In this document: one piece after another, positions 1 to 64,000 of the stretch
Numbering within the stretch: the stretch's first letter is position 1
Layout of the letters: each line of letters begins with the position of its first letter
Position numbers and translations under genes: made by a program
The notes under the pieces: generated by a model
Told to the model about the DNA's origin: nothing
Database searches by the model: none
Seen by the model: only the letters and a program-made list of their open reading frames with translations
Assembly (NCBI GenBank): GCA_037074705.1
Contig: CM073593.1
Span: 7,383,001 to 7,447,000, forward strand
Direction of reading: 5' to 3'
Source: Zhengitettix transpicula
Taxonomy: Eukaryota > Arthropoda > Insecta > Orthoptera > Tetrigidae
Length of the DNA: 64,000 nucleotides

Positions 1-914
1 GTAACGTTGTATACGAAAAATTCTAAACGAAATTTCAAAAACGGTCATTTGACCGCGCATGGTAGGTTTAGTGTTAAGCCAAATTACCTTAAAGACTTTA
101 GAATGTAAGGAAATTGCAACTTTAACAACGACAAATACATACAAATCCAATGGCTTGATCTTAGACAGACACCACAAAAATTTTACAACTTTTGGAAATG
201 GCACTGTAATTCTTCTAGTTTCAGTGTTTTCAGGTATATTGTAATTCTACTTAAAACTCTTTAGTGGTGTCAAACTTTCCTTTCAACTTTTCAATTGCAG
301 GTAATTGGATTAGGTGGGAGGATTAAGTTAGTAGCCATGTTTTTTTAGAAAAATATTTTCACAATGAGGTAAGAATGTGAAATTTCCAGTCTCAATTTTC
401 CACATTTCAAATCGTATGTCAGTACGAACTGCTCACAAACTTCATTGTTTCAGTTTGTGCATGAAGCTGATTTGCATGAATGTTTGTCACCTTCCTCTGA
501 TTCATGTCCATCTTAAACTTAAATGCTCTTGCATGTCAAGTTTGTTCACCAAAACTCTCCTTAAGCATTCAAGTGATTTCAAATACATTTTCTTGAGTTT
601 GAAGCCAAATGTAATGCAAATTCTTTGCTACTAAATATTAAGTGTTCAATAACCACCGTGAAAACCAATCATTATCTCAATGTAATGTACAAATCTTGGA
701 AACAAGATCCTTTTTTACTGGCAGTCTGATAATAAATATCTACTGCAAGCATTACATATCTTGCAAACTGTTGTCACAAGCAGGAAATTTAAATTCACAG
801 AACTGTTCAGGCAGTTTTATTGACCGTTATCAAAAATATTTAAAGTATTTCTTATCATCAAATATACAATAAGTGCTCATTTATCTATTTAAGTAAGCCT
901 AGTTAGTTTTACAG

Positions 915-1066
915 AACACCAAAACTGGTTTGGTATGGATGAAAACCTTGGACCCGTTGCACTCAGTATCCGTAGAGAAAAAATGGAAAAGCCAAACAAT
1001 CAAAGTGAAGGAAGTCCTCTTAATACAAGCACTCATCAGTACAGATTACTTATTCGAACTAGTGAG
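915..1066 (+). CDS. SIPA1L: SIPA1L exon a (start of Rap-GAP homology)
   Basis: Acceptor TTTACAG before 915 and donor GTTTGTG at 1067. Encodes [17 protein letters not shown] and ends RTSE. The first two bases complete a Glu codon from an upstream exon that I cannot find in 1-914. Confidence 0.9.
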
Positions 1067-4000
1067 GTTTGTGATATGTTACATGATTTATATTTATTTA
1101 TGTGAATTGGAGGTTCTAAATTTTGGTACTTCTATTTCAATAAATCATGATAGAATTATGTAACAATTTTCAGTTGTTGACTTTGCGAGGTTCTGTACTA
1201 GAAGACGCCATTCCCAATCTTAAACCATCAAGCAGCAATAAAGGGATGAATACAAAAGAAGTGTTAGAGTATGTTGCACCTGAAATCCAGATTTCATGGT
1301 AAGTTAAATAGATATGTGCTTGAACTAATGTATAGTATCAAACCTTAATTCTTCCTGAAAATTGTGTAAAATTGCAATTTATAATTGAATGTAAATAAAT
1401 ATTCCTTATTGAAATCATGTCTGTTGACTTTTAAACATAGCATTATAGATTTTATTTGTTAAACAAGAGCTGAATCTACTTATTAAATGTATTTGTTATA
1501 GCCTTCGATTAGGTGTGATATCTCCTCAAACTGAAGCTCAGCTGCTCAAGTTAGATGAGCAGGGTCTTACAGCACATTATAAGGTAGGAGTGCTGTACTG
1601 TCGAGCTGGACAGGCTTCAGAGGAAGATATGTACAATAATGAAGAAGCAGGACCAGCACTTCTTGAATTTCTCAATTGCATTGGACAACGTGTTAGACTG
1701 AAAGGATTTGACAAATACCGTGCTGGTCTTGATAACAAGAGTAAGCCATTAAATACTTTTTATAACATTGGTGATTTAAACTTAAATTCCAATTCATCCC
1801 TTATTATAAATATCAATATGCAAAAAATAGAATATTTCATTTCATCTCAGCTTTTCAATTTTGGAAATTAAGATAAACAAATTTTTACAGCTTGGGAATT
1901 AATGTATATTCTATTTTTTATTTATGTTAACATTTCGTCTACACTAAAATTAAGGGAAGAGAAAGTGTTATTTTATTGATTATAATTTACAATATAATAA
2001 CACATTTGGGTAGGAAAGAGAGACTGCATTGTCAACTTACCTGAAATCAACAGTTGGTTCTGAGCAGAAGATAATATTCAAAAAAGTTCAAGGTCCTGAT
2101 CCCCTTTCAAGAGGAAAGAAGGTCTGAATATATATATACACACACACACATATATATATATCGCATTGACTTCATCACATTTTCCTTATATATATATTGT
2201 AATAAACAACCGGGGCATCAAAATAATAAATATATATTTTAACAACCAAACAAATTTTATTTATCAATTCTTGAAAAATTATACAATTTAATAAAAAACA
2301 TATATCTCTTTCTCTCATGGGTCTTTACTGGGTTTGATAACAGACAGTACACTTAAATAATCAAAGAACCCAACGTTTATCTTTAAATTAAACAGAAATA
2401 TTTAATCGTCTAGACATTGACGAAACTTATTAACGAACTTAATCTACCAGATTGATTCTAAATTTAAAAGAGTTTATTTTATTAACACAAAAGAAGAGAA
2501 CGATATCTGACTGTATCTTTTAATTCCGTTTACACATATTAATACCATAAAATTTCAACTTACGATTACTCAGGAACATTTGGCTCATTCATTACACACA
2601 CACTTTATAGACGGGACATTTACACGCTGACTCTAACACATATTATTGGTTCGACGATAGCTGATTCTTCATACTCGGTGAAGGACATCCCACTTGCTCG
2701 TGGTGAAACTACTCGACGCTGGATGCTGTGTCCTGGTCTCCTACCATCGAAGACAGTGGTCAAATTTTGAAATTACAACAGATTGAACTTCTGCATACAA
2801 AAATGTTTACCGTTGACATAAATTTGCTATTTCTCTCGCAGGCTGCATTCTTTCTCCATACTGGGTGCTCACAGCTCCCCCTCCGCTCTGACTCCACCTC
2901 CTAGCTCTCACACTCAACTAACTCCCATCAACTGCTCGTTGACAGTTTCTCCATTATCCCGAGATTTACATTCTGTAGGTGCAGTTCCTTAGCAAATAGC
3001 TAGCCCCTCCGTCATGTCACATCCAGACAGGACCTGTAATTACTTTGCACTTGTATCCTCATCCCCACACATGCACGCGCAGTTCTAAATTCTCCAGATC
3101 GCCCAAACTGCACCCTCAATTACTCTGGACTTGTCTTCTCACGTGACCAGCGCTCCCAAGAACTAAGTAAACACATTACAGAATGTCTTATCCACTGTCC
3201 AGGCCATTATCCGAAACAATGCCTGCCTTAACAGATTTATTTTGTGACAGCCCCCCCCCCCCCGCACATGTGCCTTGCCCTGACTCCTCCATTCAGATCC
3301 TTAGTCAACAAGTGAACTTCCCAGGCCATTAATCTGAGACAATGCCTGCCTTAACAGATTTATCTTCGACAGGCCACCCCCCCCCCCCCCCTCCCGGCCG
3401 GTGTGCCTTGCCCTGCCTTACAAATCCTAAGTACACATTGCCACTTCCTGTGACTGCCAAGACCATTAATCCGAAACAATGCCTTTCCCGCAAAGCATTA
3501 CAATATATTTGCAATATTGGTATGGAAAGGACAGAGAGATAGGTTGTGGCTTACCTGAAAGTGAAGTGCAGTGTCACCATAAGGAACTGAAGGTTGTTCT
3601 TCAAATTTTTGGAGGCTCTCGGTCTCCTTTAGGAAGGAGTGTGATGGAATGGTGTAACAGTCATGACGTTATACTTTGGTACAACCTTTTGAAGGCATCA
3701 CATGCTATCATTGATTGTGGACACTAAAATTATGATGGATGATATGCAAGCTACAAATAATGATATTCATCCTGTGTTTTCCTGGTCATTGTTGATCCTA
3801 ATTGAGGGTAATATCCCTGCAGCATCTATGAGTAAAGCTATTTTATACAACACCAACATTCTGCAAGAAGTAGATCCGGTTGCGGAAGGCAGTAAGAAGC
3901 TTCTTTTAGAGAAAGAAGTAGTTGTTCCTGTGTCAATTATTTAGTTTGACGACGGAGTTGGGGACAAATGGGTTGGCAATAGCGGTTAAGAAGCTCGTAT

Positions 4001-7000
4001 CCTTTTTAGGGAATAGCTGAACCTTTATTGGAAAAGCAGCTGAATGTCATTGAGAAACAATGTAATAACAAATGAAAGCTTGAACTAAATCTGGCCCCAG
4101 AACTAAACACAGATCAACGACAAAGGTTACTTGAATTACTTTGTCAATTTTCAGATGGTTTTGAACATGAATCAAAGACTTAGAATAAAACTCTGAATTA
4201 ATACAGGGGACTGCCTACTGATACATCAAAGGGCGTATCGCGTCTCACCGTTAGAGAGACAAATAATTTAGGGAGAAGTAGAGAAAATGTTGAGGAAAAG
4301 AGTAATTCAACCATCCGAAAGTCCTTGGTCATCGCCTGTAGTGTTAGTACGAAATAAAGATGGGAAATGGCGATTCTGCGTTGATTACAGACGTTGGAAT
4401 AAAATTACAAAGAAGGATGTCCACCTTTTACCGCGGATTGACGATACACTGGACAGTCTGAAAGGATCTACGTTTTTATCCACCAAGGATCTGTATTCAG
4501 GATACTGGCTGATTGAAGTAGATGAAGCCGACCATGAGAAAACTTCCTTTATCACGCCGGAAGGGTTATACGAATTCAAGGTTATGCCGTTTGGCCTGTG
4601 CAATGCTCCTGCTACCTTTGACAGAATAATGTGTCTGCTACCTGATATTATCGTATTCTCGGAAATTTCGACGATCATTTACACAGGTTACAGGTTGTTC
4701 TTAACTGTATGCATAAAGCAGTTTAAACACGAAGAAATGTTGGTTTTTTTGTCTCAAGGAAAGGAGTCGCCCTGACCCTAAGCCTAAGAAAGTACAAGCC
4801 GTATCTTATTCCCAGAAGCGTGAATGACGTTAGAAGTTTCCTTGGACTTTATTCGTATTACCGATGATTCATAAAATATTTCTGATGCAAGGCAAAACCT
4901 CTGCAACAGTTGATGCGAGGGAATTCCATTTACACTTGGGAAAATAGAAAAATCTTTCGACGTGCTACGGCATGCTCTTACGATCGATCCTGCACTTGGA
5001 TGGACTCTTTGACGAAACCGCACCTACCGAATTTCACACCGATGATAGTGGATATGGCCTTGGCTCTGTTCTCGTCCAGAAACATAAAGGAAAGGAAAAG
5101 GCCGTAGCTTATTATTAGAGAACTCTGACAAAGACCGAAAGCAATTACTCAACAACAGGAAAAGAATACCTCGCCATCATTTGGGCAATAAACAAATTTC
5201 ATCCTTATCTATATGGAAAGACGTTCACTAATGTCACTGATCACCATTCTCTTTGTTGGTTAGCAGGACTGAAGGACCCTTCTGGACGACTTGAGGCTTC
5301 AGGAGTACGACGCTACCATGGTTTATAAAAGTGGAAGCAAACATAGAGATGCTAACTGTCTCTCGTGGAACCCCATAAATGACAAAAATCTTCGACGTCG
5401 CTGATATACCCACTGCATTAACAAACTTTCTTGAAAAACAAAAGAATGATTCCAAACTGGCGAAAATAATTTTGACACTAAACACCTCAGACGATGTTAA
5501 GGGTGGATTTAAAATTATTAATAAAACTGTTTACAAAAGGAATTATGATCAGTCAGGAAAGAAATGCTTTTAGTTATTCCTAAACATTTGAGATTGTGTG
5601 TCCTGCTTCACTTTCACAACGTGCCAACGGCTGGACACGTAGGCCTCCTGAAGACCTATGATCAAATACGCAAAAGATTCTATTAGCCCGACGTGTTTAG
5701 AACTGTTTCACACTACGTGATGCACAACAGGGAGTGTCAGTGGAGGAAATTGTTCCACAAAAGGCCCCCGGTTGGTTCGTATCATAGGATAGGCATAGAC
5801 CTTCTTGTACATTTTCCCACTTCCACAAAAGGCAATAGATGGATTATTGTATGTACTGACTATTTCAGCTGCTATGCCATAACAAAAGATTTACCAACAG
5901 CCAAAAGTAACAAAATTTATTGTTGACGAAATTGTGTTGAAACATGATGCTCTCAGAGTTATAATTACTGACAGGCATGGTTTTACAATCACAACTGGTG
6001 CACGAGGTGATTCGACTGTGAAATCACACACAGAAGATCGACAGCTTACCATCCACAAACTAATGAGTTGGCAGAATGCCTAAATAAAACCTTAGTGGAT
6101 ATGTTATCCATGTATGTCGATGTGGAACAAAGAGAATGGGACACTATCCTTCCTTTTGTCACATTTGCATACAATACAGCTGCCCAGAATAGAACTGGAT
6201 TCTTGCCATTCTTCCTTTTGCACAGACATGAAGCAGAAACTACTTTGGACACTATCTTTCCATTTAATCCTGATAATGCAGGAGATAATTACATTACACA
6301 GCTTTTAAGTCCAGCAGGAGGAATGTTTCCAGCTTGCCTGACTACTTACCTTGCAAGCACAGGAGAAGAACCGGCTACAGTACAATACAAAACACCGGAT
6401 AGGATCGTATCGGCCTGACGAATTGGTGTGGGTCTTCAGTCCCATTCGCCAAGTCGGCCTTTCTGAAAAACTATTGAAATGTAAACTACAAGGTCAAAGA
6501 TTTTGAACCCCTATTCAGGCAACGGAAATCAAAAGATGTCATACATGTTTTGCGCGTGAAACCATACCATACCATGACTGACACTCAATTGAATGAAGAA
6601 ATCGACATTGATAAACCAGAAAATGAGACTGACCAGAAGAATATAGAACAGACTCTGAAAATGGAAAGACCTCTAGGAACACCGGACCAGAAACAAAATC
6701 ACAGACCAAGAAATGCGCGTGAATACTAAACAGTGGGACACTGTTTCTTCATGGAGGGGACATAATGACACAGTTTCCAATTAAATCCACAGATGGACAT
6801 TCTGTGACATTACGCTGCAAGTGTGATTAAAATAAGAATCGATGGCTGTGACGTTCTTTCTTCCTCATGGGGCTCTTATGTTTGTTTTTGTTTGTTCTTT
6901 GTTAATTCCTGTGAGTGTAAGTTGTATTTTGTGTGAATAAATTTGTTCGTTCTCAAATTTAACTTACTACGTGACAATATATATATATATATATGAACAC

Positions 7001-8182
7001 ATTTGAATTTGAGACATTTGGTCTAGCCAGGATGGGCAGAAGTAATAAATCAAATTTTCAAGGGCCTGAGCCTTCTTCTTCAGGATAGGTCTGAACTATG
7101 TGTCAGCTGCACACAAATTCGTATCTAAACAAGTTAATTAATTTGACATTACATTATCCTGATGTGCTATATTATATTATATATTAATAAAATAATGTTT
7201 CATTTTCCAGCTGACTCAACAGGACTCTATTCTGTGTACTCACAGTATCAGGATTGTGAAATAATGTTTCATGTTTCTACACTTTTGCCCTTTACACCAA
7301 ATAATAGGCAGCAGGTATGATTTTGAACATTTTTCTTATAGTAATGTTGTGTGTAAATTAGATTAGTATATGAAAGTATTTATTATGACTAGGTAATTTT
7401 CTTGTTGAAGTTAAGTAAATAATGTTGAGTTATACTGTTGTTTGATGTTTTAAATTTGAAGTGGAGAATGAGACAATACTTTATAGTTGAATTTTCCCAT
7501 GCATTTGTGTGATAATGTATTGTACTCCTTAATTATATTGTACAATACCTTCATTGGTGGGAGTTTTTTTAATTATATACTAATTTTAAATTAATTATTA
7601 TTATATGGTTCATAGTCATAGAACAAAACAAACAATAGTTTTAACTATATATTTATATTTCATGAACATGTTCATTATAATTTCACATTAAATTATGCCA
7701 GCCTAATATATACTATAATTTACAATACAATAAAAAACAAACAAAATGAAACTCTTAACTCTAACAATATAAAAAACATGAAACTTAACCTCAGGGTCTT
7801 GGGGTCTTCTCATCGAGCAGTATATATTATCGAACAATCTCCTGACCGAGAATTAGCAGCTTTGAGGCAAAGTGGACATAGTTTACAAATTTCACAATAT
7901 TGTACTATTGTCAAGTTTGTGCCACCAGCGATGTCTCTGTGTTTCATTGTGTTTCTGCTTCTGTGTTTCATTGTTGGACCAATTTATTCTGAAAGTCATC
8001 CTTTCCAAACTCTCTATTTTGGCCACCACCAGCGAGCCAGTAACTTTCCAAGGCAAAAACTATTTCACGTTAAACTTTAGGCCCTGCAAGCCAGTCTCTT
8101 TATCCAAGTAATATTTCAAGCCAAACTTCTCTCTCTCACTCAACCATCCTCAACAATCTCCCATCATCTGTCCACTTGGTGG

Positions 8183-8248
<66 letters not shown>

Positions 8249-8858
8249 ACTTGGATAGTGAGGAAGGATAGAAATAAATAGGAGAAATAGGAGGATTGCG
8301 CTTTATTTGAATTCATATGCTCGGGCGAAGAATTACGCACATAGAAAAGCATATGTTCAAAGCAGAGAGAAGGATGGAAGAAGAAGGAAAGACTGAAAAT
8401 ATTTGACCCAGGCGGGACTTGAACCCACGTATTCTGCTTAGTACACAGACGCCTTAACCATCTCGGCCACCGGGTCAAGTTCCCGACCAGGCAAATATAG
8501 ACAGTCTTATTGTGGACAATTAATAGTTTTAGTGGAGGAATGGATAGAGTAGAGGGAATGAAGTCTGTCTATATTTGCCTGGTCGGGAACTTGACCCGGT
8601 GGCCGAGATGGTTAAGGCGTCTGTGTACTAAGCAGAATACGTGGGTTCAAGTCCCGCCTGGGTCAAATATTTTCAGTCTTTCCTTCTTCTTCCATCCTTC
8701 TCTCTGCTTTGAACATATGCTTTTCTATGTGCGTAATTCTTCGCCCGAGCATATGAATTCAAATAAAGCGCAATCCTCCTATTTCTCCTATTTATTTCTA
8801 TCCTTCCTCACTATCCAAGTTTGAATGTGAATTAATTCCTTAAATGGATTCTCCTAAT

Positions 8859-8904
<46 letters not shown>

Positions 8905-9223
8905 TATGGAAAGGATAGAGAGATAGGTTGTGGCTTACCTGAAAGTGAAGTACGGTGTCGCCATGAGGAACTGAAGGTTGTTCTTCAAATTTTCGGAGGC
9001 TCTCAGCCTCCTTCTTCAGGAAGGAGTGTTACACCATTCCGTGCACCGGCCGGCTGCGGACTGCGGACTCCTTCCTGAAGAAGGAGGCTGAGAGCCTCCG
9101 AAAATTTGAAGAACAACCTTCAGTTCCTCATGGCGACACCGTACTTCACTTTCAGGTAAGCCACAACCTATCTCTCTATCCTTTCCATACCAATATTTTT
9201 GACAATGTCACATTCTCACTATT

Positions 9224-9265
<42 letters not shown>

Positions 9266-10628
9266 TGCGGTGTCACCATAAGGAACTGAAGGTTGTTCTT
9301 CAAATTTTTGGAGGCTCTCAGCCTCCTTCTTCAGGAAGGAGTGTTACACCATTCCGTACACCGGCCGGCTGCGGACTGTGGAGTTTTGACCATCACATGG
9401 CTAGTAGCCCATAAACAATTAACAGCCCACCAGGCCACTAACTTTCTCTCTCAAGGGAAGGTCACAGCATAGGAAAGGTTCTGATAGTGATCATTCAGCA
9501 GCAGCAGCAGCGGTGACATCTAACCGGAGGTCCAGCCTCCTCTTCTAGTTGTCGGATTTCCTTCCTCGTGGAATCTGCTCCGTGATGACGAGATATATTA
9601 TGCCTATAACATACTAATATTCTGTCATTACTAAAATGTCATTTTTTGGTTAAAACATTCATACATAACAATAGTAAATGCCTTAACGGCTATCTAACTG
9701 TTCGATTCACACTGTCATTCATACACTCATTCATTCACTCTTATACCGCTGCTGCTGTTGTAAGTTCTTCGCCTTCCGCTACGTTTCTCGGCTGACTCTC
9801 TCCGTTCTTTCTAATTTTTTGGAGGGGAAAGGGGGGATGAAAAATAAATAAGAGTAAATAAATATAAAAATAAATAAATATTAACATATATGTATGAATA
9901 TATGTGTGTGTATATATATATATATATATATACAAACTTGGATAGTGAGGAAGGATAGAAATAAATAGGAGAAATAGGAGGATTGCGCTTTATTTGAATT
10001 CATATGCTCGGGTGAAGAATTACGCACATAGAAAAGCATATGTTCAAAGCAGAGGAATTCTCCTAATATTGTATTTATTCCTTAATGGAAGCTCCTAATA
10101 CTTCATTCCCTCTACTCTATCCATTCCTCCACTAAAACTATTAATTGTCCACAATAAGACTGTCTATATTTGCCTGGTCAGGAACTTGACCCGGTGGCTG
10201 AGATGGTTAAGGCGTCTGTGTACTAAGCAGAATACGTGGGTTCAAGTCCCGCCTGGGTCAAATATTTTCAGTCTTTCCTTCTTCTTCCATCCTTCCCTCT
10301 GCTTTGAACATATGCTTTTCTATGTGCGTAATTCTTCACCCGAGCATATGAATTCAAATAAAGCGCAATCCTCCTATTTCTCCTATTTATTTCTATCCTT
10401 CCTCACTATCCAAGTTTGATTGTGAATTAGTTCCTTAATGGATTCTCCTAATATTGTATATATATATATATATTGGTATGGAAAGGATAGAGAGATAGGT
10501 TGTGGCTTACCTGAAAGTGAAGTGCGGTGTCGTCATGGCGACACCGCACTTCACTTTCAGGTAAGCCACAACCTATCTCTCTATCCTTTTTATACCAATA
10601 TTTTTGACAATGTCACATTCTCACTATT

Positions 10629-10686
<58 letters not shown>

Positions 10687-13600
10687 ATTCAAAAGAATCC
10701 GAGAATGATTAATATATCACATTAACGTACAAGCTGTAAAGGGGCTCGTAGGTTGCCTAATAACTTAATATTTTAAAATGACAGGGCGATACTTACAGGA
10801 AGATCATTCATGTAAAGCACCCTATATATACATATATGCTTAAACATACATATACATATAAACATGCACAGACATACACACACACATGTATGCATACACA
10901 TACATACATGAGCATGCTCATACATACTCTCATGGAGTTACCTCTGATGAATCGGAGATTAGGGCTTTAAGGATGGTGCGTGTGAAGCATTGGTCGAAAT
11001 TGTTTATATTGTGGCTTTGGGCGTGAGCAGCTACAGGGAATTGAATTTTAGAAAGTTTGACAGTGCTGCGGTGGTTGACTATTTGTTCAGGGAGTGGTCT
11101 TTTGGTTTGGCCTAAATACAATTCAGGACAGAGTCTACAGTTAATTTGGTAGATTGTGTGGGAGGAGAGGCAGGTGATGTTTTTTTTTGATTTTGTATGT
11201 TTTTATGTGATTCTGAAAGGTTGTGGTTGGCTGTAACCTACCACAAGGTTTGCAACCTGGCATGGGTGTGGGTTTGCACAGGTAGACAAGTAAATTTCTG
11301 AAGGCAACCCTTGGGCAGGTGGGGAGGATGGTTTTTAGCTCAGGGTTGGATTGCAGCCCAGTGTATGCTAAGCGGAGAATGGAGTTGATTTTTTGTAGTC
11401 CAGGGAAATATGTTGTAGTGAGGGGAGGACTCCTTTTTTTGGTTTTGGTCCAGAGTGGATGTGGGTATTTGGAGGTTTGATAGGGTATGGGTTGTCTGTT
11501 TTTGGAGGAGATCGCTTGGATAGTTTCTATTGACGAAGGCATTGAGGATCTGGTTGGTGTAAGAGGCCAGACTATTCCAGTTGGAGCAAATGCGTGCACC
11601 CCTGAGGGCTAGACTGTATGGGAGGGAGCATTTTGTGTGGTGTGGAATGGCAACTTGTGAATTGCAGATATTGGAATGTGTTTGTGGGTTTTACATGGAC
11701 AGATAATTTGATCTTTCCAGAACTCAGGTGTATGTCAACGTCTAGGAAAGTGACTATGGTTTGGGAGTGGTTCCAAGTGAACGTTACGGGGTGTTTGGAG
11801 TTCAGGGTGTATGTCTGTGCATGTTTATATGTATATGTATGTTAAGCATATATGTATATATAGGGTGATTTATATGAATGATCACTATCAGAACCTTTCC
11901 TATGCTGCGACCATCCCTTGAGAGAGAAAGTTAGTGGCCTAGTGGGGTTTTAATTATTTATGGGCTACTAGCCATGTGGCGGTCAAAACTCTGCAGTCTG
12001 CAGCCAGCCGAAGCACAGAATGGTGTAACACTCCTTTCTGAAGAAGGAGGCTGAAAGCCTCCAAAAATGTGAAGAACAACCTTCAGTTTCTTATGGCGAC
12101 ACTGCACTTCACTTTCAGGTAAGCCACAACATATCTCTCTTTCCTTTCCATACCAATATTACAATTATATTGTATAAACCTGTTCATGGTTAGAAAAGTC
12201 TTCCCATCACAATGATAAGACAACCTGGTTATTGTAAAATGGAAAAAGAATCTTTTATCAGTGGCAGGTTTTCATGTGCATGTGAAGGTTTTATGAACAT
12301 CTGATAGGTGCAAATATGTGAGCCAAACTGTCAGTCCATCATTACATTTGCTTTAAGTCAATTCTTGCAGATTATCTGAATGCAGTTATGGGTTCTATAA
12401 CAAAATTCTGATCATAATATGAAATAGAAAATAACCTACCCATTGAAGTTTGCTTATTGAATCATATATCTGTTGTCAGACAGAATTCCATGTAATGTAA
12501 CTAATTCATACAAACAGGCTGCAATCCAACTGTTTTATGCATATTTGATTATGAGACATTTGTTGACTATAATTATTATTTGATAAAATGTAAATGAGGC
12601 ATTTATTTCATTCTACATACCATTCATCTGTTTATTAAAATAATTCATTTTACAGTTGTTGCGAAAACGGCATATAGGGAACGATATTGTAACTATAGTC
12701 TTCCAGGAGCCAGGTGCCCAGCCTTTTACACCAAAGAATATTCGTTCACAGTTTCAACATGTGTTTATTGTTGTTAGAGCAGTAAATCCATGCTCAGATA
12801 ACACTCAATACAGGTGAGAATCTTCTGATTTCTGTATATGTGTGAGAGTTCAAAATATATCTTAATTAAGTATCACTGTTCAGTTTTAGTTCAGCATTTG
12901 TATTATTTTCATATTTATTTGCATTGTACATTATTATTCTACTTTTTGTACTCAAAATAAATTTGAACGTTATTATAGTGACTGATTTTTATACATTTTT
13001 GTATACAGAGTTGCTGTGAGCAGATCAAAGGAAGTACCTGTTTTTGGTCCACCTATTCAGGAAGGTGCAACATTTCCTAAATCTAAAGCATTTGCAGACT
13101 TTTTGCTAGCCAAAGGTATGCTTAATTTATTTTAATCAAAATTATAATAGAAATTAGTTGCTGCACTTATCTGGCTCTTCATTATATTCCAGTTATTAAT
13201 GCTGAGAATGCAGCTCACCGATCAGAAAAGTTTGCAACAATGGCAACTCGTACAAGACAGGAATATTTAAAAGATTTGGCTACAAATTACACAACAACAA
13301 CAGTTGTAGAAAGTGGTCAGAAATTTTGTAAGTAACATTGTTGTTGGGTTTATTTATTATTATTTTTTAAGAACATATATATGCACCATTATTCTCTTTT
13401 TGGGTTATTCAACCTAAATGAGTAATTAGTAACTAATCTCACTTATAAATTAAGTAAGGTCTTATTATCAAAATATTTGTGCTGTTATGGTAGGTTTTGT
13501 TCTGAAATAAAACAGTTCCTTAATGCTTAATAGTTGCCAAGAAGAACTGCTGACATACCTTCATGTTTGACATGATTTTTGAAAATCATTAAACTTTGTA

Positions 13601-15051
13601 AATTTTTCCCATAATTAGTCTCTTTCATAAAAAGATTTATTTAATCAAACAGAGAGAGTTTTGTCATGTGTATACATATTTGGCGCTCACATACCAAAGT
13701 GATGGAAATAATTTTAAGTCCATTGTTTCAGCTGATCAGTAACAAATTGGGATACTTGCCTTATATAAAATTCAGCATGGGATTAATTGGGGAATGTGGT
13801 GAAACTTTAAATAATTTCCATCTGTAGCAATAGTTGAAGTTATTTGAGTATAGTGGCATGAGACATTATTTAGAATAGTTGTGTTTAATTTTAAAGTATT
13901 GTAGTGGTTAACAGTGCAATTGGAAAGAGTTTTAACAGATGAATTTGAAATAGAATTTTTTCTAAAAGTATAACAGTTTTTCACAAACCTTAAAAAGAGC
14001 TATTATAATGCTTCATTTTTCCTTAACAGCAATGCTGTCATTTAGTAGCAAGAAAAAAGAAAGGATACGCCCACGATTTTTGCCAGATTCTTCACAAAGA
14101 GGAGCCATATCCTGGCAGGTATTATTGGATGACAGTGGGACATCTGCACTTGTACCATGTTTTTTGGCCATTTCAACTGATACTCTTGTATTGATAGAAG
14201 AGAGGTCAAGGGAAATTGTTTTTGTGACACCATGTAAGGCTGTACTTGGTTGGCAAGCACAAAGTAATAGGTCAGTTTTTTCTAATTTATATATAAAATA
14301 TATTTTTCAACTGTCATTTATAATTTATCAATAAATAAACTGCCTTGTTTGAAAATGGTTTATTAACAAAAAATTAAATATACTGTCATTTTGTCCTTGT
14401 TTAATATTATTACTAAACCTTAAGATGTTGTGAAACTCAAGACCATTTATTTATAACATATTTTTTTAGTAACTCCAGCACTTTACAATTTTTATAAGTT
14501 TGAATAATTGTAATGTAGGAATCAGTTATTGAGACTGTTGCATTCATTAAGACAACTGAATTCTGACAGTATAATTCATTTTTAATCGTAATATAGAACA
14601 CTAGCGACAGATACTATATCATACATTAAATGGAATACATGTAATTTAAATAACTTTTCAATATATACCATGTTACAATTTAAAGATTCCTCCTTTTTAA
14701 TTTATATTGTTTCTGCAATTATCTTGGGAAGTTCATTAAATATTAATTTGTGAGTAATTACAAAAATTGCTAATCTTTATTTATATAGTTTATTTTTTAT
14801 TGTATTATTGATTTGCTATAGACTATATATATAATATTAGTAAGTATATGACATTGTCAAAATAATTGTGATATTAGTATAGAAAGGAAAGAGATATAGC
14901 TTGTGGCTTACCTGAAAGTGAAGTACGGTGTAGCCATAGGGAACCGAAGGTAATTCTTCAAATTATTGGAGCCTCTCAACCTCCTTCTTCCTTCCTTCCT
15001 TCCTGAAGCCACAAGCTATCTTTATTTCCTTCCCATACCACACACACGCAC

Positions 15052-15108
<57 letters not shown>

Positions 15109-15334
15109 TACACAGAATACGTGGGTTCAAGTCCCGCCTGGGTCAAATATTTTCAGTCTTTCCTTCTTCTTCCATCCTTCTCTCTGCTTTGAACATATGC
15201 TTTTCTATGTGCGTAATTCTTCGCCCGAGCATATAAATTCAAATAAAGCGCAATCCTCCTATTTCTCCTATTTATTTCTATCCTTCCTCACTATCCAAGT
15301 TTGAATGTGAATTAATTCCTTAAATGGATCCTCC

Positions 15335-15376
<42 letters not shown>

Positions 15377-16733
15377 AATAATCAACAATTAGGGTTAATT
15401 AAATTTTGCCCCACATAGTGGTAGCCATTTATGTAATGATAGGCTTTATTTAAATGAAAAAGATAATCAATTTTTTTTAACAAAATTATTTATTAATTTG
15501 TGGCTTCTAAAATTTACAAACAATTACAATAAAATGAAAATCTCTTAATCTCTCAGGGTCTTTACTGGGTTTGATGATTTACAGTGAAAATTATTGCATG
15601 ATCTTATTAACAAAACAGTTTAAAATTTACTGCAAAATAATGTGCTGATAAATGAAAGAAAAGCTACAAGAAAAGCGAACGAAATCTGACTTTACTCTTT
15701 TAGTTAGCGTTTACAGATTTTATTAAAATTTTGGTTACTTACGCATTGTTCGGCTGGTACCAGCATTCTTTTAGCACTTTAAAAGTACACTATATTGCAC
15801 AATTTTTACTCAGATTCTAAATTTTTCTCACAGATTCTACACTTATGAAGTTGAAACGTGATTACTAGGCTCCCAGGAATTCAGATGATCCTCCTAATTG
15901 GTCGGCTATCGGATGTAATTTTCCTTCAGCACGAAAATGTTCAAGTTCTTTATAATGAAGCAAACCCTTGCTTCCGTTGGCTAATTGTTAGCCCATCTAC
16001 TCGGTCCAACTAACTGCTTGCTTACAGGAATCTTATGAGTTGCTGATTTTTAGCCTTTTACCGCTTTATTTATCAGTTTGGATTGAAAACTTCTAAGTAG
16101 CTCGGTGAAGATTTACTTTTACAATGCCTCTCCTTTCGTGGCTGACCGTAGACTTCGACTTTTCTCTTTCGCTCCTCTCTGTAGACTTTGACTATTTTTT
16201 ACAATGTCTCTCGCCTTGTGGTTGACTGAAGACTGCCCATACTTTTGCGCGCGTAATCGCCATTCCGAACACTCAATAATAGGAACAGAGCTGGTCACTC
16301 ATTGTCGCTTTGCTCGCTCTCACTATAATGCAAATTGTTCGCTAACAATTCAAATTATTTAAAAACAATTCATGGCTTAATTAATTGGCATTACAATATA
16401 TATATATACGCATTATTGGTATGGAAAGGAAAGAGAGATAGATTGTGGCTTACCTGAAAGTGAAGTGCGGTGTTGCCATAAGGAACTTAAGGTTGTTCTT
16501 CAAATTTTCGGAGGCTCTCAGCCTCCTTCTTCAGGAAGGAGTGTTTCACCACATACCGTGCACCGGCTGGCTGCGGACTGCGGAGTTTTGACCACCACAC
16601 GGCTAGTAACCCATAAACAATTAACCATTAATTGAGAGCCTCCGAATATTTGAAGAACAACCTTAAGTTCCTTATGGCAACACCGCACTTCACTTTCAGG
16701 TAAGCCACAATCTATCTCTCTTTCCTTTCCATA

Positions 16734-16786
<53 letters not shown>

Positions 16787-19700
16787 TAAAAACAAATTTA
16801 CATTTAGAAGGTGTAATCAAATATTTTTATTATACAATCGTTCATAAATCGAATAAATAAATATCCAAAGTATGAACCAAATTTAATGTGCTCATTTTGG
16901 GATTATTTCAATCTGGAGGTTCTAGAAGAAACTCTAAAATTAATTTTGGAGCAATGTACAGATTCCATAAATGGGACTTTTAATGTTGTAGCAATGTTTT
17001 TATAATTACGGTTTGTAAATGGTCTGACAAATTCATTCTATAAGATATGATTCTATAAAATTTATTTTATACAGTTTCATATCTGTAGATAAATTTATTT
17101 GTGAAGATTGACCAAACATTAATATGGGTTTCACCAATGCTACATATAAAATTTTAATAGTCATTAGAGTGGAATAATTCACACTTCTAAAAGATCAAAT
17201 TTGCATAGCTGTATTAATTGATGCACTATGTGCTTCAAATGTCCTTTTTTAAAAAATTGAATATTATTTTTTAATGGTATTAACTCTTTTCAATACAGAA
17301 CAGTCAATATTGTACAGAAAAATATTTATATATGTGTGTTTGTAACACTTGTGTAAAATGTGACAAGGTCAAATTAAATAACACATTTGGATAGGAAAGA
17401 GAGACAGCGTATTCAGATTACCTGGAAGCAAATGTTAGTCCAATCAGACTGTGCAGAAATAAAAATCAAATTTTTGAGGACCTGAGCCCCCTTCCTCAGA
17501 ATAGCAGATCCGAACTGTGAGTTGGCCAACACACAGTTCAGACCTTTTTTCCTGACAAAAGCAGCTCAGATCCTCAAAAATTTGAAATATTTTTTCTACG
17601 CATATTAATAACATTTATATATAAAGGGGATGGGGTTAATTAAATTTCTTGTTATTAGTATAACTCAATCAGTAATGCGGAAATTTCTTTTTATTAGTCT
17701 AAGGTTGTATCATCATCAAGGAGAGTGCATCACTCTTCAGATGCGTGGGGAAGGAGATGAGTTACCTGAAGTTCTTCTTCGTCTTCGTGCTGTAACTTCA
17801 GGTACTGATGCACAAGAGATGACACTGCGCCGCAATTTAGTTGGCCAGTTGGGATTTCATTTACAACCAGATGGTGTTGTAACTCAGGTTGAAGGACTGG
17901 GTCAAGCTTGGCAAGCTGGATTACGCCAAGGGGCAAGACTTGTAGAGGTAGTAATTAGTTTTCAAGCATTAGAACAAACAATAAAATGAATTTTAAATGT
18001 ATTTGTGTTTTTTGTACTACCAAAATTATAATAATTTATTTAATACATTTCTTATAGATATGCAAAATAGCTGTATCTACTCTCTCCCATGACCAGATGG
18101 TTGATCTCTTAAAAACATCAATGATGGTAATTGTTACTGTCATCCCTCCTATGGCAGATGGAACACCTAGAAGGTAAGGGTTCAATAAATTGGCTCAGTA
18201 ACTCTTGATAATTAAGATTTCTGTAGTATATAAATTATGTATTAACAATTTTCAATATTAGTAAATTTAGGTTCTCCTTCTTAAGAAAAGATCACAGTAA
18301 TGGAAAAAATAACAGAAAAATACATACATTTAGAGTGGTAGATGAAAGTAAAGAATAAAAGGTTTTTAACTTCCTTTTCTTTTCTTTACTTTTTACCTAC
18401 CCCACTAAATGTGTATGTATTTATTTTTCTGTTATTTTTCAATTATTGTGACCTTTCCTATAAGTAAAAACTAAAAGTATTCAATTGGTGTTGCTAAATT
18501 TCTTACTATGAACCTAGTTTTGTTGTCTGTATTTAAAAACTGCTGAAAAATGAAAATATATTGAATGTTGCAGAGGGTGCACATTGCAAAATTGTCGCTT
18601 CACTTTAGATGGTTGTGAAGGTGATTATGAAAATGTGACAAGTCCTGCAGATAACAAAGCTGATTATGCCGTTCCTGGAAATCATAGACGTATGTATGAA
18701 TGGAACTTCGCACCACTTTGGTCTAGTAGCAGTTCAGGTTACGGTACAGGAAGTAGTAGCAAATCATTTACTGGAGGAGGAAATACAAACACCGATGTCT
18801 CACGATTCCCTTCAAATCCTGAGGTAATGTTAAATGTAGAATTTATTCCAGACTTCTTAGTTATGATCTATAAAGTGAACAATTTATACTGTTGTACCTG
18901 ACATTGAAAATTAATATTATATAATGGCCAAGAAGTTAGTCAGGAATTAATTATAAACAAATATTACTTGTTCATTATTATTTTAACAAAAATTTCTAAT
19001 ACTTAACGTTTCTTCCATAAACCCTTAACCTCATCGGGTGTTTACTACAAAATCATTTATTCTTTGTGTAAGTAATTTTTGTTTATAGTTAATTCCAAAC
19101 TGACTTCTTGGCTATTATAACTTTAATGTTTATATCTGTAACTTACTTACTTTGGCATGTTGAAAAATAACAAACTTCCTATCTCTTGTTTAAAAGTTTT
19201 TCCTATGGACTTAATTTTTTTTTTATCACATCAAAGTATATATATTAAAAATGAAAATTCTGTTAAAAATTTGTATCAGTTAATATAATATAATTAGTGT
19301 AAAATGGCCAAAAGTTAGAATTTATTAAAATTAAAATTTACAGTTAACTACAAAACATTTCTTCCCTTTGCTTAGGTACCACTTCACTTGTATCTGAGTT
19401 ATTAATAAATAGAAGTAGTGAAAAAGACGTGAATAAGTTGAGTCCCAAATAAATAAATTTAGTATAACATGGTTACTTACATAATTAAAGAAACAATTAA
19501 AATGTTATGTGAATTTATATAAACAAAATACAGAAAAAAATTTGACTTCCTCCATCAACTTCCAGAGCCAAAATGAGAGAAATCAATGTCATTCAAAAAC
19601 TGTAACTGATTTTTTAACATAAGAAGTAAACCTTCAAAATTACAAGAATATATCAGTTTAAATCATATCAACACTGAATCATACATGCAATTTAAATTTT

Positions 19701-22700
19701 GTGTATCTGTTTTTACATTAATTGAAATGCATATTAGGTCAACTATAAATTTTTGCATACAAAAATTAGTTTTATTTGTCATGTTTATATTGACTGAAGG
19801 TTTCCCCTGTGAATAGAATTAAGGAAAACTTCTCCATTTACTAATAGGGTAGTTCAGTTACTTGCTGTGTGTTAAACAAATTGGATTTGTCATTTGCACA
19901 AAAAGCATTATTACCTAATGAAATTACCCTGATGAATAATTGAGAAGTTTTTCTTAATGTGAATATTAACTTTTGGGTATATCCACATGATATTATTAGG
20001 ATTGTTATCCTGGCATTATGTTAAAATGCTTGGAACTATTGATCCTTAAGGATTTTTTTATCGATTTACATTAATTTCTGAATTGATTAACAATCTACAC
20101 TTCATATTTATTATACAGTCACTGTAATTTGAAACACTAGTACATAAATCTATAAATAGAACATAAAAAAATTATCAAATATAAAACATCTTCATTAAAA
20201 TTATAATAATTAGATGAATAAATAGCCAAATAACAGACAAAAATAAGTACTAAATAAATATCAAACAACACTTCTGCAATCCTTGTTGGTTTTTCGTAAG
20301 GTGATTTAAAAAATGCAATAGCCATAAGAATGGCACACCACACAAACCCAGGTGACAAACTCTAAATATGATTTATTTATCTAATTAGTATAAAGTATAG
20401 TAATAATGTTTTGAAATTATTCTTTAACTCAGTCATAGTTTAGTACACATAATTTAATTTCCATTATAATAGTTTTTTAAATATTTTAGGGGACCCTCAC
20501 TAGCTCCTCAAGTGGACACTCTAGTGATGATCGATGGTATGAACTGCTGGAGCATACAGAAGCAGATGAATCACCTCCACCACCACCGTTACCAGCGAGG
20601 CTTGGATCTGGTGGTGGAAGTGCCTTTCAACAAGTAAAACAACGAAGAGGTGGCCCTTCCGTAGAAGAGCATGTTCTTCATACCAAAGTACAAGTGACAC
20701 ATTCACTACCTCTCCCACATGCATCATTCTCATTGCCACTCACTCCACCTCAACAGCATGATTTTAAACTCAGCGAAAAAGTTTCCTGTGTCAAGAACAG
20801 GTCAATAGATTACCTCAATGTAAATACACGTTCTGTGAAGGTATGTATGCATGTTCAACTGCATTTAAAAAACATACAATATAGAATAATTATTTGATCA
20901 ATTTTTTAATGTTACATTTCTTATTAATCATTATTCTGTGTTATTTCTTTGTTCAACATTTTGCATATAGTCCTTTCTTAAAACTGTAAGCGTAGTTCAA
21001 ACCAGTTTGTTACCCAAAGCTTGATGATATCACATTTGATGTATTGCCAACCTTCTTATCCTTAAATGTATTGTAATTTAATAAGTATAAGCAAACCAAG
21101 TTTTCTTGTAAGAAAAATAATGACAATATTTAGAATCTCATCCAAGTGTAGTTTCAAGCAAGCTCAAGATGAAATAAAAAACATATTCAAATTTTTAGTC
21201 AGTATTGTACATTACACATTGTTTGTAAATAATTAATATTTATGACTAATTAGTAATGTTTTTCTTGTTGCAAAAAGATTGTTATCATAGAGATACATTC
21301 AATTTATTAAAATATAATCACAAGTTTATTTACATAAAACAGAACAATAAACAATTATAGAAATTTGTCATAATTTTATTGCTTGTTGTACCTGAAACAC
21401 TGCTAACTATTAATTCTGTTCAATGTTTTAGGGTCCAGATTTCACCAATCAGCAACATGGAGTAGAAAAATCAAAAACTTGTAGTCTCCCACCAGACTGT
21501 GCCATCCGTGGTTTGGCCCATAGTGATGGACACTCAACTGACACCAGTTCTGCAACAAGTGATCGTCTCTTTGGAGTGCCTAGTGAAGGTATCGTGATTA
21601 AATGTTGTTGTTGCTTCCAAAATTCATGTAGATGACTTTACTTTTGTTTGCTCACAAGTATCTACAGAATCAAATCTGTAAGTGATAGTAGTTGTAGGTA
21701 AAATATTACATTAAGGTGATTATCCAATTGTCTGATGGTTCAACTTTTAATTAAAAATAATTTTGAATTTATTTAAATAATTTAAATTGGACATTTCTAT
21801 GTCAATGGTCAGATACAAAGATACCATGAGGTATAAGGAGCATAATATTTCTTTTACTGTTTGTAATACTATAGAAGTGCAAAAATTACAAACACTAGCA
21901 TAAATGACTCATCCAAATGTATTTCGAACGTTACAAAGAAGACACAATAGATTAAACAGCGTTATAGATATTGCTTAATGATTTAGTTGTACTTCGTATA
22001 TTTATTTTACTTTATATGGATCATTTCTATGATAATCTTAGAGCAACGATGGGCAACTCCTGGGCTGCAGGCCACATCCGGCCCTCATGCATGATTTGTC
22101 AGGCGCTCCATTAAATTTCTCTGCATATTATTTGTGCAGTTGACCAAAATTTTAAAATAACAGATTATTTGCTCGCACTTCAAGCAAGTTTCATGAGGTA
22201 TTAGCGACACTAATTTGGAAAACTCCTGATGTGTATCAATTACATAAATTTCACCAAATCTTAAAACTTCTTGCAAAAGAAAGGCAATCCCAAGGTTCTC
22301 ATTAGTCACAAATGTAACACTATTATTTTATTATATATAATACCAACACTATGTTTACTTACATATTCTGTACCTTTTCTTTTTTAAATAAATACTATTA
22401 CTCTCAATTGTTTTTGTTTTGGACTGTAGGCCATTATACATTTATCTATATGGCCCCCTACAAAAAAAAAGGTTGCCCACCCCTGGTCTAGTGTGATACC
22501 TCCTTTCTAAATCTATGGTTTTATATTGTTACAAACAAAGGTATGATCATTGGAAATTCTGTTTGCTAAGTACCGAGTGATTATTAACTGTAAGCTTAAA
22601 ATTAAAACTATGCTCCTTAATTTTAGTTTTTAAAGATACCTCTATTAATCATGTCAGTAAGTGGGAGGAGGATAAACCTATACCATTGTTTTAATAGTCT

Positions 22701-25700
22701 TGATTATATTTCATCCCAACCACTACTGTGTGTATTTTTCACAATACTACTGGTTTGTCTGTATCTGACCATTTAAATATTATTTGTTTACAGTCATTCT
22801 ATAAAGTGCACTAAAATTCAACTTCATATTTATTTGTTTCTAGATGAACTTTCAGCAGGAAGTAGTAACGTATCACCTCGACTGAGACGGTCAAATAAAC
22901 ACCATGGTGGTACATTGACACCGTCAAGTGGTAGTAGTCGTAATCAAAGTCCCCGTCCAGGTCCAAGTGGAGAAGCAAGGTTAAGACCCGGTGTTACACC
23001 CAGATCTGCTTCAAATAGGAACAGTGCTAGTTTGGCTCACAGTACATTACAGGAGGACTTGATGCGGCTGATAAATCCTGATTACTTGGAAGCAGAGTGT
23101 GGAATTTCTGGAAATAATAAGGTATTTATAACCTCAAAGTTATTATGTACAATATTATATATTTTTAAAGAACTAACATGGTCATATGTTCAACTTAGAA
23201 TCGTAATAATGATGAAAACGTATCTGGCATTTATAATAATGTAAATAAATATATGGCCTTCAGTCAATAAATTATGTTCATTAACAAAAATTAATTGTAC
23301 CATGTTTCGCCCTTTTTTAAGGACCTCTTTTTTTTTCTGGTTACAACATCAAGGAAACAGAACTTTGTCCCTAAATTTTATGCTTGATATGGATATATGT
23401 TCAAACTTAGAATCATTTATAAGTACAAAAGTAACATTATCAGTTATTACAAGAAGCAGAATGAACTGATTAGAATAGAAAAATCTCAGCAGGGATAGGA
23501 ATCGAACCCAAAACCACTGCTTAGTATGTGATCATCATAACCTATTTTCTGTACTTATCGACTTCTGATCAGTAGCAAGCTTTCTCTATCCATTGTATTG
23601 TTCAGACCTGAACACATGTTTACCTACAATTCCCTGTCCTGTGTAGCTGGTTCTATCGTAATCTGTTACTTCGCTTTCATAGATTTTGAGCTAAGCTTGA
23701 TTGAAAGTATTTCTTCTGTTATTGAATTAAAACAGAATAGTTTGTGAACACAAAACCATTCAATAGCATGACAGTTAGTTCCAAATATAGTTTAGTTTCC
23801 TTCCCAACTTGAGCTTTCTGAGTCCAAATCATTGCACTATATTTGTAGACATAATAAAATCTGTGGTTGTAAAAGTATTATATTAATTTTAGTTGAGTTA
23901 AGTTCTGGTTGTACATATTTTGTACAGTATCTTGAATTTTGTTAATTATACTTAATTATGCATATTATTTTTAAATCTAAGAATCTTAAGTTAGACCATA
24001 TTTATATTTTAGGAACACCAAGTTAACGGTAAAGTTCATAGTAGTGGCAGCAGTAATTCCAGTGGGCCAGTTTCATCTGATTCTTCAATACGTTCCCGGT
24101 CAAGAGAGAATCTGTGTGTTTCTGGTGTTACCAATCTAAGTGTGCTACCAACTTCAGAGCCAGATCGTGACCAAAGAGTAAACAATGAACGTGGTGAAGT
24201 GATATTAACAATGGCAAGACCGGCAACAGTTATTTCAAATGCTAGTACAGCATCAAGTCCAGCTCCCAGTGAAAATAAGCATAGCAAAGAGGACAGGTGA
24301 AAAATATTTTATATTCATATTATATGTTATGTGAGTAAGTCCACCAAAATTTATATTATTTGTTATCTACCAAATCTTTCATGAAAATTTATTTTAATTA
24401 TGTTTGCTTTTGTAGTGTAGTGTAAAATGTCATACCTGAAGAGGTCACAAATTAGCAATGAAACGTACTGTAATTTTCAACAAATATATTTTTCTGACTT
24501 TAATCATTAATTATTAATTTATAATAATGATACTTTTGTTGTATGTGATGTGGATTATTAATTCTTTGTGGCATTCAAAGTTTGGGAATGGAAATTACTT
24601 ATATATTTTTATAAGCAAATAATTGTTTCAGATACCTTAATTTTTAATTATTCATTACAGTTGTTAAAGAATATACATTTAGTAGAAAATAACATTTCTG
24701 CTCTTTTCTATTGGTTTTACATATTTTCAACTTTACACTTGTAACTTTTTGAAGAATTATTTTTATTTCATTTTAGTATGGTTATATTCAGAAGACAGTC
24801 CAAGCCAGAACCTCTACCATTACCTGATGCCCGTGAAATGGACTGGCCAAGCCTTGTAGATACTGCAACAAGAGCTATGCTGCAAGTTCGAGAAACGACT
24901 ACAGTACCTGAAGCAGCTCGTAATGGAGAAAGTTTGGGACATTGGGTAGATGATGTTGCTGAGAGACTAGGATTAGATTCTTCTCAGTTAGTATAAATTC
25001 ATTTTATTATGAAGTAATTTCACTTTAGGTGTAATGTTTTAATATAACTACTTTGGAAACAATTCTTCCACGAGTTCTATTTTATATTTAGTTTCATTTT
25101 TGCCACTTCTCCCTCAAGTGTATCTTGAAGCTACATTGTAATGATTCTATAACTTTTCTAGTGACAGTATCTGTCAAGTATTAAGCATAGAGCAATTTTA
25201 CATAATTGGAAATAATATAGTTACTTGATATTATTCACAAATATGGCTAGACTGCTCACAATTATAACAAGAAGGAACCCAATGAGGCAACAACAAAGGC
25301 TTGTAACCAACTGTATTCCAAAGAGTCTAAATTTAAAGAGAATCTCAAAAGTCTTACGGCCAACTTAAATGTCTCAGACATACAACACTTTATTGTTATT
25401 TAATATTTAACCCAAATCTTCTTTAAAGTAAAGAATATACTTTTTAACACTTTCCCTTGTTAAATATAAAATTACTACAATACCATCTGATTGCTCAAAA
25501 TCTTTGTACTTATCTTTGGCAGTGTCTTGGTCATGATGTCCACTATCTGCTGTTCAGTTGGAATTTATTGAACTTTAAATCTTCCTTCATTAAGTTTTTC
25601 ACAAATAAAAAAAGTCCTCTATAACTATATGTTTAATTCAGCAATGAACCGCAGTATTCTGCAATCTTTTTATTACTGCTAAATTGTCTGTGTATAATTG

Positions 25701-26417
25701 AAATTTTGGACAACCTTGTCATTTCCCCAAACAATTAAGTTAACAAAATGTGGAAACCCCACTTTTCCATTTTCATGTGAAACTTTTACAACTTTCTACA
25801 TTCTGTCCTTGTTGTCCTCAATTTGTAGACGTAAACAGTAGGTTACATCTATAGTTGTGATCTTGAACTCCTCTTTCAGTTGCTGGATCAATAGCTGCAA
25901 CTAGCCCATCATCAACATAAAAAATTACCAGTACTTCTTCACCATTTCTATTTTGAATATATAAACACAGATCTGCTCCAAATTTCTTAATTAATGTCTG
26001 TAACAAATTATTTAAAAACTAATTTTGTATTAGGAATTCATTTTAGATGAGGACTGTGTTAGCCATTCATTTTTAATTATGTACATTGATTTTAATAGGA
26101 TAAAACCCTTATAATAGTTATTCTTTATTAGTTTTACTGTCTTGTTTTAATTAACATATTTGTTCTGATTAATCAATTTTTACTGTAAATATTATTCAAA
26201 ACAATTTCTATGAATGAACAGCAGTAATTCTGGGCGTCGTGATGCACAACTCGAATCAAGGAGATGTCTCTCTCTAGAAGATGAAGTTCGACACCTTCGT
26301 GATGAAAATCGTAGATTGAGAGAAGAGAATAGAAGATTACAAGAAGAATCTCAGACAGCAGCTCAGCAATTAAGACGTCTTACTGAATGGTTTTATCAAA
26401 CTGTCAAGCGACAATAA
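915..26417 (+). CDS. SIPA1L: SIPA1L-type Rap GTPase-activating protein (SPAR family), 3' 17 coding exons; 5' end outside window
   Basis: Spliced gene whose exons join without a frame break. The lengths sum to 3353 nt, i.e. two bases of a split codon plus 1117 codons including TAA at 26415-26417. Order of domains: Rap-GAP catalytic domain (915 to about 13327), a linker (14030-14270), a PDZ domain (17698-18173), a low-complexity Ser/Gly/Pro region (18574-24296) and a C-terminal conserved block ending in a coiled coil (24777-26417). The family stimulates GTP hydrolysis by Rap1/Rap2 and acts at cell junctions and synapses. The catalytic asparagine context HIGNDIV is present in exon 12656-12813. 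Seen: order, length and motifs match vertebrate SIPA1L1-3 over the whole aligned part. Introns 3, 4 and 8 are loaded with mobile elements but the coding frame is intact, so the gene is probably functional. The paralogue number cannot be assigned. The first visible exon begins in mid-codon, so more exons lie upstream. Confidence 0.93.
1174..1298 (+). CDS. SIPA1L: SIPA1L exon b (Rap-GAP)
   Basis: Acceptor TTTTCAG and donor GTAAGT. Encodes [14 protein letters not shown] through [14 protein letters not shown] and ends with two bases of a Cys codon. Confidence 0.92.
1502..1740 (+). CDS. SIPA1L: SIPA1L exon c (Rap-GAP)
   Basis: Encodes [20 protein letters not shown], then [20 protein letters not shown]. 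Donor is A|GTAAGCC. The open frame runs on into the intron, but homology stops at 1740 and resumes exactly in the exon at 7211. Confidence 0.93.
1997..2130 (+). repeat. Diverged copy of the PLE-associated terminal repeat
   Basis: Starts AACACATTTGGGTAGGAAAG and continues with AACTTACCTGAAATC, the same order of motifs as the copies at 17383 and 62250. The hammerhead centre is badly worn. Followed by (TA)n and (CA)n. Confidence 0.6.
2198..3505 (+). mobile_element. LTR-like element TGTAAT...ATTACA, older copy
   Basis: Begins TGTAATAAACAACC immediately after a TA tract. It shares GGGTCTTTACTGGGTTTGAT, an AGAGAACGA/ATCTGACT block and several following blocks with the element at 15374-16394. A first ATTACA occurs at about 3175-3180 and a second at about 3499-3504, where TA-rich DNA resumes. 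No ORF of known function. TG...CA ends without internal coding suggest a solo LTR or a non-autonomous element. Confidence 0.45.
3199..3490 (+). repeat. Three tandem diverged repeats with poly(C) tracts
   Basis: The block CCATTA-TCCGAAACAATGCC recurs at about 3203, 3326 and 3460 (period about 122-135). The first two copies continue into TTAACAGATTTAT and a run of at least 12 C. Confidence 0.7.
3518..3650 (+). repeat. PLE-associated terminal repeat, degraded hammerhead
   Basis: GGTATGGAAAGGACAGAGAG, then TGGCTTACCTGAAAGTGAAG and the stem-loop region. On the minus strand the core is damaged (CTAAAGG in place of CTGAAGA; AAAA for GAAA). Confidence 0.75.
4287..4775 (+). pseudogene. Gypsy reverse transcriptase fragment
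   Basis: An open frame of 162 codons covers the RT fingers and palm. Family motifs are well kept up to LCNAPATF. After that an internal deletion removes most of the sequence before, and part of, the YxDD catalytic box; only PDIIVFS remains. Downstream the frame leaves homology. Non-functional. Confidence 0.85.
5693..6418 (+). pseudogene. Gypsy integrase fragments (two frames)
   Basis: The frame at 5693-5926 carries [19 protein letters not shown], the first part of the rve core with its first catalytic Asp. A stop and shift follow. The frame at 6068-6418 carries the end of the core ([34 protein letters not shown]). Arthropod gypsy elements have the same arrangement. Confidence 0.8.
6969..6994. 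repeat. (TA)n microsatellite
   Basis: Uninterrupted AT dinucleotides directly after the gypsy 3' LTR end and before the next PLE-associated repeat. Confidence 0.9.
6996..7135 (+). repeat. PLE-associated terminal repeat, diverged, with intact hammerhead core
   Basis: AACACATTTGAATTTGAGAC, the CAAATTTTC...CTTCTTCAGG centre and GTCTGAACTATGTGTCAGCT. Lies 75 bases before SIPA1L exon d. Confidence 0.65.
7049..7086 (-). ncRNA. Hammerhead ribozyme-like motif, diverged copy
   Basis: Read on the minus strand: ATC, CTGAAGA (rc of 7077-7083), stem II AGAAGGC/GCCCTT around loop TCAG, GAAA (rc of 7056-7059), ATTT, GAT. All invariant core bases are kept. Stem II has one mismatch. Stem I pairs as ATC/GAT, whereas other copies have CTTC/GAAG. 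Confidence 0.55.
7211..7314 (+). CDS. SIPA1L: SIPA1L exon d (Rap-GAP)
   Basis: Acceptor TTTTCCAG and donor GTATGA. Encodes [20 protein letters not shown] then [15 protein letters not shown]. It follows a 5.5-kb intron packed with transposon remnants. Confidence 0.93.
7700..8185 (+). repeat. Possible third, truncated copy of the LTR-like family
   Basis: An ACAATAAAA...ATGAAA-CTCTTAA stretch followed by CTCAGGGTCTTGGGGTCTT resembles positions 15520-15570 of the LTR-like element. It ends in a long TA tract. No coding capacity recognised; the 100-codon frame at 7778-8080 has no family resemblance. Confidence 0.35.
8186..8243. repeat. (TA)n microsatellite, about 58 bp
   Basis: Pure AT dinucleotide tract abutting the 3' end of the minus-strand SINE. 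Confidence 0.95.
8244..8562 (-). mobile_element. tRNA-derived SINE, full-length, minus strand
   Basis: On the minus strand: an 85-base leader (from CTTCATTCCCTCTACTC), a tRNA-like head (8404-8476), then a 160-base body ending CTATCCAAGTTTG next to a TA tract. Forms an inverted pair with the copy at 8563-8830. Confidence 0.8.
8404..8476 (-). tRNA. tRNA-like head of SINE (anticodon ACT)
   Basis: Folds as a cloverleaf identical to 8593-8665. Taken as a SINE promoter rather than a functional tRNA gene, because the same head heads every copy and the downstream body is repeated too. Confidence 0.6.
8563..8862 (+). mobile_element. tRNA-derived SINE, plus strand
   Basis: Leader GTCTATATTTGCCTGGTCGG, tRNA-like head 8593-8665, body with CATATGCTTTTCTATGTGCG and AATAAAGCGCAATCCTCC, tail TTAATTCCTTAAATGGATTC and a TA tract. 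Body identical over about 235 bases to the neighbouring inverted copy, so the two are young or were made by one event. Confidence 0.85.
8593..8665 (+). tRNA. tRNA-like head of SINE (anticodon ACT, Ser-like)
   Basis: Acceptor GACCCGG/CTGGGTC (one G-T pair), D stem GCC/GGC, anticodon stem TCTGT/GCAGA around GTACTAA, T arm GTGGG-TTCAAGT-CCCGC, discriminator A. Box A TGGCCGAGATGG and box B GGTTCAAGTCC fit a pol III promoter. The base at 32 is G and the variable loop is short, both odd for a tRNA-Ser. No CCA needed in eukaryotes. Confidence 0.6.
8863..8900. repeat. (TA)n microsatellite
   Basis: Joins the SINE tail to the palindromic PLE-associated repeat. Confidence 0.95.
8983..9023 (-). ncRNA. 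Minimal type I hammerhead ribozyme (left arm)
   Basis: Minus strand reads CTTC, CTGAAGA (rc 9013-9019), A, GGAGGC-TGAGA-GCCTCC (perfect 6-bp stem II), GAAA (rc 8991-8994), ATTT, GAAG. Stem I is CTTC/GAAG. Helix III is only the self-complementary AATT, so pairing between two molecules is needed. Cleavage would fall after the third U of the UUU triplet. Confidence 0.7.
9071..9111 (+). ncRNA. Minimal type I hammerhead ribozyme (right arm)
   Basis: CTTC 9071-9074, CTGAAGA 9075-9081, stem II 9083-9099 with loop TGAGA, GAAA 9100-9103, ATTT 9104-9107, GAAG 9108-9111. All invariant hammerhead core bases present. Predicted scissile bond between 9107 and 9108. Confidence 0.7.
9262..9500 (+). repeat. 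PLE-associated terminal repeat, longer copy
   Basis: 5'-truncated (starts at AGTGCGGTGTCACCATAAGG) but runs on past the hammerhead region into CACATGGCTAGTAGCCCATA and the CTCTCTCAAGGGAAGGTCAC block also found upstream of the PLE coding fragments. The hammerhead on the minus strand (9298-9338) has G12 changed to A. A CAG-repeat follows near 9497. Confidence 0.75.
9909..10060 (-). mobile_element. SINE, truncated minus-strand copy
   Basis: After a TA tract (9909-9934), the SINE 3' body runs from CAAACTTGGATAGTGAGGAA to about 10056, where it stops at AAAGCAGAGG. The tRNA head is missing. Confidence 0.8.
10085..10475 (+). mobile_element. tRNA-derived SINE, full-length plus copy
   Basis: Complete leader (CTTCATTCCCTCTACTCTAT), tRNA-like head 10188-10260 with CTGAG for CCGAG in the D arm, body and TA tail (10458-10475). 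Shows that the leader at 8481-8560 belongs to the SINE unit. Confidence 0.85.
10475..10606. repeat. Palindromic PLE-associated repeat with deleted centre
   Basis: TATTGGTATGGAAAGGATAG... to TGCGGTGTCG, directly joined to the reverse complement ending CTTTTTATACCAATA. Arms of about 65 bp; the hammerhead part is gone. The right flank TTTTTGACAATGTCACATTC is shared with 9198-9226. Confidence 0.9.
10631..10684. repeat. (TA)n microsatellite
   Basis: About 54 bp of AT dinucleotides. Confidence 0.95.
10798..11885 (-). mobile_element. Penelope-like element fragment flanked by inverted repeats
   Basis: The coding remnant (10930-11600, minus) lies between inverted repeats of about 48 bp: GATCATTCATGTAAAGCACC... 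at 10803 and its reverse complement ending at 11885. Only the 3' part of the PLE ORF is left, so the element was truncated or rearranged. Confidence 0.7.
10930..11600 (-). pseudogene. PLE C-terminal region with GIY-YIG endonuclease
   Basis: Two minus-strand frames. The upstream one (11141-11599) shows the post-RT region ([45 protein letters not shown]). A shift near a homopolymer at about 11165-11190 leads into the second: [20 protein letters not shown] then [11 protein letters not shown], the GIY-YIG nuclease of PLEs. The RT itself is absent here. PLEs use this nuclease for target priming. Broken. Confidence 0.8.
11886..12165 (-). repeat. PLE-associated terminal repeat adjoining the PLE fragment
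   Basis: Minus orientation, continuous with the 5' side of the PLE fragment: the block AGGAAAGGTTCTGATAGTGATCAT, then CTCTCTCAAGGGATGGTCGC, then the hammerhead region and TATTGGTATGGAAAGGAAAG. The hammerhead (plus strand, about 12033-12079) has CTGAAGA and a good stem II, but AAAA for GAAA and ATGT for ATTT. Confidence 0.8.
12656..12813 (+). CDS. SIPA1L: SIPA1L exon e (Rap-GAP catalytic Asn)
   Basis: Encodes [20 protein letters not shown]. The Asn of GNDIV corresponds to the catalytic asparagine thumb of Rap-GAPs, which replaces the arginine finger of other GAPs. [19 protein letters not shown] follows. Donor is AG|GTGAGA. Confidence 0.94.
13009..13115 (+). CDS. SIPA1L: SIPA1L exon f (Rap-GAP)
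   Basis: Encodes [20 protein letters not shown] then FADFLLAK. Acceptor TATACAG and donor GTATGC. Confidence 0.92.
13193..13327 (+). CDS. SIPA1L: SIPA1L exon g (end of Rap-GAP)
   Basis: Encodes [20 protein letters not shown] then [12 protein letters not shown]. This is a highly conserved block of the family at the end of the GAP domain. Donor GTAAGT. Confidence 0.93.
14030..14270 (+). CDS. SIPA1L: SIPA1L exon h (GAP-PDZ linker domain)
   Basis: Encodes [20 protein letters not shown] then [13 protein letters not shown] and ends LGWQAQSN. It aligns with the region of SIPA1L between the GAP and PDZ domains. Donor AG|GTCAGT. Confidence 0.9.
14875..15048. repeat. Collapsed palindromic copy of the PLE-associated repeat
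   Basis: Left arm TAGTATAGAAAGGAAAGAGA...; right arm only GCCACAAGCTATCTTTATTTCC. A TTCC microsatellite replaces the centre; stem II is broken. It is followed by a TA tract (15055-15105). Confidence 0.7.
15106..15374 (+). mobile_element. SINE, 5'-truncated plus copy
   Basis: Begins inside the tRNA-like head at AGAATACGTGGGTTCAAGTC, then complete body and TA tail (15342-15374). Confidence 0.85.
15374..16394 (+). mobile_element. LTR-like element TGTAAT...ATTACA, about 1.02 kb
   Basis: Starts TGTAATAATCAACAATTAGG after a TA tract and ends TTAATTGGCATTACA before another TA tract. The 6-bp ends are inverted repeats; TG...CA fits a solo LTR. No ORF. Inside is GGGTCTTTACTGGGTTTGAT shared with 2318. 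An LTR reading is preferred over a MITE because the terminal repeats are too short for a DNA element, but internal partners were not found. Confidence 0.5.
16416..16737. repeat. Palindromic PLE-associated repeat
   Basis: Left arm 16416-16600 (TTGGTATGGAAAGGAAAGAG ... ACGGCTAGTAACCCATAAAC), right arm 16635-16737 inverted. A TA tract (16737-16784) follows. Confidence 0.9.
16498..16538 (-). ncRNA. Minimal type I hammerhead ribozyme
   Basis: Minus strand: CTTC, CTGAAGA (rc 16528-16534), GGAGGC-TGAGA-GCCTCC, GAAA (rc 16506-16509), ATTT, GAAG. Same invariant bases as the 9.0-9.1 kb copies. The partner arm at about 16635-16660 has lost CTGAAGA. Confidence 0.7.
17383..17590. repeat. Diverged head-to-head PLE-associated repeat
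   Basis: Left arm from AACACATTTGGATAGGAAAG with the centre AAATTTTTGAGGACCTGAGC; right arm inverted (CAGTTCAGACC ... CTCAGATCCTCAAAAATTTG). The minus-strand hammerhead near 17472-17512 has CTGAGGA and a stem II of six pairs including G-U pairs, but AAAA for GAAA. Confidence 0.7.
17698..17947 (+). CDS. SIPA1L: SIPA1L exon i (first part of PDZ domain)
   Basis: Begins [16 protein letters not shown] and then gives the PDZ start [20 protein letters not shown] and [19 protein letters not shown] is the carboxylate-binding loop. The acceptor at 17696-17697 restores a Ser codon split with the previous exon. The track frame reads on into the intron, but the donor GTAGTA at 17948 joins in frame to 18058. 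Confidence 0.93.
18058..18173 (+). CDS. SIPA1L: SIPA1L exon j (second part of PDZ domain)
   Basis: Encodes [20 protein letters not shown] then [16 protein letters not shown]. It is too short for an ORF search but homologous codon by codon to SIPA1L1. Donor AG|GTAAGG. Confidence 0.93.
18284..18460. repeat. Inverted repeat of PLE 5' region, arms about 80 bp
   Basis: Left arm GATCACAGTAATGGAAAAAATA..., right arm its imperfect reverse complement (AATTATTGTGACCTTTCC). One arm matches the block at 62461-62560 that precedes the PLE reverse transcriptase. Confidence 0.6.
18574..18823 (+). CDS. SIPA1L: SIPA1L exon k (linker)
   Basis: Encodes a Cys-rich start ([18 protein letters not shown]) and a Ser/Gly-rich end ([13 protein letters not shown]). 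Low conservation; accepted on phase and position. Confidence 0.85.
18900..20489. other. SIPA1L intron, no recognised content
   Basis: 1.6 kb of AT-rich DNA between exons k and l. No domain, repeat family or RNA recognised; open frames here (for example 20137-20358 minus) have no family resemblance. Confidence 0.5.
20490..20840 (+). CDS. SIPA1L: SIPA1L exon l (conserved SSSHSDDRW-like block)
   Basis: Begins [20 protein letters not shown], matching the conserved SDDRW block of SIPA1L proteins, then an [11 protein letters not shown] proline run. Phase 0 at both ends. Donor GTATGT. Confidence 0.9.
21432..21588 (+). CDS. SIPA1L: SIPA1L exon m (linker)
   Basis: Encodes [20 protein letters not shown] through [10 protein letters not shown]. 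Acceptor TTTTAG, donor GTATCG. Ends with the G of an Asp codon completed at 22844. Confidence 0.85.
22041..22490. mobile_element. Non-autonomous hAT-type element
   Basis: Left end CAACGATGGGCAACTCCTGG, right end GGTTGCCCACCCCTG. These are imperfect inverted termini of the common hAT type, with GGCC-rich subterminal parts. Flanks TCTTAGAG and GTCTAGTG are only a weak match for an 8-bp target duplication. No transposase. Confidence 0.6.
22844..23121 (+). CDS. SIPA1L: SIPA1L exon n (conserved LQEDL motif)
   Basis: Encodes [20 protein letters not shown], a basic Ser/Pro/Arg region, then [20 protein letters not shown]. The last motif corresponds to the acidic TIEDDLKKLI block of SIPA1L. Donor GTATTT. 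Confidence 0.9.
23440..23620 (-). mobile_element. Possible second tRNA-derived SINE
   Basis: Minus strand contains TACTAAGCAG followed by a T arm with a perfect pol III box B (GGGTTCGATTCC) and ATCCCTGCTG. The anticodon-arm sequence is the same as in the SINE at 8.6 kb, but the body differs and box A is unclear. Confidence 0.4.
24013..24296 (+). CDS. SIPA1L: SIPA1L exon o (linker)
   Basis: Encodes a Ser-rich stretch ([20 protein letters not shown]) with [14 protein letters not shown] hydrophobic part. Acceptor TTTTAG; donor AG|GTGAAA. Confidence 0.87.
24777..24986 (+). CDS. SIPA1L: SIPA1L exon p (LPLPD...W-SLV block)
   Basis: Encodes [20 protein letters not shown] then [15 protein letters not shown], which aligns with the LPLPD-W-SLV block of SIPA1L. 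Donor GTTAGT at 24987 is chosen over GTATAA at 24991 because only the first restores the frame of the last exon. Confidence 0.88.
25470..26010 (-). pseudogene. Ty1/copia reverse transcriptase-RNase H fragment
   Basis: Minus strand: [20 protein letters not shown] then [16 protein letters not shown] (the YVDD box is intact), then [14 protein letters not shown] in another frame, ending in LNEGRFKVQ and [17 protein letters not shown], the copia C-terminal motif. The middle is deleted. Antisense in the last SIPA1L intron. Confidence 0.8.
26222..26417 (+). CDS. SIPA1L: SIPA1L last coding exon (coiled coil, stop)
   Basis: Encodes [20 protein letters not shown] followed by [20 protein letters not shown]. 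This is a leucine-zipper-like coiled coil at the extreme C-terminus as in SPAR, ending VKRQ-stop. Acceptor AACAG at 26221. Confidence 0.93.
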
Positions 26418-27060
26418 TATAGCACGTATGAAGGCAATTACAGAGAAATTTTCATCTACCTTATTTTCAAAATTTCATTTGATTATGACTCTTTCACTGC
26501 TCCAAAATGAAGAATGTGAATATTCATAAGTGTTTTAATATCTGGGGGGAAATAAGAATGTAAATATTGCAATGGCTTTAATTACAATATTATAGCTCTT
26601 CTATGTTTGAGGTAATATGTTGAGTCATTTTTTCTAAAACATTTATGTTATAAACATAAGTCTGTTATTAAGAAGGTTTGAAGTTGTATATGATCTTGAA
26701 ATGGGCATATATATGTACAAAACGGAATTCCAATTCATCGAAGGACTACTTCATCTTTTACTTTATGAATCTTAATCTATATATAGAAATCCTATTACAT
26801 TTGGATTAACTGTGAGCAAATCAAAAATTGCCTTGATATTCTTTTGAAACACCAAAACATATTGTGTAGTATTATTAAAGTTGTATTATTTATAGTTTAA
26901 TATTATATAAAATATATATTGTTTTGTAGTTTAATTCCTATTTAAATCATCTTCAGTATTACTATCACAACATATGTTTATGTTGTTACCCAATGTATAT
27001 ATTTATATCATATTGTGTACTATAAGCATTTATAAATATTGTAAATAAAATGTAGATTTG
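26418..27060 (+). other. SIPA1L: SIPA1L 3' UTR with poly(A) signal
   Basis: AT-rich, no open frame. A canonical AATAAA lies at 27044-27049, about 630 bases after the stop. Further AATAAA-like sites follow, for example near 27385, so the 3' end is not certain. Confidence 0.5.
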
Positions 27061-29630
27061 TTCCTTGATAATTATTTGCTTAAATGCATACATAATGTTT
27101 GAACTTCTAAAAGACAGATCTTTTCTTAACAGAGGTTACGTTTTCCAACTATATATATATATATACACACACACACATATATATTTATATATATATAAAT
27201 ATAAAGTTGAGGTACATTGGTAAACAAAGGGACCATAAACTTAATATTGACACTACAAAAGATTTTATATTTTAAAACAAAGTATATTTTCTTAGACTTA
27301 ATTAGCAGCATAACATACAAAGGTGTAAATTTCAAGATTTATTATTGCATGAATGTATCATGTGAATATATTTCTTATTCATTTTAATAAATGTAACTTT
27401 TTAAACTGTAGAAGAAACTTATGAAATTTTGTATACATATTCACTTATGATTTATGTTAACTGGGGAAATATACGTAGCTGCATTGTTTTACTTATCTAA
27501 GGTGAGACAAAATACACTCAATTCTGTTTATATTTAGTACAAGCTGTGAATAAAAAACTTTGTTAATTATAAGGTAACTATTTGAGTTTTCAAACTGATT
27601 TTCTTTCAGTTTGTTTTCATTCTATCATATTAAGCACAAAACAAATTCAGAATTTTATAATTCAGTTTCTATTTTGTGTTTATGAAATGTTTGCAAAAAT
27701 CTGTAACATAAACACTCAACTTCTTAGAAATTTAAAGAGTGATTAAAATGTGAAGGCAGTTAGTGTTTCTGCATGGAGGGAGACACTGATGCCACTTACA
27801 TAAGCACACTACACATTGTTATAAATAGACTTTGTAGATTACTTACTGAAAACAATAGAATACACTGGAGCAACACTGCATTGCCCAACATTTGATTTGA
27901 AGTGTTCTGATTAGTGTATTCAAGATCACACTCCTTACAGGACATAACAACCAAGTGCATTCTAATTTTAATCACAGTAAAAGAAATGTTTTATTTTCAG
28001 ATTAATTGTTCCCAAAACTAAACAGAATTATACAAGTAATTATAGCATAAAACAGACTGCAGATGTCATGTTGATATACAATGCAAGTGATGTTTTATCT
28101 CAATTTTTTTTAACTTCATAAATGTACTAGTAATTTAATTTTCTTTGTGTTTCATTTCTGAGGTGAATTAAAAGTAAATTCTTACTTTTGAACTTCCATC
28201 AAATGTATTCCCTCTAATTTTAAATCATGTAAAACAATAGTTGAACCTTCTGCAATTGTTTAAATATAGTCTAAGTTTCAAGTTATTCAAATACATATAT
28301 GAAATGAAAAACTGTGTTCTAAAAAACCACGGAATAGCACTCTTTCAGTCTGAACTTATTTTCTTTTTACAAGTTTTCAGCTTGATTAGCCATGCTGCGG
28401 TTATTAATGTAAACAGTTTGATAATGGCTCATAAAGTTAAAAGCTTATAAAAAATTATTCATTCTAAGTGATTTTACAGTATCTATATAGAAATAAAATG
28501 TTCTATATCAAGAACAATATGTCTTTATATACTAATTATTATAAAGGAAATATTTTATTTTATGAAAAACTTCCACTTTTTTGTAATCTTTGTAATGATT
28601 TTAATAACACCAATTTTATTACTATGAGTCTACTTAAATAGTGCCTTTCCACTTTGTAGCTGAATACAAAAAAGTTTTTAAATGTTGATTAACATTTACA
28701 TAATTTTTAATTGTAATCATCAATACTGTGATGATTATTAAGACTTGAAAAGTTTCAAAATGTGGAACTTAGTAAGCAATAATTGGCTTAACAATGTAAT
28801 TATGTACATTTATTATAAACCTAAATTATTTTTGAACCTAGATCACTAGGATTTCAATAGATATTTTTAATTAAAAAAGAAACAATTTCATTGCAGTGCT
28901 TTATCATCAAATTATTGAACAGACCCTATTTGATTAAATATATCATAGATTCTTGTCAATGCCATTTACTTATGATTAATTGAATTTATTTAATACAGCA
29001 TAAGAATAAGTCGCACATTTGACATATCTAAATAATAAATTATCTGTAACTACAAGTATACAAATGGACATGTAATTTTACTTTTAATTTCAATCATCTC
29101 TAGCAAATCAAGTAATTTATTTTACATGTTTTTTTTTTAATTTATCATTTATATTTCATGTTTTCAGATCTGAATACCATGTTAATTGTACAATAATAGT
29201 GTAAACAATTAATGTAAACTAAGTCATTATGTTATAGAATTTGTTGAATGCCACATAGATTCAGGACCTCTTAGTCTTAAGAGTCAGTGTATATTTACAA
29301 ATTAAATATATATTTTAATATTTTATGAAAAATGTATAAATTATATTTAACTGAACAAAATAAATATCAGTTTAAAATTAATTTAAAAAATCTTATGATT
29401 TTAGCACATTCTTTTCTGCAAATTGCTTTTCATTGTTGAATTTGTTAATGATGCAGATTGATCCATGCTCTCTTAGACCTATTTTCTCTTTAATAGTGTT
29501 GAATTCCACAACTTGAGCTCTGATTCTTGGGAGATAGTAACTATGATAAAGCCTATTACATGAAGGTTATTGAATTTTGAGTTAATGTTGTTGCTGGAGA
29601 ATACATCAGAGTATCTGGTCCACTGATCTC
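27061..29630. other. Intergenic, no recognised genes
   Basis: AT-rich spacer after SIPA1L. Holds a TA/CA microsatellite at 27149-27200. Frames at 28241-28450 and elsewhere show no family motifs. Confidence 0.5.
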
Positions 29631-29639
29631 CAGAATGGG

Positions 29640-30270
29640 ATCGTCTACTGAAGGAGGCAGATGATTAGCATTCTTTAGCTGGTTCATTCAATGGAAACTA
29701 AATTATTTCCTCTATACAGGATATGTGAAGTGATATACAGTGTAGGTAGTGTCAGACAAAAACTTTTATCAATGTTCCTGAATGTTTGACATAATGTGGT
29801 CAAGGGAACAGTTAACAGTTGCCACCATTTGACAGACTTTTGATCGTCAAACCAGAGTCTGACATCATTATCCACTCCCAGGTAACTGTAACAGTCCTAT
29901 TCAACAACCACGTATTTCCCGACGGCTAAGACTAAGTCGTTCGCAAAACCAACTTTTGCCATTTGGAGGTATTTGTTGCCAGAGTACTAAATTGTGCATC
30001 AAGTTCCTCAGTAGAGGTTCAAAAACTGAACCATGTTGAAATCCGTCGGTGTGACTTAACATTCACATACACATCTCTGTAGGACTGGGCTGAACAAAGT
30101 AGGTCCAAAATCCGCAAGTGTACGGACTCTTGCACATGCAGTGAATATAGAGTTTCATTACTGTTTGAAACGTTGGTTGTCTTGCTCTTCGCAAATAATA
30201 ATAAAAATACCATATAGGCAATGTAAACACGACATCTACTACTGACTGGAGTAGGTTGTCAGCGCTATCT
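29640..30270 (-). pseudogene. R1-type non-LTR retrotransposon RT fragment
   Basis: Minus strand, partly in frame: GFQHGSVFEPLLRNLMHNLV corresponds to the QGSvlGPlLWN motif, followed by KVGFANDLVLAVGKYVVVE for the FADD box (first Asp changed to Asn) and a downstream VDNDVRLWFDDQKS. The flanking RT palm upstream is worn. Broken by stops. Confidence 0.7.
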
Positions 30271-31097
30271 GACGACCATCGGTGTCGTGCCAGGGGCAGA
30301 TCATTGTGACGATTTTTCAGTACTCAGTGTAACTCTGTGGGAACCAGCGACATAGCTCTCTTGTGACGCTACTCAAAACTCCAGCTGGAGTTCTACCATG
30401 GACATGCACTCGGCAATGTGTTCGCTACTGTAATAAATTTATTCAAATAGTAGCATATGCAGTAAGAATTTTTTCAAACAACAGTTATGATTCAATTTCA
30501 AACTTTCATAGATGGTATGTGCCAATTTTGAGGTAAGACCGGTTCTTTTTGGTTGAGAAGCGTATTATAGAATAGAATACTAGGTTAAATATTGGACGTA
30601 CTGGACGAAAGCTATAAAAGAAATTAGGTAGGCAACGCATATACTTATTGTTGGCATTTTTTTCATCATAAATTACGATACATACTGTAGTGTTCATTCG
30701 TTTATCAAAAGTAATAAAATAAATTGACAAATAGAATTTAAAATTGTTTTCAGATAAAAATAATGAACAGATTGCACACGAATACCAATTATTTAATAAC
30801 TTTCAGTTTATTAAAAAAATTATAAGTGCTACAAATTGATTTATATTAAGTCGCACCTATCTGCAAATGCGCATAAAAATGTTACTATATTTTATTTAAT
30901 ACATCAGATTGTTTCGTAAATAATGTTCTGCAATACACTGAACTTAAGCTACGGAACAGTATTGTTTCATTTTTATATATATTGGGGAAATCTTTCGTTT
31001 TAGTTGCACTGCACAACTATTTTTCTAATCAATTTGCGTCTTTCTTTGACCTTGTGTAATAATAGTGCTATCGTCGCAGAACAATTATAGTCTAAAA

Positions 31098-31135
31098 ATG
31101 GAAATTGCAGAAGGAAAGAAATTTTATTGTCTCAG
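31098..31135 (+). CDS. FAM169-like candidate first exon
   Basis: MEIAEGKKFYCL with donor AG|GTGTCT. It joins to 32276 in phase, giving YCLRCSSQIC. No homology of its own, so low certainty. Confidence 0.4.
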
Positions 31136-33890
31136 GTGTCTTGTTAATTTTGTATGAACTCCAAAATCATATTTTAAATCCATAACAATAGTTACTAATC
31201 TACTGCACATTGTTATTGTAATAGCAGCTACCTGTAATTAAATATTGGTCGGAAAGTGGTTTAGGATGGCTGATAGTTTAATAGTTTCCATTGCCATTTG
31301 TTCGATATTAGCCGTCATTTATAATATGTGTGTCGAAATTACGCATTTTACACTTTTGTCTCCGATCTTTTGACTAGAGTTAATAAGTTTGAGCTAACAC
31401 ACTTAAATAAGACCCAATAAATTTACTGACTCCAAATCAATAAAATGCCGTTTACTATCTTAACCACGGCCAACCTTCAATTATAGTAAGCCAAACCGCT
31501 ACAATTATTCTGATTTCTGCAAGTTGAGTTCAGTTTTGGGTGTAAATAAGAAAATCTTACAACAGTCTTCATGGTCATGTTAAACAATGAGTTTTCTCAT
31601 ATTGACTGTATTCCATTCGAATTTAAGGTTTAATTTTCATCCTCAAAATAATAAGTATAATTGCTATGGTCACAGGATATTGGCACTTTTATTCCAAGAA
31701 ACATACAATTTTATGAGATAATTATGAAAGAATTTGAGTCTTTTCTATTTTTTGATTTAACAAATTACTATGACAACAGAATTTGCCTGTTAAATCACAG
31801 ACAGCAATTCATATATCCAAATATTTTTCTTGTATTTAAACTTTGTATAATTGAATATGGCTTAACCCTTTGAAGACAACGAGAGCAAAGGTTCAGAGAA
31901 GTTTGGCATTAAAGTATTTAATTACCTGACATTGGAGAACTCCCAGAGAATAGAATGCTAAAAATACTAAGAACATCCCATCTATATTGTGGACTATATT
32001 TGTCAATTTAAGCAACAAATCAATAAACTGCCAATTTGTATTATTTAAAAATGCTTAAATTGTAATACATCTGTAATAGAAACTTTTGAACTTGTATGAC
32101 GTTTCTTATTAACTAACGTTTTTGGCTATGAATATATTATTATATGTTCATGTTTTTAATTAAAAATATGATTGGCTGAAAACATTTATTGAATATATTT
32201 AGAAGCATAATACAACCCTTCTAACATAGCTAATGACAAATTAATTTCAATAAATAACAAAGTTATTCTTTTTAGATGCAGCTCACAAATTTGTGCATAT
32301 TCGTCCGACATTCAAGAAGTTTCCATATTATATGCCAAAGATGATATTACGTCTATTAAACGACTGAATTCCAATTGTTGCAATGCTTGTTGGTATATAG
32401 AGACATTTATTAATCCTTTTGCAGAATATATTGAAACAATTTATCTAATTATCAGATAGTATTTAGTTTAATATATATTGTACATTTTCAGGCCAAAATA
32501 TTTGAAACAACTGACCTAATAATCAGTTAATATCTACTTGCTTATATTTTACATTTCTGGGTAAAATGTTTTGTAATTAATGCTTAACTTATTTTCTCAT
32601 ATCAATTTTATTGGCATTATAAACATTATGTTTACACAGTAATGCCTGAATATTTTATTTAGTATGATTAGTTAATGAAACTTTGTTTTAATAATTGTTA
32701 CACTGCATCAAACAATCCTGGCCAATATATTTTCTTAAAATGACGGGATAACTTAAATTTTATCTTTCACTCATTGAGGAAAATATTCTTTTCTGTCTCC
32801 AGATTAAAATAAGGTTTACATGTCTCATTAAAGCCACAAATTGTAAATTGATAATTACATTTTACTATACTTAATTAAATTAATTTTCTCTAAATGGTTT
32901 GATGTACTCATCAGAAGAGAAAAATGAAAATATTTCTCGTAGAATTTGATAACTCAATGCATTGAACAGAAATTAAATCCCAAGTTCTGTACTTGTATTT
33001 TAGATACGTAAAGTAAAATAAATTATTATTTAGGTGTGAGTCTCTGTTTACACAATAAATGGTTGTCCATTCCTGAACTTCTCTATAACCATTCAAAGCA
33101 GGATGGCTGTTCAATTGTAAGTAATATTCCATATAAAAACCTGTGTTTACCAAAATATTTCTAAATGTGAAGATTTTTAGGTTTCATCTTTGGAAGACAT
33201 GGCTGCTCATTATATACTAAGCCAAGTATTTTATCGAGAAGAAGAAATGAAAGATGAGTTAGGTAAAATGTCAGTTTTTGATATACCTGACAAAACAGAT
33301 TTTGCAAGTATACTATGGAAGTCGGGTAATGCAGTAGGATTCTATTCAATAAAAGCTACAGGTTTAGTATATCACTGGTGTATATACTCATTCGAACATA
33401 TAACTATTTGAAATATAGTATGCATAACGTACAGTATGCCCAAACAGGTTCCCTAATAGCAGATACATTGGACAAATATGCCATGGTCACTTTAGACTCT
33501 GTATATATTGTGCCAGAGCATAGAAGGAAAGGCTATTGCACAAATATTCTTTACCACATAATTTCTTTGTATCCAAATCAATATATTGGTGTCAGCAAAC
33601 CAATATCACCTTCCATGCAGAAAGGTACATTTTTCATATTTTTATTACATACAATACAATAAATAAATTCTAATAAGATTTTACCAGATTTATAATGTAC
33701 CTATAAAGATAAATGTATTTACAAATTTACTTTGTTCCATGTTTCTGTTATAGTGCTTTACAAGTTTCTTTTAGAAAACATGACATTAAGGAAACAATTT
33801 TGGCAGATAGATGGAACTGGACAAGAAGGTAGCAGAAAATTAATTTGGTACTCAAAAAACCATAAAAAGAAAATGGAAGAGAAAACTTAG
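31098..33890 (+). CDS. FAM169-like (GNAT-fold) protein, six-exon model
   Basis: Model exons: 31098-31135, 32276-32392, 33041-33116, 33181-33361, 33448-33624, 33754-33890, giving 726 nt or 241 residues. The last three exons are firm. FASILWKSGNAVGFYSIKAT, LDSVYIVPEHRRKGYCTNIL and GVSKPISPSMQK follow FAM169A/B (soluble lamin-associated protein of 75 kDa) in order and spacing. RRKGYC sits where GNAT enzymes bind acetyl-CoA but lacks the second Gly of RxxGxG. Exon 3 gives LCLHNKWLSIPELL, matching the family's W-W-x-I-D region. The first exon is a phase-compatible guess starting at ATG 31098. The vertebrate long acidic C-terminal tail is absent. Role in the family is poorly known; enzymatic activity is not shown. 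Confidence 0.65.
32276..32392 (+). CDS. FAM169-like exon 2
   Basis: CSSQICAYSSDIQEVSILYA then KDDITS. Acceptor TTTTTAG; donor GTATAT at 32393. A weaker donor GTCTAT at 32351 keeps the same phase and would drop 14 codons. Confidence 0.55.
33041..33116 (+). CDS. FAM169-like exon 3
   Basis: LCLHNKWLSIPELLYNHSKQ and DGCSI, donor GTAAGT. The acceptor GTGTGAG|T fits the phase; the stronger-looking TATTTAG at 33033 does not. Confidence 0.6.
33181..33361 (+). CDS. FAM169-like exon 4
   Basis: VSSLEDMAAHYILSQVFYRE through ILWKSGNAVGFYSIKAT. Acceptor TTTTTAG, donor G|GTTTAG. Confidence 0.75.
33448..33624 (+). CDS. FAM169-like exon 5
   Basis: SLIADTLDKYAMVTLDSVYI, VPEHRRKGYCTNIL, GVSKPISPSMQK. Acceptor AAACAG, donor AAAG|GTACAT. 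Confidence 0.78.
33754..33890 (+). CDS. FAM169-like last exon
   Basis: VLYKFLLENMTLRKQFWQID and GTGQEGSRKLIWYSKNHKKK to TAG. FWQIDGTG matches the LLWEVEGVG motif of the family. Confidence 0.75.
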
Positions 33891-34469
33891 GAATTAAATC
33901 TATTTCACTATAATGCATTGTTTTAAATTGTTGTCATTTTTACGGCTTCTTGTTGTGAGCAAATAATCTTTCTCAAATAATATATTGATTCATTCATAAC
34001 AAAGGAAACACATTAATACTCAATAATTTGTAGAAAAATGATTGTATAAGTAAAAAATACATATCAATTCAAAATATTCATTCAATTGGCAAAATGCTAA
34101 GAATTTAGGTACCACTCCAGAATTATATCAGATATGCTTCATATTAAATCCAAAATGACAGCATTTAATGTACAGATACTATGAAGCTTGACAATAGCTA
34201 TGACCCGTTACTGTTACAATATCCCTTTCTGCTTTCCCATTGTCATTGCATTTTGCTTCTCTTTTGAGTTTTTCAACTGTATTGTGCGGTTGTGATACTC
34301 TTGGCTCATGTGTTTTTTTGACAGCTAAAGAAAGGAACAAAGTTTCCAGAAATGTTGTGTCATATTTATACCATCACTTCATTTTGTCTGTCATTTGGTT
34401 ATTTTATCTTATTATTATAATTCGTAAAATGTTTTATTTTTTCATTTCAAAATACATATACAATAAATA

Positions 34470-34990
34470 CAGGGTGTTGTAGTAACACTTTTAAAAATTT
34501 GCAAGCGAGTTCCTTGTACCAATACCTTAAAAAGGTCATATAAACATATGTCCCACAGTCCTTTATTTTCAAGTTTTGACACAAGATGAGAAAGTATTGT
34601 GAATATTATTAACTCTGAAACTCTTGACAGATATTAAAACTGGCCTCCACTTTCATTTGAAGGATCATGGACTTTCACACTTCATATATTGCCACATATT
34701 TGAATGTTATCAGGTGTACATGACTCGATAAATTGTTTCTGCATTAGGAAAGTACTGCACAAATGAAAAACTCCACAGATAAAAATCAATGACTGAGACT
34801 GTCTGGGAAAGATGCAGACTGTATAACTTATCTTTTCCCAGCTATCCACCTGTACAGCAAGTATTAGCCACTACATTTGGAAAAATGTGTTGGAGCCCAT
34901 CATGCATAAGCAAAGTGTTTTTCAATAGCTTTGGCACAACCTGTAGCACTCTTCTTAATGGACGATAGTGTACAATCCTGTACATTGAAT
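34470..34990. other. Spacer, possible transposon remnant
   Basis: ACAGGGTGTTGTAGTAACAC at 34470 looks like a common DNA-transposon or LTR terminus, but I find no matching end and no coding homology. Otherwise nothing recognised. Confidence 0.25.
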
Positions 34991-35139
34991 GTACTGTATT
35001 TAGACATTGTTAATGAAATAACTAACTAAAATTTTGAGCTTTTTGTTTATAATACAAATATTTATTTCAAGTTGTGAACAATATACACAAAAGATACAGG
35101 TTATGCTTGTAAACAAAGAATGCAAATGCTTAATTACAT

Positions 35140-35680
35140 GGGCGCCACCAGGCTTATTTTCGGGGAGGGGGTGCATCTGCACACTACAATTAACTAATAA
35201 GATATAATTTAATAGTGCATCGGTATAATTGTTAGTAGGTATATAAAATTGGTATGTTGTGTCAAATTCAAATCCCGCGGGTATTTGAATATGCGTCGCA
35301 ACGCCGGTTTTTGGAGGGGGAGGGGAAACTACCTATTCGCGATCGCGGCGGTTCACGCTGTTGTACTAATCTTTAAAATGACAATTACGCTCTTAAATGC
35401 CAGATTCTGCAACCCGCAGAAAAAGAATGGTTTTGTCATCAATGTACAATTTTTGGATGAGAAACTGAAACAAGGCATAACTCTTTAATTGTGAAAAATG
35501 AAGTTAAAGAAACTTTAAACAAAGTTAAAATTGATGATAAAAGGGTACTAAGTATCTGTGTAGATAATGTAGCGAACATGACATGTATAAACTGGGCGAT
35601 AATACAAATATTTCCCAGGATAAAGAAGATGTATACACTTTGTATCGAAGAAATGAATGTTAACATGTCGCACAACTAAT
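35140..35680 (+). pseudogene. hAT-like transposase remnant (DUF659-type)
   Basis: Left part TGGGCGCCACCAGGCTTATT then a G-rich run, as in many hAT termini. Coding remnants EVKETLNKVKIDDKRVLSIC and VDNVANMTCINWAIIQ recall the TDNasNM motif of DUF659 domains. Frames are interrupted. No right terminus found. Confidence 0.4.
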
Positions 35681-35699
35681 AAGGTTTAGGTTTCACGCT

Positions 35700-38600
35700 T
35701 TTAAATTGGCCATTTAAGATGGATTACAGAATAAACGAATAATAAAAATATTAGGAAAAATCATTTTATTTATTAAAGTCAACTAATAATACATTGTAGT
35801 TTTTGAAAATTATTTAAATTCTATTGTACTTTTTAAATTAATTGTTTGTAAATTTTCTTAATATATTAATTATAAATAAAAAATTATATTTACTTATATA
35901 TGAAAGAAAAAATTCATATATTTTTTAATTTTAATTCATGTATATTTTGAGCGAAGCTGGAGCAAATCCTTTTTTGCCAGAGCGAAGCAACTTAAAAAGT
36001 AGTCGCTCCAAAGCCCTGCCATTTACACTCAAAACAAAATATTGTATGCTGGTAATATAAATTTTGGATATATATAGTCTATCATTTCATCTCTGTGAAA
36101 TCGATTTCTTTTAAAATTTATTGTTTATAGTCGCGTCAACATAAAAGTCATTGGCGACTTAACATATCTACTATATGAAATTATTACAATTAGTTCATAT
36201 TTACTATACAGTATCAGATTCATTGTCTATTTAGATTATATATTGGAGGACGGTTTCCTTGCTAAACTTTAGTAGGCTGCTGAGGTACATATCTCCCTTC
36301 TGAATTGTGGCTCCTCTAGTCCTGTCGTGCTTTGGGCAGTCGTAGAGGACATCTGGATCGTCTGGGCAGCTCTTCATAAGTCACATGTAGGTTGCGGTGA
36401 TATAGAGAATAGAAAGGAGTGCGCGAGGTTAGAATGGAGAGTTCTTAACCTAGAAACAACCATCTGCTGTCTCTGTGACAGATTGCTAGCGTAGGATATT
36501 TCCTTGAAGTTGTCTACTTCCTTGTGAAAAATCCCTTCATTCCTTTCTCTTATACACAAATCTTCATTTTTTTAGCCACGGCTGAAAATATACAGAAACT
36601 TTACGGAGATTAGTTACATAATTTTATTGTCGAGGCTACCACTTGGTACGAGATGTTGAAGACAGATGAAGCGTGATTGCTCAAGCCACTCCATTTTACC
36701 CAGCAGTATGTGAGGCAATCACATGTAGCATTTAACATACATTTTGTACGTAACGACGTACGTGGAATCGGTCAACGATGGGAGACGCGAGGTTAAGTGG
36801 CCTGTGCAGTGTTCACAGGAAAGAGTAGAGGACGCTGAATTCATTGATAAGGTGATGAACAAATTTGGCCACCAATCTCGATGCCTTAAGTTTTAATTCA
36901 GTGACTTAAATAAAAATTTATTTCTTAATCTTTTTTTGTGCATTTACTTTGGACCTGTGCTCAATTATGTATTGACTTCAAATTAAGCAACAGGGGCAAA
37001 ATATTTGATAAAAATAAACATTTTGAAATGTTTCACAAGTGATCAAATGTTTATTTACTCTATATGCTTTAGTAACACCAGGACAGTGTTAAGTCGACTC
37101 AAAGGCCGACAATTTTTTCATGTTTTGAAATTTTCACCTGCGCCTAAAGGGGAGGTAGTTTTGCCTTTCATCTGCATTGTTTTTCCCAGGGATTTTAAGA
37201 ATATATGTACTTAGTAGTAGTCTATGCTCATCCATAAACATTTATTTTCAGATTAATCTCTTAGTTAACGCTTTATTTAACCAACAAAGAAAGCACATTA
37301 TTTAAAAAATTCATGAACCCTACCTATTCCGACGAAATATTAATTTCATCATTAATTGAGTCAAGTTTATAGAGACACTTCTCCCAGTACATTGGAATAG
37401 CCTAAACCACTCTCCAAACCTAATGGGTTAAATAAAATACTTGTAATTTAAATTACTCATACACCTGCTACGTAAAAAAAACAAATGATATTGTTATCCT
37501 AAGAGAGAAAAATTACACTCTGTATCTAAGAAATATTCTGGCACCTTAAAACAATCGTAAATATACACCGTATATTGTGAGTTTCAAAATCGCTTCCAGG
37601 GACTAAATATTATTACAGGTAACCTAGAAGAGTAAAATTACTTTCGTTACTTTAAGAGTGTCTGAAATAATCCATGAGAAGGATTCGAAAATAATTTTTG
37701 TATTCTGCAATCTACAGTCGAAAAATGTCAAAAGTACTTTCAATACCTTAATAACTTGAAATATAATCCCGATTTCCTACTGTAGTCAAGAATTAATTTA
37801 ACCTAAATCTAACTGTTCCTAGTTCTGTACATACTTTCGAGCAATAGTGAATTAATTCAACAGTTATAAAATACATTGAATTTAATTGCATCAGCGTCAA
37901 CAAAGAGATTTCGCTGAATTTCTTTTTAAATATACTCATTGAGTACTCCGGTATATAATTGTCCTTCAGTCTTCAGACATTACGAAAGATTAAATTGATG
38001 AAATTCCTAAGAAAATAATCGCCATTTTGGAGTCACTAATATGGCATGAAATTAACTTACATTTTCCGGTAGGATCATAAAATATTTCGTATTGTTTTTT
38101 ATTATCATACGATAGAGTTTTGCCGGATATTATACTTTTTATTCGATGCAATCTGTCAACGCGATTAAAATTGTATAAAGATTAACGTAAATACATACAT
38201 ACATCCTTGTGTATTATGTAGATTATGATATTCGCTAGAAAATTTCTTTTTTCTTTATTATATTTTTGTTTTAATTTAAACTATCTCTACTTCACATTTA
38301 ATTCCAGTCTTATTTTTCCCTCACCTTTTATTATATTGCTAGTTACAAAGACAAATTCTGTACAGATTTATGTTTATGGTGACTTTACACTGTGTTCAAT
38401 GTTACTTTTATCTATGTGTTATATATGAGAATTATATAAGAATTAAGATATTTTATGTGTTATAAAATGAGCCAATGAGTTAAACTGTGAAAGTTTGGAC
38501 CAGCGATGTATATTTATGAAACACATTGCTTTGGATTGTAATGCATTGTTATCTTTGGCCGTCTGTGTAATATTGATAAACTTTGGTTGTTATGATTCAG

Positions 38601-38700
38601 TGATGGTGAAGCTAATTCATTGAAATTGTATTGGAATTAATTAACTGTATGGATTCACTTTATTGCCTGAAACTGTGACTTATATACTTTGTGAGATCGT
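35700..38700. other. Intergenic before ZMAT2, no recognised genes
   Basis: AT-rich. Short frames (36374-36559 minus, 37005-37214, 38225-38428) carry no family motif. The ZMAT2 promoter should lie at its right end, but no TATA box or initiator stands out. Confidence 0.45.
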
Positions 38701-38704
38701 GACA

Positions 38705-38719
38705 ATGGCGGGGAAAGAG
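38705..38719 (+). CDS. ZMAT2: ZMAT2 exon 1 (start codon)
   Basis: ATGGCGGGGAAAGAG, five codons (MAGKE), with donor GTATTT. It joins in phase 0 to RPEDHRRKW in the next exon, where family homology begins. Confidence 0.85.
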
Positions 38720-41700
38720 GTATTTGTTGTTACATTATTGTTGTTGAATAATTTCATTATGTTATTAAATTTTATATTTCATGGATTTTTTGTTTATAAA
38801 TATTTTCGGTTTCCCAATTGGATTTATTCAACATAATTCATTTTTTAAAACCATAGGAAAATTTGGCAATGTCACAGTTCAATAATTTTTAACACGAATA
38901 AGAGGCAAAGCTAACTCTAGACACGAAAATAATACAGACATTTAACTCTTGTAGCAAATAGTTAACATATTGTAATGTCTCAAGATTACGTGTTGAAATT
39001 TGTATGTAACATGTAAACATCCCCCCCCCCTCTCTCTCTCAATGGTTTAAATGCTAATTTTCTAATCAAATGGATTGCATTTATAGAGTTAGGTATATTA
39101 AATCCTTAATAGTGAAACTTATTCTGACAAGAGAGAATTTCATATTCTGTACCTTCATCCTAAGCTGGTTAAAGTTAATAAATGTTATTGTGAGTGTAGG
39201 AGTTATTGTTATCCTTTGTCTTTTGGGCCTGTTTAAAGAGACCTGAAGATCATCGGCGCAAGTGGGATCGGGATGAATATGAACGGTTGGCAGTTGAGAG
39301 AATACAGGAAGAATTGGAAGCACAGGAAAAAGCAAAACAGAAACAACCTCCTGTAAAACGAGACCTTCTACGGCAACGTGACTATCGTGTTGATCTTGAA
39401 TCAAAATTGGGCAAAAGTGTGGTTATTACAAAAAATACACCCTCTTCACAGACAGGAGGGTAAGTTTTTAAAATTTATTATGTATAACAAATCATTACAT
39501 ATTATAAATAATCATGCCATTTATCTTTGTTAGGTACTACTGCAATGTGTGTGATTGTGTTGTAAAGGACTCAATTAACTTTTTGGATCACATTAATGGA
39601 AAAAAACGTAAGTTAATATTTTTAAACTTCAGAATGTCTGGATTGAGTTATTGTTTGGGGTTTCATGATATGTGAAACAGAAGTCTTTATTATTTCATAA
39701 TAATTTTTTTCCTTAGTAATTGTAAGTAATTTCTCGTCAAGATAGCATATAGTTGAGCATTTACCCATAAATATTTATAGTTTATTTCAAAGTGCTCAAT
39801 TAAAACCATTTAATTTTTATTTAAATAATTTTATCCTTAAGCTTCGTAAACTGAAATTGAGTATATAACATAGAAATAATTTCAATGAACTGAAGTATCT
39901 TACAAATATATATACAATGTTCTTCATTTTATATATCCATACAAATTTAACTTGTGCTGAATGGTTTTAACATAACTGTAACATTTGTTACTGGTTAACA
40001 TACAAATTTTGATGTAGAACTCTCAGAAAAAGTTGGTATATATTTGTTATACTGTAATGGACGAAGAAACAAACATATTTGGAACACTATGCAACTGTTA
40101 ATCAAAAAGATAGCCAAATACAGTCAAAATAAGTGATATTATAAATACCACATATATGTTTTTGTATTATCACTTATTTTGTCTGTATTTATTATTAATT
40201 TTCAATCAGATGTAATTTTTTTCATTTCAGCTATGAAATTATTGTATTTTGGGCAGAAGTAAATAATTGGATATGTGGCACCATTATCCAATAACTAAGC
40301 CTAACAAATTCAATCTATTTCAGAAGTTTGAATCTTGAGGCTGAAAGTGTTTGGAAATTGGGACCAAAATTAGTGTCAATTTGCTGGTGTTTATTTGCAA
40401 TTTTATTATCTATATTGAAAACAGTTTATTCGTGTAAAAATTTTATTACCATCTATATTGAAAACATTTTATTCATGTAAAGTTATTTTTAAGACAAATC
40501 ATTTGACTACATAATATTATTATAACACAAGAAATTAACGACCTGAAGAACAGAAATTAATTTTAAACATTATAGTTTAAAAGTGAGTAGAGATTTTGAT
40601 CAGCTATTGTGAACCTTGTCAGTATTATCACCAGGCTGCCAAAAATCTGTCTCTAGTATTGACAAGGATCACAATAGTTGATCAAGATGTCTACTCAATT
40701 TAAATTATATTGTTCAAATTAATTTCTGGTATATGGTTTATTAATTTCTTGTGTGAATATCATTAGACTTTAATCAATTTAACATCCTTAATACCTAATT
40801 GTAAACATTTTAATAGCCATTTGTATTCTTCACAACAAACTAATCAAATTAATAATAAAGATTCACTATTATGATTAAGTTTTGTCCTTCTTGGCATTAG
40901 GGGTAGAGTTGAGAAGGGTGAAATATTTTTCATATTAGTGTTAAATCCATTGTGTTTGGTGTAGCTGAGATGACCATTGTGCTGTCAATACAATTTAATT
41001 CATGTGTGTGGTAGGTTAAGATGGAGTTAATTATATGATATTTAAAATGGAGATTAGAGAATTAAGTTATTTCCCTAGCATTGCTGGACAATCTGATAGT
41101 ATTTAATAAAAATATTATTTTTGTTATTCAATTTAACTTCTATATTTGTTTTATGTTCTATAGATCAAAGGAATTTAGGTATGACAATGCGTGTTGAAAG
41201 GTCTTCACTTGATCAGGTTAAAAAACGTTTTGACATGAATAAGAGAAAGTTAGAAGAAAAAAAGAAGGATTATGATATAGAGCAGAGAATGAAGGAAATG
41301 CGAGAAGAGGTAAGTTTATAATTATAACAGTATGGAAGATGTCAATTTAATTTAATGTGGCAAAATTATACTCCGATATGAATATTTGTTAGGAGCAATG
41401 CTATTTTCTGAAGTAGAATAAAAGAATAAACTGCATAAATAGAATAAACAATGTGAAAAACATGAAATAATTTAATACAATATTTTGTTTTATATTTTCA
41501 ACTGACTATTTTCATTTTGTACACTTGTGTTCTAAGAATAATAGTATACAAGAGAAGATTTTAGGTATTTTTTCAGAATTTCTAAATACTATTTGTAATT
41601 TTGTAAAATATCACACATTCCATAAGCACTTATTGGCTGAAATAATCTCATATATAAAAATATTATTGTGTGTGGCTGAAGTTATTAGTATTCTTCAAAA

Positions 41701-42854
41701 AATAAATTCTTTTCTGTGGACGAAGGTGAAAATTTTCATGTTTTTATCATCATTAAAAATTGAAATAATTTATATAATAGTATTTATTGGTTTATGCAAT
41801 ATGCTTATTAATTTCTGTTTAAGATATAAAAGTATTGAAAATATGTGGGTACGACGTATTAATTTCCACCAAGAAATTGTTTTTCTTTTTATTTATTGAC
41901 TATAAAGTCAGTTCAAGTCAGTCAGTGAGTATGCAACATTAGTCATCATCTGAGTTGTGGTTTTGTAGAGCTTGTCTGCAAGAGAGATTAATAAGAAATG
42001 TATGTTTAATTCTATGTGCTGATGTTGACTGTTTGGTGCTAAGCCATTGACAACTTAGTTTGAGACATCATTTCCGTCACGATATTGACTGTCACATGAA
42101 AAGATTTGATATAAATATTAATAGTATTAGTCTTAGAACAATAGTAAAAGGTCTAGGTTATTCCTATATTGGTTAAAGTTTTCTCTGGATTTCAACGACG
42201 TTATCTGGTTTGAATCCTGAGATAACTTTATTCAGCAGTTAAATTGGGAAAACCTACGTTCCCTAATATTTCTATATTAGTGGAGATGCAAATGAAAAAT
42301 CTGTTATACTTATGCACCAAGTTATTAATTTTTCCAGTAAACCTTTGTATGTCAGTTGGCATATTTAGAAATATGAGCCTCAAGAGAAATGTGTCGATGT
42401 CACAGTACATAACAAGGACCAGAAGTCACAATGCTATCTACTTGTTGACTTAAACATGCTCTCTCTCGGTATTAATTGCAAGATTCGTTATGCTCTCTCA
42501 CAGACGAACACTGAAGTTATGTCTAAATTGGTGTACTTTATCATTGAGAGATTTTTTAAAAAAATCATCAAAATCTGAAACAACTATATACACTGTATAT
42601 TACAGTTTCACCTCTAGTGCACTTATCTTTACGTTTTGTAATTTTAAAGTGTGAATTAAGCAATTGTTTCAATGCAATTTGTAGTTTCATTTCTTAATTT
42701 TTATTATTGTTATTAGGAGGAGAAATTGAAAGAATATAGGAAAGAGAAACGAAGGGAAAAAAGACGAAAACTTGAAGATGATGTAACAGAAGCCCCTGAA
42801 TCAGAACTGGCATCCATAATGGGTTTCTCTGGTTTTGGTTCATCAAAGAAATGA
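38705..42854 (+). CDS. ZMAT2: ZMAT2 (Snu23 homologue), zinc finger matrin-type protein 2, five exons
   Basis: Complete gene of 594 coding nt, 197 residues against 199 in human. Exons 38705-38719, 39239-39459, 39534-39607, 41164-41309 and 42717-42854 join in frame. Protein: [20 protein letters not shown] at the N-terminus, a U1-type C2H2 zinc finger around residues 78-101 (YYCNVCDC ... HINGKKH), a charged helical region, and the conserved end [14 protein letters not shown]. It is a component of the U4/U6.U5 tri-snRNP and B complex of the spliceosome. The tiny 15-nt first exon is supported by a kept phase and a perfect GTATTT donor. Poly(A) signal AATAAA at 42920-42925. Very high conservation, so surely functional. 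Confidence 0.96.
39239..39459 (+). CDS. ZMAT2: ZMAT2 exon 2
   Basis: [20 protein letters not shown] through [20 protein letters not shown]. Acceptor TTTAAAG, donor GG|GTAAGT. Confidence 0.95.
39534..39607 (+). CDS. ZMAT2: ZMAT2 exon 3 (zinc finger)
   Basis: [20 protein letters not shown] and NGKK: both Cys and the first His of the C2H2 finger. The second His codon is split with exon 4. Confidence 0.95.
41164..41309 (+). CDS. ZMAT2: ZMAT2 exon 4
   Basis: Completes the His and gives [20 protein letters not shown] and [20 protein letters not shown]. Donor GTAAGT. Confidence 0.95.
42717..42854 (+). CDS. ZMAT2: ZMAT2 exon 5 (stop)
   Basis: [20 protein letters not shown] and the conserved [18 protein letters not shown], then TGA. 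Confidence 0.95.
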   Translation, partial: EEKLKEYRKEKRREKRRKLEDDVTEAPESELASIMGFSGFGSSKK

Positions 42855-44096
42855 CTTATTTTGTATAAATTATTTATTAAGTTTTTTACAGATGAATATT
42901 ATTTAGTAGTGTAAAATGCAATAAACTATTCAATATGAAAGTGAATGTTATGTTCTATATATCATGTTTTAACCCTTTATGATGCAAAAGTGATTAAGGC
43001 TTTGAAAAAATTTCTTGTTCATATAATTATATAAATCAATGATTTATTTTATGAAATAAGTGAGTTGTATAAAGATAAAGAATCTGCAAATGAACTGGAG
43101 CTGGAGAGGTAAACAAGCTGCGCAGTAAAGGGAGGGAGAAGGTGGAGGGGAGCATTGTAATCAACCTCTACTGTTCTTAAAAACATTCATTATATTCTTA
43201 TGAACAGGATAAACAGATAGCAGCAAAAGATTTTTATCAGATAATGTATTCATATTTCACTTTCATGTTTTTTTAGTGCACAACTTATCTTGAACTGAAC
43301 ACAATATATTTCCTTTGTCAGTGTTTTGAGAATGGTTGTTACTGTACAACATTGCTGAAACAAGGCTCTTGCTAAACTGAGATCCAGCCTTACTGTGACA
43401 CGTCTTGCTATACCTTGCAAGTTATATGTACTGTGTGTTATATCCGTGTTCTGAAAAAATAGTTGGTCTGCGTTTGCAGAATTGCTATGCTGGTGTAAAT
43501 CCATCTTGGGGAGGGTTGCACGATGCCCTAATTATGCCCGCAAAGTTACCAACACTTTGACCTGGCACGTAATATGCTAAATTTCTAATTTTGTCTACAT
43601 AATTTCCAATAGTGTCTAATACAAATGCAGCAGAATAATTTAGCATTTCTAACCCGAAAGTATTTTTCTCGATAAATATTTTAAATAAAGTTAATTTTTG
43701 AACAAGCCACTGAACAGTTCTGTATTCAGGGTTGTACAGTAGATTTTCGCACTGTGATATCTCTTAAATTTTGTTTTCTTTAATAAACTGTATATTGTGA
43801 ATTTTTTTTTATTTTACCAAAAATGAATGATTATTATGAATGTTTTGAAAATATAAACTATTACAAAATAAGATTTATAACTAGTGAATAGTTTGAAATT
43901 TCTTTGGTTGCGTCACCTAATGGGGCTGTGCTCTGTGTCGTAGAACGGGGGTTCTTCTGTTTCCTTGTGCTTTCGGCATAGTGTACACAAGTGTAGCAGT
44001 TTTTTTAGCTTTATGGGTGGCATAGTTGTGACTAAATCACCGAATCCTGTGCTGTAATGATTAGCACTGACACAAAAATTGTGGATCTTTTTGTAG

Positions 44097-44740
44097 ATGA
44101 GCATAGTGTCTCAAGTTCTTATTGATTTAGGTCTTGCATTTGAAGGCAACCCAAACATTAATCAGTTCCATGATGTTTATGGAAGTAATGTTAATTCTCC
44201 AGCCCAGTTTTGGATCCAGGAACATGGTTCAAACTCGCTCTTGGAGCACTTGTGTGGCAAACTAATATCTACAGATATTATGAAAAAATGTCAACATTTA
44301 ATGATGAAGTTATATGAGCAGCTTTGTATCCTGAAGGTGAGCAATGGCGTAGAGCAAAAGTTATTTATATCTGATGAGGAACCAAGCTATTTTTATTTAT
44401 TATGGTAATCGGTCAGTTGTCATTCAATTTAGAATATTAACTGATGAGTCAACTTCAAAATTCAAAGAATTGTGTAACGGAGGAACAACCCTATTTCAGA
44501 TGAAGACTCTTTAATTGTAAGTCTGAAAGTTGCTTATGAAATTGTAGAAGATATTTTATTGAAATATAATGGACTTATGGAAGGAAAAAATGTACTAGAA
44601 GATTTGCAAAATGAACATCTAATTCCAGCCTCAGAATTTAAGTCTGTCAATCCAGATAATGGTTCAATTATAGAAAAAATTCACACAGTAATTATCTTTC
44701 TCAAATCGCTGTCCAGTTTTTAGGTACATAATATTGGTGA
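44097..44740 (+). pseudogene. Tudor-domain protein remnant
   Basis: SQVLIDLGLAFEG looks like the end of one extended Tudor domain. FHDVYGSNVNSPAQFWIQEH followed by SLLEHLCGKL is the start of the next (Vs-v-sP-qFwiQ). In a shifted frame come EGEQWRRAKV and, in a third, IFIYYGNRSVV, the core of a Tudor fold. At least two frameshifts and stops break it. Multi-Tudor proteins of this kind (TDRD1, RNF17, Tudor) act in piRNA pathways. No introns are visible inside, so it could be a processed copy or a decayed exon. Confidence 0.5.
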
Positions 44741-45510
44741 ATGCTCCAAGTTAGAACCATAAAAGTTGAAACTTATTACTGCCCTGGAAAGTAAATAAAT
44801 TATTTCTATCTTGAGTGTAAAAACACTTATTTTAAGTTTTGATCATTTAAATAACTGTATAGTAATGTTATGTAACCTTTATCTATAAATACACCAGAAT
44901 ATTTCTTGTAATCAGGAATACCCAATTTAAGACAGGTTCACTAGATAACTGGTAAATAGTCACTTTTGATATATGTACTATAATACTTTAAAATTAAACA
45001 TTAAATAATGAGAACTACACAAATTATCTGTACTTAAAAAAGATATTAACTTAATACATATAATGACATAACATTCTAAAAATAATTTAGTACAATTTGA
45101 AAAAAAGGTAGTGTTATTTTGTTTTAATTGCACTGCCAATTATCAAACCTTTTTGTAATTGTCCATTTTATTTATTTATTGTGATGTATGATGTCAGACA
45201 ATTATCAGTAATTAAAAACTATATATCTTACAGTAATATAACATTCAATATGGCATTTATTTTCCATCAAACACAGGAATAACTAGAAACAGTTGTATTG
45301 ACAACTGATGACATTAAGTTTCATCAGTAATTATTATTTTATCATCTAAAAGAAATATAATGATTTTAAATGTTAGGGTTTATAAAATATTGAAAAAAAC
45401 TGGAAACCTTTTTATTCTAGTTTATTACCTTTCATATTCACCTAAGAATGGGGTAACACTGAAGAATGTCAATGTTAGTTTATTCTCATATGATTGTATT
45501 TTATTTTTAG

Positions 45511-45589
45511 ATATCGGTTGTCAAGCACAGAATTGATTTCAAAGGTGAAAGAACTATAAGGCTTTCAATGCATCATAAATTATATTCTG
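45511..45589 (+). other. Isolated candidate exon, unknown
   Basis: A good acceptor (ATTTTTAG) and donor (G|GTAAGT) enclose 26 codons, ISVVKHRIDFKGERTIRLSM and on. I do not recognise the protein and see no partner exons. Confidence 0.2.
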
Positions 45590-48466
45590 GTAAGTCATTC
45601 TTTATCAATGCTATGTATGTTTGAATTAAATACTAAAAGCAAACAAGTTTATATTAGTACATTTGGAAAAGTCCAATCTAGGCTATTTTTCTACTGTCCA
45701 AAAGAATCGATTTTAGTTCACATTTTCATGACTTTGTCACATTTGGAAATTACTATTGTAATGAATATTTCTTTAGAAGCACAATATTTTGGATGGAAGC
45801 CATTGTTTGTCCAGTTGGTGGACTCTGATGGTGGTCTAGGACCCTTTTCAATGAAAATAAGACCCTCTTTTTGACAAAGAGGACTGACACCTACATGTGA
45901 TGACAAATTTATTAGGCATGAATAAGTGAGCTCCCGGAGCTTAAAATATATTGAGCTTATGGGTGTAGAGAATTAGAAACATATGCTAGAGGAGTTTTGG
46001 TGACTTTGAGAAAGAAAATTCAGCAGTTAGTAGCCAGTCATGAGCTTGAGTGGTCGGTGACTAGGTTCAAATCATAATCTGACAAATCCTGGACATTTGT
46101 GGGGCTCACACGAATCCATCTCAGACACCGAGATGCACTTGGAGGTTCCAACACAATCATCAGACATTTGCACTTCCTACCATGTGCATCAGTTATAACA
46201 TCACAGCACGGTATTGTTTAAATGGTTTAAATACATCATTGTAATGTCAGGTACCTCCTTTTGTTTTACTTTTAATTAAATTCATATTCATAATATAATT
46301 CATGTGGCCATGTTATGGTTCACCCTACAGAATCCCTGTCAGAGAGAGTCCAGGTATCATTTCTTTTAATTAGACTCAAATTTCTTGTAATTTTTTTTTT
46401 TTTTGCGCCTCAAAATTGCTAGTCAACAATTATATTCAGTAAAGTAAGCCTTTATTTTTTTAAAAAACACCCACCCAACATTTAAACAGAAGTAATAAGT
46501 ATAACACTATGTAGAGATTAAGATGATGGAAAAATGTGTGTGTATTTAATGTTTTCATGTTCTTGCAGAAAGTGTAGGCCTTTAGTTATCGAACAGGGAG
46601 GCAGCAGCTGGCACAAGAAAGCAACCGACTGGTCAACTCTGAAATAGCCTCCAGTTAAGGTGAGTTTGTTGTAACACTTGGTGCAAACTTACGTGGCTCT
46701 TGTCTATTAAAAATGGATAGGTATGTATAAGCTTTTCTGTCACGACATGAATTGATAATTTAAATTATTTTAACAATTGCAGATCAGTTATTTTTTTAAC
46801 AACTTGATCCTTAAAGTATTGGATCTCCATACATTCGTTTTTTATATTACAAATTTTAAGAGTAAACTAAAGCTAGGTTATCAGATTACTGTGTAATTAC
46901 TCTGTGATTGGATATGTTGTGTTTTAACTGATTAGTTTTTGATCATCCATTTTTTTTAAAAAAACATTTGAAGACTTTTCTGCCATCATCATTTTTTTTG
47001 TATTTTCCCAATAACTTATTTGACCACATTTAAAACAATTAAGTAATCAGGGTGACTATGCGCTTGTCAAGATGCCAATTGAATGAGCTCTTATTGTAGA
47101 TATGTCAATTTGGATTATTTTCTTTTTAGTATTTCCATCTGGCACCAACCTTTTAATGCCCCATGTTTGCTATATGCATCCTTAATTATCATCAGATTTA
47201 TTTACAGACAAGTCTCACATTCTATTCTTATCGTCTTCTGTATGTCAGTTTTGGGAGCCTTACCAGTGTGGTCAAGTTTTGGAGACCTGCGGAGGAGTCT
47301 CGTGATAAATAAGTAGCAGAAGTCAGCAAAGTCTATGCGCAATAAAGACTGAAAATATAATATTCAGTGTTTGGTATTAACGTACTTTTACAGTAAAGCT
47401 GAGTGATAATAAGTAGTGTAACGTGTCATCCGTCAGTACAGGTTGATGGGGAATCGTTTCAAGAAATGAAGGGTTCCTTGTCAGCAGATTCATGCCATGA
47501 GACCTGGCCATGGTTCCGTGAAGTTGTAGGCTAACTTGGGACTCAGAAAGGAAAGGAGATCTAGGAATGATCTCGAAGGCTTAAAGATGTAGACAATTTG
47601 AGTGAGGGGTAGGTTCGCCTGAGGCTTATCAGGGAGGAATTGGAGGTTTGATTGTTTTATCAGTCAAGACACTCACGTAAAGTTTAGCAGTAGTATATTT
47701 ACAGTTATATATACTAGCTGTAAACGTAGAGGAAATGGAAAAGGAAGACAACTAGGGAAAGAGCCCAGTCGGAGACATTCACTTAAACAGCGAAGGCAGA
47801 TACAGTCTGTCGATGGCTGGGAAGTCAGTCGTACTTAAACGTTGCACATACTCCAAGAGTGCTGTGTGTGCATTAGCAGAAATGCACGCACTGGTTAAAA
47901 TCATAATCGAGGTTGATTTGTAAATGTCCTAGATATTTTGGTGGAATGCATAGTCTAAACAATAATGGAGGCCACCGTTGCAGCACCGTGACAGTAGGAT
48001 GAAGTAAAGTTTGTGAACTGTTGTTGGAGAGGAGTCCAGTGGGCAGTGGGCCGGAATTAATAATCAGTATTATGGCCTTTTGATTAAATTTTTCTTTAAA
48101 AGAAAATAACTGTGAAGTGCACAAATTTAATACGGTACCAGAGCAGCTTTTAATAAATTGGTATGTAAAAACCTCACATTGTAAACTTTTATATAAATAT
48201 AATTACTGTCATACTTCTCTAGATTTGTTAATTTTTTAATATATATTATTGTAGATTTAATTGGTATCTTTATGTAACTCTTTTGGTGCAAATCACTATA
48301 ATTATTATTTATTTAAAATTGTACAAAATCATATTAAATTGAAATTTGTAATAAATATTTTCCTTTTATCTTTAAAAGTTGTAATAATACAAACATCAAT
48401 TTTCCTGTTAATTATCTTTCCTTGATCGCAACGTGTTGGCTTATTTTGTATCATTAATTTGTATAC

Positions 48467-48471
<5 letters not shown>

Positions 48472-48515
<44 letters not shown>
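48472..48515. repeat. (TA)n microsatellite
   Basis: Uninterrupted AT dinucleotides. Confidence 0.95.
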
Positions 48516-48520
<5 letters not shown>

Positions 48521-48959
48521 TCCATCTGAAAATTGTTTACAGAGTACCTTAGACATGGCAAAACATTACATATGTAAATTTAAAAGGCTCTTCCCAAATA
48601 TGGAATCTACTACTTTGTAGAATATTCATCTAATTTAGGTTAAATTTGATGAAGTCTTTTAAATCAAATTTTGAATTTAAATCAGATATATTAACAAATA
48701 GACCTGTCACAGATACAAAAGAAAAGTGGATAATGATCATTAATCAATAATTAATAAATCCTGAAGAAGTGGTCTTAAGCCCTCCAATATTTTAAATGTC
48801 ATTTCATCCCATTTATAATATACCAACTGGTATATGGTAAGTCAGTTATAATTAATAAAGCTGATAAATGCTTACTGAAGGGAAAAAACCATAATTTACC
48901 TATTCATGTAGATGTAAATTGTGAAAATTTAGTTTTCTGAGGAGTGACATAGTCAAAAT

Positions 48960-49060
48960 AATTAGGTCATTTGAATAGGAAATAGAGACAGATACATCAA
49001 TTTTCACATTTTTGGGGGCATGAACCCCCATATTCATAATAATAGTTGAAGTTACAGTTG
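48960..49060 (+). repeat. Worn PLE-associated terminal repeat
   Basis: ATTTGAATAGGAAATAGAGACAG then CACATTTTTGGGGGCATGAACCCCC. Stem II is here GGGGGTTCATGCCCCC on the minus strand, a different sequence with the same pairing. The catalytic boxes are mutated. Confidence 0.5.
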
Positions 49061-49319
49061 TTCATCATCCGGATTTAAATTGACAGTTATCTGCTATTGG
49101 CATATGCTGGGTTTTATCCATCAAGAATGTGATGGTCTTTATGCCAGTTAAATCATGTGTTGACCAAGAGATTACTGTAGAATTAATTTCTTTGCTGGGC
49201 AAATGTAAATAAACTCTGCTGGCTATATAATAATTAAATAATTTATAAAATAGAAACGTGTGGACAAATTGCAACAAAAATTGGTATATATATTCTTAAA
49301 AAGTGGGAAAAACTGTGGG

Positions 49320-50240
49320 GTTAAGAGATAACTACCTCCCCTACAGACGAGCATAGCGGGGGTTGTAAATTTAAAAAACAGGCAAAAACAGTCGATATAT
49401 GCCTCGAATTATTATTTTCCGGGGTAATTGAATTTGTTAATGTTTTTATGAATGCTGTTTGTGTATAATTTCAACCTCTTTCGGCATGGGAAGGGAGCAC
49501 CCTTAGGGTGGGCGGTGTTGTACATTATTAACGCGAAAACAACTGAGATGGAAGTCGACCCCTATCCCTAAATGTGCTTACCTCCCATACCGAAAGGGAT
49601 TGAACTCATTGAACCCGAAAAAGTTTGTTTCGACGAATATATCGGCCGTTTTAACAGTTTTAAAATTTCCACCCCAGCTACTACAAAAGTTGAATGTCAT
49701 AATTAAACTCAGCGATTTGACTCGAATCTTGGCGGGTTTTGCGTTATTTTTATTTAACGCCCTCCACCCCTAAGCGTGCTTCCCTCCCATGCCAAATGGG
49801 GTTGAAATTATACACGAACAACATCGGTAAAAATAGTATCAATGTGATTGCCGAGACAAATATTTACTCTACGCAAATATCGACTTGTTTGAAAATTTCC
49901 AACCCACATTTTGGGGGAGTTAAACGGCAAGTTGAATGTTATTATTAGTGACAACCAAAGCCCAATCTCGATAGTTTTTGCGTTATTTTTATGTAATGCA
50001 ACTCCACCCCCGCCCTTACGGCTGCTTCCCACTCAACGCCTTAAGAGAACATGTAGAAAAATGTTATGAATCTCAATGACCCCGAAAACTATCATTCGAC
50101 GCAAATATCGGCCGTTTAACGTGTTTGATAATATCCACCCCCGCCCCTGGGAGTTAAGCGGAAAGTTGAATATCATAATTAAACTCGGCGACATCCAAAA
50201 CCTTGGATACATAAAAATAACGCAAAAGCAGCCAAGATTG
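49320..50240. repeat. Diverged satellite-like direct and inverted repeats
   Basis: A unit with GCGTTATTTTTAT, CTCCACCCC, GTGCTTCCCTCCCATGCC, GTTGAAATTATACACGAAC and CGCAAATATCGGC recurs at about 49535, 49740 and 49980 (spacing about 205-240). The unit at about 49455-49530 is inverted (CGGCATGGGAAGGGAGCACC). GC content is higher than the surroundings. Confidence 0.65.
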
Positions 50241-50749
50241 GAGTCAAATCAGGATTTGTGCATGTATGACAACACGGGCACCGAGCTAGTATTAGTTACA
50301 AATGGCAGAAAAAACGTTTTATTACACAAATATGCAATTATGAACTACAATTTGAGAAAAAAAGCTGTGTAAATCTGCTTCTAAAACGTGTGAATATGGC
50401 ACATGTTGGCAACCCTGATTTCAAATAGAGCACTGCATTTTACCGCGTACAAAAAAAAAAGTCCCTTAAAGGGCTATAAATACGGGCTCTATATTTATCT
50501 TAATAAATTATTTTGTTTAAGATGTAGAATGGTCTCAAAGTGGCTGAAAGCTTGCTCACGAACTGAAATAATATCAATTGAAGATTGATATGGTTTATAC
50601 TATGCTTTGATACAAGTCAAAGATATCGGCTCGTTCCGCTCCGTGGAGCCGAGCATTCCTATGATTTTTCGTTATAAAACCGAGCCCACGGCCCAGACGC
50701 CCCCACACACTACTCTACACAAGGGCACAGGCCTGACATACTAGATATA

Positions 50750-51985
50750 ATGCTCTTGCGTAACCTTAATGTTTGTACAAACACTACAGTACTGGCTGAT
50801 CTGAGTAGTGATCACAATCCAGTATTTACAACAATATCCGTTCAGGAAAATTATCTTGCACCCACACGCACACCCATCCGTCAAATTGTTGACTGGGAAC
50901 GCTACAAGCTAGATGTGCACTATTGGCTGAACAATCCCCCACCACTAAATTCTGAGCAGGACATAGAGCTGGGAATCAGTCTCATAAGCGACGCAATCAC
51001 TGCTTCACTCCGTCACGCCACGGTTAGGGAAACGATTCCTGGCAGAAACAACGAAATACCGGACGATATCAGAGCCCTAATTAGGGAGAAAAACCATTAC
51101 AGAAAGAGATGGCAGAAATGGCGAGATCACGAGGATAGACGAACCTGGGAGAGACTATCTGCGGAGATCCGCCAAAGGTTGATTACCTTTAGGGAAGACA
51201 GCTGGGATAGAGTACTCGGAGATATAGACTCTGTACCAGATTCTGATAGAATCTGGGCTCTCAGCAAGTCTTTCCGCTGCCCTCGAGGCGCAATACAGCC
51301 AATACACGGTCCCAATGGGATAGTGTACGACGCTGAAGACAAGGCTTATGCAATGGCAGACACCCTTGAGCGCCAGTTTCAGCCAATAGATGACGACGAC
51401 ACAGATGACCTGGAGGAGTTCTACGAACATGTAGAACAACACGTCCAGTCATTAATGGCACGTGCTCCCAACACCGAAGCGCCTCTTTGTTCTGAACAAG
51501 AGGTGGCGAGTAAGGTCAAGTGTACGAAGTCAAAAAAGGCACCGGGCCATGATAGGATATCCCCAAAATCACTTAAATGCCTCCCCCCTTCAGGGATCTC
51601 CTACACCACCAACATATTCAATAGTTGCCTGAAGCTAAATTATTTCCCCACGTCCTGGAAAACAGCGAAAGTCATTGTATTCAAAAAACCCGGAAAAAAA
51701 CCACTTTTCCCCCAAAATTATCGTCCCATTTCGCTTCTCTCGACTCTGTCGAAAACTTTCGAGAAGATAATTTTATCGCGCCTCAATGACTTTCTTGAGC
51801 AAAACTCTGTTCTTATACCAGAACAGTTTGGCTTCAGGCATGGTCACATCACAATCCATCAAGCAGTTAGGTTGGCACATCATGCCTACGAAGGATTACA
51901 TAATAGAACACACATTACAGGCGCTGTACTCCTCGACCAAACACAGGCGTTCGATAGGTTATGGCATGATGGATTGACCAGTTAG
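50750..51985 (+). pseudogene. Jockey-type LINE ORF2, first open part
   Basis: 411 codons open. Up to residue 30: end of the AP endonuclease. Middle: linker with WERYKLDVHYWL and WDRVLGDIDS. From about residue 255: RT with KKAPGHDRISPKSLK, NYRPISLLSTLSKTFEKIIL and EQFGFRHGH, then TQAFDRLWHDGL, the region of the first catalytic Asp. The frame then breaks. Confidence 0.88.
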
Positions 51986-52042
51986 GGTGCCCGGACTATA
52001 TGACACATTTGTTACACTCTTATTTGAGTAATAGACAATTCT

Positions 52043-52829
52043 ATGTCTACTGGGACGGACAGGCCAGTCCTACTAGGAACATACAGAGTGGGGTCTCTTG
52101 GCCCTACTCTGTTCAATATCTACATTAATGACGTTCCAAACAGTCCGGAAACCGAGTTAGCGTTGTATGCGAATGATGCAGCCTATTTCGCCTCTGGGCA
52201 TAACCAAAATTATGTAGCAAAAAAGCTCCAGCGGTCAGTAAAGAGCTTTCAATCCTGGGGCGAACCGCTGGAGAATGCGAATCAATGGGGAAAAGACCCA
52301 GGCCATAATGTTTACGCGAAAAAGAAACTTCCCCATTGTTGATATAACGGCAGGGGGAACCAAAGTCCAACGGACAAAGTCTGTAAAGTACTTAGGACTA
52401 AGGCTGGACAAGCGACTGACCTTTGGTGAGCAAATCAAACAGACCAAAGCGAAATGCCACTTAGCAATAAGAAGCTTGTACCCGTTGTTTAAAAGCCGCG
52501 GTCTTAGCCTAAAAACTAAGCTCATGCTTTACAAGACTATAGTACGTCCTGTACTTATGTACGGTAGCGAGGTCTGGGGTGTGGCAGCCAAATCTCACAT
52601 TGATCAGGCTCAGGCAGTGCAAAATAAGTGTGTAAAAATAATCACCGGTGCACCTAGATATAGTAGAATGTTTGATATTCATAATACATTAGGCTTAGAT
52701 ATGATTAGGAATTATTTAACATTTAAGAGTAGAACTTTTTACGAAAGGGCAAAATATTCTAAATTTGACAGCATAAATATAATTTCGACTAGAGATAGCA
52801 ACCTTAGAGATAGATGCACTAGGTTTTAG
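52043..52829 (+). pseudogene. Jockey-type LINE ORF2, remaining parts
   Basis: 52043-52342 has GSLGPTLFNIYINDVPN and LALYANDAAYFASGHN. The catalytic YADD has become YAND. After another shift, 52275-52829 carries the thumb and post-RT region (YLGLRLDKRLTFGEQI, PVLMYGSEVWGVAAKSHID, IQ-like QAVQNKCVKIITGAPR). Non-functional because of shifts and the lost Asp. Confidence 0.88.
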
Positions 52830-53029
52830 GTTTAGGATTAATAGAATTAGGTTTAGGCTTTAAATTCAGATTAGGATTACATTTAGAGCACGCCTGGGCC
52901 TGATCAATACAATTAGGCAAGCCATTTTTTCAAAATAAACATCCACCAAAGGCAAGAGCTATGCGCGGTACTTGAGTTTAGTACAGCCCTCGTGGCCATC
53001 ACAAAGTAACCACGGTGAAATCCCGGTCC

Positions 53030-53246
53030 GTCTGGCGCATGCGCAGACTTGTGTGTTGCTCGTTAGTCAGGACGGGGCTTTAGAGGAAAGAACATATAGT
53101 TAATACCTTCCTGAACAGCTTGTAAGTGTAAATCGCCCATTATTTGTGTAATAGTTTAACTTTTGCCGTCTAAAATTAACTGTTGCTCTTTCCAAAGGTC
53201 TAACCACAGGCGTCTGCTACAACAAAACAAGGAGAGAAATGTACAG
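53030..53246 (+). promoter_or_regulatory. ABITRAM: Likely ABITRAM promoter and 5' UTR exon
   Basis: A GC-richer patch in AT-rich DNA, with an NRF-1-type palindrome GCGCATGCGC at 53035-53044. A possible non-coding exon ends at 53246 with donor GTAAAT. Position is 2 kb upstream of the coding exon, whose acceptor is at 55253. Inference from composition and splice signals. Confidence 0.5.
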
Positions 53247-55253
53247 GTAAATAAATATGATATTTGTATATATAAATAGTAATGGCCAAATAAGTCAGAA
53301 AAATAACACAAAATGAAGGATTACAATTTCTTTATGCGAATGTAAAGTGTACAAAATATAACGTTTCGTCCTGTTATTAGGACTTGTTCACGTATTTAAA
53401 ATAAATATTATATATTACATAGCAGACTGTTAAACCTAAATTTTCGACGTTGGGTTGATGTATCTCAGTTTATTATATAATTAAAGAATTAAACATCTTT
53501 ACCAGAGAAGAAAATATCAATCTACAAACTTGCATTCAATATCAAAGATGCATACATTAAATTGTTGCTCCAACATTTACAATTAAAATCAATAAAGTAA
53601 TATTATAATTAAAATTAACTGTCCTTACTGTATATCAACAAGTATCTCCAACAGTGATGTAAACAAAGATATAGCAGAAAGACAAAAAACTGTTGTATTT
53701 TTAAATGGCATTCAAGATCATCAGATTTATCAGTAACAACTGTTTACAAATGTAAAGGCAATTTACATAATCTTAGTGTCGTTTTTAAATTTAAGGACAG
53801 TAATGTTAGATTTAATCATTTATTATCTTTGAAAGTGTTGGTTTTTCTCATCCAAAACTTTGACATTTAACTGATCAATCCAATGATTTCTAAGGTATAC
53901 ATGCTTTTTCTAAACTGAATGCTTCAGAATGGGTTGTTTCAAGTTATAACAGTGTTATTTAATGACGTTTTAATACATTGTAGTGTACCTACATTGCATT
54001 GCAGTTCAAGCAATCTGTCTTATATGTTACTGTACATTTGGCAAAATTTTCAATTGGTTCACATTCTTTGAAAAATAAATTAAATTATTTATAGATCACA
54101 TACAATTCTAATGCTATAATTTTTAATGTGATAAGGTTATGTTGTATATTTTCTAACCAAGGTAAAATTGATGTTGATAGTTAAAATTTTCTTTATGGAT
54201 AATTAAATTTTGAAGGAAGAATGCTAAAAGTTTTGTCAATTTTTTTTGGTAGAACTTAGGATGAGATAATTGGATTTTCTTGTTAGTTTACACAATTTTT
54301 TATATTTTGAAACAATGGAAGGCTGGAATTTAAATATATAACTCCAACTAAATAATTGGTCTTTGCTACCAATTGGGAGGAATTCATTTATTATGGAAAC
54401 GAGTGACTCAGACACCTAAAATTACCAATTGTTTTGTTGACTTACATTTTGTACTACACAGAAAAGTGGAATTAAATCAATAAAAATTTTTGGTAGAGGA
54501 AGTATGATAAAAAAAACATATCTTTTTTAAACAGTCAACTAACAAATTTGGCAAATAATTAATTTTATTACATAGGAATTCAACATAAAAAGAAATTAAA
54601 TAATCATGAGGATAGTTTATATATTTTTTAACCTGTTCATATATGCAATATTTTTTTAATCTTATTGATACTTTTGCTCTAGCAAAAATGTATTATTGAT
54701 AATGATTATTTGGCCAATACTATTTATAAATCATTTAAGATTGTCGGACTATTTCCGTCTTATATTTTTAAATATTTGAGGACTGTTGGATTTCACAAAT
54801 ACTTACTAGAGTCTGAATAATTTGGTACTTAAAGGCAGTACATTAAACATTTATGCAAATCTTAAATTTCACATGTTTGAAAATTATTTTTGAATTAATG
54901 TGTGGGAAATAAAATTAGTAGGTTGGATTACATGATATTTGAAGGATGTAAGGCGTAAAACAGAACTGTCAGTATAGGAGAATATAGTTTGTGAAGCTTG
55001 ATGGCAAAACAAGTTTGCACCAAAATCTTGAAACTCTCCAATTATACAGACATATTAAATAATTGAAATAAAAATCTTAAATTGTGTATTACCATACATC
55101 TTCAATTGAGCAAGTCCTATTTATTTGAATATATAACAACTTAAGATTAAATGCATATTACTTAAAACAATAGGCTATGTTGGAAGTTTTTCTTGCAATG
55201 ATTGAGATTATCTTGTATGGATTCTTTTATTTCAGTGCCATTTTTATTTCTCA
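53247..55253 (+). other. ABITRAM: Probable 5' intron of ABITRAM
   Basis: AT-rich, no recognised repeats or coding sequence. Bounded by a plausible donor and acceptor (TTTCTCAG). Confidence 0.45.
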
Positions 55254-55268
55254 GGTGCAGATTGTGAA

Positions 55269-55781
55269 ATGCTGGAACACGTGCCCATAGAAGAAAGCGT
55301 AGATATTTCAATTGAAAATCCTTCAGTTACTGACCGTTATTACACCAAACGCTACTATGACGACCACTGTGTGCTATTTCACTCAAATAGAATATGCCTC
55401 ATTACTTTGGCCCAATCTCACCCAATATTCAAGGAGAAGAAGAAGGTTATTAATATTAAGTATCACGCCTCAGATGGAGTCAACCGTTTGAAGAATCACG
55501 TGACAGGTAAAGGAAAACACGGAGCTCAGCAGCTGCAACCTTCATCTCCGTTGTGTCACATACTGTGCGAGGACGGCAGCACATATATAGTTCAAACTTG
55601 TATAAATGGAAAACTTGTCGAAGTGAACGAAACCTTGTTGCAGAACCCAGGATTATTGACTGAAAAACCCTACGCAGAAGGCTTTATCGCAATAGTTTTG
55701 CCCACAATAAGTGGCAGTAAAGAGAACATAGCCAGCCTCCTTACTGAAGAAGAACATAACCTGAAAGAGAACCGCTCGTAG
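55269..55781 (+). CDS. ABITRAM: ABITRAM (actin-binding transcription modulator; Simiate, FAM206A)
   Basis: 170 residues in one coding exon, close to the 181 of the human protein. TDRYYTKRYY, the EDHC-like DDHCVLFHSNRICLITLAQS motif, RLKNHVTGKGKHGAQQL, CEDGSTYIVQTCINGKLVEV and EKPYAEGFIAIVLP match along the whole length. The protein has a fold like the glycine-cleavage H protein, and vertebrate ABITRAM is described in nuclear speckles and at F-actin. The start at 55269 is the first ATG after the acceptor; an in-frame TGA just before it (in GATTGTGAAATG) excludes an earlier start. Poly(A) signal AATAAA at 55900-55905. Convergent with COQ2. Confidence 0.95.
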   Translation: MLEHVPIEESVDISIENPSVTDRYYTKRYYDDHCVLFHSNRICLITLAQSHPIFKEKKKVINIKYHASDGVNRLKNHVTGKGKHGAQQLQPSSPLCHILCEDGSTYIVQTCINGKLVEVNETLLQNPGLLTEKPYAEGFIAIVLPTISGSKENIASLLTEEEHNLKENRS

Positions 55782-55971
55782 TTGGCGTTAGTTAGCTGTG
55801 GTATAAGTTTCAAGGAATTAAAGTGAAGTAGTGTGGAATACAAATTCACAAAGACAAATTTAATTTTTCTATGTATTGTAACAGTTTAACATTTTTGATA
55901 ATAAATGTTCTTTGAACATAATGGTTTGAACACTATTTTGGTAACAAGCTTTTATCACATATCACAACTCT
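55782..55971. other. Shared 3' region of ABITRAM and COQ2
   Basis: Only 190 bases separate the stop codons of the two convergent genes. ABITRAM has AATAAA at 55900-55905. On the minus strand ATTAAA (rc 55859-55864) would end COQ2, so the 3' UTRs probably overlap. Confidence 0.5.
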
Positions 55972-56139
55972 TCACAAAAATATTGCAATTTTACAATTGT
56001 CGTTATCAATATTTTTCATTAGTTTTTCTTTCTTCAAGTTTCCACAGATTATTCCAATGAATAGCAGAAGCCCCACCAGTTGATTAGAAAGAAACTTACT
56101 TTCACAGTCCCTTGGATTATGTATGTTCAAAGTGTATAA
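55972..56139 (-). CDS. COQ2: COQ2 last exon
   Basis: [40 protein letters not shown] and a short tail to TGA. The Trp of the usual CWNKF is replaced by CESKF. Acceptor ATGTTACAG. Confidence 0.9.
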
Positions 56140-58234
56140 CTGTAACATTTATTAAAATACTTATAAATGAGATACTATCTGTAAAAATATTTGTTATAGC
56201 ACTATAATATAAATCAACCTTTCACAATTACTTTTTATAATGTACACGAAACTGAATAATAAAAACAGTGTAGACATTCAAATTCAAGGAGGGTAGTCTG
56301 GTTGAATTAATAACTATTCAGTTTAATAAATGGCATTTTAAAATTTAATCTAGTGCCACACCTAAAATATAAACATTCTGCTAATCAAAACTCCATAAAA
56401 TTTTATATATGTTTTGATAAAACAGATGGTTTATATTTTGCAAGGTTTATGTTAGAAATATCTTTCTTATATTTGTTGGAGCATACGCATGTTATATGAA
56501 AATCTGCTTTCAACTCGAAACCTTTATGAAATTGAGAACAATGTTTCACAGGCTTTACTTCAAGCATCTGACACAAAAGCTAACAGCCTATTGTCATAAG
56601 TTTAAAGTTGTCATAATTTAATATTATTAAATCACAAATATAATTCTTCACTTATAATTAATATGAAATATAGTTAAAATAATTTTTTTTGTGAAAGTTC
56701 ATGCTTTGGAATAAAGTAATAGATTGTTGGTAACTTTTAATTTGAGATATCTTCAATGGAACAAATTATGTGAAAAATATTACAATTTTAATAAATTACC
56801 TGTTTTGCAATGTGGACTGCAAGTAAACCCACAGCAGTGTAATAGGGCCAAGTCTGGTTACAGTTCACACCAGACAATATTAGTCCTGATACCATTGCTG
56901 CTTCAAATCCTATTAACCACAATTTGGTTTTGTCACCAAATTTTATAGCAGTGGACTTTATGCCCAACAAGATATCATCCACCTTGTCCTTATGAGCAAC
57001 AAAGAAATAGTATCACAAAAAAATTACATGCAAAGAAAGAAACTTAAATGGAGTAAATTACTATAAATCCAAAATAACTCAATGACTTGAAATGATAATT
57101 GCAGTGGTGTTGCTTAAGTGGTATGAGCATTTGTCAGAAAGTGTGTATGACAAAACTACAGCGTACATCTTCAACTTATATGCTGAAGAAGTAAATTAAA
57201 AACTTGCAATAGGACTTAAATTACTAGGAGGAAGAATTCAAATGTTAAGAATTGTTGATGATGCCAAAGAATGAAGATTTGGAAAATATGTTCCAAGAAA
57301 TAGACAACATAGTCCCTGAGGAAGTTCAGAGTAAAATTATAGAACCACTTAATTTGATGTGGTGGAGCAGGTAAAAGTTTTGATATTTTGGAAACTGAAA
57401 AAACTAGTAAGGTCAAAGCAAAAATATCAAACCCACAATAGTATGGACGGGGAGCGCATTTTTTTTGAGAAGTTGTTAAATGTTTAAATTGGTTTGAGAA
57501 CTTTTTTCTGAAATTATGTGTGGAGTTTAGAACTGTATGGTTGTGATACATGAGCAATTGGAAGACCAGAAAGGATTAGACTGGAAACTTTCAAAACGTA
57601 AAGTTAGGAATGAGAAATATTTAGAGCATATAGAGAGAGAAGTCTTTTTTTTAACACAGTAGTGAGAAGACGAGCAAAGTTCATAGGGCATATATTGAGA
57701 CACCATTGTCACCTTGGTGACACAAGGTACAGTTGTGAGTACAAATATGTAGTAAGGAGAAGTATATAGATAAATTAATTCATTATGTATAGAGCAAGAA
57801 GAGGGGGGGGACATTGCTGACAGTCTTGAAAAAACCAATACATCAAAGAATGCCTCGAGTTATTTTAACCCCAGCTATAAGTTTAGTCCATAAAATAAGT
57901 TTTTGTTAAATGAATTACAATAAATAATAGATTCTGACATTTTTTTTGCAAATAGAACAAGCCCCACTAATTCTGCATTTCACCTTAACATGGCACAAGT
58001 ATGGCATAATTTTATAGTAATGTAATTATAGGAGAAATACCTGATGAGCATAAATAGTATCATAAATTAAGGTCCAGCACACTCCTGCTGCGTAGAGGGG
58101 TATGCATACTGACCAGTTGCACGATCCATAAACAGCAGACCAACCTAACAGGGCACCCCAATTAAAAGTCATCCCGAGGATCAACTGTGGCCAATGTGTA
58201 ACTCGTTTCATTAGAGGATACACAATAACAAGAC
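55972..58234 (-). CDS. COQ2: COQ2, 4-hydroxybenzoate polyprenyltransferase, last three exons
   Basis: Minus-strand exons 58234-58041, 56988-56800 and 56139-55972 join in frame to the stop (TGA at 55974-55972). The mitochondrial inner-membrane enzyme attaches the polyprenyl tail to 4-hydroxybenzoate in ubiquinone synthesis. Seen: [44 protein letters not shown] followed across the junction by [14 protein letters not shown], the second aspartate-rich motif of UbiA-type enzymes. The C-terminus is [20 protein letters not shown]. Transmembrane-type hydrophobic segments recur. The first Asp-rich motif (NDxxDxxxD) and the targeting peptide are encoded further upstream on the minus strand, beyond 64000, implying an intron longer than 5.7 kb. 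The unusually polar tail [14 protein letters not shown] is longer than expected but in frame. Confidence 0.93.
56800..56988 (-). CDS. COQ2: COQ2 penultimate exon
   Basis: 63 codons, phase 0 at both ends: [20 protein letters not shown], then a hydrophobic pair and [16 protein letters not shown]. Donor GTAATT. Confidence 0.93.
57050..58020. other. COQ2 intron, unrecognised content
   Basis: Frames on both strands around 57216-57840 are open but have no family motifs. Sequence such as 57270-57560 reads like decayed repeat DNA; nothing specific can be claimed. Confidence 0.3.
58041..58234 (-). CDS. COQ2: COQ2 exon (antepenultimate to last but two)
   Basis: Acceptor ATCCTTAG, then [20 protein letters not shown] to [11 protein letters not shown]; donor GTATTT. 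The open frame reads further upstream, but family homology starts at the acceptor. Confidence 0.93.
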
Positions 58235-59384
58235 CTAAGGATGCATTAAAAAAATTAAAAATTGAATATGAATAAAAAAAAGCGCATAAAAATACACAAA
58301 ATTGAAGTGGAAGTATTTGAAACAAATATGACAATTTTTAAATTAAAATACTACGAAGACATAACCCCCTGCCATGAGAACTTTGTATGGTTATCAGATG
58401 TGACAAGCAGGGGACGTTTTGTTATTTTTAAAATTGAGTCTTCTCTGTGAATGAATATGTCATGTGTTGTATGTTGTCTCATTCTGCTATTGAACATTAG
58501 TTGAGGATGGTGCTATGAGCACCTAACAATCTAAAACAGCTTGCCCCTAGGTACAAACGAGACATATCAACCTGTTTAAACTTAAGTATTAAGTAAGCTA
58601 ACTTATTCAGTGTCTTGTTTCAAATTTGAGAAAAAATTGTTAATGTTCTCATTATTAAAACCGTGTGAGTTGTACCTGACGAAGCATTGAAGTTGTGTTT
58701 TTTATTTTTCTATTTTACATAATATTATAAGAAACAGCAATATTTTTTGATCCTGTAAGTGATAAGAATGTTTCAGATTTGGGACAAATGGTACTTGGAA
58801 TGATCTAAATAGATATTTATGTGGATATGTGTTCATCATCTAGTGTATTATTAACAGCCTGAACAGAAATCTATTTCAAAAAACAGTGACAAGTGAAATG
58901 TTACAAACAAAAACCCATGAAGATAAATGTGACTACTGGTTCCAATATAAAAACACAAACCACTGGTGAGTAACACTTGTGAACATAATGATTATGAAAA
59001 TAATAAAGACTTTGTGGGGAAAACAAAAAAGGTGTACAAGAAAACAAATACATGAACAGCTTTGGAAAAATAAAGTTGATGCTAAAGTTTGACACACAGA
59101 AGGAAATTACATTTTTCAGAAATGTACTGTAATGACAAGTGAGTGTATAGTATATGGAAAACAGTAATAAATGTAGTCTCAATGTTCAGAGTGAAATGAA
59201 TATAATAAAATACATACAGTAGGATACACACATTATTCTACAAGAAATAACACAAATAAGAAATACCTTTTACCTATACGGTGTCATGGAAAATTGATAA
59301 ATTATATATCTAACAACGCAAAACGGAAAGTTACATAAAGCTTCCTTGTAAAGGAAAGCATGAATAAAGTTATATTATTTAATA

Positions 59385-59970
59385 TTTAGGGATTTACTTA
59401 GGTAGCAATTTGGGATGTGAGACCCACATCAACTACATCACAAGTAAATCTAGTACTTTATTGCATTTAGTGATGAGAGTTCTGTGAAAGATAAGAAATA
59501 GAATTCACAAGCTAGCTTACTTATCATTGATGCATCCTATTTTAGAATATGGATTCTCATGTTTGGATCACTACTGTAAATGCCACATTGAAGCCTTGGA
59601 GAGAATTCAAAGACAGGCAGCAAATGGCCATGGAAATGAAAAAGTTTGTGATGGGAGTCATTACAAAAAATGATAACTGAACAATTTCGTGCCATGTGCA
59701 AGGCTTAATATGGGTTATCTACCATGGGATGATGGTATAATTAAGTTAGAAAAACCAGCATATTTCGGTAAATGTATCACATACACAATATTGAAGCCCA
59801 AATACAATATACTGACGTAGATAAATATTTGTTTATTGGTATATCCACCGTAAAATGGAATAAGTTACCTACTACAGAAGTTCTTGAGCCATTTCCGGTT
59901 ACAGGTCAATGTATTAAAGTAGAGTTACTAAAATTCATGTTAATCAATCTAGGGAACAGATTCCTAGAAT
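59385..59970 (+). pseudogene. 3' fragment of a non-LTR retrotransposon RT ORF
   Basis: YLGSNLGCETHINYITSKSS, then HPILEYGFSCLDHYCK and IEALERIQRQAANG, the post-RT region shared by jockey/CR1-like LINEs. STVKWNKLPTTEVLEPF corresponds to the usual WN-LP end. Several stops. Lies in the long COQ2 intron. Confidence 0.6.
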
Positions 59971-60226
59971 GATTAACATGAAGTGAAATGGACAATTTTC
60001 TTTTCTTTTTTATTCTTAACTTTATTTTCCTTCTTTCAATTAAACAAATATATATACTGAGGTGATATTTCTAGTTGACTCTAATTGTTCAGTAAGTTAC
60101 TATTTAATTGATATAGGCCGTTCATAGATTAATATTCAGGTAGAAATACCACACAGAGTCTCATATGCTGTGAATTGTTTTTCTTTTAAGAGGCAAAATA
60201 TTTAGACCTATTTTGGCTATTTGCAA

Positions 60227-60257
60227 CCTTATTTTAAGATTTAATCTTAAAATAAGG
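60227..60257. repeat. Perfect 14-bp inverted repeat
   Basis: CCTTATTTTAAGAT and its reverse complement separated by TTA. Confidence 0.9.
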
Positions 60258-60502
60258 CTGTGAAACCTCCCACTGATAATTTTTTTAATAATATACAAGA
60301 CTGTGTGTGGTTTTTCTAACAGAAGACTTACTTGTCTATGTGTATTATTTGATCTTGTTTAACTGTTGATAAACCTACCACCAAGACCTATCCCAATCAC
60401 AGATAACTAATTTTATTCAGTACAATTTCACTCTGCCATTATTCTCACACAAAATTTGAAACATGCAGTACACATGACTCTGAACAATTCACATATGTTA
60501 AA

Positions 60503-60751
60503 ATGTTCCTTACAGGCACAAAAAGATGGGAAACTGCAAAATCTATGGAGAATACTTTCTATATAACTATGGATTTACAAAAAACAACGCTGATCTCATG
60601 CTTAGCAACTTTCAAAGCCTTTTATAAAAGACAAGTGTGGTCCTATAACCTGGGACAGCACATTACACCCTCTTATTTTATACATCAACTGAGAATATAT
60701 AACGTCATGGAAGGGGGTAGAAATTGTAAGTTCCTAGTTAATTACATTTGA
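60503..60751 (+). pseudogene. Fragment of a transposase-like protein (YKRQ-W-YNLG type)
   Basis: FYITMDLQKTTLISCLATFK then AFYKRQVWSYNLGQH matches the tDlqktlP-l-t-afYkRqlw-YNlGih motif common in DDE-like transposon proteins of invertebrates. The following SCL and DNC-GQN motifs are missing. Family name uncertain. Confidence 0.4.
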
Positions 60752-61261
60752 CCTTTGAGATAAAGAACACTTAGTAATCTGGACTTATTCTTGTTCTGGA
60801 TTGCCCAAATTAGCAAAATGAACAAATTCATCAACAGAATGTGGTGATGATCACTACTCAACTAACTTCACTCTGAATTCTGTGAACACCCTGCTCTCAA
60901 CTTCACTTGTCTAAGCTAAATTCCTCTATGCTCAACTACATTCTACAGCCTTTCATTAGTATGAAATATCCTTACAGACAAGGTAATGTTCTGTAGATTT
61001 AATGGATCTTGTCAACATTGAAACATTTTGGTCTTGTTTCCTTGTAGGAGTTTGAGCAGTATATCATCATGTTAGGGAACAGCAACATCCAGTCAACAGT
61101 GGAACAATACACACCTAAAGTGCCGAGGGAAGGTAATACTCTGAGTTCAACTGCTGAAGGTAGATAATGCTCCTGAAAATGTCTTTGTATTCTCCAACTC
61201 ATGGAATCAATCTTTTAATGCTTAGGTAAGATACATTCTTTTTCTCTTTTCTATTCTATAT

Positions 61262-61345
61262 AGGTTGGAAAGAGACAGATTGTGGTTTACCTGACCGTAA
61301 AAAGTGTGTCCATGATCTGGAGAAGCTTAGAGACATTTAAAAGTA
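61262..61345 (+). repeat. Worn PLE-associated terminal repeat
   Basis: GGTTGGAAAGAGACAGATTG and TGGTTTACCTGACCGTAAAA fit the start of the family; the rest is lost. Confidence 0.45.
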
Positions 61346-62249
61346 GTGTCACCAGAAAAAAAATCAATTCCATGACTGTGAGCTAAGCAGTGCACTTAAA
61401 ATCTGTTATCCAACAGCCATCATCTGTAACAGAGTCAAATATCTCTCTCAGAATGGATACAAAAAAGGTTAAGTATAAAAATCAATATGTTTATAATTAA
61501 TCGCAGATTCTGGATAACATATCAAGTAAGGTCAATTTAATCAAGATGAAATAGCATTTCCTTCTGCAATTAAATTATGTGAAATAAGTTTTTCTGGACT
61601 ATACATCTTGGAAGAATCAATCCTACAGATCTGGACTGAATATGTTGGAAGAATCAATCTTACAGATAACTCAATCTTGCAGAGAACTCTGATGGTCACA
61701 GAAACAGGTGCCCCATCCTTCAATCATACCCAATCCTCCACAATTTATCACAGACATATCGCAAATAAATTGCCACATCAAAATTTTACACAATGGACAA
61801 CAAAGCCTTTTCCCAAGCAAGTTCTTTGCCTATAGCAAATTTAAATTTTACATAGTAGCAGTTATTGCCACAATGAAGGATTGAACAACTTTGACCACTA
61901 ATACACACTAACTTTACTCTCATTTTATCTGACAGCAAATGTAATTAAAGGACCTCTTATAACATCGTGTTCTGTAATCCATAATCGCCTCAGCTGTCAT
62001 TATTATTTCATTTCTGGGGCCTATAATTAACATTTGGTTAAATACTTTCTATATAAATAACATATGGTTAAATACATTCTATTTCACCAAGTGTCTGAAT
62101 GTGATTTTTATAATCAAATCAAGAGTAAAAAAAATTGTCTCTATTTTTTAGAGTTACTGCACAAAATTATTAACATATATGTATTCAAGTCAATATTTAT
62201 ATATATGAATCAAATAAGGAAATGTAACAAAATCAAACTGGTTAACTCA

Positions 62250-63720
62250 TTTGGATAGGAAAGAGGGACAGAGAGCAGTTGACTTACCTTTAATTGATCA
62301 GAGCTGAAGTCAGCTGGGACGAATAAAGTTTAAATTTTGAGAGCTGTAGCCTCTTTCTTTAGGAAAGTAAGTCTGAACTGCAAGCCAGCTGGGCATGAAT
62401 TGTTGAATTCAAAATCTGGTGAACCAACAATCGATTCCTAACAAAGCCAACAACTCTCTCAAGGAAAGATCACACCAATAGAAAATAATGGAATAATACA
62501 TCCATATTATACACACAGCCTAGGGTGGAAGGTAAAAAGTAAAGAAAAGGAAGAAAGAGTGATTTTGGGGAAAGGATTAAATATTATTTTAGTAACAAAA
62601 TAAAACTAATACAATAATGATAACAATATAGGATCTTGAGTGTACAACTATGCCTAGACTGTGAGATGTGTTGGACAAGAGTTCCCAAAGATGGAGTTCA
62701 ACATCTGGTGGGTAAGGCTTTAAAGAGGGTCAGTTATTGGTCCAAATTCCTGTCAATAGTATTGTTAACCTGTCTTCCAATGATGGGATCTCTGTTTTTG
62801 GACTCATCCACAACACCTTGAAATTCTGTGAAACAGTCCAGCAGAAGCTTTTTTAGCAAGAGCCCCCAAATTAAGCCAAAACCATTTAACTGTCTTGGCC
62901 AACACCTAGTCCTTCACAACCTCAAAAACAATAATATTGTCTTTTTCCTGGCTGACAAAGGCTCCACTACAGTCATAACGGATGTGGAGAGGTACACAGC
63001 TGAGCACTTTGTCAGCTATCCCTATCCCTTTACCAGTTCCCAAAAATCCACAAACCTGGGATCCTGGGCCACATAAATGTCACTGGCTACAACTCCGCCA
63101 CCAAAATGATTTCAGCTTTGGTGCATGAATCACACTGACATATAGTGGAAAAACGAACTTCCTTCATTCAAGACAAACCATTTCCTTCACCGCCTCCGTG
63201 AACTCCCAAAACCACTTCCACCTGATACCCTCCTGCTTACTGTAGGCATTGTCTCTCTGTACACTAATATCTCCTATGCTAGTGGTCTGGCAGTACTTGA
63301 ATATTTCTCATCTTGCAATACACCAAACTCTTTTCTGACCATCAACTTTCGGATTTCCCCCACCCAGTCTCTCCTCTCCAAGAATTACTTCTCTTTTCTA
63401 AACATCTACCACCAAATAAGTGGCACAGCTATAGGCTCCTGGGTGGTCCCCTCCTAAGTCATTGGACAACACTTAAATTCCTCTCAATTGAAACCCTCAA
63501 CCTGGTTCCAGTTCATGAATGATATTTTCATATTATGGGCCCATGGATCCGATGCCTTTCAGATTTCTTGAAAACCTAAACAACCAACTCCCCATTAAGT
63601 TCACTTGGAACTCTTACCCCACAAACATCACCTTCGTTGATATACACATCAGTCCACATTAAACCCACCAACACCTTAAAACACTTCACTTCATCAGTTG
63701 TCATACTGAACATACCATGG
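62250..63720 (+). mobile_element. Penelope-like element, decayed
   Basis: From left: terminal repeat (62250-62400) with a worn hammerhead on the minus strand, the CTCTCAAGGAAAGATCACAC block, the GTAAAAAGTAAAGAAAAGGA block, then coding remnants from about 62636. This gives the gene order that ties the short repeat to a PLE. No 3' repeat is recognised before the window ends. Confidence 0.75.
62828..63720 (+). pseudogene. PLE reverse transcriptase remnant
   Basis: FFLADKGSTTVITDVERYTA is the DKG motif typical of the PLE RT. Further on, in other frames, follow QISGTAIGSWV (the YxQ-GtaMGs motif) and FMNDIFILWAHGSD for the catalytic YIDDIF box, with Met-Asn in place of the first two positions. Stops and shifts break it. 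Confidence 0.75.
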
Positions 63721-64000
63721 ATAACCAGAAAATTAAGATTTGTCACCAATGAGGAGGAGGATAAAACCTCTAAACATTTCAACTATTGACATGCTCAAGT
63801 ACCAGACAAGGAGGAGGGACAACATTTATCGAATAAAGACCAACATTCATGTAAAAAAAAAGTCCATTTTTGATTGGTTCCATCTAGTATAATAAATTAC
63901 CACAAAAATTAAAATGCTAAAAGGAGAAACTTTCAAGAGATCACTGAAAGATCTCCATAGAAAATAAATTCTGCATTCTGTTGAAGATTATAGATGTAAC

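Follow-up and report, generated by a model that had tools for sequence, protein, structure and literature searches.

The locus is built around a long palindrome within a window of 64,000 nt, the window being the whole stretch of DNA that was analyzed. The palindrome is a perfect inverted repeat, with two arms of 130 nt each (8898 to 9027 and 9067 to 9196) that are 100% complementary and are separated by a spacer of 39 nt. Its arms are head-to-head pieces of a repeat that we consider a candidate pseudo-LTR (pLTR) of a Penelope-like element (PLE), and the whole lies between two simple AT repeats:

8863–8901, unstranded: (TA)n tract, left flank of the palindrome
8898–9067, minus strand: left arm, 3′ part of the candidate pLTR, 170 nt, with its outer end (8898) directly on the (TA)n tract
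8983–9023, minus strand: hammerhead-like motif of the left arm, identical in sequence to that of the right arm
9067–9197, plus strand: right arm, 3′ part of the candidate pLTR, about 130 nt, head to head with the left arm
9071–9111, plus strand: hammerhead-like motif of the right arm, with stem I, CTGAAGA, an extra A (9082), stem II, GAAA, AATT and a predicted cut at 9107/9108
9198–9228, plus strand: tail of about 30 nt, on this side only; the same tail is found at 10603–10633 (plus strand) and a diverged one next to 14871 (minus strand)
9227–9264, unstranded: (AT)n tract, right flank of the palindrome

The motif at 9071 to 9111 on the plus strand reads, element by element, CTTC, CTGAAGA, A, GGAGGC, TGAGA, GCCTCC, GAAA, ATTT and GAAG, and the sequence from 9023 to 8983 on the minus strand is identical to it. 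A sequence-only reading of this DNA had described two intact hammerhead ribozyme cores, one per strand, in a palindrome. The motif is indeed present on both strands, in the inverted arms, and the CTGAAGA, 6-bp stem II and GAAA named in that reading were the same in both, as were the remaining parts that it listed, namely the 4-bp stem I (CTTC/GAAG), the self-complementary AATT and the U-U-U triplet before 9108. The core, however, is not intact. All of the conserved core letters (C3 U4 G5 A6 N7 G8 A9 and G12 A13 A14, with N7 being A) can be found at 9071 to 9111, but one base is inserted after A9, so that A9 (9081) is followed by an extra A (9082) before stem II begins at 9083. The motif is thus hammerhead-like with an unusual core. 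The 41-mer was predicted to fold with stems I and II at −14.1 kcal/mol, with stem II drawn in the predicted fold as 7 bp closed by a 3-nt loop. Helix III is unclosed in the monomer, and the AATT is a two-base remnant of it that could pair in trans.

We then asked how often such a motif would be expected by chance. A descriptor made up of the core, stem II and GAAA without an insertion matched nowhere on either strand of the whole 64-kb window. The descriptor that allowed one inserted base gave three matches (9075 on the plus strand and 9019 and 16534 on the minus strand), all within the same repeat family, and being relatives of one another they were counted as one occurrence. The same descriptor gave no matches in 40 simulated 64-kb windows. 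The chance estimate was based on one strand of 1,050 Mb of first-order Markov sequence, with significance expressed per window. With a 4-bp stem I required, the 1,050 Mb yielded no matches if stem II had to reach 6 bp or more, and one match if 4 bp sufficed. Dropping the stem I requirement while keeping the 4-bp minimum for stem II gave 164 matches, equivalent to 0.015 to 0.026 expected per window. A chance origin of the motif is unlikely, and pure chance as its source was considered and rejected.

The sequence-only reading had also proposed a search with covariance models, and this did not bear it out. No Rfam 15 hammerhead was found in the whole window at gathering scores, or at an E value of ≤10 in 8850 to 9420 and 16380 to 16760 (the copy of the repeat at 11807 to 12160 lay outside this relaxed search), although these models may not detect PLE motifs that lack helix III. 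The relaxed search did return matches to microRNA precursors; these were below gathering scores, and we read them as a reflection of the long hairpin. Stems I and II showed no compensatory change over five distinct rows, which contain too little variation. A 22-nt conserved piece of the repeat had no matches in viral contigs and none in prokaryotic contigs.

The repeat is present many times in this part of the window. When the repeat was compared with the window by BLAST, 11 pieces of at least 35 nt (E ≤ 1e-5) were identified between 3.5 and 16.8 kb, a count that includes the query's own two arms and leaves out weak short matches at 7050 to 7085 and 61271 to 61294. The pieces other than the two arms are as follows:

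3514–3642, minus strand: single piece; motif broken (core deletion, G12 to A)
9264–9497, minus strand: further copy, without its last 51 nt; G12 to A
10470–10537, minus strand: left arm of a short head-to-head pair, at a locus that duplicates 8561–9264
10530–10602, plus strand: right arm of the 10470 pair, followed by the tail
11807–12160, plus strand: longest copy, 354 nt, inverted relative to the adjoining ORF remnant; A in place of G12 and U in place of a stem I C
14871–14990, minus strand: left arm of a decayed head-to-head pair, with a diverged tail on this side; motif incomplete
15006–15040, plus strand: right arm of the 14871 pair, 35 nt
16414–16624, minus strand: left arm of a further head-to-head pair; complete motif, retaining both the extra A and G12
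16633–16740, plus strand: right arm of the 16414 pair, starting inside loop II; GAAT replaces GAAA

The full motif was kept in 3 of the 11 pieces, these being both palindrome arms and 16414 to 16624. Seven copies could be aligned over the core (one row begins part-way through the core, and 16633 to 16740 was left out), and CTGAAGA followed by the extra A was common to five of them. Eight pieces reach G12 (the seven plus 16633 to 16740), with G in four and A in four; because C11.1-G12 is a CpG, we infer that this G-to-A change is expected decay. The spread of the core variant over the copies, together with the losses of G12, therefore suggests that the unusual core is old within the repeat family and that several copies have decayed since.

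Two further features of the copies were seen. At 3640 to 3660, the single copy at 3514 continues into TGGAATGGTGTAACA, which is the following segment of the candidate pLTR in reverse complement, and this junction is a short internal fold-back without an outer end. The sense strand at 9150 to 9165 and in the copies has CAG/GTAAGC, a strong-looking 5′ splice site, which is present in the nine aligned copies that span the site with a full tail end. Introns are known in some PLEs.

An ORF remnant about 1.7 kb from the palindrome provides a link between the repeat and a mobile element:

~10930–11778, minus strand: frameshifted, 5′-truncated ORF remnant, Penelope-like (end of the reverse transcriptase [RT] part, linker, GIY-YIG-like part)
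10802–10879, minus strand: start of a second candidate pLTR 3′ of the ORF (fragment only), with 75 of 78 aligned positions matching 11807–11883 (plus strand)

We read the remnant as the end of a Penelope RT part with a linker and a GIY-YIG-like part. In a protein database, P0001 was the sole match among 319 candidates (E = 1.3e-4), with 23 of 48 amino acids identical in the last ORF piece, and P0001 itself gave a GIY-YIG match that was below threshold (E = 0.0015). Pfam returned nothing for the window's pieces of this ORF or their join, and NCBIfam returned nothing for two of the pieces and, for P0001, one unrelated match far below the cutoff. Among solved structures there was nothing for P0001, and the match to the joined ORF fragment, an antibody chain with an E value of 2, was taken as chance. 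Because the RT core is absent from the remnant, the PLE family identity leans on likeness to known Penelope proteins and on anatomy.

The anatomy matches that published for Penelope. The longest copy (11807 to 12160) is found at the ORF remnant's truncated head, facing the other way, and its upstream part (11807 to 11883, plus strand) is the sequence that recurs 3′ of the ORF. The repeat is therefore present on both sides of the ORF, the second copy being partial, and the order of inverted pLTR, 5′-truncated ORF and partial pLTR is the published Penelope arrangement. In principle, the 78-bp link could instead be the inverted end of another element. On these sequence relationships, the repeat is very probably the pLTR of a PLE, and this reading is well supported by evidence that is independent of the hammerhead motif. 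The Penelope assignment made from the sequence alone has thus held up, on the strength of the ORF remnant beside the longer repeat copy, the head-to-head pairs, the one-sided tail and the AT-run flanks.

There are four head-to-head pairs in the window (8898/9067, 10470/10530, 16414/16633 and 14871/15006). The stretches 8561 to 9264 and 10156 to 10670 match each other in order and look like duplicates, and therefore at most three of the pairs are independent. Arm identity was 100% for 8898/9067, 96% for 16414/16633 and 95% for 10470/10530. The tail of about 30 nt was on exactly one side in three of the four pairs and on neither side in the fourth. An AT run of at least 10 nt was found within 50 nt of 9 of the 11 outer ends, compared with 1.6% of random window positions, although some outer ends share one AT tract and the nine are not independent; the remaining two outer ends had AT runs of 5 and 6. 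At most ends a target-site duplication would be unreadable because of the simple AT repeats there.

A second repeat unit (8185 to 8901, 9930 to 10473 and 15113 to 15373) contains a tRNA-like stretch, with Rfam tRNA matches at 8404 to 8476 (minus strand), 8593 to 8665 (plus strand) and 10188 to 10260 (plus strand). It also forms head-to-head palindromes with outer ends that meet (AT)n tracts, and was perhaps moved by the same machinery as the pLTR pieces.

Similar arrangements have been described in other PLEs. In Penelope families of Adineta vaga, pLTRs are inverted and head to head, one of them may bear a 31-bp tail, the inverted junctions form palindromes, and the targets are rich in AT (PMC3846280). 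The window resembles these families in its head-to-head pLTRs, one-sided tail of about 30 nt, palindromes and AT-rich flanks, but its pLTRs are largely short pieces and it has a single, broken ORF end. The A. vaga paper makes no mention of hammerheads (PMC3846280). Elsewhere, PLEs are reported to carry minimal hammerheads, usually without helix III (PMC6155905, PMC7761336), in agreement with the sequence-only reading, which had named this as a PLE feature. Those hammerheads occur in tandem and possibly act as dimers (PMC7761336, PMC6466107).

A close comparison is with PAc, a Poseidon-type PLE of Anolis carolinensis, for which one study describes an ORF that starts at stem II of the hammerhead, a cut 26 bp downstream of the start codon, a start of reverse transcription 111 to 118 bp into the ORF, and cutting of AT-rich DNA (PMC11167929). 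Cleavage by the PAc hammerhead was seen only with protein, hammerhead mutants left insertion in vitro unaffected, and none of the reads terminated at the presumed site of cleavage (PMC11167929). Counted from A9, the cut predicted in the window falls after +27, and the repeat has its outer end at +116/+117, values close to the approximately 26 nt and 111 to 118 nt of PAc. In both elements, stems I and II lie close to where the ORF begins, a putative position in the window, and the target is AT-rich. Unlike PAc, the repeat has AAG where PAc has ATG and carries the extra core A, and its cut is a prediction, whereas PAc needed protein.

The inserted base itself has a precedent. The CChMVd(+) hammerhead also has an extra A between A9 and G10.1; this A10 causes a moderate loss of trans-cleavage rate, and replacing it with U raises the rate (PMC3705267). 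CChMVd(+) is, however, a viroid RNA and an element unrelated to the repeat. The newt and ASBVd hammerheads, which are described as having a weak or missing helix III and as cleaving better as dimers (PMC6155905), resemble the window motif in lacking a closed helix III but differ in that their copies are in tandem in one RNA, whereas the window copies are on opposite strands. The window adds a PLE repeat family with an extra nucleotide in the hammerhead core, and hence a natural test of how much deviation PLE hammerheads tolerate.

To judge what the motif could do at this locus, we folded transcripts of the palindrome. A transcript of either strand would contain one motif and its full 130-nt complement, with no second sense copy of the motif, and was predicted to fold at −270.8 kcal/mol, compared with a mean of −85.2 kcal/mol for 200 shuffled sequences. 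This supports the earlier suggestion that the motif and its complement could mask each other. Any transcript through the palindrome would fold on itself, and by these predictions the hammerhead is therefore very probably inert here; we see only a very slight chance of activity from the palindrome in the cell. The same reading had noted that the AATT can pair between two molecules and that PLE ribozymes are thought to act as dimers. Within one transcript a dimer is impossible here, since the motifs lie on opposite strands; PLE dimers have been described for tandem motifs (PMC7761336, PMC6466107). Pairing between molecules was also energetically unfavorable, with a predicted −20.8 kcal/mol for the hammerhead dimer of the 41-mer versus −28.2 kcal/mol for two monomers and −34.5 kcal/mol for an alternative duplex; these nearest-neighbor energies, which omit the tertiary core, speak against a stable dimer without excluding one.

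When the second arm was left out, formation of stem I depended on the context, with a predicted probability of 0.98 in 9067 to 9120, 0.31 in 9055 to 9135, 0.23 in 9040 to 9150 and approximately 0 in 9067 to 9196. A competing hairpin, CTCCTTC-CTGAA-GAAGGAG, had a probability of 0.57 in 9055 to 9135, 0.003 in 9067 to 9120 and 0.12 in two longer contexts. We judge activity of an isolated tandem sense RNA to be possible but less likely than not.

We think it likely that the palindrome consists of head-to-head 3′ pLTR pieces of a PLE, inserted between (AT)n tracts, and that the pLTR owes its hammerhead to descent from PLE hammerheads. Under this explanation, the hammerhead of the pLTR would be of the minimal type I, in which stems I and II form and helix III stays unclosed; it would have the extra A between A9 and G10.1 and lie close to the point where the ORF begins. 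By analogy with known PLEs, an active tandem element would make a sense RNA with repeated sense copies, which might be cleaved at the ORF start either as dimers or with the help of the element's protein. Insertion would involve reverse transcription from a fixed internal site (AATATT, or about 30 nt further on, which would yield the tail) toward the pLTR 5′ end, and two such products joined at their heads would give a palindrome whose outer ends are fixed while its inner junctions vary. The presence of a hammerhead on each strand of the palindrome need not imply a designed pair, as it follows from inverted pLTR insertion.

An explanation that keeps the PLE pLTR but regards the core as a chance likeness, with stem II an ordinary hairpin and CTGAAGA a product of the overlapping CTCCTTC-CTGAA-GAAGGAG hairpin, is unlikely, though it has several observations on its side. 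The models in Rfam did not match, the core has an extra base and its stems no covariation, G12 is lost in half of the eight pieces that reach it, and the overlapping hairpin competes in some contexts, if hardly at all in the shortest. A comparable motif was nevertheless met only once in 1,050 Mb of simulated sequence, and the motif lies where one would be expected, in a PLE pLTR, with spacings close to those of the Anolis PLE.

The other alternatives concern the repeat itself. Palindromes with fixed outer ends beside TA-rich sequence, and a PLE remnant that has a 78-bp sequence in inverted copies at its two ends, are what might be seen if the repeat were a DNA transposon of the foldback or MITE-like type, one that has long inverted repeats and targets TA, and the neighboring PLE remnant a coincidence. 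We rejected this as improbable, given the single-armed copies (3514, 9264 and 11807 to 12160), the unequal arms, the one-sided tail and the extension of the repeat upstream into sequence that also follows the PLE-like ORF. Metazoan retrozymes, small non-autonomous non-LTR elements, would account for a repeat a few hundred bases long with a hammerhead-like motif, but they are described as being tandemly repeated and as bearing canonical type I motifs (PMC7229834). The window has no tandem copies of the repeat and no uninterrupted core, and a PLE-like ORF is linked to the repeat, so that a retrozyme was rejected as having almost no likelihood.

For palindromes arising from PLE insertion, the way in which the heads are joined can be considered further. 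The outer ends lie at would-be reverse transcription start sites beside AT-rich DNA, whereas inner junctions and arm lengths vary between pairs. The authors of the A. vaga study read junction palindromes as self-priming (PMC3846280); self-priming of this kind would need an antisense template. The Anolis PLE enzyme is reported to extend each of the two target strands, starting at the same sites in the RNA (PMC11167929), and by analogy this suggests that the target is primed on two sides and that the heads are then joined. A tailed end opposite a tail-less end points to separate starts. The near-identical arms speak against this, as they are explained no less well by snap-back or by a single source RNA. 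Sister insertions, with their fixed outer ends and variable inner junctions, could separate two-sided target priming from self-priming.

A bolder proposal, which we regard as rather unlikely, combines this mechanism with a role for the inserted base. Base 10 might persist because A9-N10-G10.1 is, or was, the start codon of the ORF (ATG in an ancestor, AAG here), shared by the ribozyme core, with cleavage 26 to 27 nt later inside the ORF, and the palindromes would come from reverse transcription primed on both cut target strands, with the heads joined, and not from snap-back self-priming. The frame from A9-A10-G10.1 was the only one of three that was open through the tail (49 codons), but 6.2% of the 147-nt frames in the window are open, so that its openness lends slight support to an ORF at this place. 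The triplet itself reads AAG, not ATG. An in-frame stop was found within the pLTR in one of five copies and just upstream of the core in three of five, with no in-frame ATG between the stop and the core.

Finally, the window contains remains of other genes and elements, and the Rap-GAP exon among them, together with the arthropod-like look of the retroelements, points to an animal genome. A reverse transcriptase fragment at 4272 to 4775 (PF00078, E = 8e-17) looked Gypsy-like by eye. A LINE reverse transcriptase ORF, jockey-like by eye, is in two pieces (50750 to 51985 and 52275 to 52829), the first of which matched PF00078 (E = 2.3e-13). Possible exons of a SIPA1L-like Rap-GAP gene lie on the plus strand at 1449 to 1871 (PF02145, E = 7.7e-9) and 17612 to 17989 (by eye only). 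If these exons are real, the repeats would be intronic.
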